Positions 1 to 64,000 of a DNA stretch of 64,000 nt are shown here, piece after piece (position 1 is the stretch's first letter; every line of letters begins with the position of its first letter). The stretch is taken from positions 1 through 64,000 of the forward strand of contig CAJTBO010000009.1 in assembly GCA_910573755.1 (NCBI GenBank), given 5' to 3'. This DNA comes from Lachnospiraceae bacterium (GTDB lineage: Bacteria > Bacillota > Clostridia > Lachnospirales > Lachnospiraceae). The translations under genes and the position numbers were made by a program. Below the pieces are notes generated by a model, which worked only from the letters and a program-made list of their open reading frames with translations, did no database searches and was not told the origin of the DNA.

Positions 1-65
1 ATCATGCGGTCATAGCAGGTTATTGTACCATAAATCTTGTCAGCATATTTATCCGTAAGTAACAT
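1..65 (-). CDS. N-terminus of a truncated (window-edge) mobile-element-type protein
   Basis: A minus-strand start codon at 65 is preceded by GGAGG with about 8 nt spacing. It opens a frame beginning MLLTDKYADKIYGTITCYDR that runs off the left edge. The pattern of a 'TDKYADKI' start followed by 'CYDR' resembles, from memory, a transposase-like family in Firmicutes whose members start the same way. Only 21 residues are visible, so the family call is weak; the start site itself is convincing. Confidence 0.45.
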   Translation of the reverse strand, partial: MLLTDKYADKIYGTITCYDRM

Positions 66-651
66 GAACACATCCTCCATGGTTTTTCTTTATTGTACTT
101 GAAACCTGGAGGTAATGCAAAACTTTTCCGGTTTATCCGGGTTAGGTAATAAGGATAATGGTTAAGAAGTAACCATAGAATGGCGATATTAAAAATATAA
201 TATATTTTATAACTATGATTCAGCAAGGATGGCGGCGAAATTTCCACGGAAGGAAGAGATGGGGATTTTGCCGCTTTTTTCCGAAAATAAGATTATGTAA
301 GACGCATGAAAGGGGAGGAAATAACAATAACAGGAGTTGGAAATCATTTTTACTGTATTTCTGAAATTAAAAAATCGAAAAATCCGGGTATCTGCTTGAA
401 AGAAGTCCGATTTCATGTTATAGTCGGATAAAAGCAGATATTTTCATAAGTATATTCTTTACATTCAATGAATGGTTGGTTTTAGCCATATCTGCCGAAA
501 GGCATAAAGAATCGCAAATGCGTTGTCATTTGCTTCTATTGCCGCTTGAAATACAGCGGCTCATCCTGCTTTTTATTCACATCAAATCAAATGAAAAAGC
601 AGGAGAAGAGAAGACGACATATGCTTTCTCCTGCGGAAAGGAGAAATCGTT
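66..651. other. Intergenic region, AT-rich, no gene seen
   Basis: No reading frame here looks like a protein. Just before the ribosome-binding site of the next gene there is a 9-bp perfect hairpin (599-607 with 626-634). It lies immediately upstream of the AAAGGAG element and could influence access to it. A second small hairpin (541-546 with 555-560) lies upstream. Confidence 0.5.
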
Positions 652-1512
652 ATGTCAAATGCTGCAAGAAACCATAAGGACAATGTGTTCTGTCTGCTGT
701 ACAGGGATAAGAAAAACCTGCTCTCCCTGTATAATGCCATGAACGGAACATCTTATGAGAGGGAGGAGGAACTGGAGGTAGTCACTCTGGAGGAGGCTAT
801 CTGCATGAAGATGCGCAATGACGCGGCGTTTGTGATCGATTCGACGCTGAATCTGTATGAACAGCAGGCCAGCGTCAATCCGAACATGCCGCTTCGGGAT
901 CTGTACTATGTGACGGAGGAGTTGAAAAAGATCGCACCGCCGGGCAGGCTGCACCGGACGACGAAGGTGAAGATACCGGCGCCGAGATTCGTGGTCTTCT
1001 ATAACGGAACTGCAAAGCAGCCGGAGAAGGAGACATGCAGGCTTTCGGATCTGTTCTCCGGGGAAGAAAAAACCCCAGAACTGGAGTTGATCGTTACTAC
1101 GATCAATATCAATCCGGGCTGTAACGGAGAACTGCTTGAAAAATGTGAAAGCCTGAGGGGATATATGACTTTTGTACAAAAGGTCAGGGATAAGCTGACT
1201 GTAAAAATAAAACAGGAAGAAGCGGTGCGTCAGGCGGTAGAAGAGTGTATTTCGGAGAATGTCCTTACGGATTTTTTTGAGAAAAACAGGGAGGAGATTG
1301 TGGAGATGGGAGTATATGAGTTTGATCAGGAACTTTATGACCAGGTGCTGTTTGAAAACGGAAAAGTGATCGGAAGAGAAGAGGGAGTGAAACAGGCATT
1401 TCTTGTCTTCCAAAAAGTACAGGGCGGGGAAACGGATAGCAAAATAATTGCGGAATCTCTTGGCTGTACATTAAAGGAAGTGGAGATGGTAAGAGAGCAG
1501 TTCGGGATTTAG
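652..1512 (+). CDS. Rpn-family / PD-(D/E)XK nuclease-like protein
   Basis: A 286-residue protein of the family annotated as recombination-promoting nuclease or PD-(D/E)XK transposase, abundant in Lachnospiraceae. The core shows an Asp in 'FVIDSTLNLYEQQAS' followed by an ExQ motif in place of ExK, then 'NPNMPLRDLYYV' and 'PRFVVFYNGT', which are the usual family landmarks. The C-terminal third (about 200-286) is helical and ends in an HTH-like stretch. The start at 652 has an AAAGGAG site at 7 nt. The family is known from Escherichia coli RpnA-E, which increase recombination; a role here is inference. The gene stands alone and is followed by its own terminator. Confidence 0.75.
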   Translation: MSNAARNHKDNVFCLLYRDKKNLLSLYNAMNGTSYEREEELEVVTLEEAICMKMRNDAAFVIDSTLNLYEQQASVNPNMPLRDLYYVTEELKKIAPPGRLHRTTKVKIPAPRFVVFYNGTAKQPEKETCRLSDLFSGEEKTPELELIVTTININPGCNGELLEKCESLRGYMTFVQKVRDKLTVKIKQEEAVRQAVEECISENVLTDFFEKNREEIVEMGVYEFDQELYDQVLFENGKVIGREEGVKQAFLVFQKVQGGETDSKIIAESLGCTLKEVEMVREQFGI

Positions 1513-1524
1513 TCAGGAGATAGG

Positions 1525-1558
1525 ACCGGGAATCAGGAGAAGGATTCCCGGTTCTTTT
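1525..1558 (+). terminator. Rho-independent terminator after the Rpn-like gene
   Basis: A 10-bp perfect stem (1525-1534 with 1543-1552), an 8-nt loop and a TCTTTT tail follow the stop codon by 12 nt. Confidence 0.85.
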
Positions 1559-1597
1559 GGAAGGGCACGGGAAATATGAAATTAAACCATTTTTTCA

Positions 1598-1626
1598 CTG
1601 ACAAACCGGAAGAGTTATGATATAAT
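1598..1626 (+). promoter_or_regulatory. Sigma-A promoter of the carAB operon
   Basis: CTGACA (1598-1603), a 17-bp spacer and a perfect TATAAT (1621-1626). A leader of about 90 nt separates it from carA. The leader carries GC-rich inverted sequence around the 'gccgggcggcgcggc' stretch, but no clear PyrR attenuator could be drawn by eye. Confidence 0.8.
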
Positions 1627-1721
1627 ACCGCAAGGCGTTATATCCGTGCCGGGCGGCGCGGCATAACGGCACGGATTACATAGAGGAACAGAAAACGCAG
1701 CATAAAAAAGGAGCATACTGC

Positions 1722-2888
1722 ATGAAAGCTTTTCTGATTTTGGAGGACGGCACCGTATTTGAGGGAACGCATATCGGTGCGGAAAAAGAAATCATCAGTG
1801 AAATTGTTTTTAACACATCCATGGCGGGGTATCTAGAGGTGCTGACCGATCCGTCCTATGCGGGACAGGCTGTCTGCATGACGTATCCGCTGATCGGAAA
1901 TTACGGCGTCTGTCTGGAGGACATGGAATCTTCCCGTCCCTGGCCGGACGGATTTATTGTCAGGGAGTTGTCGAGGATGCCCAGCAATTTCCGCTGTGAT
2001 ATGAGCATTCAGGAATTTCTGGAAAAGTATGGGATTCCGGGTATCGCGGGGATTGATACGAGGGCGCTGGTAAAGCTTCTTCGGGAAAAGGGAACGATGA
2101 ACGGCTGTATCACCACCCGGGAAGACTTTACATTGGAAGAAGTTCTGCCGAAACTGAAAGCTTATACTACCGGAAAAGTGGTGGAGAAGGTAAGCTGTAA
2201 GGAAAAATATACTGTGGGAGAGGGCAGCCGGAAAGTGGCGCTGCTTGATCTCGGGACAAAAAATAATATCGCCCGCTCTCTTGCAAAAAGAGACTGTACG
2301 GTGAGAGTTTATCCGGCACTGGCGACAGCGGAGGAAATTCTGGCGGATCAGCCGGACGGCATTATGCTTTCCAACGGGCCGGGAGATCCGAAAGAGTGTG
2401 TTTCGGTGATCCGGGAGATCCGGAAGCTGTATGAGAGTGATGTGCCGATCTTTGCGATCTGTCTGGGACATCAGCTTATGGCGCTGGCGACGGGGGCGGA
2501 TACCTTCAAGATGAAATACGGCCACCGCGGCGGCAATCATCCGGTGAAGGATCTGGCGACCGGAAAGGTTTATATTTCGTCCCAGAACCACGGATATGTG
2601 GTGGATATGGAAAAGCTGGACGCGAAGGTGGCGGCGCCTGCTTTTGTGAATGTAAACGACGGTACCTGTGAAGGGCTCTCTTATACCGGAAAAAATATAT
2701 TTACGGTACAGTTCCATCCGGAAGCCTGTCCGGGTCCTTTGGACAGCGGATTTTTGTTTGACAGGTTTCTGGAGATGATTTCAGCGGGAAAAGAAAGCGG
2801 CGGATGCGGCGGCTTCCATCCGGCGGATGCTAATGAGACTTGCGGTATAACTGCAGACAGACAGGAAGGGGGGATGGAACATGCCTAG
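1722..2888 (+). CDS. carA: Carbamoyl-phosphate synthase small (glutaminase) subunit
   Basis: CarA hydrolyses glutamine and passes ammonia to CarB to make carbamoyl phosphate for pyrimidine and arginine synthesis. The N-terminal CPSase_sm domain occupies about 1-135 and the class I glutamine amidotransferase domain about 170-355. The catalytic triad is visible as Cys247 (FAICLGHQ), His332 and Glu334 (FHPEACPGP). At 388 residues it is about 30 longer than usual because of a Gly/Cys-rich tail (355-388) that extends into the start of carB. AGGAG precedes the start. It overlaps carB by 8 bp, which implies translational coupling. Confidence 0.97.
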   Translation: MKAFLILEDGTVFEGTHIGAEKEIISEIVFNTSMAGYLEVLTDPSYAGQAVCMTYPLIGNYGVCLEDMESSRPWPDGFIVRELSRMPSNFRCDMSIQEFLEKYGIPGIAGIDTRALVKLLREKGTMNGCITTREDFTLEEVLPKLKAYTTGKVVEKVSCKEKYTVGEGSRKVALLDLGTKNNIARSLAKRDCTVRVYPALATAEEILADQPDGIMLSNGPGDPKECVSVIREIRKLYESDVPIFAICLGHQLMALATGADTFKMKYGHRGGNHPVKDLATGKVYISSQNHGYVVDMEKLDAKVAAPAFVNVNDGTCEGLSYTGKNIFTVQFHPEACPGPLDSGFLFDRFLEMISAGKESGGCGGFHPADANETCGITADRQEGGMEHA

Positions 2889-5800
2889 AAATCCGGAAGT
2901 AAAAAAGGTACTTGTGATCGGCTCCGGCCCTATTGTGATCGGGCAGGCGGCGGAATTCGACTATGCGGGCACCCAGGCATGCCGTTCCTTAAAAGAGGAG
3001 GGGATGGAGGTCGTACTGGTAAACTCCAATCCCGCCACGATCATGACGGATAAGGAGATCGCGGACAGGGTATATATCGAGCCTCTGACCGTGAAAGTGC
3101 TGGAGCAGATCATTGAAAAGGAAAAGCCCGATTCGGTGCTGCCCACGCTGGGTGGACAGGCGGGATTAAATCTCGGTATGGAACTGGAGGAATCCGGTTT
3201 TCTGGCAGCCCATAACGTGCGGCTTTTAGGGACCACGGCGCAGACCATCAAAAAGGCGGAGGACAGACTGGAATTCAAGGAGACTATGGAAAAGATCGGG
3301 GAGCCCTGCGCGCCTTCTCTGGTGGTGGAAAACATACCGGACGGCGTGGAGTTTGCGGCGAAGATCGGTTATCCGGTGGTACTGCGTCCGGCGTATACGC
3401 TGGGCGGCTCCGGCGGCGGTATCGCCCGTAATCAGGCGCAGCTTGAAGAGATTCTGGAGAACGGCCTGCGCCTTTCCAGAGTGGGACAGGTGCTGGTGGA
3501 GCGCTGTATCGCGGGCTGGAAAGAGATAGAATACGAAGTGATGCGGGATTCCATGGGCAACTGCATCACTGTCTGTAATATGGAAAATATCGATCCGGTG
3601 GGTGTGCACACCGGGGACTCCATCGTAGTCGCGCCTTCCCAGACGCTGGGCGATAAGGAGTATCAGATGCTGCGGAGCGCGGCGCTGAATATTATCAACG
3701 AACTGGAGATCACCGGCGGCTGCAATGTGCAGTTTGCCCTGCATCCGACCAGTTTTGAGTACTGTGTGATCGAAGTAAATCCCAGGGTAAGCCGTTCCTC
3801 GGCACTGGCGTCCAAAGCCACAGGCTATCCCATTGCGAAGGTGGCGGCAAAGATCGCGCTGGGCTATACGCTGGATGAGATCAAAAACGCCATTACGGGA
3901 AAGACTTATGCCAGCTTTGAGCCGACGCTGGATTATTGTGTTGTAAAAATTCCGAGGCTTCCTTTCGACAAATTCCTGACTGCAAAGCGGACGCTGACCA
4001 CCCAGATGAAAGCCACCGGCGAGGTGATGAGCATCTGCAGCAGCTTTGAGGGGGCGCTGATGAAGGCGCTGCGTTCCTTGGAGCAGCATGTGGACAGTCT
4101 GCGGAGTTATGATTTTTCGGCGCTGTCAAAAGAAGATCTGCAGGAACGGATGAAAAAGGTGGATGATCAGAGGATATTCCTGATCGCGGAGGCTGTCCGT
4201 AAGGGAATCGATTACGATACGATCCACGAAATCACTATGGTGGATAAATGGTTTATCGATAAGATCGCGATTCTGACGGAGATGGAGGACAGGCTCGAGA
4301 AGGAGGGCAGAACCCTTTCGGCGGAAACGCTGCGGGAAGCAAAAAGAATGGAATTCCCGGATAACGTGATCGCAGGGCTTACCGGGTTTACCGGGGAAGA
4401 GATCAGGGAAAAACGTTATGAAAACGGCATTATCGCTTCCTATAAAATGGTAGATACCTGCGCGGCAGAGTTTGAGGCGCAGACGCCTTACTATTATTCC
4501 GTTTACGGCGGAGAGAACGAGGCGGAAGAGACGAAGGGCAGAAAGAAAGTGCTGGTGCTGGGTTCGGGGCCGATCCGGATCGGACAGGGCATCGAGTTTG
4601 ACTATTGTTCCGTTCATGCGACCTGGGCTTTTGCGAGAGCGGGTTATGAGACGATCATTGTGAACAATAATCCGGAGACCGTGTCCACGGACTTTGATAT
4701 CGCGGATAAGCTGTATTTTGAACCGCTGACGCCGGAGGATGTGGAAAATATCGTCAGGCTGGAGAAGCCTGACGGTGCGGTGGTGCAGTTCGGCGGCCAG
4801 ACGGCGATCAAACTGACGGAAGATCTGATGAAAATGGGCGTGCCCATTCTCGGCACGAAGGCGGAGGATGTGGACGCGGCGGAGGATCGGGAGCTGTTCG
4901 ACCGTATCCTGCAGGAGACGGAGATTCCGAGAGCGGCGGGCGGCACGGTGTTTACAGCCGAAGAGGCAAAGGAAGTGGCAAACAGGCTGGGTTATCCGGT
5001 GCTGGTGCGGCCTTCTTATGTGCTGGGCGGCCAGGGGATGCAGATCGCCATTTCCGATGCGGAGATCGAAGAGTTTATGGCGGTCATCAACCGCTACTCG
5101 CAGGAGCATCCGATCCTTGTGGATAAGTACCTGCAGGGGAAGGAACTGGAGGTGGACGCGGTTTGCGACGGGACGGACATCCTGATTCCGGGTATTATGG
5201 AACATATCGAGCGGACCGGGGTGCATTCCGGCGACTCCATTTCCGTCTATCCGGCGTACACGGTCAGCCAAAAGGTGAAGGAGACGATCGCCGAGTATTC
5301 CAGACGTCTTGCAAAGGCGCTGCATGTCATCGGCCTGATCAATATTCAGTTTATCGCGGTGGGCGACGAGGTCTATGTGATCGAAGTAAATCCCAGATCT
5401 TCCCGTACCGTGCCTTATATCAGCAAGGTGACGGGCATCCCCATCGTGGATCTGGCGACGGAAGTGATCCTCGGCAAAAAGATAAAGGATCTGGGCTACG
5501 AGCCGGGGCTGCAGAAGGCGGCGGATTATGTGGCGATCAAGATGCCGGTGTTCTCCTTTGAGAAGATCCGGGGCGCGGAGATCTCTCTGGGGCCGGAGAT
5601 GAAGTCCACCGGGGAATGTCTGGGCATTGCGGATAGTTTTGATGAGGCGCTTTACAAGGCATTTCTGGGGGCGGGCGTGGATCTGCCCAGATACAAACAG
5701 ATGATCATCACCGTGAAGGATGCGGACAAGGGCGAAGCCATTGAGATCGGACGGCGCTTTGAGAAACTCGGGTATATCATCTATGCCACGAGAAGTACCG

Positions 5801-6108
5801 CTGCGGCGCTGAACGAGGCGGGCGTGAAGGCGAGAAAGGTCAACAAGATCTCGCAGGAGTCCCCGACGGTGATGGATCTGATTCTGGGACATAGGATAGA
5901 CCTTGTGATCGATACGCCTACCCAGGGCAGGGATAAATCGAGGGACGGTTTCCTGATCCGCCGTACCGCTATCGAGACCGGCGTGAACTGTATCACGGCG
6001 ATGGATACCGCGAGGGCGCTGGTGACAAGTCTGGAGAATAAGGAGCGGCAGGGCAGCAGCCTTACGCTGGTGGATATCGCAACGATTGCGAAGCGCGGAA
6101 ACAGCTAA
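2881..6108 (+). CDS. carB: Carbamoyl-phosphate synthase large subunit
   Basis: This 1,075-residue protein has the full duplicated ATP-grasp architecture. The first half (about 1-400) makes carboxyphosphate and carbamate, an oligomerisation domain follows (about 400-550), the second ATP-grasp half is about 555-935, and an allosteric MGS-like domain ends the protein (about 940-1075). The repeated starts 'KVLVIGSGPIVIGQ' and 'KVLVLGSGPIRIGQG' mark the two halves, each followed by a biotin-carboxylase-like 'NPRVSRSS' or 'NPRSSRT' motif. It starts inside the end of carA and overlaps the upstream sequence of the next gene. Length and motifs are complete. Confidence 0.98.
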   Translation: MPRNPEVKKVLVIGSGPIVIGQAAEFDYAGTQACRSLKEEGMEVVLVNSNPATIMTDKEIADRVYIEPLTVKVLEQIIEKEKPDSVLPTLGGQAGLNLGMELEESGFLAAHNVRLLGTTAQTIKKAEDRLEFKETMEKIGEPCAPSLVVENIPDGVEFAAKIGYPVVLRPAYTLGGSGGGIARNQAQLEEILENGLRLSRVGQVLVERCIAGWKEIEYEVMRDSMGNCITVCNMENIDPVGVHTGDSIVVAPSQTLGDKEYQMLRSAALNIINELEITGGCNVQFALHPTSFEYCVIEVNPRVSRSSALASKATGYPIAKVAAKIALGYTLDEIKNAITGKTYASFEPTLDYCVVKIPRLPFDKFLTAKRTLTTQMKATGEVMSICSSFEGALMKALRSLEQHVDSLRSYDFSALSKEDLQERMKKVDDQRIFLIAEAVRKGIDYDTIHEITMVDKWFIDKIAILTEMEDRLEKEGRTLSAETLREAKRMEFPDNVIAGLTGFTGEEIREKRYENGIIASYKMVDTCAAEFEAQTPYYYSVYGGENEAEETKGRKKVLVLGSGPIRIGQGIEFDYCSVHATWAFARAGYETIIVNNNPETVSTDFDIADKLYFEPLTPEDVENIVRLEKPDGAVVQFGGQTAIKLTEDLMKMGVPILGTKAEDVDAAEDRELFDRILQETEIPRAAGGTVFTAEEAKEVANRLGYPVLVRPSYVLGGQGMQIAISDAEIEEFMAVINRYSQEHPILVDKYLQGKELEVDAVCDGTDILIPGIMEHIERTGVHSGDSISVYPAYTVSQKVKETIAEYSRRLAKALHVIGLINIQFIAVGDEVYVIEVNPRSSRTVPYISKVTGIPIVDLATEVILGKKIKDLGYEPGLQKAADYVAIKMPVFSFEKIRGAEISLGPEMKSTGECLGIADSFDEALYKAFLGAGVDLPRYKQMIITVKDADKGEAIEIGRRFEKLGYIIYATRSTAAALNEAGVKARKVNKISQESPTVMDLILGHRIDLVIDTPTQGRDKSRDGFLIRRTAIETGVNCITAMDTARALVTSLENKERQGSSLTLVDIATIAKRGNS

Positions 6109-6142
6109 TCCGGACTGTGTCTCTCTCGACGAGGGAAGCGGC

Positions 6143-6409
6143 GTGATCCGGAAGATTTCCGAGGAGGCGTACTTTCTTTTGGAGACGGAGTGTGCAGACA
6201 GGGAGAGGGACGAGCAGCTGCGCGAGGATTTACAGCTTCTTACGGAGCGTGAAAAGAAAGTGCTGTATATGGCATACGGTATCGGATGCGAGAGATGCGC
6301 TAATGCGGGAAAGATCGCAAAGGCGCTCGGTATGAGGGAACTGGAGGTCAGGCGGGCGCTTCAGAGCGGAAAAAGAAAGCTGGAGGAGTTGGCGGATGGC
6401 AGGCAGTAA
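6143..6409 (+). CDS. Small sigma-70 region 4-like HTH protein
   Basis: An 88-residue protein whose core 'LTEREKKVLYMAYGIG' followed by a helix-turn-helix and 'RALQSGKRKLEELA' matches the C-terminal (region 4) part of sigma factors; no region 2 is present. The frame is open from a TTG inside carB (6086), but the GTG at 6143 has a GAGGGAAG site at the right distance, so it is preferred. It overlaps the next gene by 14 bp and follows carB by 34 nt, so carAB, this gene and the WYL gene probably share a transcript. It could be a transcription regulator or an anti-/co-sigma-like protein; its function is unknown. Confidence 0.6.
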   Translation: MIRKISEEAYFLLETECADRERDEQLREDLQLLTEREKKVLYMAYGIGCERCANAGKIAKALGMRELEVRRALQSGKRKLEELADGRQ

Positions 6410-7616
6410 GGCGGTGCAGGTGCTTGAGATCCTGAAAAAGATATCCGACGAATCCCATCCCGTGACGCAGGCGGAACTGCTCGAGGCGATGCGGAATATG
6501 GATGGCGTCGCGGCGACCGAAAATCCAGGCACATTGTCCAATACCATCGATGGAATCCTGCGTCAGATCAATCCCGTGGAATACACGGAAGAAAACGATC
6601 CGGAGTACCGGATCAAATACAGAGGATATCAGGAGAATCTTTTAGACAGGAAGGAAGAAATAAAGGAGTTGAAAAACGAGGCGCGCAGAAAAGGCGCCGA
6701 TGTGGAGGCGATTCGAAAAGAGCTCTCGGCGTTGTCCGCCAAAGCGCCGTCCATCACAGATCTGCGGTATATCCATGATTTCACGGACCGGGAGATGGAT
6801 CTGCTGATTCAGGGGGTTTCGTTTTCCGACAGTATTTCGGCGAAGGAAAAGGCAAATTTGATTGGAAAGATCATAGATACGGCGAGTATCTATTATGAGA
6901 CACCGTTTTATGACAGGGGAACGGGAAAACTGAAATTTAACCCCGACGGCATATTTGCCAGGACCAGCCGTATGGCGGAGAATCCTGTCAGAGAAGGTGG
7001 GATGGATCCGGGCGGACAGGTATCTTTTATCCAGAAAGCCATAAACGATAAAGTCCGCATAGGCTTTTGTTTCAACGACTATGATGCGGACAAAAATCTT
7101 ATCTCGCGGAGACGAAAGTATGAGTTAAATCCCTATCATATCGTGGTGTATCACGATATGCATTATCTGATCGGCAATATGCCGGGAAGAGAGAATCTGA
7201 GCCATTACCGGATCGATCTGATGTCGGATATTAAAGTATTGGCGGACGATGCGGGAAGGCCCGTGAAGCGTACCCCTATAACAGGACTCGAGTGTGCAAA
7301 GGTGACGGGAAGGGAGTGGGACCCTGCAAAATACATGAGCGAACATTTGAACATGGGGTACGACGAGCCGAGGCGCATCGGGATAAAGATTCCGCAGGAT
7401 CAGTACACCGTGCTGCACGACTGGTTCGGCGACCATTACAGAAAGCGCCGCACATCCTGCGGAGAAGGATTTGATTTTGTGGACGTTGTGACATCGCCCG
7501 CTATGATCGTCCATTGGGCGATGCAGTACGCCGGCGTCGTGGAGATCATGGATGAGGAGATCAGAGAAAGAATCAGGGATGAAATAAAAAAACTGGAAGA
7601 AAAATACGGAAAATAA
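6396..7616 (+). CDS. WYL-domain transcriptional regulator
   Basis: A 406-residue protein with an N-terminal winged-helix region (about 5-60), a charged coiled-coil-like segment (about 78-110), a WYL-type ligand-sensing domain (about 200-290, with 'ELNPYHIVVYHDMHYLIGN' and 'HYRIDLMSDIKVL') and a C-terminal WCX-like extension. WYL proteins bind nucleotide or nucleic-acid ligands and control genes, often in phage-defence or DNA-damage settings. Here it is translationally coupled to the sigma region 4-like gene downstream of carAB, with no defence genes next to it. The target is unknown. Confidence 0.75.
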   Translation: MAGSKAVQVLEILKKISDESHPVTQAELLEAMRNMDGVAATENPGTLSNTIDGILRQINPVEYTEENDPEYRIKYRGYQENLLDRKEEIKELKNEARRKGADVEAIRKELSALSAKAPSITDLRYIHDFTDREMDLLIQGVSFSDSISAKEKANLIGKIIDTASIYYETPFYDRGTGKLKFNPDGIFARTSRMAENPVREGGMDPGGQVSFIQKAINDKVRIGFCFNDYDADKNLISRRRKYELNPYHIVVYHDMHYLIGNMPGRENLSHYRIDLMSDIKVLADDAGRPVKRTPITGLECAKVTGREWDPAKYMSEHLNMGYDEPRRIGIKIPQDQYTVLHDWFGDHYRKRRTSCGEGFDFVDVVTSPAMIVHWAMQYAGVVEIMDEEIRERIRDEIKKLEEKYGK

Positions 7617-7674
7617 ATGAAAAAATGTGACAAGTGATGTTCTTATACATTGATCTTTAACATGTTGATGATTC

Positions 7675-7731
7675 AATCCTCCATAATATTAGTGTAGACA
7701 AAAAACACTGAGATGATATGGAGGATTTTTT
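7675..7731 (+). terminator. Terminator-like hairpin after the WYL gene, overlapping a ribosome-binding site
   Basis: AATCCTCCATA (7675-7685) pairs perfectly with TATGGAGGATT (7717-7727), which runs into a T6 tract. An inner AGTGT/ACACT pair (7691-7695, 7705-7709) extends the fold. The 3' arm contains the GGAGG site of the broken gene that starts at 7732, so the structure could also hide that site. Confidence 0.6.
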
Positions 7732-7924
7732 ATGGAGAAAACCAGCAGGATGACGGTGGAAGAAGAAAGGCGGGTATGTCTCTTCGCATGAGGAGACATG
7801 GGAGTGGGAGAGGCCGACAGCGGACTACGCCACCGCCTATGTCTACAATTTTGATATGAAGGATGGAGAATTTGGGGATATCTTTCTGACGTCAAACAAC
7901 GGGGCGTTGATCAGAAAAGCGTGA
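7732..7924 (+). pseudogene. Frameshifted small mobile-element protein (LPD28-like)
   Basis: The ATG at 7732 has a GGAGG site and reads MEKTSRMTVEEERR before reaching a stop. After a +1 shift near 7769 the reading continues 'YVSSHEETWEWERPTADYAT', then 'GEFGDIFLTSNNGALIRKA' and a stop at 7924. The joined product of about 63 residues resembles small proteins associated with integrative elements in gut Clostridia (LPD28-like, from memory). The break is a single-base frameshift, so a sequencing error is the main alternative. No other mobile genes lie next to it. Confidence 0.5.
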
Positions 7925-8067
7925 GAGCGGCGGAAAATGTTCTGCTGTGAACATAATGACATGATGCCGAGGACAAAAGGCCTATCAGTCTGGAATTGCC
8001 AGAACTGTTTGCGGCTTTTGAGTCGATTAAATGACATCGAGTGTGAAAACAGTAAAAAAGAAAGGGT

Positions 8068-8796
8068 ATGGACGTAAACAATATGGCGGTTTATGTGATT
8101 TCAGACATTCACGGTGAATATGACAAATTTGTGGAACTGATCGACAGGATCGGGCTGAAGAAGACGGACACATTGTACATTCTCGGCGATATTCTGGACA
8201 GAGGGCCGCGTCCGGTCAGCGTGATAGAGAAGCTTATGGAGATGCCGAATGTGATTCCCATTGTCGGCAATCATGAATTTATGGCGATGACCTGTCTGAA
8301 TTTTCTCTGTCAGGAGATCACGGAGAAGGCGATAGAGGAGATTGAGCCGGGGGTGGCGGAGGAGTTGTCCAACTGGATGTTAAACGGGGGGATGACGACC
8401 ATCGATGAGTTCTACAGGCTGGACGCCGGGATGCGGGGGAAGGTGATGGATTATATCGGAGAGTTTCTGACTTATGCGGAGCTGACCGTGAACGGGAAAG
8501 AATACCTTTTAGTCCATGCCGGGCTGGGGCATTTTTCGCCGGAGAGGGATCTGGGCGACTATACGCTGGAGGAACTGGTCTGGGAGAGACAGGACTATGA
8601 GAGGCGGTATTTTGAGGATAAATATATTGTGACAGGGCATACGCCCACGCAGTATATTCCGGGGAATCCCAGGCCGGGTTTTATCTTCCGGAAAAATCAC
8701 CATATTGCCATCGACTGCGGCGCGTACTACCCGGACGGCAGGCTTGCGGCGATCTGTCTGGACACGGGGGAGGAGTTTTATTCCGGCGGGCAATGA
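8068..8796 (+). CDS. PPP-type metallophosphoesterase (serine/threonine phosphatase-like)
   Basis: This 242-residue protein has the full calcineurin-like motif series: 'SDIHGEYDK' (Asp13, His15), 'LGDILDRGP', 'VGNHEF', 'LLVHAGL' and 'VTGHTPT'. Such proteins dephosphorylate phosphoproteins or dinucleoside polyphosphates (ApaH/PrpE-like). The ATG at 8068 follows AAAGGG; a second ATG at 8083 lacks a good site. The next gene is a paralogue with the same fold, so the two look like an old duplication. Confidence 0.85.
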   Translation: MDVNNMAVYVISDIHGEYDKFVELIDRIGLKKTDTLYILGDILDRGPRPVSVIEKLMEMPNVIPIVGNHEFMAMTCLNFLCQEITEKAIEEIEPGVAEELSNWMLNGGMTTIDEFYRLDAGMRGKVMDYIGEFLTYAELTVNGKEYLLVHAGLGHFSPERDLGDYTLEELVWERQDYERRYFEDKYIVTGHTPTQYIPGNPRPGFIFRKNHHIAIDCGAYYPDGRLAAICLDTGEEFYSGGQ

Positions 8797-8878
8797 GTCA
8801 GAGAACGATACAATGAGAGGAAGCGCCGGGAAGAATGAGATTTTGGAAGATGCCGTGCGCGGAGGGAGGCGTTTGAGA

Positions 8879-9574
8879 ATGCATTATGTGATGGGTGATA
8901 TCCACAATGAAAACAGAAGATTACAGACGATGTTAAAAAAGATCGCTTTCGGGGAAGACGACCATGTCTTTCTGTTGGGGGATCTGTTCGACAGAGGCGG
9001 GGAGAGTGCGGACCCGGCGGGCGTTTACTTTGCGGTTCTCGGGCTGGGGGAGCGCTGTACGGTGGTGCGGGGCAATCACGATCAGTGGCTGGCGGACTAT
9101 ATCAGATACTATGAGGCGCTGTCGGAGGCGAGGCGGAAAACCTGCTGGCCCTATGTGTATAACTCCTTTGCCATGCTGCAGCGAAGGCTCACGCCCGTGG
9201 ATCTGCTGCAGCTTGCGGATGCGATAGAGCGGTTTCCGTTGCAGGAAAAACTGGAGCTGGAGGGAAAGAATTATCTGTTTGCCCATGCCATGACCTTTCC
9301 TCCCGGAAGGTGGAAAAGGAGAGATTACTATCTGATGGGGGGACTGGACTACGAGAGATTTGTGAGGGACGGTTTCCCGGGCTATATCTCTTTTTGCGGG
9401 CACGAACATACGAGCAATTTGGCGGAGTTTCCGGGGAGATATCTGGATGGGGGATACAGGTCCGTGTGGCGCAATGAGCCGGGTAACCTGTATATGATGG
9501 ACTGCGAGAGCGGGTATGCGGGCGGCAGGCTGGCTTGCATGTGTCTGGAGAGCGGGGAGCGGTTTTATGTGTGA
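8879..9574 (+). CDS. PPP-type metallophosphoesterase, second copy
   Basis: 231 residues beginning MHYVMGDIHNE, with 'LLGDLFDRGG', 'VRGNHDQW', 'FAHAMTF' and 'CGHEHTSN' marking the metal-binding motifs of the calcineurin-like fold. The ATG at 8879 is chosen because GGAGGGAGG ends 9 nt upstream; the open frame extends further upstream but would overlap the preceding gene without a site. The active-site His motif reads 'HEH' where the paralogue has 'GHTP', so substrate preference may differ. It lies 82 bp after the first phosphatase and is probably cotranscribed. Confidence 0.8.
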   Translation: MHYVMGDIHNENRRLQTMLKKIAFGEDDHVFLLGDLFDRGGESADPAGVYFAVLGLGERCTVVRGNHDQWLADYIRYYEALSEARRKTCWPYVYNSFAMLQRRLTPVDLLQLADAIERFPLQEKLELEGKNYLFAHAMTFPPGRWKRRDYYLMGGLDYERFVRDGFPGYISFCGHEHTSNLAEFPGRYLDGGYRSVWRNEPGNLYMMDCESGYAGGRLACMCLESGERFYV

Positions 9575-9695
9575 GAGGGGTATTCTGTGTGCTGCGGGAA
9601 TGGGTTGGGGGGGTTGTGTGTAGCAGGAATGAGTTGGATGATGTGTGTTATGTGCAGAAAGTATATCGCAGTATTGAAGAAGGAGGAGATTGTAT

Positions 9696-10739
9696 ATGCC
9701 TAAATATTATGAACCGGAACATTTTGAAGACTGTTACAGTAGCTTTCTGGAGGGGAATCTGTCAAACGGATATTATAGTTATATTGATCCGGATTGTGTG
9801 GAGGATGTAGGGAAAACGGATTTTTATAAAGACCTGACAGATTTTTTGAATGAACGGGAAAAGGACTGTATCGACGAAAAGGACAGATATCTGTATCTGC
9901 CGCCTCTGGATGTGCACGAAATAGCAAAATGGATGGAAAACCATGAGGAGTTGAAAAGGTTCAAGAATGAAATGGATGCAAAAAAAATAGCTGTTTTGAA
10001 AGACGGCAGACAACAGTTTTGTCTGACATCAGATCAATTCGGATTCAGCGCGTTTGAAGGGATCTATGGAAAGGAGAACTACGAGCGGTATCCCCTTGCC
10101 AAACTGCTCTATTCCTGTCGGGGAAAATGTGAGGAAGAACGGAAAGAGGTGATCGGGCGGATTACCGAATATGTGAAAAATACACGGACGCTCGGCGGTT
10201 CTTTTTTATGGCCTGTGCACCAGGAAGGGAATAATGCGCGTGCATGCATGTATAATTTGAGACGCGGAGTTGGAAATTATCTGGAAGACAGAGTGGATTT
10301 GACTTTGCGGGAGGTAAAACATGCCCTGGACTGTGCAGTGGAGCTAAAGTGTGGTTATAATAATTATGAAGAGTATGAAAAATTTGATATATTATATGAT
10401 TATTATGATTATCATAAAAAGGATGAAATGCATCTGAAAAAATGGCTTGAACATTTCGGCACATTTACAAACTTTATTGAATACTTTATGCTGAAGCCTT
10501 TTTGCAAAAAGATGCAGACGGCGGAGGGAAGTTATGAGTATATACCGATCAATATTATAGACGGCCGGGAGATCGAGCAGGAGAAAGGGGAGATAAGAAA
10601 TATAGTTAAAGTGCGGAACCTGCGGGAAGAAGAGATCCTCAATATGCTGAATTTATTGGAAAAGAAGATTTTGGAGAGAACACAAAATATGGAAAAGGCT
10701 GTTAAATCATATAGAGAAAACCGGAAAGATAAATGTTAG
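9696..10739 (+). CDS. Uncharacterised protein, DUF6994-like
   Basis: A 347-residue, acidic and Tyr-rich cytoplasmic protein with no signal peptide or membrane segment. A central region with 'TRTLGG', a Pro, 'NLRRGVGN', 'LEDRVDLTL' and later 'WLEHFGTFTNFIEYFMLKPF' matches, as far as I can recall, the DUF6994 pattern (TxGG...RG...I.DRxDLTL...FxxFxxYxxFFLL). The ATG at 9696 has AGGAGGAG at 7 nt. AT-rich relative to its neighbours, which could mean horizontal transfer. No function is known. Confidence 0.6.
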   Translation: MPKYYEPEHFEDCYSSFLEGNLSNGYYSYIDPDCVEDVGKTDFYKDLTDFLNEREKDCIDEKDRYLYLPPLDVHEIAKWMENHEELKRFKNEMDAKKIAVLKDGRQQFCLTSDQFGFSAFEGIYGKENYERYPLAKLLYSCRGKCEEERKEVIGRITEYVKNTRTLGGSFLWPVHQEGNNARACMYNLRRGVGNYLEDRVDLTLREVKHALDCAVELKCGYNNYEEYEKFDILYDYYDYHKKDEMHLKKWLEHFGTFTNFIEYFMLKPFCKKMQTAEGSYEYIPINIIDGREIEQEKGEIRNIVKVRNLREEEILNMLNLLEKKILERTQNMEKAVKSYRENRKDKC

Positions 10740-10840
10740 TTGATAAATGACAACTGAAATTATTATAGTGATAACAAAAACAGCGGATGAAAAGATGTTG
10801 TTATGAGAAGAGATATTATCACGGAAAAACAGGATATGAC

Positions 10841-11300
10841 TTACCTGAGTTTGACAAAGCTGCGCAGATCATCTGGAACAGCAGGATTTTTTTTGCGCCC
10901 TATGGGATAGGAGAACATCAGATCCATGGTTCTTTTTTTAAAGGAGTCTATGATAAAAGCAGAAATCAGGACTCCTGTAAGTATGATATGGATCAGGTGC
11001 GCAAAAAGATTGATGGAAACAGCCAGCATGCTTTTTCCGCTGCCCTGTATGGGGGCGACAGATTCCAGTGTTTGCGCTTTTCTGCCGAGGGCAGTCACCG
11101 GAACGTCATGCAGTACCAGCGTCCGGGATAAGTCCTCGAGATTGGCATGTGTGTCATAAATGCGGATCTGTCCGTCCTCCAGAATCCGGAAATTGTCAAG
11201 ACGGAGTTTTTCGTGCAGCACATAGGCGGCCTGCCGGGGTGATTTTTTTACAGGCAGAAATCCGGCGGCAGGGCGGATGGCGGGGAGCTTGCTTCGCGCT
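10841..11300 (-). pseudogene. Collapsed ABC transporter remnant (ATPase tail joined to permease piece)
   Basis: Reading the minus strand from about 11300, the frame gives 'KKSPRQAAYVLHEKL', 'NFRILEDGQIRIYDTHANLE' and 'GRKAQTLES'. This is the C-terminal end of a bacitracin/lantibiotic-export type ABC ATPase. At about 11050 it runs without a stop into 'SMLAVSINLFAHLIHIILTG' and 'FKKRTMDLMFSYPIGRKK', which is part of the partner ABC-2 permease. The rest of both genes is gone. The fusion is therefore a deletion scar rather than a working protein, although it is open for about 126 codons. Confidence 0.7.
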
Positions 11301-11321
11301 TCCGGCGGTTTTTCCGCCTGC

Positions 11322-11490
11322 TCAGTCGATAGGAAGAGAATTGCGCAGCCGGAGCGTGAAAACGGTCTTTACATGGGGTGTGCTTTCTAAAAGGATATCG
11401 CCGCCGAGCTGCCGCGCCAGAACTTCCACGACGGAAAAGGGTTTGGTGATGTAGTCGTCGGCGCCCAGCCCAAGCCCCAGCGCCTTAGCA
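11322..11490 (-). pseudogene. Collapsed two-component remnant (receiver piece joined to kinase tail)
   Basis: The minus strand reads 'AKALGLGLGADDYITKPFS' then 'VVEVLAR', the conserved end of an OmpR-type receiver domain. It continues directly into 'QLGGDILLESTPHVKTVFT' and 'LRLRNSLPID' with a stop at 11322, the C-terminal end of a sensor histidine kinase. The middle of the operon (receiver end, DNA-binding domain, most of the kinase) is missing. Together with the ABC remnant that follows on the same strand, the order regulator-kinase-ATPase-permease of a lantibiotic-resistance operon is still recognisable. Confidence 0.65.
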
Positions 11491-11645
11491 GTTCAGGATT
11501 TTGCATTTGCTGTAAAGTCCGTGAGAACATGTAAATCAGTCCGTCAGGAAATCCGGGACAAATATCGTTTGTATCATTTTTGACAAAAAGTGGAAGCCTC
11601 AATAGAATAATTTGAATCAATTCCTTTAAACGTTCGGAGTATCAG

Positions 11646-12926
11646 GCGGACAGTAAGGTTGCCAGTGATTTTTATCATCACTGGAAAAAAGATATTGCCC
11701 TGATGAAAGAGCTGGGGCTGAAAACTTATCGTTTTTCCATTTCCTGGGCGCGGATTATTCCGGACGGAGACGGTGAGGTAAATCAGAAGGGGATTGATTT
11801 TTATAATCAGGTGATCGATGAACTGATCGCCAATGATATTCTTCCTTTTGTGACCTTGTATCACTTTGACCTGCCCTATGCGCTGGTGGAACAATATAAC
11901 GGCTGGGAGGACCGGCGCTGCGCCTATGCCTTTGAGCGCTATGCGAAGGTATGCTTTGAGGCGTTCGGGGACAGGGTAAAATGGTGGCTGGTGCACAATG
12001 AGCAGAACCTGATGATCCGGGTGGACGAGCGCATGAATATCACGGAGCCGGACCCCTGGAAGGCGGATAAAATACGGGCACAGATGGATTATCATATGTT
12101 TCTGGCGCATGCTCTGGCGGTGAATGCATGTCACAGGATGGTGGAGGGCGGAAAGATCGCGCCTGCGGTTTCTTCTACCTGTACCTATCCGCTGACCAAT
12201 AAGCCGGAGGATGTATGGGCGGCGAAGATGAACGACTGGTTCAAGACAAACTACTGTCTGGATATGCATTATTACGGCGGGTACCCGGGATACTATATGC
12301 GCTATCTGAAGGAACGGGATATCGTGCCGGTGACCAAGGCGGGGGATGGAGAACTGTTAAAGAGCGCGAAGATGGATTTTATCGCCCTGAATTATTACAG
12401 GACGCTGTGTGCAAGTTATCTGCCGGCGGATGAAGAGCATCCTGCGGGGATGCGCGTATTTCGGGGGAATGAAGTGGATTTTGACCAGTACGGCTATTGC
12501 AGGGACGAGAAAAATGTGAATCTGAAAGCCAGCGAGTACGGGGCGCAGATCGATCCCATGGGACTCAGGATCGTGCTGAACGATTACTATGCGCGGTATC
12601 ATCTGCCGCTTATCATCACGGAAAACGGGCTGGGCACGCCGGATGTGCTGACGGCGGATGACAGAGTCCATGATGATTACCGGATCGATTATATACGCGG
12701 CCATCTGGATGCCATGGCTCTTGCGATGGAGGACGGGGTGGAACTGATGGGGTACTGTCCCTGGTCGGTGATCGATCTTTTAAGCTCCCATCAGGGATTT
12801 AAAAAGCGTTATGGTTTTGTGTATGTGAACCGGGAGGACATGGACCTGAAGGATCTGCGCCGCATCCGCAAGGACAGTTTTTACTGGTACCGGGATGTGA
12901 TAAGGACAAACGGAGAGAGCCGCTGA
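11646..12926 (+). pseudogene. GH1 beta-glucosidase / 6-phospho-beta-glucosidase lacking its N-terminus
   Basis: Homology to glycoside hydrolase family 1 begins at 'ADSKVASDFYHHWKKDIALM' (11646) and continues to the end. The acid/base Glu lies in 'WWLVHNEQN' and the nucleophile Glu in 'LPLIITENGLG'. About 55 residues that normally precede this point, including the first beta strand of the barrel, are absent; the upstream sequence belongs to the scar zone. An ATG at 11703 could still start a 407-residue product, but its 5' neighbourhood has no strong ribosome-binding site. Barrel enzymes rarely survive loss of strand 1, so it is called a pseudogene. Confidence 0.65.
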
Positions 12927-13029
12927 GTTTGTGGCAGGATATCATTTGATTTGGTATCGGCGGGAGACGGATGCCGGTCATGGATCAAAGGTTCGTGTCA
13001 TACGGCCGATGGACGGCGGGGGAGAGAAA

Positions 13030-13899
13030 ATGCGGGTAGTGAAAGTTCTGAATAATTCGCTGGTGCTTGCGCTGGATGAACAGGGCAGGGAAACGATATT
13101 GATGGGAAAGGGGATCGGTTTTCACAAGGCGTCGGGCTATGAGTTTGGAGCGGATGAGGTGGAGAAGGTGTTTGTACTGCAGGACCGTTCGATCACCAGA
13201 AGTATCATACGGCTTGCGGCGCAGACAGACAGCGTATATTTTGAGATCGGAAAAAATGTGATCGATTATGCCATTGACAGGTTTCATATGAAGCTGCTGG
13301 ATCATATCTATCTCTCCCTGACGGACCATCTTGCCTTTGCGGTGCGGCGTGTGGAGAAAGAGATCCTTGTACCGAATTTCTATACGCAGGATATGCAGCG
13401 CTTTAATCCCAACGAATATCAGGTGGGTCAGTACGCGCTGCGGCTTGTGAAAGAGCAGACGGGGGTGGAACTTCCCGGGGATGAGGCGGGAAATATCGCG
13501 TTTCATTTTATCAATGCCCAGGAGGACCATCCCTATAATGAGAAAAACCGGAAGATCAGACAACTGGCGGAGGATGTCCTGAATATTGTGAAGTACTATT
13601 ACCAGCTTGTCTATGACGAGGAAAGCATAGCCTATTCAAGATATCTGACCCATATCAGGCTGTTTGCGCAGCGGCTGGTATCCGGGAAACAGCTTCCGGA
13701 GGAGGCATCGCGGCTTTTGTATGACCAGATTGCACAGGTCTGTACATCGGAATTTTCCTGTGTGGCGAAGGTGAACCGGTTTGTGGCGGAACGCTTCGGC
13801 GTGAAAGTGACAAATCAGGAAGAGATGTATCTGGCGTTACATATTCACAGAGTCCTTGAGAGCGGAAGGGTGAAGGACGAAAGTGAAAATATAAAATAG
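13030..13899 (+). CDS. licT: BglG/LicT-family transcriptional antiterminator
   Basis: A 289-residue protein: RNA-binding CAT domain at 1-57 ('VVKVLNNSLVLALDEQG', 'ETILMGKGIGF'), then two PTS regulation domains (PRD1 about 68-170, PRD2 about 175-285) with the phosphorylatable His positions ('SLTDHLAFAV', 'IAFHFINAQE', 'THIRLFAQR', 'LALHIHRV'). These proteins bind a ribonucleic antiterminator hairpin and allow beta-glucoside genes to be read when substrate is present. The ATG at 13030 has GGGGAGAG upstream; the open frame runs further but without a site. No PTS transporter is adjacent, so the gene is an orphan with the truncated GH1. Confidence 0.85.
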   Translation: MRVVKVLNNSLVLALDEQGRETILMGKGIGFHKASGYEFGADEVEKVFVLQDRSITRSIIRLAAQTDSVYFEIGKNVIDYAIDRFHMKLLDHIYLSLTDHLAFAVRRVEKEILVPNFYTQDMQRFNPNEYQVGQYALRLVKEQTGVELPGDEAGNIAFHFINAQEDHPYNEKNRKIRQLAEDVLNIVKYYYQLVYDEESIAYSRYLTHIRLFAQRLVSGKQLPEEASRLLYDQIAQVCTSEFSCVAKVNRFVAERFGVKVTNQEEMYLALHIHRVLESGRVKDESENIK

Positions 13900-13933
13900 G
13901 AACCTGCAATAGAAATCTGTGCAAATATTGGTG

Positions 13934-13982
13934 TTGACAATTGTCTGTAATCGGACTATAATGAGAAAGTCCGATTACAGAC
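13934..13982 (+). promoter_or_regulatory. Promoter and MarR-type operator of the marR-MATE operon
   Basis: TTGACA (13934-13939), a 17-bp spacer and TATAAT (13957-13962) form a consensus promoter. A perfect 15-bp inverted repeat (13943-13957 and 13968-13982, 10-bp spacer) covers the spacer, the -10 box and the start region. This is the classic layout for autorepression by the MarR protein encoded next. Confidence 0.85.
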
Positions 13983-14146
13983 TTTTATGTTTGTGCGGAT
14001 GACAGGCGGGACGGACGGGGCACATGCCGGAGAAGGCGGCGGGTATCGGATTCATCAGCAGGGCGGCGGGATCAAGGTTCCGGGAGAGCTGCCGGCGGGT
14101 ATTAGAGAAGTATTGCCGGAACGACGGAATAAAAGGAGTAAGGTGA

Positions 14147-14614
14147 ATGGAACCCAGAATACTGGATACGAGATTAAAACAGTATAACGATATTACAAAG
14201 CAGAACGATCAGCTCTACCGCGGCGTTGCGAAAAAGTTCGGGCTTTCGGAGTGCGCGTTCTGGATCTTGTACTATCTGCGGGCGGATTACGGGGAGGCGA
14301 AGCAGAGCGAGATCTGCAGCAGTTTTCATCAGCCGAAGCAGTCGATCCATTCGGCGCTCAAGAAGCTGGAGGCGGAGGGATATATTGCGCTGACCGCGGG
14401 AGGCAACCGGCGCAGCAAAGGGATCGTGCTGACAGCGGAGGGGAGAAGGCTCTGCGAGGAGACGGTGGATCATGTGATAGAAGCGGAAAAAAGCGCTCTG
14501 GGCAGTTTGTCGGAGGAAGAACAGGAGGAACTTATGAATTTATATAATAGATATACAAAGCAATTTAAACTGAATATGCGGGCAATGCCTGAAAAAGGAG
14601 GTAATATAACATGA
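14147..14614 (+). CDS. MarR-family transcriptional regulator
   Basis: 155 residues with a winged helix-turn-helix at about 30-110: 'CAFWILYYLRAD', 'QSEICSSFHQPKQSIHSALK', wing 'GNRRSKGIVLTAEG', and flanking dimerisation helices. It is preceded by a good AAGGAG site. Its stop overlaps the start of the MATE gene (ATGA), so the two are coupled. The strong palindrome over the promoter 170 nt upstream suggests it represses its own operon until a drug or metabolite binds. Confidence 0.85.
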   Translation: MEPRILDTRLKQYNDITKQNDQLYRGVAKKFGLSECAFWILYYLRADYGEAKQSEICSSFHQPKQSIHSALKKLEAEGYIALTAGGNRRSKGIVLTAEGRRLCEETVDHVIEAEKSALGSLSEEEQEELMNLYNRYTKQFKLNMRAMPEKGGNIT

Positions 14615-16044
14615 GAATACAGTTATCGGAACATTTTACCTATAAAAAGCTGCTGCTTTTTTCGCTTCCGACCATTGCGATGATGATCTTTACTTCCGTT
14701 TACGGCATCGTGGATGGTTTTTTTGTATCCAATTATGTGGGGAAAACGGCGTTTGCGGCGGTCAACCTGATCATGCCGTATCTGATGATACAGGGGTGTT
14801 TCGGGTTTATGATCGGTACGGGCGGCGGCGCTCTGGTGGCAAAGACTCTGGGGGAGAAAAAAAGGGAGGCGGCGGACCGGTATTTTACGATGCTGATCTG
14901 CTTTACGGTCTTGCTGGGCGTACTGATCTCGGCAGTCAGCATTTTGTTTATGCGCCCTATCGTCCTGTTCCTCGGGGCGAAGGGAGGGATGATACAGGAT
15001 TGTATGACCTACGGCATCATTATGAGTGCTTTTAACGCGGCTTTTATGCTGCAGTTCTTTTTCCAGAGCTTTTTTGTGGTGGCAGAGAAGCCGAATCTCG
15101 GTTTCGGGATCACTATGGCGGCAGGCCTGACGAATATCGTGCTGGATGCACTGTTTATCGCGGTATTCCAGTGGGGCGTTGCGGGCGCCGCTGCCGCTTC
15201 CGTGATCGGACAGTGCGTAGGCGGGGTGCTGCCGCTGCTTTATTTCGGAATGCCGAGGCAGGAGGCACCGGAAGAGAGCGCCGGAAGGCGCGATGCGGAA
15301 AAAAGGCTTCCGGAAACCGGCGGCAGTCTGAAGAAAGTCTCCGGAGAACGGTTATGGAAAAATACAAGCCTTCTGCAGCTCAAAAAGACAAAAATGGAGG
15401 CGGGTATACTGCTGAGGACCTGCGGCAACGGTTCCTCCGAATTGATGTCCAATATTTCCGCTTCCATTGTGGGAATGCTCTATAATTTCCAGCTGATGAA
15501 ATATGCCGGGGAAAACGGTATTGCCGCCTACGGCGTGGTGATGTATACACAGATGATCTTTTTTGCTATCTATATCGGCTATGCGGTGGGAACGTCGCCC
15601 ATTGTCAGTTACCACTACGGGGCGGGAAACCACGGGGAGATGAAGAGCCTTCTGCAGAAAAGCCTGCTGCTGATGGCGGGAACGGGCATTGTCATGATGG
15701 TGTCCGCCCAGGCAAGCGCTTCCGTGCTTTCGGGTATTTTCGTGGGATATGATCGGGAACTGCTGGCTGTTACGGAACACGCATTTATAATCTTTGCCTG
15801 TTCCTACCTGCTCTCGGGCTTCAATATTTATGCTTCGTCCTTCTTTACGGCGTTAAACAACGGCGCGATCTCGGCGGCGGTTTCCTTTATGAGAACACTT
15901 GTTTTTCAGACCGGTGCGGTGCTGATCCTGCCGCTGATTCTGGGAATCGACGGTATCTGGTGGGCGGTCACGGTGTCGGAGGTGATGGCGTGCCTGATCT
16001 CGGTTGTATTTTTGGTGGTAAAGAGAAAGAAATATCATTATTAA
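14611..16044 (+). CDS. MATE-family efflux transporter
   Basis: A 477-residue membrane protein with 12 predicted helices in two MatE repeats ('TIAMMIFTSVYGIVDGFFVS' and 'RTCGNGSSELMSNISASIVG'). MATE proteins export drugs or metabolites using Na+ or H+ gradients. A charged insertion of about 45 residues (about 215-260) lies in the central cytoplasmic loop, longer than in the second MATE protein of this window. Translationally coupled to the upstream MarR gene. Confidence 0.88.
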   Translation: MRIQLSEHFTYKKLLLFSLPTIAMMIFTSVYGIVDGFFVSNYVGKTAFAAVNLIMPYLMIQGCFGFMIGTGGGALVAKTLGEKKREAADRYFTMLICFTVLLGVLISAVSILFMRPIVLFLGAKGGMIQDCMTYGIIMSAFNAAFMLQFFFQSFFVVAEKPNLGFGITMAAGLTNIVLDALFIAVFQWGVAGAAAASVIGQCVGGVLPLLYFGMPRQEAPEESAGRRDAEKRLPETGGSLKKVSGERLWKNTSLLQLKKTKMEAGILLRTCGNGSSELMSNISASIVGMLYNFQLMKYAGENGIAAYGVVMYTQMIFFAIYIGYAVGTSPIVSYHYGAGNHGEMKSLLQKSLLLMAGTGIVMMVSAQASASVLSGIFVGYDRELLAVTEHAFIIFACSYLLSGFNIYASSFFTALNNGAISAAVSFMRTLVFQTGAVLILPLILGIDGIWWAVTVSEVMACLISVVFLVVKRKKYHY

Positions 16045-16060
16045 AGCAGGAGGATAAGAA

Positions 16061-16852
16061 ATGACAAAGGAAAAGATAAAGGCGGCATTTTTTGATATTG
16101 ACGGGACACTGGCGGAGATGAAGAGCCATGTCATACCGGACAGCACAAGGAAGGCGCTTCACAGGCTGAGGGAGAAGGGGATATGCTGTGTTTTGTCCAC
16201 GGGGCGGCATCCTCTGGAGGTGTCGGAGGAGAATATCCTGCCGGATCTCACCTTTGACGGTGGGATCTGGCTGACCGGCCAGTTCTGCGAACTGCACGGG
16301 AAATGTATTCTGCAGAACTGTTTTACGGCAGGCCAGCTTGCGGTTTTAAAGGAATTTCTGGAGCGGCGCGGCAGAAGCTGTATTTTTCTGGAGAAGGATG
16401 CGATGTACTGCAATCTGGTCGATGAGCGGATAAAGAGAGAACAGGAGAGGATCGGTACGGCAGTGCCGCCGGTGCGGGATACGGCGGATCTGGAGAAGCG
16501 CGGGATTCTGCAGGCGGTGCCTTTTATCGACGCGGAGGAGGAGAAGGAGCTTCTTGGGCTTCTGCCGGACTGCAGGCTGACGAGATGGGGCGACGGTGTT
16601 GTGGATTTTCTGCCTGCCGGCGGCGGTAAGGAAAAGGGAATCCTTGCGGTGTGCAGAGAGCTGGGCATCACGCCGGAGCAGGTGATCGCCTTCGGGGATG
16701 CGGAGAATGATATATCCATGCTGCGGCTTGCAGAGATCGGCGTGGCGATGGGAAACGGAGAGCCGGCGGCGAAGGAGGCGGCGGATTATGTGACGGACCG
16801 GATAGAGGCGGACGGAATCCGGAAAGCGCTGGAGAGATTCGGGATTATTTAA
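16061..16852 (+). CDS. HAD-superfamily Cof-type sugar-phosphate phosphatase
   Basis: 263 residues. HAD motif I is 'FFDIDGTLA', motif II 'CVLSTGRH', motif III the Lys in 'GGGKEKGI', and motif IV 'VIAFGDAENDISML'. A type IIB cap lies between about 85 and 185. Such enzymes dephosphorylate sugar phosphates or flavin/pyridoxal phosphates. It follows the MATE gene by 16 bp with AGGAGGA upstream and is likely the third gene of that operon. Confidence 0.85.
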   Translation: MTKEKIKAAFFDIDGTLAEMKSHVIPDSTRKALHRLREKGICCVLSTGRHPLEVSEENILPDLTFDGGIWLTGQFCELHGKCILQNCFTAGQLAVLKEFLERRGRSCIFLEKDAMYCNLVDERIKREQERIGTAVPPVRDTADLEKRGILQAVPFIDAEEEKELLGLLPDCRLTRWGDGVVDFLPAGGGKEKGILAVCRELGITPEQVIAFGDAENDISMLRLAEIGVAMGNGEPAAKEAADYVTDRIEADGIRKALERFGII

Positions 16853-16941
16853 AAAGGCCGGGAACAAAATTCCTGAAAGGCATTTGGAATCAAAGATTAT
16901 CGGAAAAATTTCAATTCGAAGAGGTATTGTACTGCTGTTTA

Positions 16942-16950
16942 TGGTATAAT
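16942..16950 (+). promoter_or_regulatory. Extended -10 promoter
   Basis: TGGTATAAT gives an extended -10 element (TGnTATAAT) 56 bp before the next start codon. No good -35 box is visible at 17 bp. Confidence 0.55.
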
Positions 16951-17005
16951 AAAAGTCCCGCGGGACGATATGATACCACGGGATAAGATCTTTAGGAGAA
17001 GCGGT

Positions 17006-18160
17006 ATGGCAAAGGAAAATAATCAGGAAAACAAAAGCCTTCCCCTGTTTGATGTACCTTTCAGCAGGAGGGTCGAGGAAGGGTGGAAAAATTTTTGGAA
17101 GGAGGCGGGGGAACTGCGTCGTCTGATCGACCAGAGGGCGGATGGCGAAGAGATCGGGGAACAGCTTGAGATATTGCTGTGCCCTGTTTTTACGGAAGTG
17201 TATGCGGAGGTGGGTTTCCATGAGGGGAAATATGACCTGATCCTGAATCTGGAGGGGGACTGGTCAAGACTGTTTCCGCTGGTTTATTTTAAAAAGCGGG
17301 CGCCGAAGGAAGTGCTGGAATATTGGAATATCTTTGTGGGCAGACAGGCAAGGGATGAGAAAAAAGCGGATTTTCAGCTGAAAATAGGAGAAGAGCTGGT
17401 CAGCGCGGAGGATTTTCAGGTCTGGACTCAATGGCAGGATAAGGAGGCAAAAGTATCTGTCTATTGTGAAAAGCTTCTTCCGCTTCTGCCGGAGCGGGAA
17501 AGCAATGCCTACTGGATCGTTTATACGATGCTGGATTACGCGATGGGGGAATTGACGGAGATGAAGTATATCTGCGGGCTGGAGCTTCTGGATCAACCGG
17601 AAAAAGAGGACGCCCTTGCGCTTTCGGAGCTTCTTCCTCATTTTATGGCGCATCTTTCCCTGAACAGGGAGGAGTTGTTCGATGCGGAGCGCTACTGCAG
17701 CTTATATACCGGCTATCAGATGAAACCGGACGAGGAGGCAAAGGACGGGCTGCGCAGGGATGTGTATGCGGGTTCCTGCGGTTTTCTTTCGCTCCTGAAT
17801 GAGTTCTGGCGGGGAGAGAGCCGCATAATGGATACCTTTTACAGGGACGGTATTGAGGCGGGCTATTTCTGTTATCCTTTGTATGGCTTTCAGGGGGAGG
17901 ACAGAGGGGGGAAGATCCTGAATTTCCGCGATGAGATGGCTGAGGGGATCGAAGCGCTGGCAGGGATGGACAGTTTTACGTTTATCGGCGGCGCTTCCGG
18001 CATCTATTATGGTTATCTGGATTTTATCGCCTGGGATTTAAAGGCGGTGCTGGATGCGGCAGTTACGGTTTTCAAAAAGTCCGGTATCGACCGGGTGGTG
18101 TACCACAGCTTCCGGCAGGATGCGGAGGGGATCACTTTATTTGAGAAGCGGGAAAACTGA
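17006..18160 (+). CDS. Uncharacterised cytoplasmic protein
   Basis: 384 residues, acidic and rich in Trp, Tyr and Phe, with no signal peptide or membrane helix. The N-terminal half contains 'YAEVGFHEGKYDLILNLEGD', which reads like an alternating beta structure; the C-terminal half contains 'FTFIGGASGIYYGYLDFIAW'. I do not recognise a family. The ATG at 17006 is preceded by TAGGAGA at 6 nt; an upstream in-frame ATG at 16970 has no site. It is a single gene with its own promoter, facing the convergent EIIC gene. Confidence 0.6.
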   Translation: MAKENNQENKSLPLFDVPFSRRVEEGWKNFWKEAGELRRLIDQRADGEEIGEQLEILLCPVFTEVYAEVGFHEGKYDLILNLEGDWSRLFPLVYFKKRAPKEVLEYWNIFVGRQARDEKKADFQLKIGEELVSAEDFQVWTQWQDKEAKVSVYCEKLLPLLPERESNAYWIVYTMLDYAMGELTEMKYICGLELLDQPEKEDALALSELLPHFMAHLSLNREELFDAERYCSLYTGYQMKPDEEAKDGLRRDVYAGSCGFLSLLNEFWRGESRIMDTFYRDGIEAGYFCYPLYGFQGEDRGGKILNFRDEMAEGIEALAGMDSFTFIGGASGIYYGYLDFIAWDLKAVLDAAVTVFKKSGIDRVVYHSFRQDAEGITLFEKREN

Positions 18161-18342
18161 GAAACAGGAAAGGGGCAGAGATAAAGAAGTAAAAGAAGTG
18201 TAAAAAATTTTGACGTTCCCTGTCCGGCTGACTGCCGGACGGGGCGGACTTTCTCAACTGCTTTTTCCTCCGTGTCGTTGAATGTAAGCATGATTATTTT
18301 ACCGGCAAATCTCACATCCCCTCTTACCTGGATATAAAAATA
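18161..18342. other. Convergent intergenic region
   Basis: No gene with a good start was found. A 7-bp hairpin (18222-18228 with 18234-18240) is present but is not followed by a T tract on either strand. A short protein-like minus-strand stretch ('RFAGKIIMLTFNDTEEKAVE', about 18255-18314) may be a gene remnant. Confidence 0.35.
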
Positions 18343-18495
18343 TTAACGCACAGACTCTATATCGGCTGTTGTAATCAAAGCGTCACGCTGCAAATACCGG
18401 ATTGCCTTTAGAGCATACTTATGTGCTTCTTCACTGGAACCGGCAACTGCGGCTTTTGTCAGTTCTCCAGTTTCAAGTCGTTTTCTTTGATCCAT
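18343..18495 (-). CDS. Possible 50-residue protein overlapping the EIIC 3' end
   Basis: An ATG at 18495 opens a 50-codon frame, out of frame with the EIIC gene it overlaps by 37 bp. It ends 'YLQRDALITTADIESVR' and looks protein-like, with a regular helix 'GSSEEAHKYALKAIRYLQR'. Codons outside the overlap are more AT-rich than in the neighbours. The ribosome-binding site is weak (GATGG). It could equally be the surviving C-terminus of a deleted gene. No family recognised. Confidence 0.3.
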   Translation of the reverse strand: MDQRKRLETGELTKAAVAGSSEEAHKYALKAIRYLQRDALITTADIESVR

Positions 18496-19511
18496 CCGAT
18501 TTTTCGGAGCAGATTTCCGACAACCGAGGATATAACAGCCGGCAGGATAAAGCTGATCATGATCAGACCGAACCAGTCCATAGCGGTAATGGAAAGTTTC
18601 GTGCCCGCCGCGATATCATTCAGCCAGCCTGCATAAACGCCGATCTGTCCCACCAGGCCGCAGGTGCCCATGCCGGAGGATACGGGGGTGCCGTTCATCT
18701 GCAGTTTGAACAGGCAGGTCGCGGCGGGGCCGGCGATAGCGGAAGCGACGATCGGGGGAATCCAGATCTTCGGATTTTTTACGATATTGCCCATCTGCAG
18801 CATGGAAGTGCCGAGCCCTTGAGAGATCAGGCCGCCCCATTTGTTTTCCGGAAAACTCATCACGGCAAAGCCGACCATATTGGCACAGCATCCGGCAACG
18901 GCGGCGCCGCCGGCGAGTCCGGTCAGCGATAATGCGGCGCAGATCGCGGCGGAGGAGATCGGCAGCGTCAGCGCGGTGCCCACGAGTACGGATATGACAA
19001 TGCCCATCAGGAAAGGCTGCAGGTCTGTCGCCCACATGATCAGGCGTCCAAGCGAGCTTGCGGCAGCGCCGATGCCGGGGGCGAGAAGGGAAGACAGTGC
19101 CACGCCGATAAAGATGGTCACAAAGGGAGTGACAAGGATATCGATCTTTGTCTCTTTGGAGATAAGCTTGCCGGATTCTGCCGCAAGGATAGCAATGATC
19201 AGAACTGCGAGAGGGCCGCCTGCACCGCCTAATTCATTGGCGGCAGCGCCCACCGCGGCAAGGGAAAACAGTACGAGAGGAGGCGCGTTGAGCGCGAAGC
19301 CGATCGAAACCGCCATGGCGGGACCGGCAATATTGGCAGCATAGGTGCCGACGGTTACTAAATATTCTATACCGGTCTGCTGTCCCAGCGTTTTGATGAT
19401 CGTGCCGATCAGGAGCGAACAGAACAGCCCCTGCGCCATTGCGCCGAGACAGTCCACACCGTATCGTTTCCAGGAGAAAATAATATTTTTGCGTTTGAGA
19501 AATTCTTTCAT
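18459..19511 (-). CDS. PTS_EIIC_2-type membrane protein
   Basis: A 350-residue membrane protein of about 10 helices with Gly/Ala-rich loops ('NELGGAGGPLAVLIIAIL', 'GMGTCGLVGQIGVYAGWLND') that match the PTS_EIIC_2 family, a group of EIIC-like transporters found without EIIA or EIIB partners. The substrate is unknown. The ATG at 19511 has GAGGGTGG upstream; the frame continues upstream without a better site. It is transcribed toward the unknown protein gene and away from the two-component system. Confidence 0.75.
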   Translation of the reverse strand: MKEFLKRKNIIFSWKRYGVDCLGAMAQGLFCSLLIGTIIKTLGQQTGIEYLVTVGTYAANIAGPAMAVSIGFALNAPPLVLFSLAAVGAAANELGGAGGPLAVLIIAILAAESGKLISKETKIDILVTPFVTIFIGVALSSLLAPGIGAAASSLGRLIMWATDLQPFLMGIVISVLVGTALTLPISSAAICAALSLTGLAGGAAVAGCCANMVGFAVMSFPENKWGGLISQGLGTSMLQMGNIVKNPKIWIPPIVASAIAGPAATCLFKLQMNGTPVSSGMGTCGLVGQIGVYAGWLNDIAAGTKLSITAMDWFGLIMISFILPAVISSVVGNLLRKIGWIKENDLKLEN

Positions 19512-19550
19512 AATATCCACCCTCATTTGTGATTAATTTTTAACAGGTTC

Positions 19551-19559
19551 ATTATAGCA
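19551..19559 (-). promoter_or_regulatory. Extended -10 of the EIIC gene
   Basis: On the minus strand, TGCTATAAT (TGnTATAAT) lies 40 bp upstream of the start codon; no clear -35 box. Confidence 0.5.
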
Positions 19560-19888
19560 CATTGGTGAGAGGAGTTCATTGGTCATTTTGCTGTATTATG
19601 TTTGGCGTACAGGGGATTTTTTATTGTTGCGTTTGATGCATCAGAGGTTTTTTAACGTTATGATTGGCGCACCGGCAATATTTTGTTAAGATTTCACACC
19701 GGAAAATGAGTTTTCTGCAACATGCAGGTGGGAAAGATCCTGTTTTTTTCCGATATAATCATACAGGCTTTTTATGGAAGCTTTTTCTGACGGGGGTGAG
19801 GAAGAATTGCTGCGGATCGGGGAGAATACGGATAGAGCAGGGAGAAACTTTATGGAAGGATAAAAGCCGGATGGAGATGGAAGGAAAA

Positions 19889-20623
19889 ATGCGGATAGCG
19901 GTTTGTGACGATGAGGAGAAGGTACGGGAAGTGCTGGCGGAAAAAATAAAAAGGTTTTGTCCGGAGGCGGAGATCTTGTGTTATGCATCGGGAGAAAAAC
20001 TGCTTTTGGCGGAAAAGGCGCCGGATATTGTGTTTCTGGATATCCAGATGCCGGGGACGGACGGGATGGAAACTGCAGGGGTGCTCCGGAAAAGACATAA
20101 AAGAATGATCCTTATTTTTGTGACGGCGATGGAGGACTATGTGTTCAGGGCCTTTGATGTGGGGGCTTTTCACTATCTGGTAAAGCCCTTTTCGCAGCAG
20201 AAATTTGAAGCCGTGCTTCTTGGCGCGCTGGAGCAGTACAGGGAGTTTGCGCAGGCACCGGAAGGAGGCAGAGGACAGGAGGAGGAAAAGGGCATTATGA
20301 TCCTCTCGGGCGGAAGCCATATCAAGGTCTGCCTGCAGGATATCATATATGCGGAAGTTTTTAACCGGAAGGTGGTCATTCATAAGATGGCGGAGGATAT
20401 GGAATATTACGGAAAACTCTCGGACCTGGAGAAGCTTGCCGGGGAGGATTTTTTCAGGCCCCACCGTTCCTATCTTGTGAATTTCAGGTATGTGGTGAAA
20501 TATGACGCGGCGGAGATCGCGCTGGAAAAGGGGACTGTACCGATGGCAAAAAAGAAATATCCGTCGTTTGTGAAAAGTTATCTGCAGTATAACCGGCGGA
20601 CATGGAGTGAGGGTAGGATATGA
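19889..20623 (+). CDS. LytTR-family response regulator
   Basis: 244 residues: receiver domain (1-120) with Asp7/Asp8, phospho-acceptor Asp51 ('IVFLDIQMPGTDG'), Thr79 and Lys99 ('YLVKPFS'), then a LytTR DNA-binding domain (about 138-238; 'IKVCLQDIIYAEVFNRK', 'FFRPHRSYLVN'). AgrA- and LytR-like regulators of this type control virulence, bacteriocin or murein-hydrolase genes. The ATG at 19889 follows GGAAGGA. Its stop overlaps the kinase start by ATGA. The lrgAB genes 4 kb downstream are a typical target of such a system, but no direct link is visible. Confidence 0.9.
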   Translation: MRIAVCDDEEKVREVLAEKIKRFCPEAEILCYASGEKLLLAEKAPDIVFLDIQMPGTDGMETAGVLRKRHKRMILIFVTAMEDYVFRAFDVGAFHYLVKPFSQQKFEAVLLGALEQYREFAQAPEGGRGQEEEKGIMILSGGSHIKVCLQDIIYAEVFNRKVVIHKMAEDMEYYGKLSDLEKLAGEDFFRPHRSYLVNFRYVVKYDAAEIALEKGTVPMAKKKYPSFVKSYLQYNRRTWSEGRI

Positions 20624-22032
20624 CGGACTGGGATGTTTACTGGGAGCTGGTTTCCAGACTGTCGCAGATCGGGTTGATTATCATCCGCGCATATTTTCTC
20701 TGCCGGCTTGTGAAGCCTTTTCTGGCAGTGCGGGAAGAGCGCGGGGACGGTCCGGCGCAGGGGAGGGCGAAACCTTTCCTTTCTGTGGCGCTGCCGGGGA
20801 TCAGTTACACTGTCGTCATGCTGCTGGCGGTTTTATATCCCCGCGAGGTCCATGTGATACCGGTATATATAATAAGTACGGCTGCGGCCTTCGGCACGGC
20901 ATATTATATTGACAGGAGAAATGCCGCGCAGAAGATCTTTCTGGCGGTGGTGTTTTATCTGCTGCAGTGGATCACCTGGGGGATCACGCTGGTGCCCTGG
21001 AGAGGATTGTATAATATTCTCGTTATTTCTTTGGGCGGGCAGCACAGCTATCTGCTGCATTTTTTGTTGTACGGGGTAATGGAATTTTTTGATCTTGCGC
21101 TGCACTTTTTCGCTATGGCGCTGTGTGTCCGGCTGATCCACAGAGAATATCATTGTAAGATGGAGAATATGACAAAAAGGGATCTTGCGCTGGCTTTGGC
21201 GCCGCTTTTTTCTGTTGCCGCAGGACACGGGATATTTTATTTTGCAATCAATGCCTATGAAAAAGATACCGGGATGTATATATGGAACCATTATTCCTCG
21301 TATATCGTGCTGCAGGCGGTTTTCATGCTGATCTCTTTTGCGGCGCTGCTCACGGTCATTGTTTCCTACCAGCGCATCAAAAGCGGGCAGAGGAAAGAAA
21401 AGGAAGAGGCTGTACTGGCGGAGCAGCTCAGGGAGATGAAGCGGCATATCGCCGGGGTGGAAAAGCTTTATCTTGATATCCGCAGTTTAAAACATGACAT
21501 GGGGAATCATATCCTGACGCTGGAAAAGCTGTGTGAAGAAAATGAGGAAGCAGGGAAATATATCGTGCAGTTAAAACGGCAGGTACGTGAGGCGGTACCG
21601 GAGATGAAAAGCGGCAATCCCGTCACCGATGTGATCCTGCGGGAGAAGAAAAAGGAGGCGGAGGAAAAGGAAATTGTTTTTGCACATCAGTTTCATTTTC
21701 CGGAGGATACGAAGCTGAGCGCTTTTGACGTCAGTGTGATTCTGAACAATGCGCTGGATAATGCGATAGAGGCGGCAGGGGCATCCACGGATCCGTATAT
21801 TTCCATCTCTTCCTGCCGCAGGAGAAATGCTTTTATGATAGAGGTGAAAAACAGTATGGCAGGGAAAAGAAGGATAGAGGCGGAGAGCGGCCTGCCGGTT
21901 ACGACAAAAGAAAGGGCGGGGCATGGATTCGGGCTTGTGAATATCCGGAAGGTGGCACAGAAATATTACGGTGATATCGCCATCGAGCAGGAGGAAGGAT
22001 CGTTCAGGCTGGTTATCATGCTGATGGTGTGA
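20620..22032 (+). CDS. GHKL-domain sensor histidine kinase (AgrC/LytS-like)
   Basis: 470 residues. The N-terminal half has about six to seven membrane helices (about 12-30, 53-72, 76-96, 104-125, 135-170, 188-212, 228-250). A coiled coil (about 255-285) leads to the DHp segment with His292 in 'SLKHDMGNHI', followed by a GHKL ATPase: N box 'ILNNALDNAIEA' and G box 'GHGFGLVN'. The polytopic sensor is typical of peptide-sensing kinases. Partner of the LytTR regulator encoded immediately upstream. Confidence 0.9.
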   Translation: MTDWDVYWELVSRLSQIGLIIIRAYFLCRLVKPFLAVREERGDGPAQGRAKPFLSVALPGISYTVVMLLAVLYPREVHVIPVYIISTAAAFGTAYYIDRRNAAQKIFLAVVFYLLQWITWGITLVPWRGLYNILVISLGGQHSYLLHFLLYGVMEFFDLALHFFAMALCVRLIHREYHCKMENMTKRDLALALAPLFSVAAGHGIFYFAINAYEKDTGMYIWNHYSSYIVLQAVFMLISFAALLTVIVSYQRIKSGQRKEKEEAVLAEQLREMKRHIAGVEKLYLDIRSLKHDMGNHILTLEKLCEENEEAGKYIVQLKRQVREAVPEMKSGNPVTDVILREKKKEAEEKEIVFAHQFHFPEDTKLSAFDVSVILNNALDNAIEAAGASTDPYISISSCRRRNAFMIEVKNSMAGKRRIEAESGLPVTTKERAGHGFGLVNIRKVAQKYYGDIAIEQEEGSFRLVIMLMV

Positions 22033-22302
22033 CTCGCCTATGATACGGGTCAGCCGGCGGGCTGTTGAATATTCGGGGCGGGGAGGATATTTTGGGCTGC
22101 CGGGGAGGCCGAATGTCAGATTGTTGTCAGTTGGTTTGATTATTAGAACGATCTGCAGGGACGGTTTGGTGTTTACAACGAAAAAAGGGCGCTTTGCGAC
22201 ATGGCGGTTTATTTTGGCCCCGGGCTTTCCGAAATGTAGAATGAAAGAAAGTTTATCATGCTTTATGATACAGACTTTATGATGCAGACAGGAGGAAAAT
22301 AC
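22033..22302. other. Intergenic region between kinase and FlxA-like gene
   Basis: No gene, hairpin terminator or clear promoter was recognised beyond scattered TATGAT-like boxes near 22263-22285. Confidence 0.3.
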
Positions 22303-23052
22303 ATGAATATCAGTGGAATCAGCGGAAACATATCTCAGGCGCCGCAGCAGGGAGCAGGGAAGGCAATGGATGCCCAGAGCCGGAATATTCAGAAGCAGAT
22401 TACGGAGGCGCAGAAAAAACTGCAGGAACTTTCCGTGCGCGGAGATCTTAGTCAGGAAGAGAAGATGAAAAAGCGGCAGGAGATCCAGAAACAGATCAGC
22501 GATCTGAATATGCAGCTCAGACAGCATCAGACAGAGGTAAAAAGACAGGAACAGGAAGAAAAGAAGGCGGCAGAGAGCGCTGCGGGAAAACAGAACGGGG
22601 GCGGACAAGATACCGGATTTTCCGCAGCAGGCATGCAGGCGGTACTTTCTGCGGATACGACCATGAAGCAGGCGCAGGTGCAGAGAGGCGCTGCGGCAAA
22701 GTTAGAAGGCAGGGCGAATGTTTTGGAGGCTGAAATCCAGCAGGACGGGAGGACCGGCGGGAATACGGAAAGAAAGGAAGCGGAGCTCGCCGAAGTCAGG
22801 GAAAGGGCAAAAACCGCCGGGGAGTCAGGGATGAATACGCTGAAGGAGGCTGGCCGGAAAGCGGAAGGCGCAGGGAATACGGAGCCGGAAGGCAGAACGA
22901 ACAAGGCAGAGGGAAAGGCCGGAAAAGCGGAGGAGGAAGCAGGAGGGAGAAAAACGGAAGGAGAGAAAACAGGGCAGACGGATAACAACGGGGAAGAAGC
23001 GGGCGATAAGGAACAGAAGGAGCCCGGAATGTATGTGGATGTCCGTTTATAG
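22303..23052 (+). CDS. FlxA-like coiled-coil protein
   Basis: 249 residues, highly charged and repetitive (Glu, Lys, Ala, Gly, Gln). The N-terminal part 'IQKQITEAQKKLQEL' and 'MKKRQEIQKQISDLNMQLRQ' matches the FlxA-like family, small coiled-coil proteins of unknown role common in Clostridia. The C-terminal 150 residues are low-complexity (KAEGKAGKAEEE-type runs). AGGAGG lies 7 nt before the ATG at 22303. Followed by a strong terminator, so it is monocistronic. Confidence 0.75.
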   Translation: MNISGISGNISQAPQQGAGKAMDAQSRNIQKQITEAQKKLQELSVRGDLSQEEKMKKRQEIQKQISDLNMQLRQHQTEVKRQEQEEKKAAESAAGKQNGGGQDTGFSAAGMQAVLSADTTMKQAQVQRGAAAKLEGRANVLEAEIQQDGRTGGNTERKEAELAEVRERAKTAGESGMNTLKEAGRKAEGAGNTEPEGRTNKAEGKAGKAEEEAGGRKTEGEKTGQTDNNGEEAGDKEQKEPGMYVDVRL

Positions 23053-23080
23053 TTTATCTGTGTACCATAATCTGATACAA

Positions 23081-23110
23081 TGCACCCGGCGTGAGCCCGG
23101 GTGCATTTTT
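23081..23110 (+). terminator. Rho-independent terminator
   Basis: TGCACCC (23081-23087) pairs with GGGTGCA (23099-23105), with GGC/GCC inside, followed by TTTTT. Confidence 0.9.
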
Positions 23111-23208
23111 AATGACGGGAAAAAGGTGTTTCCGGGACATGCCGCGTTCCATCAGTGTTCCCTTATCCATGTTACGCTTTCCTTCAGGTGAGTATATGGC
23201 GTAGCTGT

Positions 23209-23267
23209 AAGTATCGCACCTGAATGTGCGTACTTGTTTTTGGTTTCATTTGGGTTATCATTATAAT
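23209..23267 (+). promoter_or_regulatory. Operator-like inverted repeat and -10 box
   Basis: AAGTA-t-CGCAC (23209-23219) and GTGCGTACTT (23226-23235) form a 10-bp inverted repeat with one bulged base. A TATAAT box (23262-23267) follows before the broken oxidoreductase gene. The repeat could bind a redox- or HxlR-type regulator; none is encoded nearby. Confidence 0.4.
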
Positions 23268-23314
23268 ATCGCCAGCGGGAGATGTGGATCCCGCAGTAAA
23301 GGAGGAATAGTTTT

Positions 23315-23476
23315 ATGAGTAAAAAAATTGTTGTGATCACGGGAAGCCCGCGGTCCGCGGCATTGCTGAAACGGCACATGGCAGGGGAAGTGCTGATACC
23401 CGGCGTGCTGAACACAGGCGATATTGATAAGACGGACGGCTGGCGTCAGGCAGCGGAACTGGCAGAAAAAATATAA
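23315..23476 (+). pseudogene. Internally deleted NADPH-dependent FMN reductase
   Basis: 53 codons with a perfect GGAGGAATAG site. The product starts MSKKIVVITGSPR, the phosphate-binding start of NADPH-dependent FMN reductases, and ends 'VLNTGDIDKTDGWRQAAELA', a typical C-terminus of the same family. The 110-130 residues between are gone, with the reading frame kept. It lies 21 bp before an intact relative. The product cannot bind flavin as the family does. Confidence 0.65.
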
Positions 23477-23497
23477 AAGGAAGAGGAGAGAAGGATT

Positions 23498-24049
23498 ATG
23501 GGTAAGAAAATCGTGGTGCTGAACGGCAGTCCCCGCAGGAATGGCAATACGGCGGGGCTGGTGAAAGAATTTACAAAAGGAGCGCAGGAAGCCGGGCATA
23601 CGGTGACAGAGTTTTTCCTTTCCGGGATGGATATCCACGGATGTAAGGGCTGCTTTGGAGGCAGAAGCGGCAGGGAATGCCCCTGTGTCCAGAAAGACGA
23701 TATGGATCAGATCTATCCGGCGGTCAGGGAGTGCGATGTGATCGTACTGGCAAGTCCATTGTACTACTGGAATATGAGCGGCCAGATCCGCACGGCTGTT
23801 GACCGGCTGTTCGCACTGGAGGAGGGGGATGGGAATCTCCTGCGCGGTCATGGCAGGGCGTCCGCCTTACTGATGGCGGCAGAGGGAAACGGCTTTGAAG
23901 ATGTTGTACTCTATTACGACCATCTGATGGAACACCTGAGATGGGAAAATCTCGGCCGCGTTCTGGCTGGCGGAAACGGCGATATCGGCGACATTAAGGG
24001 TAAGCCGGAACTTAAGCAGGCTTACGAGCTGGGAAGATCGATCCGCTAA
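23498..24049 (+). CDS. NAD(P)H-dependent flavodoxin-fold oxidoreductase
   Basis: 183 residues. 'KKIVVLNGSPRRNGNTAGLV' is the flavin phosphate loop; 'GCKGCFGGRSGRECPCVQKD' is the Cys-rich loop typical of the iron-sulfur flavoprotein-like branch; 'VIVLASPLYYWNMSGQ' is the second flavin-contact motif. It probably reduces quinones, nitro compounds or other electrophiles. AGGAGAGAAGG precedes the ATG. It shares a transcript with the collapsed relative upstream. Confidence 0.85.
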   Translation: MGKKIVVLNGSPRRNGNTAGLVKEFTKGAQEAGHTVTEFFLSGMDIHGCKGCFGGRSGRECPCVQKDDMDQIYPAVRECDVIVLASPLYYWNMSGQIRTAVDRLFALEEGDGNLLRGHGRASALLMAAEGNGFEDVVLYYDHLMEHLRWENLGRVLAGGNGDIGDIKGKPELKQAYELGRSIR

Positions 24050-24267
24050 ATACACAGAAAGGAAGCGCTTTTTTGCTTCCCGGCTGAATCTTAAATCTTA
24101 TACCGGTCTACGCAGACAGAAAAAATGTTGCGATATTTATTTTTTCCCGGATTGTGACAAATGGAATGATATATGATAGAATCAGATGGTTGACAGGGGC
24201 GGTACAGGTAAAGCCGCTGCGGGCGGGCACGGCTCAAATAAGCATGCAGCGCCGGAGGGAGGAAAAG

Positions 24268-24633
24268 TTGAAATATATCAGGCAATTCGGGATCATACTG
24301 TTTATATCTTTTATCGGGGAAATACTGCATGAACTGCTGCCGCTGCCGATTCCGGCAAGCATATACGGTATTGTGCTTCTGTTTTTATGTCTGGAACTGA
24401 AGATGATACCGGTATCTTCCGTGAAGGAGGCAAGCGGTTTTCTGATCGAGATCATGCCGGTCATGTTTATTCCGGCGGCGGTGGGGCTGATCGATTCCTG
24501 GCAGACGATCAGGGAAGCATGGGTTTCCTATGTGGTGATCACGGCGGTTTCCACGGTGGCGGTGATGGCGGTGTCAGGCAGAGCGGTGCAGGCAGTGATG
24601 AAACGCTCGAAAAAGAAAGAGGAGGCAGGATGA
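24268..24633 (+). CDS. lrgA: LrgA/CidA-family holin-like protein
   Basis: 121 residues with four membrane helices; the start 'KYIRQFGIILFISFIGEILH' and 'PASIYGIVLLFLCL' are characteristic of LrgA/CidA. The TTG at 24268 is chosen because GGAGGGAGG lies just upstream and orthologues begin at this point. LrgA/B proteins move small carboxylates such as pyruvate and affect murein hydrolase activity and lysis. Stop and lrgB start overlap by ATGA. Confidence 0.85.
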   Translation: MKYIRQFGIILFISFIGEILHELLPLPIPASIYGIVLLFLCLELKMIPVSSVKEASGFLIEIMPVMFIPAAVGLIDSWQTIREAWVSYVVITAVSTVAVMAVSGRAVQAVMKRSKKKEEAG

Positions 24634-25328
24634 ATATGAGTGGATTTTTTGAAACCTCTGTGTTTTTTGGCGTGCTGATCACGCTGCTTTCCTACGGGAT
24701 CGGCGTCTGGCTGAAAAAGAAACTGAAATCGCCGCTTTTTAATCCGCTGCTGATCGCTATTGTGTTGACGATCCTGTTTCTTCTCCTGTTCCGTATCGAT
24801 TACGGTATATATAATGAAGGTGCAAAATATATCAGCTTTTTACTGACGCCGGCTACGGTCTGTCTTGCGGTGCCGCTGTATGAGCAGTTTGAACTTCTGA
24901 AGAAAAATTGCAGGGCGGTGCTGGCCGGCATTATTTCAGGAGTGCTGACCAGCCTTTGCAGTATCTTTATTCTGGCGGGCCTGTTTCGGCTCGACCATGC
25001 TTCCTATGTGACGCTGCTGCCAAAATCCATCACAACGGCGATCGGTATGGGCGTCTCGGAGGAACTTGGAGGCTATGTGCCGGTCACGGTGGCGGTTATT
25101 ATCGTGACAGGGGTGCTGGGCAATATGAGCGCGGAAACGGTGTGCAGGATCTTCCGGATTCACGAGCCGGTGGCAAAAGGGATCGCCATAGGCACGGCTT
25201 CCCATGCGGTGGGGACGGCGAAGGCGATGGAACTTGGACAGGTGGAGGGAGCGATGAGCAGTCTGTCCATTGTCGTTTCGGGGATATTGACGGTGATCGG
25301 GGCAAATATTTTTGCGCGGTTTTGGTAA
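24630..25328 (+). CDS. lrgB: LrgB-family membrane protein
   Basis: 232 residues, about seven helices, with the LrgB signatures '[15 protein letters not shown]', '[20 protein letters not shown]' and '[20 protein letters not shown]'. It forms a functional pair with LrgA. The ATG at 24630 overlaps the lrgA stop. LytTR regulators classically control lrgAB; the LytTR system at 19.9-22.0 kb is the nearest candidate. Confidence 0.9.
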
Positions 25329-25587
25329 AGGCGGCAAAAAGTGTACTGAAGTGTTAAGGTATGGAGAAAGAAATTGATGTAATTATTGACATTACATTTT
25401 GACGGATATAAAATGAAAGCGGAAAGAGGGGCGGAGCATGCAGATCCCAAGCCGGTTTACGACAGCCATACACATGCTGGCATCCGGGAAGGTATCAGGC
25501 GGAAGAGAGGGAACGTATATAAAAGTTGTAACAGTTTGGCCCGCGGCCTTTCTGTTACATAAAGTTATAAATAATTAACTTTCCTTA
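25329..25587. other. Intergenic region with a palindrome
   Basis: No gene seen. TGTAACAG (25527-25534) and CTGTTACA (25552-25559) flank an inner GGCC-cgc-GGCC, an interrupted palindrome about 30 bp before the next promoter. Confidence 0.4.
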
Positions 25588-25644
25588 TTGACAGTTTGTT
25601 GCACGAGTGATATATTTGTAACATGAAAGTTGGAAATATATCAC
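25588..25644 (+). promoter_or_regulatory. Promoter with overlapping operator for the membrane protein/XRE pair
   Basis: TTGACA (25588-25593), 17 bp, TATATT (25611-25616). A perfect 11-bp inverted repeat (25607-25617 and 25634-25644) covers the -10 box and start region. It is a likely site for the XRE protein encoded as the second gene. Confidence 0.75.
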
Positions 25645-25659
25645 ATGGAGGAACAAAAT

Positions 25660-26064
25660 ATGAAAACAAAAGTGACTTTAAGGGAATTAGTAGGAACAAA
25701 AATTATTTATGCGGTACTTCTTGTCTGCTATTACTGGATGTGGGCGAGGCGGGACTGGCATGATTACTATACGACGATCCAGAATGTGGTCTGTGCGTTT
25801 ACCATTTTGTTTTTTGCCATACAGGCGGACCGTATCCGCAAATACAGCAAGGAAGAAAAAGATGAGATGGCAGTTCAGAATTTGCGGAGGACGGATGCTG
25901 TCAGCCTGAAAATTCTGATGATCGCCGTGATCATAATTGCTTTTTCATGCGGCGTTACATTCATAGACGGAAGAATGGCAGGCTATGCGCTTGTGGGAAC
26001 GATATTGGTATTGACTGTTATACGATTTATCATATTTTGTGTGATGGACAGTAAGGGGGTCTGA
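25660..26064 (+). CDS. Small membrane protein paired with an XRE regulator
   Basis: 134 residues with four predicted helices (about 14-28, 42-56, 82-102, 105-128) and a cytoplasmic charged loop ('DRIRKYSKEEKDEMAV'). It resembles the DUF2178-like or similar four-helix proteins usually cotranscribed with a 65-70 residue XRE protein. Role unknown. GGAGG lies 8 nt before the ATG. Confidence 0.65.
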   Translation: MKTKVTLRELVGTKIIYAVLLVCYYWMWARRDWHDYYTTIQNVVCAFTILFFAIQADRIRKYSKEEKDEMAVQNLRRTDAVSLKILMIAVIIIAFSCGVTFIDGRMAGYALVGTILVLTVIRFIIFCVMDSKGV

Positions 26065-26065
26065 T

Positions 26066-26269
26066 GTGGCTCTTATAACAAGAGTGAAGGAATACAGGGA
26101 AAAGGCGGGGCTGAAGCAGAACGAGCTTGCGGAACTTGTGAATATAAGGCGTGAAACGATCGTCCATCTGGAGAACGGACGTTATAATCCGTCTTTAAAG
26201 CTGGCAATGGATATCGCAAAGGTGTTTCAGGTGAGCGTAGAGGAGTTGTTTGAGTTTACGGAAGACTGA
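26066..26269 (+). CDS. Small XRE-family transcriptional regulator
   Basis: 67 residues forming a single Cro/CI-type HTH: 'VKEYREKAGLKQNELAELVN' and 'IRRETIVHLENGRYNPSLKL'. The GTG start at 26066 directly follows the membrane protein stop, with AAGGGGG upstream. Such pairs are usually autoregulated; the palindrome over the promoter supports that. Confidence 0.85.
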   Translation: MALITRVKEYREKAGLKQNELAELVNIRRETIVHLENGRYNPSLKLAMDIAKVFQVSVEELFEFTED

Positions 26270-26490
26270 AAATAAGCCGTATAAGCCTGTACGCTGCAGG
26301 AATCCGTAGATTCCTGAGAGGCATAAAAATACCACGCCGCCGGAGAAGACGCGATAGCCGGACTTATGGAAGGGTATGGCCTGAGCAGGGAGGGCGGAAG
26401 AAAAAGTTGTACTGTGCCGGCAGTAGAGCCGCTATGGCCTGGTTTCAGGAAGAGTTACGATTGTATAAAAACAGGTACAAATGACAAGAA
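26270..26490 (+). other. 3' region before the terminator
   Basis: No protein-like frame. It contains a perfect 8-bp hairpin with a CGTA loop (26297-26304 and 26309-26316). It could be a long 3' UTR or a small RNA ending at the terminator. Confidence 0.35.
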
Positions 26491-26492
26491 AG

Positions 26493-26517
26493 CGGGATGA
26501 ATTTCCCGTTTTTTTTG
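26493..26517 (+). terminator. Rho-independent terminator
   Basis: CGGGA (26493-26497) pairs with TCCCG (26504-26508), followed by T8. Confidence 0.8.
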
Positions 26518-26644
26518 TGAGAAATGGTACTGTTCAATTGTGGGAAATATGAGTATACTCGTATTTGGTTTTTCAGGGGGATAGGGGAAAGCGACAGAAA
26601 ATAACCGGTCTGTTTACGATATAATATCAGGAGGAGTAGATGTT

Positions 26645-27997
26645 ATGAATAAAAGTACAACAAAGGACATGACAACAGGTTCTCCCATGAAGCTGATTCT
26701 GGGGTTTGCGGTGCCGCTTCTGTTCGGTTTTTTGTTTCAGCAGTTTTACAGTGTGGTGGATACGGTGATCGTGGGGCAGTTTCTGGGGGTAAAGGCGCTT
26801 GCCGGCGTAGGCTCTACAGGTTCTCTCAACTTTATGATCATAGGATTCTGTATGGGGGTCTGCAACGGTTTTGCCATTCCTGTGGCGCATAAATTCGGGG
26901 CAAAGGATTTTTCAGGCATGCGTCAGTTTATTGCGAACAGCATATGGCTTTCCGCTGTTTTTGCGGTGGCGATGACGGCTGCGGTGGTGCTTTTGTGCAG
27001 GAATATCCTTACCTGGATGAACACCCCCGCGGATATTTTTGAATACGCCTATATTTACATACTGATCATTTTCTGGGGGATTCCGGCTTCCTATCTGTAT
27101 AATCTGTTATCCGGCATCATCCGTTCCATGGGGGATTCCAAAACGCCCCTTATGTTTTTGCTGCTTTCGTCCGTTTTGAACATCGGACTGGATCTTTTAT
27201 GCATCCTGACATTTCATATGGGGATCGCAGGGGCAGCGGCGGCAACGGTGGTATCCCAGCTTATTTCCGGTGTTTTGTGCCTGTTTTATATGAAAAGGAA
27301 GTTCGATATTCTGGAGATCACAAAAGAGGAATGGAAGGTTAATTTTGATTATATGAGGATACTCTGCGGCATGGGTGTGCCGATGGGGCTGCAGTATTCC
27401 ATTACGGCGATCGGATCTGTTATTCTGCAGACTTCCGTAAATTCCCTCGGTTCTGTGGCGGTGGCGGCTGTCACGGCGGCGGGAAAGGTCAGTATGTTTT
27501 TCAGCTGTCCCTTTGACGCGATGGGTTCTACCATGGCGACCTACGGCGGGCAGAATGTGGGAGCAAAAAAGCTGGACCGGCTGGGGAAGGGGCTGTTTTC
27601 CTGCAGCATATTGGGAATCGGCTATGCGCTGGCGGCTTTTGCGGTATTGTTTTTTGCGGGTGATGTATTCACCGGTCTGTTTGTGAATGAGGGAGGCGCA
27701 AAGATCATAGCGGACGCAAGACAGATGCTGGTCATTATGAGCGCGTTCTATATTCCGCTTGCTTTTGTCAACATCATCCGGTTTATGATACAGGGAATGG
27801 GATTCAGCGCCTTTGCGGTGCTTGCCGGCGTGTGCGAGATGGTGGCAAGGGCGCTTGCAGGGGTTTTTCTTGTCCCCGCTTTCGGTTTTACAGGGGCCTG
27901 TTTTGCCAGCCCTCTTGCATGGATTCTTGCGGATGCGTTTCTGATTCCGGCTTATATCCATGTGAGGAGAAAACTTGGAAGGATAATGGGAGAATAG
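26645..27997 (+). CDS. MATE-family efflux transporter
   Basis: 450 residues, 12 helices, two MatE repeats ('MKLILGFAVPLLFGFLFQQF' and 'RILCGMGVPMGLQYSITAIG') with the conserved 'VDTVIVGQFLG'. It belongs to the NorM/DinF-like bacterial branch and is distantly related to the MATE protein at 14.6 kb but lacks its central insertion. A TATAAT box (26620-26625) and AGGAGGAG precede the ATG. No regulator is adjacent. Confidence 0.88.
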   Translation: MNKSTTKDMTTGSPMKLILGFAVPLLFGFLFQQFYSVVDTVIVGQFLGVKALAGVGSTGSLNFMIIGFCMGVCNGFAIPVAHKFGAKDFSGMRQFIANSIWLSAVFAVAMTAAVVLLCRNILTWMNTPADIFEYAYIYILIIFWGIPASYLYNLLSGIIRSMGDSKTPLMFLLLSSVLNIGLDLLCILTFHMGIAGAAAATVVSQLISGVLCLFYMKRKFDILEITKEEWKVNFDYMRILCGMGVPMGLQYSITAIGSVILQTSVNSLGSVAVAAVTAAGKVSMFFSCPFDAMGSTMATYGGQNVGAKKLDRLGKGLFSCSILGIGYALAAFAVLFFAGDVFTGLFVNEGGAKIIADARQMLVIMSAFYIPLAFVNIIRFMIQGMGFSAFAVLAGVCEMVARALAGVFLVPAFGFTGACFASPLAWILADAFLIPAYIHVRRKLGRIMGE

Positions 27998-28054
27998 CAG
28001 TGACAGTTCAGCTCCGGACTTTGCATTTACCGCAAAGCCGGGGAGAACATGCGG

Positions 28055-28140
28055 AACGGTCCGGCAGGGAATCAGTCCCTTGCAGCAGACGATCCGGAAT
28101 GGGCGGATTCCGTAACAGAGAAGCCGGAGGCCGGACCGTT
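28055..28140 (+). other. Branched hairpin structure of unknown role
   Basis: An 11-bp perfect outer stem (28055-28065 with 28130-28140) encloses a 5-bp hairpin (28066-28070 with 28076-28080) and a 6-bp hairpin (28095-28100 with 28107-28112). No T tract follows, so it is not a simple terminator. It lies between the MATE stop and the next promoter. It may be a structured RNA or a palindromic repeat element. Confidence 0.45.
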
Positions 28141-28170
28141 ACAAATAATAAGGTTGGGCGCGTGCACATC

Positions 28171-28200
28171 TTGACGTACCATAATTTTCCGTGCTAGTAT
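28171..28200 (+). promoter_or_regulatory. Promoter of the transglutaminase-like gene
   Basis: TTGACG (28171-28176), 18 bp, TAGTAT (28195-28200) with an extended TGC in front. Confidence 0.6.
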
Positions 28201-28240
28201 AAAAGCATTGACTATATGAATACGAAAAGAGGAAAAAGGT

Positions 28241-31200
28241 ATGAAACGAAAGAAAAAAGCGGCATTCTTTCTGGCCGTGCTTTTTGCAGTGTCTCTTTGT
28301 CTGGCAGGTCCAGGCGATAGCGTAAAGGCAGAAAATACGAAAAATGTAAGGTATTATTACAATCAGCTTTCATCGGAGGCAAAGCCGGTCTATGATGCCA
28401 TGTATGCGATGTATGAGCAGGGAATATTAAAAACAGGTACGGAGCGTTATGACCTTGTGGCAGGGGGCCATTTCACAAAGGAACAGCTTGCGGCATATGG
28501 CGGAAACTATGACGGCCTGTTAAAATCCTTCGGCGCGGCGCGGGATGCTTTTTATGCGGATTATCCGGATATTTTTTATGTGGATTTTTCCGCTTTTTCC
28601 ATTACCGTAGAAGGAAATGAGCAAAACGGCTATAGTGCTTATCTGGGCGCAAAGGATGAAAAGAGCACCTATTTTACAAAAGGTTTTGAAGATAAACAGC
28701 AGGTGGAAAAGGCACTCGGCGACCATGAGGCGAAAGTAAACGGGATTGCCCGGGACGCAAAAAAAGCGGGCACCGTGAAAGAGCAGGTGATCGCGGCGCA
28801 TCAGGCCGTTATAGACAGTACCGTGTACAGAGGGGAAGATAACTGCAGCGCGGGAAACAAGGGACATATCAGAACTTCCTACGGGGCGATTGTCAAAGGG
28901 GAAAGCCTCTGCGAGGGGTATGCCAGGGCGATGAAGAGTGTTCTGGATACGATGGGTGTGGAGAGCGTTCTGGTGCAGGGGTACTATCAGGAGACGGACG
29001 GCAGTAAAAACCTGCATATGTGGAATTATGTGAAAATAGACGGAAAGTGGTACGGCATCGACGCCACGGCAAACGACGGGATGGGCGGCAGCAGCGCGGC
29101 GGATACTTATCTGCTGGCGGATGCTTCGGTGATGAAGGCGCACCATATACCGGACGGCGTCATGTCAGACGGGGGCGTCCGGTTTACCTATCCGGTGCTG
29201 GAAGGGGAGAGCGGAAGTTCTTCCGATCCGGGAACAACGGACAGTGACGGCTATAAGATCGTCTTTGATAAAGACGGCCTGTGTGTGGGATATAAAGAAG
29301 GCATGTCAAACGGGCAGAAGACCGGAATTTTCAAGGTGAGTTACCACGGTATGGGATATGAGGAGGCGGTCCGGAAGGAGGGCGTATATATTCTCTCCCG
29401 CTTTTACCAGTATATGCCGGGAACCGGTAAGGATGAGCGGGGCAACTGGGGATATTCCGATCCGAAGCCCTTTATGATGCCCCAGCTGAAGGACTCGCTG
29501 GTCCTGGAAAACGCCACAAGCCGCTTTATTGAATTTGCGGTGACAAAGGTGGCGCCGCAGGGCCCTCTCTACGGGGATGACCTGACGGTGGAGGAATTGG
29601 AAAGAAACTGGAATTTTCAGGGGACGGAACAGGATTTTCTGGTGTCAACGGGAAAACTGGAAAACCCCAACGGAAATTATGTACCGTCGCCCGGGGCAAA
29701 AAAGCTGACGCCGGGAAATAGCGGGTTTTTGATGATGGGGAATACCTATTCGATGACGGTGGAATTTAATGAAGATCTGGAGGAGTATGAAGGGAAGAAG
29801 GCCGGCTATAAACTTACCGTAAGAGAGGGCTGGAGCGCCGAGGAAAACAGTAAGATCGAAAATTTTAAATGGGACGGAAAGCGCACCGTAACATTTGATT
29901 TTACGCCCAGCAAGATGCTTGCGGATAATTATGCCAACTATGATTTTCAGATTACGGGGCTTAGGGGAAAGGGAAGCCTGAAGGAGCCGGATGTTTTTAC
30001 CTACAGTGTAAAGAAAAAGATATCGGTCTGTGCTTTCCGGCCCCAGGGATATTATTTTAATGTGGCGGCAAAACCGGAATTGCTTGAACCCGGCGATCTC
30101 TCCTGCAAGGGATGGGAACTGGATTCGGGAGAAAAGCTTGAGGATGTGGTGAGCAATGTGACGATCGTGGCATCAAAACCGGTGCTGAAGGTCAGCACGC
30201 CGGATGAAGAACAAAAGAAAGAGATGCTGGATAAAATAGAGGAAGAAGGAAATACGGTTCTGGAAAGCGCCACCTACAATATCGATCTGCTGATGTGCAA
30301 CAAGAGTATTGTAACGACCGGCAGCAGTGTCAGAATGTCGGTGGGATTTCCCGAGGGATACGGGGCGGACACGGAGGGCGTGACCTACAAGGCGTATCAT
30401 TTTATCAAAAAGAACGGAAAGATCACCGATGTGGAGGAGATTGACTGTGTTGTGACTCAGTACGGGCTGGTGATCGCCTGCAGATCCTTCAGCCCCTATG
30501 CGGTGGTTGCGGTAAAGGCAGATCAGCCGGTGAAGGATGTCAAAAAGGTTGCGGTATTGAATTCCGAGGGCGGCGAAGTCGCGGGAGATAAGATCTGCAG
30601 TCTGGAGAAAGGTAAGTCCCGGAAGGTGACGCTGAAGGCAAAGGACGGCTACTGTATCAGCAGCATTAATCTCTCAGGGAAGGAACTGGCGGTGACGGAC
30701 AGCAGTTCCATGAATGTGGAGTTGTCTTATGACGGGCTCTCCTATGATGAAAATATAATGGAAGTCATATTTAAGGCCGAGAAGAAACAGGAAAATCAGA
30801 CGGAGCAGAGTTCTTCCGCGGGGAATTCAGGAAGCGGAAACTCTTCCGGAACATCGGGAAGCGGCAGTTCTTCAGGGAAATCCGGCGGCAGCAGTTCTTC
30901 CGGGGCATCTGAAAAGAAGCAGGAAAACGCGCAGGCTCCGGCATCCGGCGGGACGATAACGCCGCCGGTATCTCAGGCGCCGGCGGCTCAGTCCCCGCAG
31001 ACACCGGCAGCGCAGCAGAAAACGCAGACGCCGGCGGCTCCTTCAGGGAAGCAGAGCGGAAGCGGCATCCGGCAGGAACCGGCGGAAGGAACCGGGGAAT
31101 ACAGTATGGATGCTCCCGGGGAAGAGAGCGGCAAAGATTTTGTAAACGGGACGGAAAACGGGGCGGCATCCCGGCCTGTGAAGGAACAGCAGGTCAGGGA

Positions 31201-31336
31201 GATATCAGGAGCCTGTGAGAACGCGGAAACAGAAGGGGATAAAGGCTTTTGGCTGATACTGGTATCTATTTTAGGCGTCGGCGTTCTGGGGATGGCGGGC
31301 CTTGTGATCGCCCACTCCATAAAAAAATTTGATTAA
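28241..31336 (+). CDS. Secreted, membrane-anchored transglutaminase-like protein
   Basis: 1,031 residues. A signal peptide (about 1-30, KRKKK then hydrophobic) leads to a transglutaminase-like domain (about 180-290) with Cys224 ('GESLCEGYARAMKSV'), His259 ('NLHMWNYV') and Asp274 ('YGIDAT') as a plausible triad. Beta-rich repeats follow (about 335-840). Then comes a Ser/Gly-rich stretch and a Pro/Ala/Gln-rich linker (about 845-960), and a C-terminal membrane helix (about 1003-1025) with a KK end. It probably acts outside the membrane as a peptidase or cross-linking enzyme on wall or matrix proteins. It lies 36 bp before the chemoreceptor gene. Confidence 0.8.
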   Translation: MKRKKKAAFFLAVLFAVSLCLAGPGDSVKAENTKNVRYYYNQLSSEAKPVYDAMYAMYEQGILKTGTERYDLVAGGHFTKEQLAAYGGNYDGLLKSFGAARDAFYADYPDIFYVDFSAFSITVEGNEQNGYSAYLGAKDEKSTYFTKGFEDKQQVEKALGDHEAKVNGIARDAKKAGTVKEQVIAAHQAVIDSTVYRGEDNCSAGNKGHIRTSYGAIVKGESLCEGYARAMKSVLDTMGVESVLVQGYYQETDGSKNLHMWNYVKIDGKWYGIDATANDGMGGSSAADTYLLADASVMKAHHIPDGVMSDGGVRFTYPVLEGESGSSSDPGTTDSDGYKIVFDKDGLCVGYKEGMSNGQKTGIFKVSYHGMGYEEAVRKEGVYILSRFYQYMPGTGKDERGNWGYSDPKPFMMPQLKDSLVLENATSRFIEFAVTKVAPQGPLYGDDLTVEELERNWNFQGTEQDFLVSTGKLENPNGNYVPSPGAKKLTPGNSGFLMMGNTYSMTVEFNEDLEEYEGKKAGYKLTVREGWSAEENSKIENFKWDGKRTVTFDFTPSKMLADNYANYDFQITGLRGKGSLKEPDVFTYSVKKKISVCAFRPQGYYFNVAAKPELLEPGDLSCKGWELDSGEKLEDVVSNVTIVASKPVLKVSTPDEEQKKEMLDKIEEEGNTVLESATYNIDLLMCNKSIVTTGSSVRMSVGFPEGYGADTEGVTYKAYHFIKKNGKITDVEEIDCVVTQYGLVIACRSFSPYAVVAVKADQPVKDVKKVAVLNSEGGEVAGDKICSLEKGKSRKVTLKAKDGYCISSINLSGKELAVTDSSSMNVELSYDGLSYDENIMEVIFKAEKKQENQTEQSSSAGNSGSGNSSGTSGSGSSSGKSGGSSSSGASEKKQENAQAPASGGTITPPVSQAPAAQSPQTPAAQQKTQTPAAPSGKQSGSGIRQEPAEGTGEYSMDAPGEESGKDFVNGTENGAASRPVKEQQVREISGACENAETEGDKGFWLILVSILGVGVLGMAGLVIAHSIKKFD

Positions 31337-31372
31337 AAAGAAGGCAATATATCGGAAAGGTCGGGATATAAG

Positions 31373-33340
31373 ATGAGAGAGGGAAGCATAAAGACAAAAA
31401 TCATACGTTGTGTCATGGCGGTTTCCATTGTGATCGTATGTCTGATCACGTCTTTTATGGTGGCTGCCAGCTTTGACACAACGGATCATACCATGTTTAA
31501 TACGATGGAGCCTATGGCAAAGATCGCGTCGCAGAATGTCAGTTCCAATCTTCATTTGCTGACAGAGAGGATCTATCAGCTCTCCGAGAGCACGGAAGTG
31601 GAGGAGATGCTGGCTTCGGGAAAGGAGTCTCCGGAGATGGAAGTATTTCTGGAGGGGGAGGCGAACAAGGTGGAATTTGTCTGGATCGGTATTTACCATA
31701 CGGACGGCAGCAAATCCACAGGATACGGAAATGCCCCTGCCGATATTTCAGACCGGAAGTATTTTAAGTTTCTGCAGGAGACCGGGAATATCGTTATAGG
31801 GGAGCCTGCGCTGCAGGATGATATCATCCAGCTGGCAGTGGGGATTCCGCTGAAAACGGAGGAGGAAACAGTATATTATCTGGTCGGGAGTTATAAGTAT
31901 GATATCCTGAATGACGTGCTGAGCAATATGAACCTGGGAGAAACAGGTACGGCGTACATTGTGAATGAAGAGGGGCAGATCGTCGGCGATAAGGAGATGC
32001 AGAACATTGAAAAGAAAATGAATGTGTATGATATGTATCCCGGTTCAAAGAGCGAAGAAATGTATAAAAAGGCGATAGGCGGGCAGACCGGCTCTCAGAA
32101 GATCAACTTACATAATACACCCCATTATGCGGCATATTCTCCGATTCCGGGAACGCTGTGGACGCTTGTGATAGATGTTCCGGTCAAGGAATTTAAGGCA
32201 AGAAGCGTTACGGCGGCGGTGCTTGGCGTAATACTTGCGGTGGTTGTCCTGTTGATCGGACTGACAGTGGTAACACGTATGGTATCGGAGCTGACAGATC
32301 ATTTAAGGGCAGCGACGGGGCGGATCGAGGCGCTCTCGAAGGGCGATCTGGCGTCGGCTGTGTATACGGCAAAAACCGGTGATGAAATAGAAGTGCTTAC
32401 CTCGGCTCTTTCCAGAACGGTGGAGCAGCTTAACAGTTATATTTCCAATATCAATTATGTGCTGGGCGAGCTTTCCGGCGGCAATTATACGGTGAAGACA
32501 ACGGGAGAATACAGCGGTGATTTCGCGGCGCTGAAAGAGGCGCTGGAAGTCATTACGGATTCCCTGAACCGGAACATGGAGGCGATGCGGGATACCGCCC
32601 GGAAAGTGGCGCAAAATACGGATGTGGTGGCGGAGCGTACAGAGCAGATGCAGCAGGATTCCGGGGAGCAGACCGAAGCCGTAAGGCGCCTGAACGAAAG
32701 TACAAACCGGATCGTATCCAATATTGAAACGATCGTTGACAGCGCGAAGCGGGTGAAGGAATGTTCCGAAGCGACAGAGGGTAAAGTGTCGCAGGGCAAT
32801 AGGGAGATGGCGGGACTGATCGCCAACATGGATGAGATCAGCACAAATATGAACGAGATCCGGCAGATCAGCGGCATGATAGAAGGGATCGCGGCACAGA
32901 CAAATCTCCTGTCCCTGAATGCCTCTATCGAGGCGGCGAGAGCCGGGGAACAGGGAAAGGGCTTTGCGGTGGTGGCGGAGCAGGTGAGAGAGCTGGCGGT
33001 GCAGTCCGCGAATGCTTCCGCACAGACAACGGAGATCATTAAAAACACTTCCGGCACGATACAAAAAGGTGTGGAAGCGGCGAAGGCCATGGAGGCATCC
33101 CTGCTCGAGATCGCTGAAAATACGTCCCGCTTCTCCGAGATCACCGATGATCTGGAACAGGTGATCGTGGAACAGAAGGCGGCTGCGGGGGATGTGAAAT
33201 CGGATCTGGAATCGGTGGAACAGATCGCGGAAGGCAATGCGGATACGGCAATGCAGACAAGCGCCGCCTGTGAAGATTTTACGAAACAGGCGCAGACGCT
33301 GACGGAACTGGTATCTCAGGTAAGAATCAGGAATGCGTAA
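31373..33340 (+). CDS. Methyl-accepting chemotaxis protein with dCache sensor
   Basis: 655 residues: helix (about 10-32), extracellular Cache-type sensor (about 35-275, with '[18 protein letters not shown]' and '[16 protein letters not shown]'), second helix (about 280-302), HAMP (about 303-360), then a signalling domain with the hairpin tip '[20 protein letters not shown]' and '[15 protein letters not shown]'. The receptor steers the flagellar motor or a related output through CheA/CheW, which are not in the window. Cotranscription with the flanking surface protein and lipoprotein is likely from the spacing. Confidence 0.93.
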
Positions 33341-33355
33341 GGAGGTTTGCGGAAA

Positions 33356-33793
33356 ATGTGGAAGAAAAAGCTGGTATTATTGTCTGTGATGATGCTTGGT
33401 CTGTGGCTGACAGGCTGCGGCAACGCCGGGGGAGCAATGAAAAACGGCTATTATACGGCGGAGATGGAAGACTACGATTATGGATGGAAGGAATATGTTT
33501 GTATTTTTGTCAAAAATGATACGATCGTTTCCGTTGAATTTAACGCGAAAGATCCGAGCGGTTTTATCAAAGCCTGGGATAACGCCTATATGGAAAATAT
33601 GAAGCCGGTTTCGGGGACTTATCCGAACGAATATACCCGTCTGTACGGAACCAGCCTGCTGGAGTCCCAGGATATCGAGGCGGTGGATACAGTCACCGGC
33701 GCGACACATTCCGGCAATAACTTTTATAAGCTGGTGAGCGCGGCGATGGAGCAGGCGCGGGAAGGGGATTCCGAAGTCGCTGTGGTCAGATAA
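33356..33793 (+). CDS. FMN-binding-domain lipoprotein
   Basis: 145 residues: a lipoprotein signal with lipobox 'WLTGC' (Cys21), then an FMN-binding domain ending 'VDTVTGATHSG', close to the D-x-x-(S/T)GAT-x-(S/T) flavinylation motif that ApbE modifies (acceptor Ser119 or Thr117). The product probably carries covalent FMN outside the membrane and takes part in extracellular electron transfer. No apbE is in the window. The ATG at 33356 has GGAGG 10 nt upstream. It follows the chemoreceptor by 15 bp. Confidence 0.8.
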   Translation: MWKKKLVLLSVMMLGLWLTGCGNAGGAMKNGYYTAEMEDYDYGWKEYVCIFVKNDTIVSVEFNAKDPSGFIKAWDNAYMENMKPVSGTYPNEYTRLYGTSLLESQDIEAVDTVTGATHSGNNFYKLVSAAMEQAREGDSEVAVVR

Positions 33794-33862
33794 AAGACAG
33801 ATATGGCGATGTTGTCTGAGGGCCGGATAAACTTAGGTTTTGCCAGAAAGGATATTTCCCGG

Positions 33863-33891
33863 TTGCAACAAAAGGGCAGATGTTTTATACT
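33863..33891 (+). promoter_or_regulatory. Promoter of the carbonic anhydrase gene
   Basis: TTGCAA (33863-33868), 17 bp, TATACT (33886-33891). Confidence 0.65.
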
Positions 33892-33971
33892 AAAGTTACG
33901 ATGAAAGGACATCTGTACCGGGCGGCGAAGCGCTGCGGACGGTGCGGGATGAGAAACGGAGGAAACGCATT

Positions 33972-34538
33972 ATGAGTCATCAAAATTTATCTGCGGCAGA
34001 AGCGCTTGAAAAACTGAAAGAGGGAAATCAGCGCTATCTGACGGCGGCAGCAAATCCGGGGGATGTTTCTCCCGCGATCAGACAGTATACCTGTGAAAAC
34101 GGGCAGAGCCCCTATGCGGTGGTGATCACCTGTTCGGATTCCAGAGTGATCCCGGAGAGTATTTTTTCCGCAGGGATCGGTGAACTGTTTACCATCCGTG
34201 TGGCAGGGAATGTGATGGACAATCATCAGATGGGCAGCGTGGAGTACGCGGCGGACCATCTCGGCACAAAACTGGCGGTGGTGCTCGGCCATACAAACTG
34301 CGGCGCGGTGGGCGCGGCGGTGAGCAGTGATCCCGGCGGCTTTGTAAAATACATAACCGATGAGATCAAAAAAGCCATCGGGGATGAAAAAGACCCGGTG
34401 AAAGCAAGCTGTTTAAATGTACAAAACAGTGTGGCCGCTATCCGGGACAGCCTGAAGGAGATGGTAGAAAAAGGCGGGCTTACGGTGTGCGGAGCCCTTT
34501 ACCATATCGACAGCGGCGAAGTGGAATTTCTGGACTGA
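33972..34538 (+). CDS. Beta-class carbonic anhydrase
   Basis: 188 residues. Zinc ligands Cys54, His107 and Cys110 ('ITCSDSR', 'GHTNCGAV') with the Asp56-Arg58 dyad are all present. It interconverts CO2 and bicarbonate in the cytoplasm. Bicarbonate supply would serve carbamoyl-phosphate synthesis by CarAB and carboxylations, though carAB is 27 kb away. AGGAGG precedes the ATG at 33972; upstream in-frame sequence lacks a site. Monocistronic, with its own promoter and terminator. Confidence 0.93.
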   Translation: MSHQNLSAAEALEKLKEGNQRYLTAAANPGDVSPAIRQYTCENGQSPYAVVITCSDSRVIPESIFSAGIGELFTIRVAGNVMDNHQMGSVEYAADHLGTKLAVVLGHTNCGAVGAAVSSDPGGFVKYITDEIKKAIGDEKDPVKASCLNVQNSVAAIRDSLKEMVEKGGLTVCGALYHIDSGEVEFLD

Positions 34539-34623
34539 TAAAAGGTAAATGAAAGAATGTATCTGACTGAAAGCCGGGTATGATATATTCCGGTGATTCC
34601 GGAAAAGAATATGAATGACAGGA

Positions 34624-34725
34624 GGCTGTTGCAAAATAGCAGGCGCCTGCAATATATGGTACGGGTATTTGCAGACCGTATCCGTATATTGCAGGGTATC
34701 TGCATTGTGCAACAGCCCTTTTTAT
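34624..34725 (+). terminator. Large structured terminator or palindromic element
   Basis: GGCTGTTGCA (34624-34633) pairs perfectly with TGCAACAGCC (34708-34717), followed by CTTTTT. Inside is a second 17-bp stem (34648-34664 with 34676-34693, one bulge, one G-T). It is much larger than a normal terminator, and its ends resemble the GGCTGTTGCAAAAT tips seen on some insertion elements. Confidence 0.7.
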
Positions 34726-34801
34726 GAGATGGCCCGGATAAATCTTTCCGGGAGGTATCCGGCATGATATCTCCCGGACCGGTTTCTTTTACAAAAGGAT
34801 A

Positions 34802-34831
34802 TTGCGCCGTAAAAGCAGGGTATGGTACAAT
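34802..34831 (+). promoter_or_regulatory. Promoter of the MFS gene
   Basis: TTGCGC (34802-34807), 18 bp, TACAAT (34826-34831) with extended TGG. The leader to the start codon is about 120 nt. Confidence 0.5.
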
Positions 34832-34953
34832 GGGCATCGGCGTGTGTCGGGGTATAGCGGCGCATATGTGTGCATTTCATGCATGGAGTGCCGAACATCG
34901 GGCGCGGGTTTGTCATATAATATTAAAGATATGTCAAAATGAGGAGATTTTAG

Positions 34954-36162
34954 ATGAAAAATACATATCAGAAAACAATTTATGCCTGTTTTACCGGCTA
35001 TATCGTGCAGGCGGTGGTGAATAATTTTGTGCCGCTTTTGTTTCTGACTTTTGAGAAGGCTTATCAGATCCCGCTTGGACAGATTACGATGCTGATCACG
35101 TTCAATTTCGGCGTGCAGCTTCTGGTGGATCTGGTCTCTGCCGGCCTGGTGGATAAGATCGGGTACAGGGTATCGGTCGTATTTGCCCATGTTTTTTCGG
35201 CGGCGGGACTGCTTGGGCTGACCATCCTGCCGGATGTCATGCCAAACGCTTTTGGCGGACTTTTGATCGCGGTGACGCTGTATGCCATCGGCGGGGGCCT
35301 GATCGAGGTGCTGATCAGCCCGATCATGGAGAGCTGCCCCACCGACAACAAGGAAAAGGCGATGAGCCTGCTGCATTCCTTTTACTGCTGGGGGCATGTG
35401 GGCGTTGTCCTGATCTCCACACTGTTCTTTAAACTGTTCGGGATCGAAAACTGGAAGGTGCTGGCGCTTGTCTGGATGCTGATTCCGGTCGTCAACGGGA
35501 TCGTCTTTATGAAAACGCCGATCGCTTCTTTGATGGAAGAGGGAGAGAGCGGGATGTCTCTGGCGGAGCTGCTGAAGGAGAAGATGTTCTGGGTTCTGAT
35601 GGTCATGATGGTCTGTGCCGGAGCCAGCGAGCAGGCGGTGAGCCAGTGGGCGTCCACTTTTGCCGAAAAGGGACTGGGTGTCAGTAAGACTGCGGGAGAT
35701 CTGGCAGGACCGATGGCTTTTGCAATCCTGATGGGGCTGGCAAGGGCGTTTTACGGGAAATTCGGGGATAAGATCGATCTGGATAAGTTTATGCTGGGAA
35801 GCGGCGGGCTGTGTATTATTTCCTATCTGATGATCTCTCTGGTGCCCTCTCCGGTGCTGTCCCTTTTGGGCTGCGGGATCTGCGGGCTGTCCGTGGGCAT
35901 TATGTGGCCGGGATCTTTCAGCAAGGCTTCGGCGCGCCTTAAAAAGGGCGGAACGGCGATGTTTGCGCTGCTGGCGCTGGGCGGCGATCTGGGATGCTCC
36001 GGCGGGCCTACGCTGGTGGGATATGTGGCAGGACTGTTTTCGGAGGATTTAAAGAGGGGAATTCTGGCGGCGGTGGTTTTCCCCGTGCTGCTGGTGGCTT
36101 CGATTCTGGTGATGAAGCCGGGGAGGGAAGCGGCAGGCTGCGGATACGGACAAAACGGCTGA
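34954..36162 (+). CDS. Major facilitator superfamily transporter
   Basis: 402 residues, 12 helices. 'DLVSAGLVDKIGYRVSVVFA' is the MFS motif A between helices 2 and 3. A central charged loop lies at about 190-210. It resembles the fucose/glucose-type MFS branch (FucP-like), but the substrate cannot be read. AGGAGA precedes the ATG. It is convergent with the AraC gene and ends at a shared hairpin. Confidence 0.85.
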   Translation: MKNTYQKTIYACFTGYIVQAVVNNFVPLLFLTFEKAYQIPLGQITMLITFNFGVQLLVDLVSAGLVDKIGYRVSVVFAHVFSAAGLLGLTILPDVMPNAFGGLLIAVTLYAIGGGLIEVLISPIMESCPTDNKEKAMSLLHSFYCWGHVGVVLISTLFFKLFGIENWKVLALVWMLIPVVNGIVFMKTPIASLMEEGESGMSLAELLKEKMFWVLMVMMVCAGASEQAVSQWASTFAEKGLGVSKTAGDLAGPMAFAILMGLARAFYGKFGDKIDLDKFMLGSGGLCIISYLMISLVPSPVLSLLGCGICGLSVGIMWPGSFSKASARLKKGGTAMFALLALGGDLGCSGGPTLVGYVAGLFSEDLKRGILAAVVFPVLLVASILVMKPGREAAGCGYGQNG

Positions 36163-36230
36163 GGCCATATATTTCGCAGGGGTGTCACATTTTTCTGAAG
36201 TGGCAGAACAATATCTTCAATAAGCAATAT

Positions 36231-36268
36231 AGCCCGTCTTTCGCTTATGCGTCTGACGGGCTGTTTTT
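36231..36268 (+). terminator. Rho-independent terminator of the MFS gene
   Basis: AGCCCGTC (36231-36238) pairs with GACGGGCT (36255-36262), followed by GTTTTT. It lies within the last codons of the convergent AraC gene. Confidence 0.85.
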
Positions 36269-37072
36269 ACGGTATTTGCTGGGGCTTGCTCCCTTTTTCT
36301 GGCGGAAGAGACGGGAAAAATACAGAGGGTCCGCGAAGCTGACGGAATGCGCGATGGCGCGGATAGAGAGATCCGTGGTGCGCAGAAGGATGCAGGCCTG
36401 TCTGATCCGGTAGTCCAGCAGATAATCCTGCAGGGACATACCGGTGGCGGACTTGAAGATCCGGTGGAGATAGGAGCGGTTTAACGTCAGGTGATCGGCA
36501 ATGTCCTGCACGGTAATGGGATCGCAGTAGGAACTTTCGATAAAACTCAGGGCTTCTTCCACATAGGAATTTTTCTTTTCCGGAAAAACGGATGCTTTTC
36601 CCGGAAATTTACGCGCCAGCAGAAACAGATATTCGTACATGATGCTGTTCATCATCAGGTCTTTGCTGCAGGGCAGTTTATCCGCCTCAAACATTTTTTC
36701 ATGGCAGAGTTTCATCCGGTCGTCCCAGTCATAGTGAAAGACAAGGGTTTCCGGCAGGGAAGTCCGCTCCAGATAGCTTTTTATCTTGATGCCCTGCATA
36801 CCGATCCAGGTATAGCTCCAGGGCGTTTTTTCGTCCGCCTTGTAATAGATCAGTTCGCCGGGGCAGATCAAAAAGGCGTCATCCTTTTTCAGCCGGAAGA
36901 GTTTTCCTCTTGCTTTGTAGATGCCGGAACCTTCCAGTATATAGTGGATCAGGTAGCCGTTCCGCATAACAGGGCCGTAGCTGTGTCCGGGGCTGCAGTT
37001 TTCGTAACCGCAGGTATAGATCATGGCGTCGATGTTTCTGGTGAAATCGTTGGAAAAGATATAATCCTGCAC
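36245..37072 (-). CDS. AraC-family transcriptional regulator
   Basis: 275 residues: N-terminal cupin-like sensor (about 15-150; 'YLIHYILEGSGIYKARG', 'KKDDAFLICPGELIYY') and C-terminal AraC DNA-binding domain with two HTHs (about 175-270; 'ITVQDIADHLTLNRSYLHRI', 'DPLYFSRLFRQKKGASPSKY'). The GTG at 37072 has AAAGGAG at 7 nt; the frame continues upstream without a site. It is divergent from the PTS EIIBCA gene and very likely activates it in response to the sugar, through the direct repeats in the shared region. Confidence 0.9.
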   Translation of the reverse strand: MQDYIFSNDFTRNIDAMIYTCGYENCSPGHSYGPVMRNGYLIHYILEGSGIYKARGKLFRLKKDDAFLICPGELIYYKADEKTPWSYTWIGMQGIKIKSYLERTSLPETLVFHYDWDDRMKLCHEKMFEADKLPCSKDLMMNSIMYEYLFLLARKFPGKASVFPEKKNSYVEEALSFIESSYCDPITVQDIADHLTLNRSYLHRIFKSATGMSLQDYLLDYRIRQACILLRTTDLSIRAIAHSVSFADPLYFSRLFRQKKGASPSKYRKNSPSDA

Positions 37073-37114
37073 GGGTGTTCTCCTTTCTGCTGAATTATGG
37101 CAGAGGGTTTCTCT

Positions 37115-37177
37115 GTCACAAATCGTTATGCAATAGTCACAAATCTCCATATATTTTCTATTGTAGCCGTTTATAAT
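37115..37177 (+). promoter_or_regulatory. AraC-type operator and activator-dependent promoter of the PTS gene
   Basis: GTCACAAATC occurs twice (37115-37124 and 37136-37145), spaced exactly 21 bp, two helical turns. TATAAT (37172-37177) follows; the -35 position (37149-37154) does not match consensus and sits 4 bp after the second repeat. This is the layout of a class II AraC-activated promoter. Confidence 0.7.
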
Positions 37178-37290
37178 AAGAAATACAAGGAACAGATCAG
37201 GCGATCCGGTTTATTTTTCAGGTGGCCACAAAAAACAGCCGGATCAGGAAAGAAGCAAGGACAATATGAGAATAGAGGAGGAGCATCAGA

Positions 37291-39327
37291 ATGGATGCGA
37301 ATAAGCGTCAAAGATATGAGAAGATTTCCGCGGAACTGACAAGGCTCTCAGGCGGAAAAGAAAATATTCAGGGCGTGGCACATTGTGCCACAAGGCTCCG
37401 GATCGTTTTAAAAGATAACGATCTGGCGGATTTAAAGGCAATGGAGGATGTGGATCTTGCCAAAGGCGTGTTCGTGGCGGGTGATCAGGTGCAGATCATT
37501 TTCGGCGCAGGCCTCGTCAACGATGTATATGAAGTATTTGCGGAAACCAACAATATGAAAAACATGAGCCTCAGCGATTTAAAGACCGTGGCAAATCAGA
37601 AGATGAATCCGCTGCAGCGGGTGATCAAGGCGTTGTCGGATGTATTTGTGGATATTATGCCGGGGATTCTTGCGGCGGCTCTTTTAACAGGACTTTCGGG
37701 CGTTCTCGGAAATATGGATTTTGTGAAGGCAAACGAGACGCTCTCCGGCATCAATACGCTGATCAACATTGCTTCCGGTGCGATCTTCGGTTTTCTGCCT
37801 TTGGCGGTGGCGTACAGCGCCTGCAAGAGATTCGGCGGAAGGCCGATCCTGGGTATTGTGATGGGCTGTATCATGCTGAGCGGTTCCCTGACCGATGCCT
37901 ATGCGGCGGCGCAGGGGACGGCGGAAGTCACAACTTTACATATATTCGGTCTGGGCGTCCAGCTCGTGGGATTTCAGGGCGGTATTATTGTAGCTTTACT
38001 GATGGGATTTGTGACGGCGAAATTAGATCATTTCTTTGAGAAGAAGGTGCCGGAGGTGATCAGGCTTTTGGTATCCCCGCTGCTGACGACTCTGGTGGGC
38101 GCGCTGCTCTTATTTACGGTGATCGGTCCTGTGGGAAGAGGGCTCTCCAGCGGGATCACCAACGCTCTGGTATGGATGACGCAGAATCTTGGCGTGTTCG
38201 GTTACGCGGTATTTTCGGGACTGCAGCAGCTTGTAGTTATTACGGGCCTTCACCATATTTTCGGCGCCATCGAGGCGCAGCTTCTCGCCGATACGGGCAG
38301 GAACTTCTTAAATCCGCTGATGTCCGTGGCGATCATCGCGCAGGGCGGTGCGGTGCTCGGCTATCTGGTGCGGCATAAAAAGAGTACAAAAACACGTGAA
38401 CTTTGTATTCCCAGTTTTGTTTCGGTGTTGTTCGGCATTACGGAGCCGGTATTGTTCGGTATCAACCTGAGATATAAATTCCCCATCATCGGCGGCTGTA
38501 TCGGTGGCGCTCTGGGCGGTATTGTGGTATACTTTACGAATCTGGCGGCAGTAGGCTTCGGCACTACGGTAGTGCCGGGGATCGCGCTGGCGGATCCTGC
38601 GGGAAACGGTTATGTGAATTATGTGATCGCCCATGCGGTGGCACTGGCAGGCGGTTTTATGATGACGCTGGTACTTGGAAAGTTTATGGATAAGCTGCCG
38701 GATGCGGCGGATGAGAAGAAGGAAGATGGAGCGGCTGCGGAAAACAGGGCGGCTTTGGGCGCAGACGGGAGTGTCAGCCGGGGAGTCTCCGGGGAGAACG
38801 CGGCGGATAAGCTGCCGGATGCGGCATCAGAGGGTGCTTTGGCTAAAGAGGCGCTGCAGAACATGCCTGAGGAGGAAACCTTTTATGCCCATGCAAAGGG
38901 GAGGCTGATCCCCATGGAAGAGGTGGAGGATGAGACTTTTGCCGGCGGAGTGCTGGGCGACGGCGTTGCCGTAGAGCCGGAGGAGGGAAAGGTGTATGCC
39001 CCGGCGGACGGCACCGTTCTGAGCGTCTTTGACACGAAACATGCGGTCTGCTTTGCCAGCAGATACGGGACGGAACTTCTGATCCATATCGGCATCGATA
39101 CGGTGAATCTGCAGGGGAAATATTTTACCGCCCATGTAAAAGACGGTGATGCGGTAAAGCGGGGACAGCTTTTGATCGAGTTTGACAAAGAACAGATTGA
39201 AATGGCGGGGTACCATACGACGATCCCGATGATCTTTACGGATATGCCCGAAGGGAAAATGCTGGAAAAGACAGCGCCGGGCAGGATCGATAGCAGTATG
39301 GCTGCCGGTATTTTAAAAAAGGTATAA
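37291..39327 (+). CDS. PTS sugar transporter EIIBCA (sucrose/beta-glucoside family)
   Basis: 678 residues in B-C-A order. EIIB (about 1-90) has the phospho-Cys32 ('AHCATRLRIVL'); EIIC (about 110-470) has about 10 helices with 'GITEPVLFGINLRYKFP'; EIIA (about 550-678) has the phospho-His in 'LLIHIGIDTVNLQGKYF'. The C-A linker is low-complexity and carries 'DKLPDAA' twice. It imports and phosphorylates a glucoside, sucrose or trehalose; the exact sugar cannot be read. No phospho-glycosidase is adjacent. Controlled by the divergent AraC gene. Confidence 0.9.
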   Translation: MDANKRQRYEKISAELTRLSGGKENIQGVAHCATRLRIVLKDNDLADLKAMEDVDLAKGVFVAGDQVQIIFGAGLVNDVYEVFAETNNMKNMSLSDLKTVANQKMNPLQRVIKALSDVFVDIMPGILAAALLTGLSGVLGNMDFVKANETLSGINTLINIASGAIFGFLPLAVAYSACKRFGGRPILGIVMGCIMLSGSLTDAYAAAQGTAEVTTLHIFGLGVQLVGFQGGIIVALLMGFVTAKLDHFFEKKVPEVIRLLVSPLLTTLVGALLLFTVIGPVGRGLSSGITNALVWMTQNLGVFGYAVFSGLQQLVVITGLHHIFGAIEAQLLADTGRNFLNPLMSVAIIAQGGAVLGYLVRHKKSTKTRELCIPSFVSVLFGITEPVLFGINLRYKFPIIGGCIGGALGGIVVYFTNLAAVGFGTTVVPGIALADPAGNGYVNYVIAHAVALAGGFMMTLVLGKFMDKLPDAADEKKEDGAAAENRAALGADGSVSRGVSGENAADKLPDAASEGALAKEALQNMPEEETFYAHAKGRLIPMEEVEDETFAGGVLGDGVAVEPEEGKVYAPADGTVLSVFDTKHAVCFASRYGTELLIHIGIDTVNLQGKYFTAHVKDGDAVKRGQLLIEFDKEQIEMAGYHTTIPMIFTDMPEGKMLEKTAPGRIDSSMAAGILKKV

Positions 39328-39393
39328 GGAAAGGCCGGCAGTCCGGAGACGGGCCGGGCATCTTTCGAAAATGCGTGAAATTGAGGAAAGAGT

Positions 39394-40227
39394 ATGGATA
39401 GGAAACTGATATTTCTGGATATTGACGGGACGCTGATCACGGCGATGAAAAAACCGTCGCCGCAGACGGTGAGGGCGGTCCGCGGCGCGAGGGCAAAGGG
39501 ACATAAGGTTTTTGTCTGTACGGGAAGAAATATGCCCATTATAGGGGAGGATATCCGGGCGGTAGGATTTGACGGCATCATCTCCAGCGCCGGCGGACAT
39601 GTGGAGGTTGAAGATAAGGTGTTATTTGACCATCTGCTGCCGGAAGATGTTATACAGGAATGTCTGTCGCTGTTTCATGAGCACGGTGTTTACTGCAGGA
39701 TCGAAAATCAGGACGGTATCTATACAGATCCGCAGATGGAGGCGCTTTTGAGAGCGGCAAAGGCGGATCGGGGCAACTCAGAGCTGATCCGGATGCAGAG
39801 AGAGATCGAGGCGGGTATTCCCATCCGCCCCTATGAGCAGTACACGAAAAAGGGCGCTTACAAGATCTGTTTTACCGCGTCGTCCTTAGAGGCGGTCGAA
39901 GAGACAAAGCCTTATCTGGAAGAGCGTTTTGTCTATGTAGTACATCCCTATGGGGACAGTACTTCCTGTTTCAACGGGGAGATTATTCCCAGAGGAATCG
40001 ATAAGGGGAAAGGCATGGAGATTGTCTGTTCGCATTTCGGCAGAAGCCGGGAGGAGACGGTAGCTTTCGGAGACAGCATGAACGACTATGAGATGATGCA
40101 GTACGCGGGAATCAGTGTCGCCATGGGAAACGCCTGCCGGGAACTGAAACGGATGGCGGACCGGGTCTGCAAGAGCGTGGAGGAGGACGGGATCTATTAT
40201 GAGTTTTTGAAGATGGGGCTGATATAG
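39394..40227 (+). CDS. HAD-superfamily Cof-type phosphatase
   Basis: 277 residues: motif I 'IFLDIDGTLI', motif II 'VFVCTGRN', Lys in 'GIDKGKGME', motif IV 'TVAFGDSMNDYEMM', with a type IIB cap (about 85-195). It follows the PTS gene by 66 bp with GAGGAAAG before the ATG and may dephosphorylate the sugar phosphate the PTS makes, to relieve sugar-phosphate stress. This is a paralogue of the enzyme at 16.1 kb. Confidence 0.85.
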   Translation: MDRKLIFLDIDGTLITAMKKPSPQTVRAVRGARAKGHKVFVCTGRNMPIIGEDIRAVGFDGIISSAGGHVEVEDKVLFDHLLPEDVIQECLSLFHEHGVYCRIENQDGIYTDPQMEALLRAAKADRGNSELIRMQREIEAGIPIRPYEQYTKKGAYKICFTASSLEAVEETKPYLEERFVYVVHPYGDSTSCFNGEIIPRGIDKGKGMEIVCSHFGRSREETVAFGDSMNDYEMMQYAGISVAMGNACRELKRMADRVCKSVEEDGIYYEFLKMGLI

Positions 40228-40730
40228 AACAGAACGCTGCAATATAACAGATAGCAGGACAAAAGTGAAGCGGGAGGGGAAAGAAATTTAATGTGACATC
40301 GAGGAATTGGAAGCCGAAATGATGCAGCCGGCATAATTGAAAACTGAAAATTACAATAATAACGTAAAGGCGTATGGGAAAGTAAAGTATGACCATGCGT
40401 CTTTTTTGCGCTTTAACAGTAATAAAAGAGAGAATATCCGGATGACTGCCGCAGGGCAGGCACTGATTGCCGGAGGGGTATCCATGTGGACTTATAAAGG
40501 ATGCGCAGGCAGCGAAGTTAGATAAAAATGTGAATCAGATTTATAAAATATGATATGTCTTTTTCGGAAGAGGGAGGATATAATTTCAGCATACGGATAC
40601 CGGAAGGCGGTGAGGTCTTTCCGGAAAAATAAAGAAAGGGCGGGCTGGATGCATGCGAAGCCGCACCGGCATATGAGCAGAATGATCAGTCCGGGAAATA
40701 TAAAGGAAAGGAGTATCCGGTTTCTCTTAA
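40228..40730. other. Gene-poor junction before the island
   Basis: Several short open frames occur (for example 62 codons at 40337-40525) but none looks like a known protein or has a good ribosome-binding site. It probably contains decayed sequence at the left edge of the acquired island. Confidence 0.4.
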
Positions 40731-41015
40731 TTAAAGATATTGTTGGGTAAAAAAGAAAGGCCAGTCGATTTTGCCAATAAAGCGGTAGTAGATTTCTACT
40801 TCCTGCTCACGGCTTCCGTCCTCGCCCTTGACAGCTTCGTGGCCGGTTATTTTTTCAATTAGAGTGTTCAGAAGTTCGGCGGTCAGCTCCACAGGGTTGA
40901 CATACTGTTTCATCAGGGCAATCCACTTTTCAGCGTCCGCTGCGTTCTGTACGGCGGCTTCCATCGTTTCGTGAAGTTGCCTTATTTTTGTTTCAAGCTC
41001 CTTTTGCTCGTTCAT
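40731..41015 (-). pseudogene. C-terminal fragment of a large serine recombinase (DUF4368)
   Basis: The minus strand reads 'MNEQKELETKIRQLHETMEA', 'VNPVELTAELLNTLIEKI' and 'EQEVEIYYRFIGKID'. This is the conserved C-terminal DUF4368 segment of TnpX/Tn4451-type large serine recombinases. The catalytic and zinc-binding parts (normally some 450 residues) are missing. GGGAGG precedes the Met, so a peptide could be made, but not an integrase. It marks the left border of a mobile island. Confidence 0.75.
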
Positions 41016-41312
41016 GTTCCTCCCATAAATCAAATAGGTTAAAATGCTTCCTGCTACCGTTCTCCCCAAAAGCCGTTTTCCTGCCCCATTCCTGCGGTGT
41101 TTCCCTGCATTGGTGCGCTGGATGCGTCACTTCTCCTGCCGGTCATATCCCTTTTGGACGGTCATTCATTTGTCAAGGTACTGTGTAGCATAAAATTACC
41201 AACTGCAATCATCATAGCGGACTATCCTTTACAAAAAATGTTTCTGTGATACCATGAGTGTAACGTATATAACTAAATTATATAATTACCATAAGAAAAG
41301 GAGGGGATAGGG

Positions 41313-42356
41313 ATAGAGAATCAGTTTATACGGCATGAGCCATGTTTTGAGAGGATTTTATTTGTCCTGACGCTGGACAGGAAGAAAATGAAAGAGAGGA
41401 TTTTGATTGGGGAAGAACAGCAGATCCGCTTCCGTCTGAACGGGAGCCAGAACATAGAGGTGCTTTGTGATATGACACGCCCGCTGGGAACTTTTTTGAT
41501 AAACTTTGAGCGTGACACGGACAGAGACTGGAACTTATATGGGCTTTCTCCACTGCGGCAAGCCCTCCACTCCAACAGATGGAAACAGCCGGAGCTGGAG
41601 CAGGCGGCAAGCGAATTTCTCTGGGGAAAACATCTTAGCAATGACCCTCTGAAAATGTATGTGGCGTTCCGTATTTGGAACAGCTATCTGCTTGCCAGAG
41701 AACCCCATGACCGTAACGCTGCCTGTGACCGCTTCATGGATAAAATGAGCAGCCTGACCGGGGTCTTCCATAACGAAACCATGAGCTTTGACAGGGAGAC
41801 TGGAAAACCGAAACATTTTCAAGCTGGCAGCCTTTATTTCAAAGGCGCACCGTCAGAAGATACCCGGCTTGATCTCTGGTTCCCGGACAACCGGCGCACA
41901 GAAGAATGTGTGTCTGCCTATGCGTCCCTCTACCCGTTGATTACCTATTATCTGAACAGGCTGAATGACTGGGGGCTTTGCTTCCGGCAGTGTAAGGTCT
42001 GCGGGAAATATTTTCTGGCAAAGAGCCAGCGGTATGAGCTGTGCAGCGACAAGTGCCGCAAAGCACAGGCGCTTCAAAACAAGCGGGAATTTGACGAGAG
42101 GGCAAGAGAAAATAATTATGACCTGCTTTATAAAAATGAATGCCAGAACTGGCGCAACAAAATAAACCGGGTAAAAAATACCGCAGGCTTTCCGGCTGAC
42201 CGTCTGGAAAAAATACAGGCTGCCTTTGACGACTTTAAGAAAGAAGCATTGCAGAGAAAAAAAGCTGTAAAAACAGGAACAGCCAGCCCGAAAGAATTTA
42301 CGGACTGGCTGTATCAGCAGAGCAATGTAATTGTGGAGTTGTTGACAGAATATTGA
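41313..42356 (+). CDS. Zinc-ribbon mobile-element protein (DUF6076-like), ATA start position
   Basis: 347 codons if read from 41313. A Cys4 zinc-ribbon-like motif 'CKVCGKYFLAKSQRYELCSD' (then 'KC') lies in the C-terminal third, followed by a helical, Asn/Arg-rich tail. The family, from memory DUF6076, accompanies conjugative and integrative elements of Clostridia. The AGGAGGGG site (41299-41306) is ideally placed (6 nt) for the in-frame ATA at 41313, while the first ATG, at 41388, has only AGGAAG a few bases upstream. Either the ATA is used as a start or the original ATG has mutated. Convergent with the restriction operon. Confidence 0.65.
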   Translation: MENQFIRHEPCFERILFVLTLDRKKMKERILIGEEQQIRFRLNGSQNIEVLCDMTRPLGTFLINFERDTDRDWNLYGLSPLRQALHSNRWKQPELEQAASEFLWGKHLSNDPLKMYVAFRIWNSYLLAREPHDRNAACDRFMDKMSSLTGVFHNETMSFDRETGKPKHFQAGSLYFKGAPSEDTRLDLWFPDNRRTEECVSAYASLYPLITYYLNRLNDWGLCFRQCKVCGKYFLAKSQRYELCSDKCRKAQALQNKREFDERARENNYDLLYKNECQNWRNKINRVKNTAGFPADRLEKIQAAFDDFKKEALQRKKAVKTGTASPKEFTDWLYQQSNVIVELLTEY

Positions 42357-42383
42357 CTAAAAGCAAGTTATTTAGACAAAGCA

Positions 42384-42412
42384 AAAGACGCCTTGCTAAG
42401 CAAGACGTCTTT
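42384..42412. terminator. Bidirectional terminator-like hairpin
   Basis: AAAGACG (42384-42390) pairs with CGTCTTT (42406-42412), with an inner CTTGC/GCAAG pair and a TAA loop. It lies between the convergent zinc-ribbon gene and the restriction operon. Confidence 0.65.
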
Positions 42413-42519
42413 AGTAACTCCTTCTACGCATGGCAGATGAGCTATTATCAGTATATGCGATTTTCTGTGATTTGTCAATGAGTTTGGGTTGCAAACATCT
42501 GTTAATTATTTCCTACTAC

Positions 42520-43035
42520 TTACGCTTGAGCCTTATATTGTTCATAATGCTGAAGTTTTTTTCTTAATGAGTGATCCTGCTCGAAGTAAAAAGCCGTAAC
42601 TAATAAGCAATATGAATCTCGGCGCTCTACAACAACCATATATCGTTCTTCTTCAAGTAGCATATGTACTCTGGTTGTGTTGCGATACGGTTCACTCCAA
42701 ACTTTTACTCCCTCACATTCTTCACATTGCGTTATATCACAATTATAATTCTCGATAAACGCACGAACCCATCTGATTCTCTCGCATCTTCTAAAATCCG
42801 GTACACGTTCTCCACTTTTTAGATAATCTTGACAAGTTACATGAAAAAATGCCTCTTCCTTTCCATATTCAATCGGATGCTTGCGAATATTTACCTGCTT
42901 TCCTTCAAATATAGGACGTGATTTTATAAAGTCATTCTGAAAAATCTCATATAACGCCCCTTGATATTGAGGATAGTCATTATTATAGTCATCCCAAAAT
43001 TCTAATTTTGGCAACCAACAATTATCTCTTATCAT
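42520..43035 (-). CDS. Small nuclease-like protein, partner of DUF3800 gene
   Basis: 171 residues. The middle carries 'CEECEGVKVW', and the C-terminal part reads 'TTRVHMLLEEERYMVVVERR' then 'YCLLVTAFYFEQDHSLRKKL'. That alternation of hydrophobic strands ending in a helix recalls the small RelE/barnase-like (BECR) nuclease folds seen in phage and toxin proteins; the assignment is tentative. The ATG at 43035 has GGGAGGG at 5-7 nt and overlaps the DUF3800 stop (ATGA), so the two are coupled. It is the last gene of the operon. Confidence 0.5.
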   Translation of the reverse strand: MIRDNCWLPKLEFWDDYNNDYPQYQGALYEIFQNDFIKSRPIFEGKQVNIRKHPIEYGKEEAFFHVTCQDYLKSGERVPDFRRCERIRWVRAFIENYNCDITQCEECEGVKVWSEPYRNTTRVHMLLEEERYMVVVERRDSYCLLVTAFYFEQDHSLRKKLQHYEQYKAQA

Positions 43036-43745
43036 ACTGTCCCTCCCGCTTCCCACGAAAGCAGGTTTATTTTTTCCTCACGCAAAAGCGTTGTTTTTCG
43101 CAATGTATAGCCTGAACGTTCTTTTATCAAATCAATAACTTCTTGTTTTGCACTACTCTTTACAAATCCATCAGGAAATCTGCGATTTTCATAACCGATA
43201 GCACCTATAATAACATCAACTATCTGCATGATTTGAACTTCATCAGATCGTATAGGTTGTAACCGCCGAATCACTTTTTGAGAAAAGTCATACATAGAAT
43301 TGCAGCATACTTCTCTCAATTTTTTTGCTTTTCGAGCAGAGTTAGTATCTTTAATGTCAATATAAACCTCATAGTTATCAGTTGGAGAAAAGATAACTTT
43401 GAGCATATCAAAATACATTTTATAATACCACGTATCGTGTGTTTGATGATAGCGTTCGTGGTTTAACCTTGTCTTATCTAGAATAATGACACCCCGAAAA
43501 TGTAAATCATCATCATCAAAGAAATAATTAACCAAATCTTTGTACAAATCAACTTTTGCCGGGCTGATTTTTGTCCACTTCATTTCCATAGTCTCGGAAA
43601 CATTGTTTCTTTTCTTAATTTGACGAATCCTCTCATTAATTTCTTTCAGTTTCGATTGTGGACACCACACAGCTCCTAACACCATAACATTACTGTTATC
43701 ATGTTCAAGATGACATGTTTCATCACAGTAAACATTATACAACAT
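43032..43745 (-). CDS. DUF3800 protein (RNase H-like fold)
   Basis: 237 residues starting 'MLYNVYCDETCHLEHDNSNV', the DUF3800 opening (Asp-Glu near the N-terminus followed by 'VLGAVW'). Further acidic positions are in 'RGVIILDKTRL', 'YEVYIDIKDTNS' and 'IMQIVDVIIGAIGYENR', consistent with an RNase H-like metal site. DUF3800 proteins are common cargo in phage-defence islands, but their action is not established. It begins 12 bp after hsdR and is coupled to the small gene downstream. Confidence 0.75.
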   Translation of the reverse strand: MLYNVYCDETCHLEHDNSNVMVLGAVWCPQSKLKEINERIRQIKKRNNVSETMEMKWTKISPAKVDLYKDLVNYFFDDDDLHFRGVIILDKTRLNHERYHQTHDTWYYKMYFDMLKVIFSPTDNYEVYIDIKDTNSARKAKKLREVCCNSMYDFSQKVIRRLQPIRSDEVQIMQIVDVIIGAIGYENRRFPDGFVKSSAKQEVIDLIKERSGYTLRKTTLLREEKINLLSWEAGGTV

Positions 43746-43757
43746 ATTTTCACCACC

Positions 43758-46700
43758 TCAATTATCTTTTTTCATTCCGTAATGCACCAGTTCCTCTGCC
43801 ACCATAGATAGTGTTGGTTCTGTATCATAAAGATATGTAACCTTATCCGGTTCTTTTGAAACCTCTGGGCTAATCAGTCCGAAATATTTCTCAAAGAACC
43901 CTTTCAGTTTTTCAATAACTGTCTGTTTCTTCTTATCACGAGAACCTCCACCTCCGAAACGGGAAACGGGCGGCATCAGTCGGTCAACATCCGTGCCGGT
44001 GGTTTTGAGTACGCCATCACGGAAAGCGTTTTCCACAAATTTTCTTGTTTCCTCCGATTTCAATTTTTCTTCAGTGATCAAAATCTGAATATCGGTTTCT
44101 CTCTGCTCTCTGACAAAACGCTGCCAGTCAGTATTGACATTGGTACTTGTGTTGATGGTAGTAATAAAGTTTTCGATTAGTTCCTTTTTAGACCTAAGCT
44201 GCAAGCTGGACTTGATTGCTTTATCAATCGCAACAAGGATTTCCTTATCCTCACAGTTGCCATCGTGATACTTCCCAACCAGCATCAGGATATAGTCAAT
44301 GTTGACTTCCACCTGTTTGACAAGCTCCATTTCAAAGACAACATCATCCATAATGCTGTCCTTGCTTCCCGGTTTCGGCTTGATTTCCTCGTACACATCA
44401 TGGTATGTGCCTGTGTAGTCTTGGAAATCAATCGGGGACAGGATTTCATTTCCGGCAAAGCGATCAAAGGCAGCAAGGATATTTCTCAAACGGAGAATGT
44501 TGCCAAACAGGACAATAAAATCTTTCTTGTTCTGCTCTCCGACAATCGGCTGTCCCAAAGGATATTTCTGCAACAGTTCGGCAATTCGTTCCTCATAACC
44601 TTTCTGCTCACGACCTTTATCATCGACACAACCGTAGTAATAATCCTCATAGGATTTCAAGAGGACAATGCCGTTTGCTTCCTTGTCTCCGAACAATGCA
44701 ATCGCATCGTTGGTAGCTTCTTCAAGATCACGGAAGCAGACAATATTACCAAAGGACTTAACTGAATTGAGGATACGGTTCGTTCTGGAAAATGCCTGTA
44801 TCAGACCGTGCATTTTCAAGTTCTTATCTACCCAAAGGGTGTTAAGTGTTGTTGCATCGAAGCCCGTCAAGAACATGTTGACTACAATCAGCAAATCGAC
44901 TTCACGCTTCTTAACCTTATCGGAAAGGTCTTTGTAGTAATCTTGGAAGCCCTTGCTTGATGTATCGAAATTGGTTTTGAAAATCTTGTTGTAGTCTTTA
45001 ATTGCCCTATCCAGAAAGTCACGGGAACTCTGGTCAAGGTCATCGGTGTCAAAACTTTCATCGTCCAGAATACCATCGGCACTATCCGCTTCGTTTGGAG
45101 CGAATGAGAAGATGGTGGCAATGGTCAAATCTCTGTGCTGTTCTGCAATCTGTTTTTTTAGCTCCAGATAATACTTTTTGCAGACAGGAATAGAACTGAC
45201 GGCAAACATAGAGTTAAAACCGTTTATTCGCTGACCTTTCAGACTGTAATAGGAATTTCGCATGGTCTTTTGGTCGAAGTGTTCCAAAATGTACTTCACA
45301 ACCTCTGTGATACGCTCCGGCGAACTCAATGCTTCCTCGGTGTCAATAGCGGCAACCTGTTTGTCCTGCTTTCCGTTCTTTTGCTTGACTGTGTTGATAT
45401 AGTCGATACGGAACGGCAGAACATTTCCATCGTTGATGGCATCCACAATGGTGTAAGTGTGGAGCTTCGCACCAAAAGCCTGCTCTGTGGTTCTCAAATC
45501 CGGATTGCCGCCTGTTCCGGCATTGACAGCGAAAATAGGTGTACCAGTAAATCCGAAGATATGATAGTCCTTGAAATACTTGTCCACCTTGATTGTCTTT
45601 TCGCCCTTTTTGATTTGCCCTCCCACAATTCGGGTGTGCATATCTCCAAACTGGCTGCGGTGGCACTCGTCAAACACAAGAACAATATGCTTGTTGCGGA
45701 TGGGGTGGCTCGGATTTTTGGTAATGAACACATCCAGCTTCTGAATGGTCGTTACGATAATTCGGGAAGTGCTGTCCCCAAGCTGTCTTTGCAAAATAGC
45801 GGTACTCTTGTTTCCGTTGGCAGCACCTTTCTCAAAGCGGTCATATTCCTTAATGGTCTGGTAGTCCAAGTCCTTACGGTCAACCACAAACAGAACCTTT
45901 TCGATATACGGCAGTCCTGTCGCAAGCTGGGCAGTCTTAAAGGAAGTCAAGGTCTTGCCGCTTCCTGTGGTGTGCCAGATATATCCCCCGGCTTCGATAG
46001 TGCCTGTTTTCTTGTAGTTGGTGGACACTTCAATTCTGTTCAAAATACGTTCGGTAGCAACAATCTGATAGGGGCGCATGACAAGCAGCAATTCCTCGGA
46101 TGTGAACACGCAGTATTTTGTCAGGATATTCAGAATGGTGTGCTTCGCAAAGAATGTCTTTGTGAAATCCACAAGGTCGGGAATGACCTTGTTATTGCCG
46201 TCTGCCCAATAGGAAGTGAACTCAAAGCTGTTGGAAGTTTTCTTGCTGTGCTTCTTGGAGGAATTTTCACTTTCCTTAATGTGGCTTGCTCTGGTGGTAT
46301 TGGAATAATACTTTGTGAATGTGCCGTTGGAGATAACGAAAATCTGCACATACTCATAAAGCCCACAACCAGCCCAGAAGCTATCACGCTGATAACGGTT
46401 GATCTGGTTGAACGCTTCCTTGATAGCAACGCCACGGCGTTTCAGCTCCACATGAACCAGCGGCAGACCGTTCACAAGAATGGTCACATCATATCGGGTG
46501 TCGTGCGTTCCGGCACTTTCCTCATACTGATTGATGACCTGCAAACGGTTGTTGTGGATATTCTTCTTGTCAATCAGAGAGATGTTCATCGTCGTGCCGT
46601 CCTCACGGGTCAGATTTTGAACATAGTCCTCTTGAATTTTTCGGGTCTTTTCCACGATACCCTCATTGGAATTGGCAATCTTGCTTCTGAAAAAGCTGTC

Positions 46701-46940
46701 CCATTCCTTATCCGTAAACTGATAGTTATTGAGTATTTCTAACTGTCTGCGGAGATTGGCAATGAGTGCATCGGCGTTGTGAATGGTCACATACTCATAG
46801 CCCTGTTCGCCCAGCATTTTGATAAATGCCGCTTCCAGAGCCGCTTCACTCTGGTAAGCATCATAGCGTTTGGTTTGTGGCGCATATTCGGTTACAACCG
46901 TACTTTCATTGGTTGAAAGTACGATATGGTAGGTACTCAT
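43758..46940 (-). CDS. hsdR: Type I restriction enzyme, R (endonuclease/translocase) subunit
   Basis: 1,060 residues. The N-terminal PD-(D/E)XK nuclease shows Asp151 and Glu165-x-Lys167 ('DVTILVNG', 'VHVELKRRG'). The SF2 motor has Walker A 'TGSGKT' (325-330), the DEAD-like box 'DECH' (424-427) and a 'FGFTGTPI' motif. A helical C-terminal domain ends with a Lys/Gly-rich 'GGGGSRDKKKQ' patch. It cuts unmethylated DNA after translocation when joined to HsdM and HsdS. The gene is complete and tightly packed between the HEPN-like and DUF3800 genes. Confidence 0.95.
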   Translation of the reverse strand: MSTYHIVLSTNESTVVTEYAPQTKRYDAYQSEAALEAAFIKMLGEQGYEYVTIHNADALIANLRRQLEILNNYQFTDKEWDSFFRSKIANSNEGIVEKTRKIQEDYVQNLTREDGTTMNISLIDKKNIHNNRLQVINQYEESAGTHDTRYDVTILVNGLPLVHVELKRRGVAIKEAFNQINRYQRDSFWAGCGLYEYVQIFVISNGTFTKYYSNTTRASHIKESENSSKKHSKKTSNSFEFTSYWADGNNKVIPDLVDFTKTFFAKHTILNILTKYCVFTSEELLLVMRPYQIVATERILNRIEVSTNYKKTGTIEAGGYIWHTTGSGKTLTSFKTAQLATGLPYIEKVLFVVDRKDLDYQTIKEYDRFEKGAANGNKSTAILQRQLGDSTSRIIVTTIQKLDVFITKNPSHPIRNKHIVLVFDECHRSQFGDMHTRIVGGQIKKGEKTIKVDKYFKDYHIFGFTGTPIFAVNAGTGGNPDLRTTEQAFGAKLHTYTIVDAINDGNVLPFRIDYINTVKQKNGKQDKQVAAIDTEEALSSPERITEVVKYILEHFDQKTMRNSYYSLKGQRINGFNSMFAVSSIPVCKKYYLELKKQIAEQHRDLTIATIFSFAPNEADSADGILDDESFDTDDLDQSSRDFLDRAIKDYNKIFKTNFDTSSKGFQDYYKDLSDKVKKREVDLLIVVNMFLTGFDATTLNTLWVDKNLKMHGLIQAFSRTNRILNSVKSFGNIVCFRDLEEATNDAIALFGDKEANGIVLLKSYEDYYYGCVDDKGREQKGYEERIAELLQKYPLGQPIVGEQNKKDFIVLFGNILRLRNILAAFDRFAGNEILSPIDFQDYTGTYHDVYEEIKPKPGSKDSIMDDVVFEMELVKQVEVNIDYILMLVGKYHDGNCEDKEILVAIDKAIKSSLQLRSKKELIENFITTINTSTNVNTDWQRFVREQRETDIQILITEEKLKSEETRKFVENAFRDGVLKTTGTDVDRLMPPVSRFGGGGSRDKKKQTVIEKLKGFFEKYFGLISPEVSKEPDKVTYLYDTEPTLSMVAEELVHYGMKKDN

Positions 46941-46944
46941 AATA

Positions 46945-47451
46945 TCACCTCAATTCTTCATCTTTTCCGTTTTCTCTAACTAACGATTCATAAACAAATT
47001 TTAGAATATGCGCAAACGCAAACAAGAACACGGGATTCGCCGACATTGCTTTTGCTTCGCACATGTATCTATACTCAGGAAATGCTTGATCTTGTTCTTT
47101 TAGGCATAAGTAAAATTCTTTTTCCCTATTTTTTATACCAATATTTTTAGATATATATTCCTGCTCATTCTCGGGCAATTTTTCAAACAGTCCCTTTAAT
47201 CCATGCGTCTTTGAGAAATCCACGCCAAAGCCATATAATATTGCTTTCAAAAATAACTCACATGAAAATGCTACATTTGCTAATGCTACAGGCATCCAAT
47301 TTGAATTTTTTATTGTAAAACAAGATACCTCGAAATACTGAGTAGCTAATTTATAAAAGCTTTGTCTCAAAAATTCTTGGTCTTTTTTACGATCAAACTT
47401 TCTGGTTTTTGATAAATCAAAAGACGCAAAACCTTCGTCGCTTTTTATCAT
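46945..47451 (-). CDS. HEPN-like protein inside the restriction operon
   Basis: 168 residues, mostly helical. 'ANVAFSCELFLKAILYGFGV' followed by 'KTHGLKGLFEKLPENEQEYI' is the usual signature of a HEPN domain (helix with Glu-Leu-x-Leu-Lys, then 'H.L..L...LP'). The canonical R-x4-6-H RNase motif is not visible; 'YRYMCEAK' near residue 128 is the nearest match and lacks the His. Its stop is 4 bp before hsdR and its start overlaps the half-hsdS stop (ATGA). HEPN proteins in defence loci are often RNases; here it could be an effector or a non-catalytic partner. Confidence 0.6.
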   Translation of the reverse strand: MIKSDEGFASFDLSKTRKFDRKKDQEFLRQSFYKLATQYFEVSCFTIKNSNWMPVALANVAFSCELFLKAILYGFGVDFSKTHGLKGLFEKLPENEQEYISKNIGIKNREKEFYLCLKEQDQAFPEYRYMCEAKAMSANPVFLFAFAHILKFVYESLVRENGKDEELR

Positions 47452-48026
47452 ATATTCTCTCCCCTAAATGACAGCAGCTTATCACGATAGTATTCGTATT
47501 GCTTAGTCCTCGCTTCAATCTCTGCTGGTAAGCCGGAAGAAATGTCATTGCAGAGGGCATCGAAGCGGTCAAGTATGCCTACAATATGCTCTTGTTCCTT
47601 GATAGCAGGAAGCGGAATAGGTATTGTGTTAAGGTTCTTCTGGTTCAGCTTCGGTTGTGCCCCACCAGAAATAAATTGTGAAAGGTCGATAGAGTTCAAG
47701 TAGAACTCGACATATCTTCTCGTTGCATAACAGTCTAACTTCAAAACATGAGCATGGTTATTTACCCAATTCTTGCCCGATATAGAGAACGCAATAGGTG
47801 TGCTTCGTGCCACCAGATTGTTACCATCCTCGGAAACAAGCAGATAATCGCCATCAAAGATATAGCCGTTCACATAATCTACAATGCCGGATGCCCCATA
47901 GTAAGGGTACTCGCCAGCTTCACGATTGCCACTTGTGATAGGCTTTCTCTTGCTATCATGGTTTTCAGAAATCATGTTCAGCGTAACAGAAACAAAACCA
48001 AAAACATATTGACAAAGGACAATCAA
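47448..48026 (-). CDS. hsdS: Half-length HsdS (single target-recognition domain)
   Basis: About 192 residues. One target-recognition domain ('SENHDSKRKPITSGNREAGE', 'YPYYGASGIVDYVNGYIF', 'NNHAHVLKLDCYATRRYVEF') is followed by one conserved helical repeat ('ILDRFDALCNDISSGLPAEI', 'KQYEYYRDKLLSF'). The start is uncertain; a TTG at 48026 with no clear site opens the frame and several residues upstream of the domain look unnatural. It follows the full hsdS by 4 bp. A dimer of half-subunits could replace the full S, or it may be a reserve specificity cassette. Confidence 0.75.
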   Translation of the reverse strand: MIVLCQYVFGFVSVTLNMISENHDSKRKPITSGNREAGEYPYYGASGIVDYVNGYIFDGDYLLVSEDGNNLVARSTPIAFSISGKNWVNNHAHVLKLDCYATRRYVEFYLNSIDLSQFISGGAQPKLNQKNLNTIPIPLPAIKEQEHIVGILDRFDALCNDISSGLPAEIEARTKQYEYYRDKLLSFRGENI

Positions 48027-48030
48027 GCCA

Positions 48031-49242
48031 TTAAGCTCGTCTGTCTGTCAAGATTATCTTGCCAGTTGCAGCATAAGTCAAGAGAGCATCACGATAGAAT
48101 TTGTATTGCTTCTGTCTTGCTTCAATCTCCGCAGGCAGTCCGATTTTGAGGTCAGAGCAGATAGCATCGAAGTTATCCAGAACATACACAAGGCGTTTCT
48201 GAACATCAAGTGCCGGAACAGGAATTTCAAGAGACAGTACCAGAGACGAGTTCAGGTCGCCTCTTGCTCCTTGTTTTCTGCTAATGAGTTCATCATACTT
48301 GTTGTAAATGCAGTAGTAGATGTATCTATACAAGGCTTTGCTCTCATCAATCTCCAAATTCAGACAATGCTGATTGGTGGTTGCTTTTATCTTGTTAATA
48401 GCACATCTTCCTGCGGTAGCACCAGAAATCGCAACAATCACGCAATTCTCCGGTATCCATTTTACTGCGGTCTCTGCAACTGCTTTTTCAGTTATATAGC
48501 TATCCACTTCAGTAATTTCATTAAAGCGAACATCCTGCGTCCTTATCCACGGAATAGTGCCATTCTCATAGTAGTCAGAATTTCCTTTAGTAGGAGTAGA
48601 GCCGGAACAGCTCTTTTTGACAACAGTACGGAGCTGGACGATGGGAATATCCACACCATTGAAGGTCAGTAGCTTATTCCTATAATAATTATATTGTTTT
48701 TGTCTTGCTGTAAGCTCCGCTGTAAGCTCCGCTGTAAGCTCCGTGAAATTGTCCAGAATACGGACAATTTCACTCTGCACTTCCATTGGAGGGATGGGAA
48801 CTAAGCGTTTATTCATGCTTGCCATCGAAACATGGGGCATTGTAGATTTTGTTAATGACTTTGATATATCATCTATGTCTTTCGCCAAAAAGTAATACAA
48901 GAACCTCTTATTCAACACCGTTTCGTCAAACACGAGTTTCCAAATATGATAATGGAAAATCACCGTTTCGCCAGACCAAATTTGCGGACCGAGTGTTGCT
49001 GCCCATGTATATAACAAATCTCCGTTTTCACAGTATTTATCCTCATCCAATTCTAAATCAGAATAGTACCACTTATCATTCGTATAAAAGTTCCCCACTC
49101 GAAGAACCTTGTATTTTCCCTCATCAAGTAATTCTGCTTGTTTGTACGCTCGACCATTAAGGAAGCGAACAACCTCGCCTAAAGGCTTGAAAGACACACC
49201 TTGAGGGCAGAAATTTTCAATCAACAAATCCAATTTACTCAT
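48031..49242 (-). CDS. hsdS: Type I restriction enzyme, S (specificity) subunit
   Basis: 403 residues with two target-recognition domains (about 10-155 and about 200-355) and two conserved helical repeats ('KQYNYYRNKLLTF' at about 182 and 'KQYKFYRDALLTY' near the end). Between the first domain and its helix there are three units of Thr-x-Glu-Leu ('TELTAELTAELTARQ', about 167-181). In EcoR124I and its relatives the number of TAEL units sets the length of the non-specific DNA spacer. The start overlaps the upstream 71-residue gene by 8 bp. Confidence 0.93.
   Translation of the reverse strand: MSKLDLLIENFCPQGVSFKPLGEVVRFLNGRAYKQAELLDEGKYKVLRVGNFYTNDKWYYSDLELDEDKYCENGDLLYTWAATLGPQIWSGETVIFHYHIWKLVFDETVLNKRFLYYFLAKDIDDISKSLTKSTMPHVSMASMNKRLVPIPPMEVQSEIVRILDNFTELTAELTAELTARQKQYNYYRNKLLTFNGVDIPIVQLRTVVKKSCSGSTPTKGNSDYYENGTIPWIRTQDVRFNEITEVDSYITEKAVAETAVKWIPENCVIVAISGATAGRCAINKIKATTNQHCLNLEIDESKALYRYIYYCIYNKYDELISRKQGARGDLNSSLVLSLEIPVPALDVQKRLVYVLDNFDAICSDLKIGLPAEIEARQKQYKFYRDALLTYAATGKIILTDRRA
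48707..48742. repeat. Three tandem 12-bp repeats in hsdS (TAEL spacer repeats)
   Basis: The unit gctgtaagctcc occurs three times without interruption. On the coding strand each unit encodes Glu-Leu-Thr-Ala. Gain or loss of one unit by slippage keeps the frame and would change the recognised sequence. Confidence 0.9.
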
Positions 49243-49450
49243 TTTTCTCCCCCTTTAATTTGAGATATTGTTTCTTCCATGCTCGTGATGGTTTCTTACA
49301 GATACAATCTTTAGAAGCAAAAGCGCATACATCTGATAAACTATTATTAGCACAAATATCAGGATTGTTCTGCCTGCATCCGTAGGTTTGGGTTTCTGTA
49401 TCTAATTCATTGAGAGGCGCAGAAAACGGTATTTTCAAGTTACTATTCAT
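49235..49450 (-). CDS. 71-residue Cys-rich protein between hsdM and hsdS
   Basis: 71 residues with Cys in 'YGCRQNNPDICANN', 'DVCAFASKDCICKKPSR' and a basic end 'AWKKQYLKLKGE'. Five Cys within 30 residues suggest a small zinc- or iron-binding fold. It overlaps hsdM by 4 bp (ATGA) and hsdS by 8 bp, so it is built into the operon rather than a chance frame. I do not recognise the family. It might regulate or assemble the methyltransferase. Confidence 0.6.
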   Translation of the reverse strand: MNSNLKIPFSAPLNELDTETQTYGCRQNNPDICANNSLSDVCAFASKDCICKKPSRAWKKQYLKLKGEKNE

Positions 49451-51015
49451 TGTGCCACCTCGATTTCTGCGATAATCTTCGCTATTTCCTCACGGAGAAT
49501 CTGTTCACGGGCTACGATTTCTTCAATCTCTGCATTGAGTTTCACAATATCGATAACTTCTCTCGTATCCTCCTGCTCAACATAGGTACTGACAGATAGA
49601 TTGTAGTCCTGCGCTTTGATCTCGTCATAGTTGGCAAGGTGGGAAAAGTGTTGCGTACCGTTTCGGGAAACAAATTCGTCCACGATATGAGCGATATTTT
49701 CCTCGGTCAAGCGGTTGTTGTTTGTTACCTTGACAAACTCGTTGGAAGCATCAATAAACAGGGTCTTGTTGTCGGACTTGCTGCGCTTCAGAACCATGAT
49801 GCAGGTCGCAATGGAAGTTCCGAAGAACAGGTTGCTCGGCAACTGAATGATGCAGTCAATGAAGTTGTTGTCAATCAAATACTGACGAATTTTCTTTTCA
49901 GCTCCACCACGGTACATGATACCGGGGAAGCAAACGATAGCCGCTGTTCCGTTGGTAGCAAGCCACGCCAGAGAGTGCATGATAAAAGCAAGGTCAGCCT
50001 TGGACTTCGGCGCAAGCACTCCGGCAGGGGAAAAACGGGGGTCATTTATCAGAACAGGGTTGTCATCGCCCTCCCACTTGATAGAGTAAGGGGGATTTGA
50101 AACAATAACCTCAAACGGTTCATCATCCCAATGCTGCGGAGACAGCAGGGTGTCCTCGTGGGCAATATCAAACTTGTCAAAGTCAATGTCATGCAGGAAC
50201 ATATTGATACGGCAAAGGTTGTATGTAGTCAGATTGATTTCCTGTCCATAGAAACCTTGACGCACATTCTCTTTACCGAGGATTTTTGCCGCTTTCAGAA
50301 GCAGAGAACCAGAACCGCAAGCAGGGTCATAAACCTTGTTGACCTCTGTTTTCCCAGCAACAGCCATGCGGGTCAGAAGCTCGGAAACCTCTTGGGGAGT
50401 GAAGAACTCACCGCCGCTTTTTCCGGCGTTGGATGCGTACATACTCATAAGGTATTCGTAAGCATCACCGAAAGCGTCAATAGAATTGTCCTTGTAGTTG
50501 CCCAAGCCCATGTTTGCCACGCCCTCGATCAGCTTCACGAGGTTCGCATTACGTTTGGCAACGGTAGCCCCCAGCTTGTTGCTGTTGACATCAATATCAT
50601 CAAACAATCCCGCAAAATTATCTTCGCTTTCGCTGCCCTTTGCTGATTCCTCAATGTGGTTAAAGGCAGCTTCCAAGGTCATGTTCAAATTTTCGTCATT
50701 TGCGGCTTTTTTTCTGACATTGCAGAAAAGCTCGCTGGGCAGAATGAAGAATCCCTTAGTTTTAACCAAGTCCTCACGAGCCTGTTCAGCATTTTCATCG
50801 GACAACTATGCATAATCAAAGTCCACTTCTCCGGCTTCAATCTCGCCCTCATTGATGTAATTTGTTAGGTTTTCAGATATATAGCGATAGAACATCATAC
50901 CCAGCACATAGGACTTGAAATCCCATCCGTCCACGCTTCCACGCAGTTCATCAGCAATCGCCCATATCACCCGATGGAGTTCATCACGCTCTTGTTCTTT
51001 TCTAATATCAGCCAT
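49447..51015 (-). pseudogene. hsdM: Type I methyltransferase M subunit gene split by an in-frame UAG
   Basis: The start at 51015 has AAGGAGA at 7 nt. Codons 1-69 encode the HsdM N-terminal domain ('RDELHRVIWAIADELRGSVD', 'FYRYISENLTNYINEG'). Codon 70 is TAG (50806-50808), and the same frame continues 'LSDENAEQAREDLVKTKGFF' for 452 codons with the SAM motif 'DPACGSGSLLLKAA' and the catalytic 'NPPY' ('VSNPPYSIKW'). Only one base separates TAG from AAG or similar sense codons. A TTG immediately after the stop could restart translation. If the stop is real and not bypassed, host DNA is not protected by this system and the complex is inactive. Confidence 0.85.
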
Positions 51016-51232
51016 TTTCTTTCTCCTTTTCATCGGGAATAAAATCCAGAATATCATCTACCTTGCAACCAAGAGCAAGACATATCTTTTCGATACTATC
51101 CAAAGATACATACTGGTCACGCCTTAGTCGGGTTAGAATATTAGCACTAAATCCAGCTTTCTCCGTCAATTCGGCGGTCGGAATGCCCCGGTCTATCAGC
51201 AAGTGAAATAGTTTTTTATATGTTACAGCCAT
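51008..51232 (-). CDS. XRE-family regulator leading the restriction operon
   Basis: 74 residues: HTH 'DRGIPTAELTEKAGFSANIL' and 'RLRRDQYVSLDSIEKICLAL', ending in an acidic tail. The ATG at 51232 has AAGGAGG; it overlaps the hsdM start by 8 bp. It is placed like a controller protein that times restriction genes. A palindrome over its promoter suggests autoregulation. Upstream, at about 51335-51371, an imperfect hairpin with a T tract on the minus strand may end transcription from the broken HTH gene at 51.5 kb. Confidence 0.85.
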   Translation of the reverse strand: MAVTYKKLFHLLIDRGIPTAELTEKAGFSANILTRLRRDQYVSLDSIEKICLALGCKVDDILDFIPDEKEKENG

Positions 51233-51261
51233 ATAGTCCTCCTTGCCATGATAATCACTCA

Positions 51262-51294
51262 TGATATTATATCACGAAAATGTGAAAATTTCAA
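51262..51294 (-). promoter_or_regulatory. Promoter and operator of the restriction operon
   Basis: On the minus strand TTGAAA (51294-51289), 17 bp, TATAAT (51271-51266). A perfect 13-bp palindrome TGATAT-t-ATATCA (51262-51274) covers the -10 box, a likely site for the XRE protein. Confidence 0.8.
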
Positions 51295-51426
51295 TTCATC
51301 GTTATAGATATTTGTATAGGAATAGTGTAAGAAAAAGCCTGATGCAGTAGTTATTACTTACATCAAGCCTTTATCTCTTTTGCAGTTCTGTATAAGCGTA
51401 GGTTCGTCATATCTGATGTGGTATCT

Positions 51427-51564
51427 TTAACTATGGGATACTCCGGTTTCCCATTTGGAAACTGCCTGATTGGTAATCCCTAATAGCTCGGCAAGCTGCA
51501 TTTGTGTCAGATTTTTTTCTTTTCTGCACTGTGCAATAAAGGCACCTATTCTTTTCTGATCCAT
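51427..51564 (-). pseudogene. Truncated XRE HTH gene
   Basis: 45 codons: 'QKRIGAFIAQCRKEKNLTQM', 'QLAELLGITNQAVSKWETGV' then a stop. It is a complete Cro/CI HTH cut immediately after the recognition helix, where orthologues continue with 'SxPD..LL..L'. The ribosome-binding site is weak. Remnant at the right side of the island. Confidence 0.65.
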
Positions 51565-51674
51565 ACAATAAATTGCTTTGCTATATTTGTGACCACAGTA
51601 TATCAAAAAGAGAATCTATTTAGAACATATTAAGCGTTGATTCAATACTAAACGCTTGGTTGAGCGTCACAAAT

Positions 51675-51815
51675 TCAGTTATTACCTGCCGGATCAGTAC
51701 ATTTTTCTTCATGTTCCAACTGTATCACATCTGAAATGTCACAATCTAAAGATTCACAAATTTTCGTCAGCGTTTCCATACTGATGTGATTTTCCTTCCC
51801 TCTTTTGATCACCTC
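51675..51815 (-). pseudogene. C-terminal half of another XRE HTH gene
   Basis: The minus strand reads 'RGKENHISMETLTKICESLD' and 'CDISDVIQLEHEEK', the second half of a Cro/CI HTH domain, to a stop at 51675. The N-terminal half is missing beyond about 51815. Confidence 0.6.
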
Positions 51816-52033
51816 TAATCAGTCATGAGCTGTAATTACCGAAGAGACGGACGCTATGATAGCGGCACCGGCTTTTGCAGACTACTGTGCATCAAAAGAG
51901 ACACAGACGATCCGGGTACAGTCTCAGGGAGCAGTTTCCGGCTTTCCAGCGGAAAATGATCAGATGGACCTGTTCTCTTTATTGGTGTGCAGACGGGGGC
52001 ATGTGCCAGCGGGCATCTGAAGAAACTGTTGCA
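51816..52033 (+). other. Short protein-like remnant of unknown origin
   Basis: One plus-strand frame (about 51839-52021) reads 'TEETDAMIAAPAFADYCASK' and 'SGFPAENDQMDLFSLLV' to a stop and looks like the end of a deleted gene. No start or family recognised. Confidence 0.35.
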
Positions 52034-52115
52034 AATTCCCCCATTTTTTTGCAGCTAAATCTGGACAATTCCCTCATTTTTTTGTAATGTGGAAGAGAAA
52101 TTCCCTCATTTTTTG
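52034..52115. repeat. Three direct repeats, 33 and 32 bp apart
   Basis: AATTCCC[C/T]CATTTTTTTG occurs at 52034-52051, 52067-52084 and (one T shorter) 52099-52115. Such spaced repeats occur in the ends of IS21-family elements as transposase sites; they could also be binding sites for the response regulator encoded 120 bp downstream. No IS21 istA or istB is present. Confidence 0.8.
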
Positions 52116-52232
52116 CGATGCGGATATTTTTTTGCGGATATGGCGAATACTGATCGCAGGAGGGAAAAGCATGAGGAAGAATACCGGAACTTCCGCTGAA
52201 AGGCAATTAGAATAAACGAAAGGAAAAACGGT

Positions 52233-52907
52233 ATGAAGATACTGATCATAGAAGATGATGCGGGATTAAACCGCGGGATTTCTTTTGCGCTGGAACAGGA
52301 AGGGTATGAGGCGGTTGGCGCATGGACCCTGCAGGAGGGATACCGGCTTTTTGAGAAGGAGCATCCGGAAGGCGTTATTCTGGATCTGAATCTGCCGGAC
52401 GGGGACGGCATTGCTTTTTGTAAAAAGATCCGGCAGGTTCCCGGGGGAGCGGATACGGCTGTTTTAATGCTGACGGCGCGGGATCTGGAAACGGATGAGA
52501 TCATGGGACTGACAAGCGGCGCCGACGATTATATGACAAAGCCCTTTTCCATAGCTGTTTTGAAAGTCAGGCTGCAGAATATCCTGCAGAGAAAAAGGAC
52601 GGATGCGGATGCGGGCAGAACGGTCGTATCGGGAGATATTGTGCTGGATCTGAAGTCTTTCCGCGCATCCTGCGGCGGGGAAGATATGGATCTGAGCATG
52701 ACGGAGTTCCGGCTCCTGCAATATTTTATGGAACATAAAAATCAGGCGCTTTTAAAAGAGCAGATCCTGCAGCACATCTGGGATGAGGGCGGAAATTATG
52801 TGGAAGAAAATACGCTTTCCGTCAATGTCAGCCGTCTGCGCAAAAAGCTTGGCAGAGACCATATCCGCACGATTCAGGGGATCGGTTATCTGTGGGAGGA
52901 AGGCTGA
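52233..52907 (+). CDS. OmpR/PhoB-family response regulator
   Basis: 224 residues. Receiver domain with Asp8/Asp9, phospho-Asp51 ('VILDLNLPDGDG') and 'YMTKPFS'. The winged-helix effector domain (about 130-224) ends 'VNVSRLRKKLGRDHIRTIQG'. It belongs to the branch paired with BceS-like kinases and ABC transporters that answer to cell-envelope antibiotics. The stop overlaps the kinase start (TGATG). Confidence 0.92.
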   Translation: MKILIIEDDAGLNRGISFALEQEGYEAVGAWTLQEGYRLFEKEHPEGVILDLNLPDGDGIAFCKKIRQVPGGADTAVLMLTARDLETDEIMGLTSGADDYMTKPFSIAVLKVRLQNILQRKRTDADAGRTVVSGDIVLDLKSFRASCGGEDMDLSMTEFRLLQYFMEHKNQALLKEQILQHIWDEGGNYVEENTLSVNVSRLRKKLGRDHIRTIQGIGYLWEEG

Positions 52908-53854
52908 TGAGCAAGGATATGATGATATGGATACTTGCAGGGGGCCTTCTCATCTGTCTTTTTGCGCTCTCTGCGGGCACGGCCTATTTTCTGAGCCAGT
53001 GGAAGAGAATGGATCATATTTTAGAGAGGTTTCAGCAGAGCATGGAAGAGGAGGAGGCGGGGCTGTCCTGTTATCCGGATGTGCTGGAGACCAGGGAGTC
53101 CCGGATCGTCAGCCAGTTGCAGCGCATTTTGACGTCGGCGCGGTTTCAGCAGGATCGGGCTGTGGGAGAGAAGGATCAGGTTATGAAACTGATCTCGGAT
53201 ATTTCCCACCAGCTCAAGACACCCCTTGCCAATATCATCATGAATACGGAACTGCTGCAGGATGCTTCTCTTGAGCAGGCGCGCAGGGAGGAGTTCCTTG
53301 CCCACACGAAAGAGCAGGCGGACAAGATGCAGTGGCTGATGGCGGATCTTTTAAAGGCTTCCCGGCTGGAAAACGGCATGATCCGCTTTGAGGCAGGATA
53401 TACCGGGATCAAGAAAACCATCGCCGGGGCCGTCGGGTCTGTCTACGCGCAGGCATCCGCCAAAAGGATCGAACTGATCACGGAGGAATTTCAGGATAGA
53501 AAACTGTATCATAACCCGAAGTGGACAGCGGAGGCAATGACGGATATTCTGGAAAATGCCGTGAAATATTCTCCTGCGGGAAGCAGTATAAAAATTACAC
53601 TTTCCAGACTGGATATTTATACAAAGATCACGATCGCTGATGAGGGCATCGGCATTCCGAAAAAGGAATTCAATCTGATCTTCCAGCGGTTTTACCGCGG
53701 AAAAGCGGTGGAACAGTATGAGGGGAGCGGTTTGGGGCTGTATCTGGCGCAGCTTATTTTAAAGTGCGAGAAGGGGTATATTACCGTGGCTTCCGAAGAG
53801 GGGGCGGGAAGCCGGTTTTCGCTGTTTTTACTGAATGAGACAAAACATATCTGA
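52907..53854 (+). CDS. Sensor histidine kinase
   Basis: 315 residues with one N-terminal helix (about 6-30) and almost no extracellular domain. His101 lies in 'DISHQLKTPLANII'; the N box is 'DILENAVKYS', G1 'ADEGIGIPKKEF', G2 'GSGLGLYLAQ'. Kinases lacking an outer sensor usually take their signal from an associated ABC permease, here encoded downstream. The ATG at 52907 follows GGAGGAAGG. Confidence 0.9.
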   Translation: MSKDMMIWILAGGLLICLFALSAGTAYFLSQWKRMDHILERFQQSMEEEEAGLSCYPDVLETRESRIVSQLQRILTSARFQQDRAVGEKDQVMKLISDISHQLKTPLANIIMNTELLQDASLEQARREEFLAHTKEQADKMQWLMADLLKASRLENGMIRFEAGYTGIKKTIAGAVGSVYAQASAKRIELITEEFQDRKLYHNPKWTAEAMTDILENAVKYSPAGSSIKITLSRLDIYTKITIADEGIGIPKKEFNLIFQRFYRGKAVEQYEGSGLGLYLAQLILKCEKGYITVASEEGAGSRFSLFLLNETKHI

Positions 53855-53937
53855 TCCGGACCGGGCGGCTGCGGCCCGGTTATGCCAGCAGCATTTCTGA
53901 CAAAATTGTCATATCTTTTCAGGTCTCCTGTCAGGAT

Positions 53938-53961
53938 ATTGTAAGATGTATCTGTTACAAT
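53938..53961 (+). promoter_or_regulatory. Palindrome before the ABC genes
   Basis: ATTGTAA (53938-53944) and TTACAAT (53955-53961) form a perfect 7-bp inverted repeat with a 10-bp spacer; the right arm includes a TACAAT -10-like box. Plausible binding site for the OmpR-type regulator. Confidence 0.5.
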
Positions 53962-53974
53962 AGAATAAAAACCA

Positions 53975-54097
53975 GGGGATATGCGGAACTGGAATCAGCA
54001 TATATCCGTACAGTGCATAAGATGATTTACTGATGTATGACAGCAGTAAATCATCTTCGGCAGTCATGTGCTGGGAGGGGATATGCGGAACTGGAAT
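53975..54097 (+). repeat. 21-bp direct repeat flanking a 12-bp hairpin
   Basis: GGGGATATGCGGAACTGGAAT occurs at 53975-53995 and 54077-54097. Between the copies a perfect 12-bp stem (54021-54032 with 54044-54055, 11-nt loop) is present. The second copy leads directly into the AGGAGG of the ABC gene. The arrangement looks like a regulatory leader. Confidence 0.7.
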
Positions 54098-54115
54098 AGG
54101 AGGAACCATGATCAT

Positions 54116-54832
54116 ATGAAAATACTGGAAACAAAAGATCTGAAAAAATATTACGGCAGCGGCGATACGCAGGTCAAGGCTTTGGACGGCGTGGATCTTA
54201 GCATAGAGGAAGGGGAGTTTGCCGCAGTGGTGGGGACTTCCGGTTCGGGGAAGTCCACGCTTCTCCATATGCTGGGCGGACTGGACTATGCCACATCCGG
54301 CATGGTGACAGTGGCGGGGAAAAAGATTTTTGATCTGAATGAGAATGACCTGACGATCTTCCGCAGACGCCAGATCGGTTTTATCTTTCAAAGCTATAAT
54401 CTGGTGCCGATCTTAAGCGTTTATGAGAATATCGTTCTGCCGATGGAACTGGACGGCAGAAGGGTAGATAAGAATTTTCTGAACAGGATCGTGCAGATAC
54501 TCGGGCTGGAGCAAAAGCTGGATAATCTGCCGGGGCAGCTTTCCGGCGGCCAGCAGCAGAGGGTGGCGATCGCCCGGGCCCTTGTGACAAAGCCGGCGAT
54601 CGTTCTGGCAGATGAACCGACAGGAAATCTGGACAGCAAAACAACGCAGGAAGTGCTGGGGCTTTTAAAGCTGACCGGTGAGCAGTTCCATCAGACTATT
54701 GTGATGATCACCCATAACGAGGCGCTGGCACAGCTCAGTGACAGGATCATTCATATTGAGGACGGCAGGATCGTTAATGATTATGTAAGAAATGACAGAA
54801 CCGGACGGGCGGATAAGGAGGTGCGCATATGA
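54116..54832 (+). CDS. ABC transporter ATP-binding protein (MacB/BceA type)
   Basis: 238 residues: Walker A 'GTSGSGKST', Q loop '[18 protein letters not shown]', signature '[15 protein letters not shown]', Walker B '[12 protein letters not shown]', H loop 'MITHN'. This belongs to the LolD/MacB/BceA branch that works with FtsX-type permeases. The ATG at 54116 is used; AGGAGG lies 11 nt upstream. The stop overlaps the permease start (ATGA). Confidence 0.93.
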
Positions 54833-57483
54833 GAAACAATAACGGTGCATCCATCCGCAAACTGTCCGGCAGGAGCCTGAAAAACAACAGGATGCGCAAT
54901 ATATTTGCGGTTCTTGCCATTGCGCTGACCGGCATTTTGTTTACGGCGGTCTTTTCCCTGACAGGCGGCGCCATGCAGGTCATACAGGAAGATACCATGC
55001 GGGAGGTCGGCGGTCGGTTTCATGCGGGAATAAAGGCGGCGACAACCGAGCAGTATGAAAAGACGGCTTCCGATCCGCTGGTGGAAAAAAGCAGTTATAC
55101 GATCGCGCTCGGTATAGCGGACAATATCATAAAACGCCAGGCGGAGATCCGGTTTACACCGGATGAAAGCGTACTGCCGGATCTGTTCATTACACTGGAA
55201 GAGGGACATATGCCGGCTGAGGCAGACGAGATCATTGTGGATACTTATGTATTTGATGAACTGGGACTGCCCTGCGCGCTGGGGGAAAAGATACCGCTGC
55301 GGTTTTCCTTTATGGGGGAGATGGTGGAGGAGGAGTTTGTCGTATGCGGCTGGTACAGAGGCGATGCCATTGCCCATGCCAGCGAACTTTTTGTGTCGGA
55401 ACAATACTGGACAAAGTTAAAAGGTTCTTATACGGATGAAGATTTTCTGAAATGGAGAGAAATACATCCGGAGGATGACGGCGCGGGGCTGCTTGCAGGC
55501 AATTTTTATTTTGAAAATACGCACAATCTGGAGGAAAAGATTCGGACAGTCATTCAAAACGCAGGGTATGAGCCGGAGAGCGAACTGGCATACGGGGTGA
55601 ACTGGGCCTATATGAGCAGCCGTGTGGAAGCGGTGGACCCTTTTATGGCAGCTATTCTGGCGGGGGCGGTTATCGTGATCCTGCTCACCGGTTATCTGAT
55701 CATTTACAATATTTTTCAGATATCCGTTATCAGCGATATCCGGTTTTACGGGCTTTTAAAGACCATTGGAACAACGAAAAAACAGATCCGCAGACTGATA
55801 AGGCGGCAGGCGTTTATGCTGTCTATAGCGGGGATTCCCATCGGGCTGCTTGGAGGTTTTGGCGTCGGAAAGCTTCTTTTGCCTTTTATGCTCGGCATGG
55901 CGGATGCCTATGCGGGAATGGATATCTCTTTGAAATGCGATCCCTGGATTTTCCTGTTCGGTGCGGGATTTTCCGCCTTTACCGTTTATCTGAGCAGCAG
56001 GAAACCGGGGAAGATAGCAGGAAGCGTCTCTCCGATCGAAGCGGTCCGGTATGTGGAAAGCGGCGGGAAGAAAAAGATATCGGAGAGAAAAAAGAAAAAA
56101 ACACAAAAGGACCGCGGCCGCTTTTATGCCTTTTCCATGGCCCTGTCCAATCTGGGCAGGAACAGACGGACCAGCGCTGTTGTCATATCGGCAATCTCTC
56201 TGAGCATGATCCTGCTGACGCTGGTTATGACTGCCGTGGGAAGTTTCCGACTGGATGATTATCTGGGAGACCGGATCGTTGGCGACTTTGTGCTGGGAAA
56301 TATCGGCGTGATGTCTCCGGCGTCGAGGAGCGGCGATACGGAGATAGCGCCTGCATTCCTTTCCCTGGCGGATCAGCAGGAGGGTGTGGAAGGAAAAACG
56401 GAAATGTGGATCAGGCTCGGGTCTTTTCTGCGGCTTGATCAGGAGGCGGCAGCGCAGTTAAAGGAACTGGATGAACAGGGAAAGCTTCGGCGGGACCCCT
56501 ATTCGGTGGATGAACTGGAGAAGATGTTGCGCGGGGAGAAAGACTTTAACGGCAGGTTTTATGCCTACAGCGAAGAACTGCTCTCCAATCTGGAGGTGCT
56601 GGAAGGAACGCTGGATATCGACCGGTTTATGTCAGGGGATTACATTCTGCTGACACAGATATTGGGAGAGGAAATGGTGCCGGCGGGGGAACATATCTAT
56701 CATCCCGGCGATAGCGTGACAGTATTAAGCTGTGGGGAGGATTCCGTTTTACGAGAGGTCAGGGACGCATCAGGGGGAGTGATTGATATTGTCTATGAAG
56801 ATCTTGTTGAAAAGGAGTATGAGGTAATGGCAATCGTGCGGATTCCATACAGTATGGATATCCACAGACACGGCGCGAATGTCTGCGACGTGGTAGTGCC
56901 GCTGTCGGAATTTGACAAAGAGGATGCGTATACCGGTCTCTTTGCCGCGGCCTATCAGGTGGCAGAGGAAAAACGGGCGGGTTTTGAGGCGGCGCTGCAG
57001 GCTTATGCGGAAAAAGATCCTGAGATGTGGTATGTGAGCAAAGCGTCTCTGCAAAAAGAGTTTGACGATATGGTGAGGATCGTTGCCGTGATCGGTATTG
57101 CCCTTGCCGCCGTGATCGCCCTGATCGGTATTTTGAATTTTACCAATGCCATGATCACGGAGGTGATCTCGAGAAAACGGGAATTTGCCATGCTGCAGAG
57201 CATCGGCATGACCAGCGGGCAGTTACGTAAAACGCTTGTTTTTGAAGGTCTCAGCTATGTTATTGTTTCCGGTGCGGTAAGTGTGGTGCTGGGAAGCTTT
57301 TTCTCCTGGGGTATCCTGAATGCGCTGAATCATGTGATCCTGTTTTTTGAATATCGTTTCCGGATCCTGCCCTTTGTGATCATCCTGCCGGTGCTCATGC
57401 TGGTATCCGTGCTTGTGCCGGTGCTTGCTTTTGGGTGTATCGGGAAGAGGAGTATTGTGGAAAGGCTGCGGGAAGGAGAGTAG
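54829..57483 (+). CDS. Large FtsX-type ABC permease
   Basis: 884 residues with two FtsX domains: N-terminal helix (about 22-45), an extracellular domain (about 46-270), three helices (about 275-400), a charged linker ('KKKISERKKKKTQKDRG'), another N-terminal helix (about 455-480), a second extracellular domain (about 480-730) and three C-terminal helices (about 745-875). It works with the ATPase encoded upstream in removing peptide antibiotics or signalling their presence to the kinase. Last gene of the operon, followed by a strong terminator. Confidence 0.9.
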   Translation: MRNNNGASIRKLSGRSLKNNRMRNIFAVLAIALTGILFTAVFSLTGGAMQVIQEDTMREVGGRFHAGIKAATTEQYEKTASDPLVEKSSYTIALGIADNIIKRQAEIRFTPDESVLPDLFITLEEGHMPAEADEIIVDTYVFDELGLPCALGEKIPLRFSFMGEMVEEEFVVCGWYRGDAIAHASELFVSEQYWTKLKGSYTDEDFLKWREIHPEDDGAGLLAGNFYFENTHNLEEKIRTVIQNAGYEPESELAYGVNWAYMSSRVEAVDPFMAAILAGAVIVILLTGYLIIYNIFQISVISDIRFYGLLKTIGTTKKQIRRLIRRQAFMLSIAGIPIGLLGGFGVGKLLLPFMLGMADAYAGMDISLKCDPWIFLFGAGFSAFTVYLSSRKPGKIAGSVSPIEAVRYVESGGKKKISERKKKKTQKDRGRFYAFSMALSNLGRNRRTSAVVISAISLSMILLTLVMTAVGSFRLDDYLGDRIVGDFVLGNIGVMSPASRSGDTEIAPAFLSLADQQEGVEGKTEMWIRLGSFLRLDQEAAAQLKELDEQGKLRRDPYSVDELEKMLRGEKDFNGRFYAYSEELLSNLEVLEGTLDIDRFMSGDYILLTQILGEEMVPAGEHIYHPGDSVTVLSCGEDSVLREVRDASGGVIDIVYEDLVEKEYEVMAIVRIPYSMDIHRHGANVCDVVVPLSEFDKEDAYTGLFAAAYQVAEEKRAGFEAALQAYAEKDPEMWYVSKASLQKEFDDMVRIVAVIGIALAAVIALIGILNFTNAMITEVISRKREFAMLQSIGMTSGQLRKTLVFEGLSYVIVSGAVSVVLGSFFSWGILNALNHVILFFEYRFRILPFVIILPVLMLVSVLVPVLAFGCIGKRSIVERLREGE

Positions 57484-57491
57484 GAGAGATG

Positions 57492-57536
57492 CCCCCGAAG
57501 GTTCCGGATATCGGAACCTTCGGGGGTTGTTTTTCA
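57492..57536 (+). terminator. Strong terminator of the ABC operon
   Basis: A perfect 15-bp stem (57492-57506 with 57512-57526), 5-nt loop, then TTGTTTTTC. It separates two convergent transcripts. Confidence 0.95.
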
Positions 57537-57547
57537 TTTTTTGTTAG

Positions 57548-59572
57548 TTAGTTGATGCTTAATCCGGCGCTTGCATATCCTGCGATCGTATTGAGTAAAG
57601 ATAAACCGCTCGCTGTTGCGGAAAATACCAGCATAAGCCGGGTCCGGGCCGTTACCGGGATATTGAGTCCTGTAAGCGAGCCGTTTAACAGCGTGCCGAC
57701 GGATATCACTCCGGTAAGTGAAGGTGTCAGGTTTATCAGTGTTCCTGCAATCGGAGAAAATACGTTATTCGGTGTTGCAGACTGATAGATCTGTGCCCTT
57801 ACCGCAACAGTGGAACCCACTAGGGAGAGAGCCGCTGTTGTGCTGAAGAATGCGCTGAATGAAGTAATAATACCTGCGCGCGGAACCTGGAATGCAAAGT
57901 TGGAAAGCGTTCCTGCGGCGTTTGTGATATCGATCGTGGAGCCGAGGAGCGTAAGGCCCTGTGCGCTGCTCCCGAAGCCTATAAAGGCAGGGATGCCCGC
58001 CAGTCCGCCGGCGATCGTTGTCAGAGAGATCGGGAGGCCCGATGCATACGGAATGATCGCTCCGGTGCCGGGAACGCCGTCCGCGCCGGTAGGCCCAGTA
58101 GCACCGGTAGGTCCGGTAACGCCGTCCGCGCCGGTAGGCCCAGTGGCACCGGTAGGTCCGGTAACGCCATCTGCACCGGTAGCGCCAGTAGCACCGGTAG
58201 GCCCGGTAACGCCGTCCGCGCCGGTAGGCCCAGTAGCACCGGTAGGTCCGGGAACACCGTCCGCGCCGGTAGGCCCAGTAGCACCGGTAGGCCCGGTAAC
58301 GCCGTCAGCGCCGGTGGCGCCAGTAGCACCAGTAGGTCCGGTAACGCCGTCAGCACCGGTAGGTCCAGTGGCACCGGTAGGCCCGGTAATGCCATCAGCA
58401 CCGGTAGCGCCAGTAGCACCGGTAGGTCCAGTGGCGCCGGTAGGACCAGTAGCACCAGTAGGCCCGGTAACGCCATCTGCACCAGTGGCGCCAGTAGCAC
58501 CAGTAGGTCCGGTAACGCCATCTGCACCGGTAGCGCCGGTAGGCCCGGTAACGCCGTCAGCGCCGGTAGGTCCAGTAGCACCAGTAGGCCCGGTAACGCC
58601 ATCTGCACCAGTAGGTCCAGTAGTACCAGTAGGTCCGGTAACGCCGTCCGCGCCAGTAGGACCAGTAGCACCAGTAGGCCCGGTAACGCCATCTGCGCCG
58701 GTAGGACCAGTAGCACCAGTAGGCCCGGTAACGCCATCTGCACCAGTAGGTCCAGTAGTACCAGTAGGTCCGGTAACGCCGTCCGCGCCAGTAGGACCAG
58801 TAGCACCGGTAGGCCCGGCAACACCGTCCGCGCCGGTAGGCCCAGTAGCACCGGTAGGTCCGGCAACACCATCCGCGCCGGTAGGACCAGTAGCACCAGT
58901 AGGCCCGGTAACGCCGTCCGCACCGGTAGGTCCAGTGGCGCCAGTGGGCCCGGTAGCACCAGTAGGCCCTACAGCGCCCTCATCTCCCGGACATCCTTTC
59001 GGCCCCTGAATTCCGATCGGTCCGGTTACACCCTGAATACCCTGCGGCCCGGTTACACCCTGCGGCCCCATCGGCCCGGTAGGTCCTGTAGGCCCCGCAG
59101 GTCCCGGAATACCTCTGGGTCCCTGAGGTCCGATATCACCCTGAGGACCCACAGGTCCTGTAGGTCCCTGCGGCCCGGCAGGCCCCTGAGGCCCGATATC
59201 TCCTTTCGGACCTTCACAGCCCGGATCACCTTTCGGCCCGACATCGCCGCGGATACCCTGAATACCCTGAATACCCTGCGGTCCGGCATAACCCCTCGGT
59301 CCGGCATAGCCTCTCGGCCCGGTAGGTCCTGTAGGCCCTGCAGGTCCCGTATTACCTCTTGGTCCTCTTGCGCCGGGAGCGCCGGGAATGCCCTGAGGCC
59401 CCATGGGACCCTGATCGCCCCGGTCACCTTTTGGTCCCGGACAGCCGGTATCACCTTTAATCCCCTGCGGTCCCATGGGACCCTGGTCACCCTTGGGACC
59501 AGCCGGTCCGCGTTCGCAGCAGGAAGGATGACATTGATGTTGACAGTTTTTACATGAATTCTTGTTATCCAT
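57548..59572 (-). CDS. Collagen-like exosporium glycoprotein (BclB-like)
   Basis: 674 residues. A Cys/His-rich head (1-20, '[16 protein letters not shown]') precedes about 480 residues of Gly-x-y collagen repeats, first varied (KGD, PQG) and then a regular '[15 protein letters not shown]' block. A C-terminal globular domain (about 505-674; '[20 protein letters not shown]', '[13 protein letters not shown]') matches the BclB-type exosporium domain. It should trimerise as a filament on the spore surface; Thr residues are likely glycosylated. The AAAGGAT site and a sigma-K-like promoter fit expression in the mother cell. Confidence 0.85.
58060..58960. repeat. Tandem repeats encoding collagen triplets
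   Basis: About 20 imperfect copies of a 45-bp unit (with 18-27 bp variants) encode Gly-Pro-Thr-Gly-Ala-Asp-Gly-Val type triplets. Copy number is expected to vary among strains. Confidence 0.85.
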
Positions 59573-59610
59573 AAACTGTATCCTTTCTTGAAGAATGTTT
59601 TTTGTACTAA

Positions 59611-59637
59611 TACTTTATGGCGGTTTGAAATTTTTGT
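59611..59637 (-). promoter_or_regulatory. Sigma-K-like promoter of the collagen-like gene
   Basis: On the minus strand CATAAAGTA (59619-59611) matches the sigma-K -10 consensus CATAnnnTA, and AC (59637-59636) lies 16 nt upstream as the -35 element. The start codon is about 40 nt downstream. Fits late mother-cell expression. Confidence 0.65.
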
Positions 59638-59770
59638 TACATTGTGTAGAAAAAAATAATAAAATGTCAAAATATGTAGAACGGAAGATTTTTCTGGCTG
59701 CAGGGAACTGATATTTCTGCCGCAGCAGGTTTTCAGCGTAGTCCGGCATAATGTAAGATCAATGATGCAC

Positions 59771-59800
59771 AAAATAAAGCGCACCGTTTCTGCGGTGCGC
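59771..59800 (-). terminator. Terminator of the glycosyltransferase transcript
   Basis: An 8-bp perfect stem (59779-59786 with 59793-59800) and, on the minus strand, a TTTATTTT tail. Confidence 0.85.
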
Positions 59801-59889
59801 CGGGGGATAGGATTTGGGCTGATGGAATTGTCAATCAGGCGCAGCTGTATCGTCATGATAATAAGAACGGTGTCTGGTAAAGAAGGAAT

Positions 59890-60966
59890 TTACGGAATCT
59901 GCAGAGAGTCAAAATATTGTTTGTTATAAAGATAAGATTTGGAATAGGGCTTGCATGCGCCTGCCTTTTCGTTGTATTCTTTTGCTTTTTTCAGATCCCC
60001 CATCTTGTCATAACAGACACATAGCTGCAAAAGAGGGATGTAGTCATAACAATCCGGCAGGACAAAACCGTTTGAGTAGTCGTTTTTTGGCCTGTTCAGC
60101 GCAGTTTCATACCAGTAAATGGCTGCGGGGTAATTCCCCTGTTCTAAAAAGTGTTTTCCTATTTCACAGCACAATTCGGCTCTCGGCAGATCAAAGCTCA
60201 TACTCCGCAAAAGGGTATTTAAAGCGGTTTGTTTCTGGCCCAGACGTTCATAACATTCGGCGCAGACCGAGCAGGCTTCTATTTTGTTTTCCACCCAGCC
60301 CTGTTCTGAGAGCAGGAATTGTTCCAATATGGAGACGGCTTCCTGATATTGTTTGTGATAGTATAATTCGCGGCCGAAATAATATTGCTGGCGGGGTTCC
60401 AGAAGCTTTCCTTCTGCCAGTATTTTCCGGTATATGTTTAAATTCCGGTCGGGATCTTTGGCATTCATTTTTTTGTGGCTTATCGCGATATCGGAATAAA
60501 CTACTCTGCCGGACGGGGGAATTACTTCATGGACAGCGCCTATCCAGCGGTACCGGGAAGAATTTCTGATCCATCTTTCCCTGAAATAAGAAAAAGATGG
60601 CCTGCCGGCTTCATCAAAAGAAGTATTATATTTCATCATTACGATATCCGTATCAGGTGTCAGCGTCTGTTTCAACTGCAGGAATTTCTCTTTTTCCGTT
60701 TCTTCCAGAATATCGTCAGCATCCATCCACATACAGTAATCCATAGACGCTTTGGAAAAAGAATAGTTTCTGGCATCGGAAAAATCATCTTTCCAGGGAT
60801 AGGAATATACGTTTGGTGTATAGGTGGACGCTATTTCTGCGGTCCGGTCTGTCGAACCGGTGTCGATCACAATGATCTCCTCTACAAGTTCCGCGATGCT
60901 CTCGAGGCAGCGCGCTATATGTATTTCTTCATTTTTAACGATCATACAAAGACTTATTGTTGGCAT
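59890..60966 (-). CDS. Family 2 glycosyltransferase with TPR repeats (SunS-like)
   Basis: 358 residues: GT2 domain (about 1-200) with 'LCMIVKNEEIHIARCLESI', 'VIDTGSTDRTAEI' and the DxD-like 'WMDADDILEE', followed by tetratricopeptide repeats (about 210-345; 'AECYERLGQKQTALNTLLR', 'YPAAIYWYETALNRP'). Enzymes of this type glycosylate proteins. Its place next to two collagen-like genes suggests it decorates their Thr or Ser residues. It starts 19 bp after the second collagen-like gene and is cotranscribed with it. Confidence 0.85.
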   Translation of the reverse strand: MPTISLCMIVKNEEIHIARCLESIAELVEEIIVIDTGSTDRTAEIASTYTPNVYSYPWKDDFSDARNYSFSKASMDYCMWMDADDILEETEKEKFLQLKQTLTPDTDIVMMKYNTSFDEAGRPSFSYFRERWIRNSSRYRWIGAVHEVIPPSGRVVYSDIAISHKKMNAKDPDRNLNIYRKILAEGKLLEPRQQYYFGRELYYHKQYQEAVSILEQFLLSEQGWVENKIEACSVCAECYERLGQKQTALNTLLRSMSFDLPRAELCCEIGKHFLEQGNYPAAIYWYETALNRPKNDYSNGFVLPDCYDYIPLLQLCVCYDKMGDLKKAKEYNEKAGACKPYSKSYLYNKQYFDSLQIP

Positions 60967-60985
60967 ACCGGTATTCCTTTCTTTA

Positions 60986-62442
<1,457 letters not shown>

Positions 62443-63873
62443 ATGGGCAAAAGCAAAGAAATCAGGAAACTGTGCGAGGAGAAGCAGATCCGCATGATCG
62501 ACTTTAAGATGACGGACATCGACGGGCGCTGGCGGCATATCACGATACCGGTGGAGCGGTTCGATGAGAATACTTTTGTGTACGGAATCGGCTTTGATGG
62601 TTCCAACTACGGATATGCGCCGGTCGAGAAGAGCGACATGGTATTTCTGCCGGATCCGGATACGGCTTATGTAGATCCGTTTGCAGAGGTGCCGACACTG
62701 ACCATGTGCGGAAATGTGTGTGTGATCGGAAAAGAGGAAAATAAGCCTTTTGACCAGTATCCGAAGAATGTTTCCCTGCGGGCGGTGGAATACATGAAGG
62801 AGAGCGGCATTGCGGATACCATGGTGATCGGACCGGAATTTGAGTTTTATCTGTTTGATACGGCACGTTTCGAGGTGTCGCCGAGACAGTGCGGCTACCA
62901 GATCGACACCAGACAGGCGGCATGGAATATGAGCCTTGATAGCCGGGGAAATAACGGTTATGAGGTGCCCCATCAGGGCGGTTATCATGTGGCGGCGCCG
63001 CAGGATGTGGGGTATGATTTGAGAAGCCGTATCTGCATGGAGATGGAAGACTGGGGCATCAAGGTAAAATACCATCATCATGAGGTGGGTGGTCCGGGCC
63101 AGATGGAGATTGAGGTGGAACTGGCGGATATGCCCGAGATGGCTGATAATACTATGATCATCAAATATATCATCAAAAATATGGCGGCAAGGGAGGGAAA
63201 GACCGCAACCTTCCTGCCAAAGCCAATCTATCAGGAGGCAGGCAGCGGGATGCATGTACATATGCTGCTTAAGAAGGACGGAAAGCCGTTATTCTATGAT
63301 GAGAACGGTTATTCGGGTTTAAGCAAGACGGCGCATTATTTTATCGGCGGCCTGCTGACTCACATTGCTTCTTTATGTGCTTTTACCAATCCTTCCACCA
63401 ATTCCTTCAAGAGGCTGGTGCCGGGATATGAGGCGCCGGTGACGATCGGCTATGCCACATCCAACAGAAGCGCGGTGATCCGGATTCCCGCTTACGCGAA
63501 ATCACCGGAGACAAAGCGGTTTGAACTGCGCAATCCCGATGCCACGGCGAATCCTTACTATGCTTACGCGGCGATCCTGATGGCGGGGCTGGATGGTATC
63601 GAAAAACAGATCGATCCTGCGGCAATGGGCTGGGGACCTTATGATTTTAACCTGTATACGCTTTCCGCGGAGGAGCAGAAAAAGATAAAGGGTCTGCCGA
63701 AAACGCTGGATGAGGCGCTGGATGCACTGGAAGCGGACCATGATTATCTGACAAAGGGCGGCGTATTCCCCGAGCGGCTGATCGACGTCTGGGTTGCACG
63801 GAAACGTGCGGAAGCGAAGAAGGCGAGTGAGATTCCGACGCCGGCGGAGTTTGCGATGTATTATGATCTGTAA
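62443..63873 (+). CDS. glnA: Glutamine synthetase, type I
   Basis: 476 residues. Beta-grasp N-terminus ('IRMIDFKMTDIDGRWRHITI'), catalytic core with 'IGPEFEFYLFDTARFEV', metal and ammonium site 'HHEVGGPGQMEIEVELADM', 'GSGMHVHMLLKKDGKPLF', 'NSFKRLVPGYEAPVTIGY', 'NRSAVIRIP' and the C-terminal 'NPYYAYAAILMAGLDG'. It makes glutamine from glutamate, ammonia and ATP, the substrate CarA uses. The ATG at 62443 has GAGG at 9 nt; the frame is open further upstream without a site. Length fits GSI-alpha of Clostridia. Confidence 0.95.
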   Translation: MGKSKEIRKLCEEKQIRMIDFKMTDIDGRWRHITIPVERFDENTFVYGIGFDGSNYGYAPVEKSDMVFLPDPDTAYVDPFAEVPTLTMCGNVCVIGKEENKPFDQYPKNVSLRAVEYMKESGIADTMVIGPEFEFYLFDTARFEVSPRQCGYQIDTRQAAWNMSLDSRGNNGYEVPHQGGYHVAAPQDVGYDLRSRICMEMEDWGIKVKYHHHEVGGPGQMEIEVELADMPEMADNTMIIKYIIKNMAAREGKTATFLPKPIYQEAGSGMHVHMLLKKDGKPLFYDENGYSGLSKTAHYFIGGLLTHIASLCAFTNPSTNSFKRLVPGYEAPVTIGYATSNRSAVIRIPAYAKSPETKRFELRNPDATANPYYAYAAILMAGLDGIEKQIDPAAMGWGPYDFNLYTLSAEEQKKIKGLPKTLDEALDALEADHDYLTKGGVFPERLIDVWVARKRAEAKKASEIPTPAEFAMYYDL

Positions 63874-64000
63874 GGGGACTTTTGGATGCGGCGCTGCAGT
63901 GTGGCAGGTATGCAGAACCGGCAGGGAAAGTATTCCGGATCGAGTATGGAATCCTGTTTTGTGAAAAAGGGATATCGGCAGATCAACTGAAAAGAGCGGC
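63874..64000. other. 3' flank of glnA, window edge
   Basis: No complete gene or terminator can be recognised in this short stretch. Confidence 0.3.

Follow-up and report, generated by a model that had tools for sequence, protein, structure and literature searches.

The interval between hsdS and hsdR in a type IC restriction-modification (R-M) operon of the window (the whole 64,000-nucleotide stretch of Lachnospiraceae DNA analyzed here) encodes a stand-alone HEPN-domain protein, and in related operons the same interval is a cargo site with swappable contents. The HEPN protein is probably an extra layer of phage defense. More specifically, we are about evenly persuaded that it is an exchangeable, RNA-directed effector cassette of HEPN-T-like type, tied to the Hsd methylase/specificity complex and PrrC-like in action without being PrrC.

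The operon lies on the minus strand in the order HTH regulator, hsdM, 71-aa open reading frame (ORF), hsdS, half-size hsdS′, HEPN, hsdR, and PDC-M04A/B, with the following features.

42520 to 43745, minus strand: PDC-M04A and PDC-M04B pair directly after hsdR (PADLOC, 310.1 and 229.3 bits)
43758 to 46940, minus strand: hsdR, type IC-like, 1060 aa (EcoR124_C PF12008, 221.8 bits; HSDR_N; SWI2_SNF2; PADLOC REase_I, 1152.5 bits)
46945 to 47451, minus strand: stand-alone HEPN-domain gene, 168 aa, proposed effector cassette (PF05168, 28.2 bits; invariant residues; helical model)
47448 to 48026, minus strand: half-size hsdS′ with one target-recognition domain, TTG start as listed (Methylase_S, 90 bits)
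48031 to 49242, minus strand: hsdS with two target-recognition domains (Methylase_S, 172.4 bits, two stretches)
49235 to 49450, minus strand: 71-aa Cys-rich ORF between hsdM and hsdS (ORF list; genome search)
49447 to 51057, minus strand: hsdM region with an in-frame TAG at 50806 to 50808 (N6_Mtase, 393.9 bits, 49447 to 50805; HsdM_N, 50806 to 51057)
51008 to 51262, minus strand: HTH regulator at the operon head (HTH_26, 61.8 bits)

The operon thus contains hsdM, hsdS, and an EcoR124-like hsdR, with hsdM interrupted by its in-frame stop, and the EcoR124_C match on HsdR bears out the type IC label given in an earlier, sequence-only reading of this DNA. The PDC-M04A/B pair constitutes a second defense cargo in the operon and, by near-identical sequence, also lies behind hsdR in genome G172. 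The 71-aa Cys-rich ORF, which G172 lacks at the corresponding place, has eight matches in 6 of 150 family genomes (three of the eight in its own genome), and in seven cases the contig also has an hsdR or hsdS match no more than about 5 kb away; it is possibly a small type I accessory protein. A short GACA repeat is present at the hsdS/hsdS′ junction (window 48000 to 48060), and in the related operons L022, L024, L058, L070, and L088 this junction has longer tetranucleotide repeats that stay in frame and translate as DRQT or NERT; such repeats suggest phase variation of HsdS through repeat length.

The HEPN gene has an ATG start, shares 4 bp (ATGA) at its 5′ end with hsdS′, and ends 4 bp before the start of hsdR at 46940. 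The sequence AGGGGAGAGA stands immediately 5′ of its ATG, and GAGGTGAT, within its 3′ end, stands immediately 5′ of the hsdR ATG. None of 2,000 mononucleotide shuffles of its 507 nt yielded an open frame of 168 codons. Its GC content is 0.327, compared to a window mean of 0.493, and it is the AT-richest of 635 window blocks of 507 nt, which fits an imported gene; there is one copy in its own genome. Coordinates, Pfam match, and shuffles all agree with the sequence-only reading that a real 168-residue HEPN-like gene occupies the hsdS-hsdR interval, with an ATGA overlap upstream and 4 bp to hsdR.

One might suppose instead that the window strain is losing the operon and that the HEPN gene is a functionless remnant. 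The stop in hsdM, 83 codons into the listed ORF, points this way, as does a version of the operon at locus L001, which has lost HEPN residues 1 to 108 and much of hsdR and keeps residues 109 to 168 at 95% identity beside the cut-down hsdR. The L001 locus has the window operon in a decayed state and is therefore not an independent case; at about 7826 to 7988, where the 5′ part of its HEPN gene was lost, an inverted repeat resembling a small mobile element is visible by eye. In the window, however, the HEPN, hsdR, hsdS, and PDC-M04 frames are all open, and the hsdM frame is open again immediately after the TAG, which may be a real loss, a sequencing error, or a bypassed codon. We regard a functionless remnant as very improbable.

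Pfam assigns the HEPN model PF05168 to residues 52 to 110 of the window protein (E = 2.3e-6, 28.2 bits, cutoff 22) and, at E values up to 1, nothing else; neither an NTPase domain in this search nor an R-x4-6-H motif in the sequence was found, as the sequence-only reading had also reported. No NCBIfam or PADLOC (PADLOC-DB 2.0.0) model matches the protein at E values up to 1, and no AbiV-named match appears at this threshold in Pfam or PADLOC, libraries that presumably include AbiV models. Twelve members of the family described below were scanned with PF05168: two pass the cutoff (the window protein, 28.2 bits, and G030, 26.9 bits), six score below it (14.7 to 20.5 bits), and four have no match at E values up to 0.5 to 1. 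Relatives at 19 to 32% identity have fixed residues in common: E65, K69, H83, L88, F124, R128, and Y129 are invariant in all 11 aligned members (21 to 30% identical to the window protein) and E132 nearly so, and the L098 member, outside this alignment, keeps E65, K69, H83, R128, and Y129. An AlphaFold2 model built from six sequences (mean pLDDT, 78; pTM, 0.74) is all helical, with predicted helices at residues 21 to 49, 53 to 74, 85 to 90, 94 to 103, 109 to 128, and 140 to 160, four of them long, and residues 1 to 18 unordered. This predicted fold is consistent with HEPN, though it does not prove it; sequence searches for relatives of solved structure returned four weak unrelated matches in one case and a single match (E = 0.41) in the other.

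The missing R-x4-6-H motif need not imply a missing active site. According to the family descriptions in PMC3710099, AbiV and some PF05168 proteins have an altered form of this motif; AF0298-type HEPN-T proteins and AbiV retain its basic residue but not its histidine, have another conserved histidine upstream, and are proposed to use an alternative active site. The same descriptions note an Ex3[KR] motif in many HEPN families. H83, R128, and E65-x3-K69 of the window protein fit this alternative site, and the window protein resembles AbiV in lacking the motif histidine and having another conserved one. Because H83 and R128 are invariant in all 11 rows and such a site has been proposed, we do not take loss of the motif as decisive. 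It could also be read as the mark of a non-catalytic regulator or structural subunit, which would bind RNA or protein and tune Hsd assembly or operon expression without being toxic. PMC3710099 does suggest, in its family descriptions, a non-catalytic role for some motif-less HEPN domains, for example in part of the MtlR family, and one distant relative is fused to HsdM (see below). Against this stand the invariance of charged residues of a kind typical for active sites and the other cargo of the slot, which includes PrrC, Fic, and kinase genes; we consider a non-catalytic role improbable.

We surveyed the hsdS-hsdR slot by searching 200 genomes from the family and 291 from the class with the N-terminal 300 residues of HsdR, accepting HsdR N termini at least 69% identical. 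The gene before hsdR could be read in 34 of 35 loci (12 from the family search and 22 of 23 from the class search, with a second G670 copy left out), hsdS genes being recognized by eye; the more distant L028, L030, L031, L032, and L034, in which no hsdS precedes hsdR, were excluded. A full or half specificity gene directly precedes hsdR in 24 of the 34 operons, leaving the slot without cargo, and a non-Hsd gene intervenes in 10, one of them the window with its HEPN gene. The slot cargo of the others is as follows.

G172: Stk2 (755.6 bits)
G530: protein kinase (Pkinase, 98.1 bits)
G120: BroN-Fic (PADLOC PDC-S04)
G257: Fic (PADLOC PDC-S72)
G009: DUF4238
G171: DUF4238 and a 247-aa protein
G141: 221-aa protein (sub-threshold Apea-HEPN match)
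G584: 220-aa protein without a family, membrane-like by eye
G433 (HsdR N terminus 76% identical): PrrC (PADLOC, 317.3 bits over most of the model; Pfam AAA_13, 33.4 bits, cutoff 36)

Different defense genes thus occupy one site in related operons. In the closest operon, that of G172 (HsdR N terminus 95% identical, same two genes behind hsdR), Stk2 rather than HEPN lies between the end of hsdS′ and the start of hsdR. Since these two operons also have different recognition parts in hsdS′, the HEPN/Stk2 exchange need not have been a single event. Two proteins without a significant family match (L021, 740 to 1483, plus strand; L095, 8282 to 9115, plus strand) contain R-x4-H (RNWLLH and RSSAVH) and may be further HEPN effectors; one of them occupies the hsdS-hsdR slot.

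PrrC is the classic tRNA-cutting toxin guarding a restriction enzyme. In EcoprrI it occupies the same type IC slot as the window HEPN gene, and in G433 the orthologous slot itself encodes PrrC, which substantiates the earlier description of this interval as the prrC position, even if PrrC and HEPN each appear there once and the slot is mostly empty or filled with other genes. The window protein differs from the EcoprrI PrrC in having no NTPase part, and hhalign detects no homology between it and the G433 PrrC, the one PrrC compared (probability, 0.1%). A reduced PrrC is therefore unsupported by sequence, and of the earlier proposal of a reduced guard toxin in the prrC position, the HEPN protein and the position stand, and a derivation from PrrC is not shown. 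Nor is this a HEPN-MNT (HepT) toxin-antitoxin pair; Pfam finds no MNT nucleotidyltransferase among ten operon proteins.

Cargo in R-M operons has been noticed before. A 2024 preprint by Payne et al. (10.1101/2024.01.29.577857) reportedly, going by its title, deals with defenses embedded in immune systems, and it may already list relatives of the protein described here; the slot cargo matching PDC-S04 and PDC-S72 would be of this kind. In E. coli, DarTG2 lies between hsdS and hsdR, in what the authors of PMC12255303 term a "potential recombination hotspot"; it is likewise a defense module embedded in the slot, but a toxin-antitoxin pair rather than a single HEPN gene. Table 1 of PMC3710099 lists HEPN-T (PF05168) as clustering with R-M operons in several instances. 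The window protein shares with HEPN-T, as described there, the HEPN match, a conserved histidine off the usual motif, a stand-alone architecture, and the R-M linkage; it differs in being longer (168 aa), in having relatives mostly below the PF05168 cutoff, and in a family linkage specific to hsdS/hsdM neighbors, with one HsdM fusion. Cargo in the hsdS-hsdR slot and clustering of HEPN-T with R-M operons are already known. To these the present analysis adds two close operons that differ in carrying HEPN or Stk2, a PrrC in the orthologous slot, and the single HsdM-HEPN frame.

We accepted 13 loci as members of the HEPN family (window, L001, G293, G030, G578, G498, G1285, G1164, L046 to L049, and L098), leaving out G669 (a short match, antisense to another frame) and G1219 (E = 7.6e-4), along with G460 and nine weaker non-own matches that served as a linkage control only. 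Type I operons hold 6 of the 13 and the other 7 lie outside R-M, a mixed answer as to whether homologs are found mainly outside restriction operons. Among those outside, the G498 gene follows the zacC gene of a ZacABC set at a distance of 242 bp, the L047 gene adjoins a SIR2/ThsA-like gene, those of G1285 and G030 lie, by eye, within an apparent mobilizable element and an apparent integrated element, respectively, and no system was recognized by eye around L046, L048, and L049. Searches by tblastn gave no match to the window or G1285 protein in plasmids and phages and none to the G1164 HEPN segment or the G293 protein in plasmids, and no further copies were found in the genera of G293 (six genomes), the window (nine), or G1164 (two).

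These dispersed relatives fit an independent passenger, that is, an autonomous phage defense that uses the expression of the operon without contacting Hsd, in a slot that is merely tolerant of recombination. So do the unrelated cargos of the slot in different operons, and an intact HEPN gene beside an interrupted hsdM is easier to accept if HEPN is independent of Hsd. What speaks against a passenger is that relatives recur beside hsdS or hsdM in differing orders: hsdR-hsdS-HEPN-hsdM with overlapping genes in G293, HEPN directly before hsdS in an hsdM...hsdS...hsdR operon in G578, and hsdM-HEPN-hsdS in L098, with a 4-bp hsdM/HEPN overlap and an hsdS scoring 78.2 bits with Methylase_S. The HsdM fusion speaks against it too, and we think a passenger possible but rather unlikely.

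In the fusion (G1164; L096, 5798 to 7813, minus strand), HsdM and HEPN form a single 671-aa frame that is followed by hsdS. Residues 1 to 496 match a type I methylase model (584.3 bits), and the HEPN segment is recognized by hhalign (probability, 97.9%; E = 4e-13) and scores 20.5 bits with PF05168, just below the cutoff. According to section 10 of the 2013 survey PMC3710099, fusions to methylases do not occur among R-M-linked HEPN domains; this frame is an exception. The titles and abstract openings retrieved from the literature contain no HsdM-HEPN fusion, which is not proof of absence, and our example is one fusion in one genome. The HsdR beside it starts with G578-like sequence, and Pfam finds DUF4145 in G578. 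Together with the hsdM-HEPN-hsdS order of L098, the fusion lends weight to the idea, also raised in the sequence-only reading, of a structural partner of the complex.

Seven members and ten weaker PF05168-like matches (17 genomes) were compared for their neighbors: four of the seven lie beside an hsdS, versus none of the ten (Fisher's exact test, P = 0.015; P = 0.036 when the window, selected on account of its context, is left out). Six of the ten control genomes lack any hsdS, and against the remaining four the difference is not significant (P of about 0.11, calculated by hand); the context was read for G460 among the ten, and the control supports hsdS linkage weakly. Defense genes cluster in any case. 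The Fisher test carries less of the case for Hsd linkage than do the fusion and the varied orders of the operons. None of the eight inner branches in a tree of 11 members is well supported, so one origin of the linkage is not separable from several.

An effector tied to Hsd seems to us most likely because of its position and company. It would act on RNA, most likely via the alternative site E65-x3-K69, H83, and R128, and would be kept on or near the methylase/specificity complex; a phage that disabled or overwhelmed the restriction enzyme would then release or activate it, and the infected cell would stop growing. We infer the RNA target, docking, toxicity, and trigger in this scheme, which agrees with the general model in PMC3710099, as far as it concerns R-M-linked HEPN proteins, of an RNA-directed effector beside the restriction enzyme as a second line of defense. 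The stop in hsdM, if real, means that the methylase was lost while the HEPN frame stayed intact, and the cell should then not tolerate a toxin that nothing but the complete Hsd complex silences. This leaves an erroneous or bypassed stop, a HEPN protein that has to be activated instead of released, or a passenger. We count this stop against an Hsd-linked effector, along with the seven loci outside R-M, the missing R-x4-6-H, the sub-cutoff PF05168 scores, the single HEPN gene in 34 operons, the single fusion, and the weak linkage control.

The fusion indicates the methylase as a partner. The HEPN clade could conceivably be a fourth Hsd subunit that docks on HsdM, of which it is a part in G1164; the modification enzyme itself would then bring along a domain for attacking RNA, set off by any disturbance of methylation or restriction. 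We judge this unlikely; if it were true, the various cargo proteins would use one common surface of the methylase for docking and sensing, and the slot would be a general effector port. The HsdM-HEPN frame offers a concrete candidate for such a contact. Related operons that carry HEPN, PrrC, Stk2, Fic, DUF4238, or nothing in one slot form a natural comparison set, with which one can test whether control by the Hsd complex extends to any effector plugged into it or is confined to PrrC.
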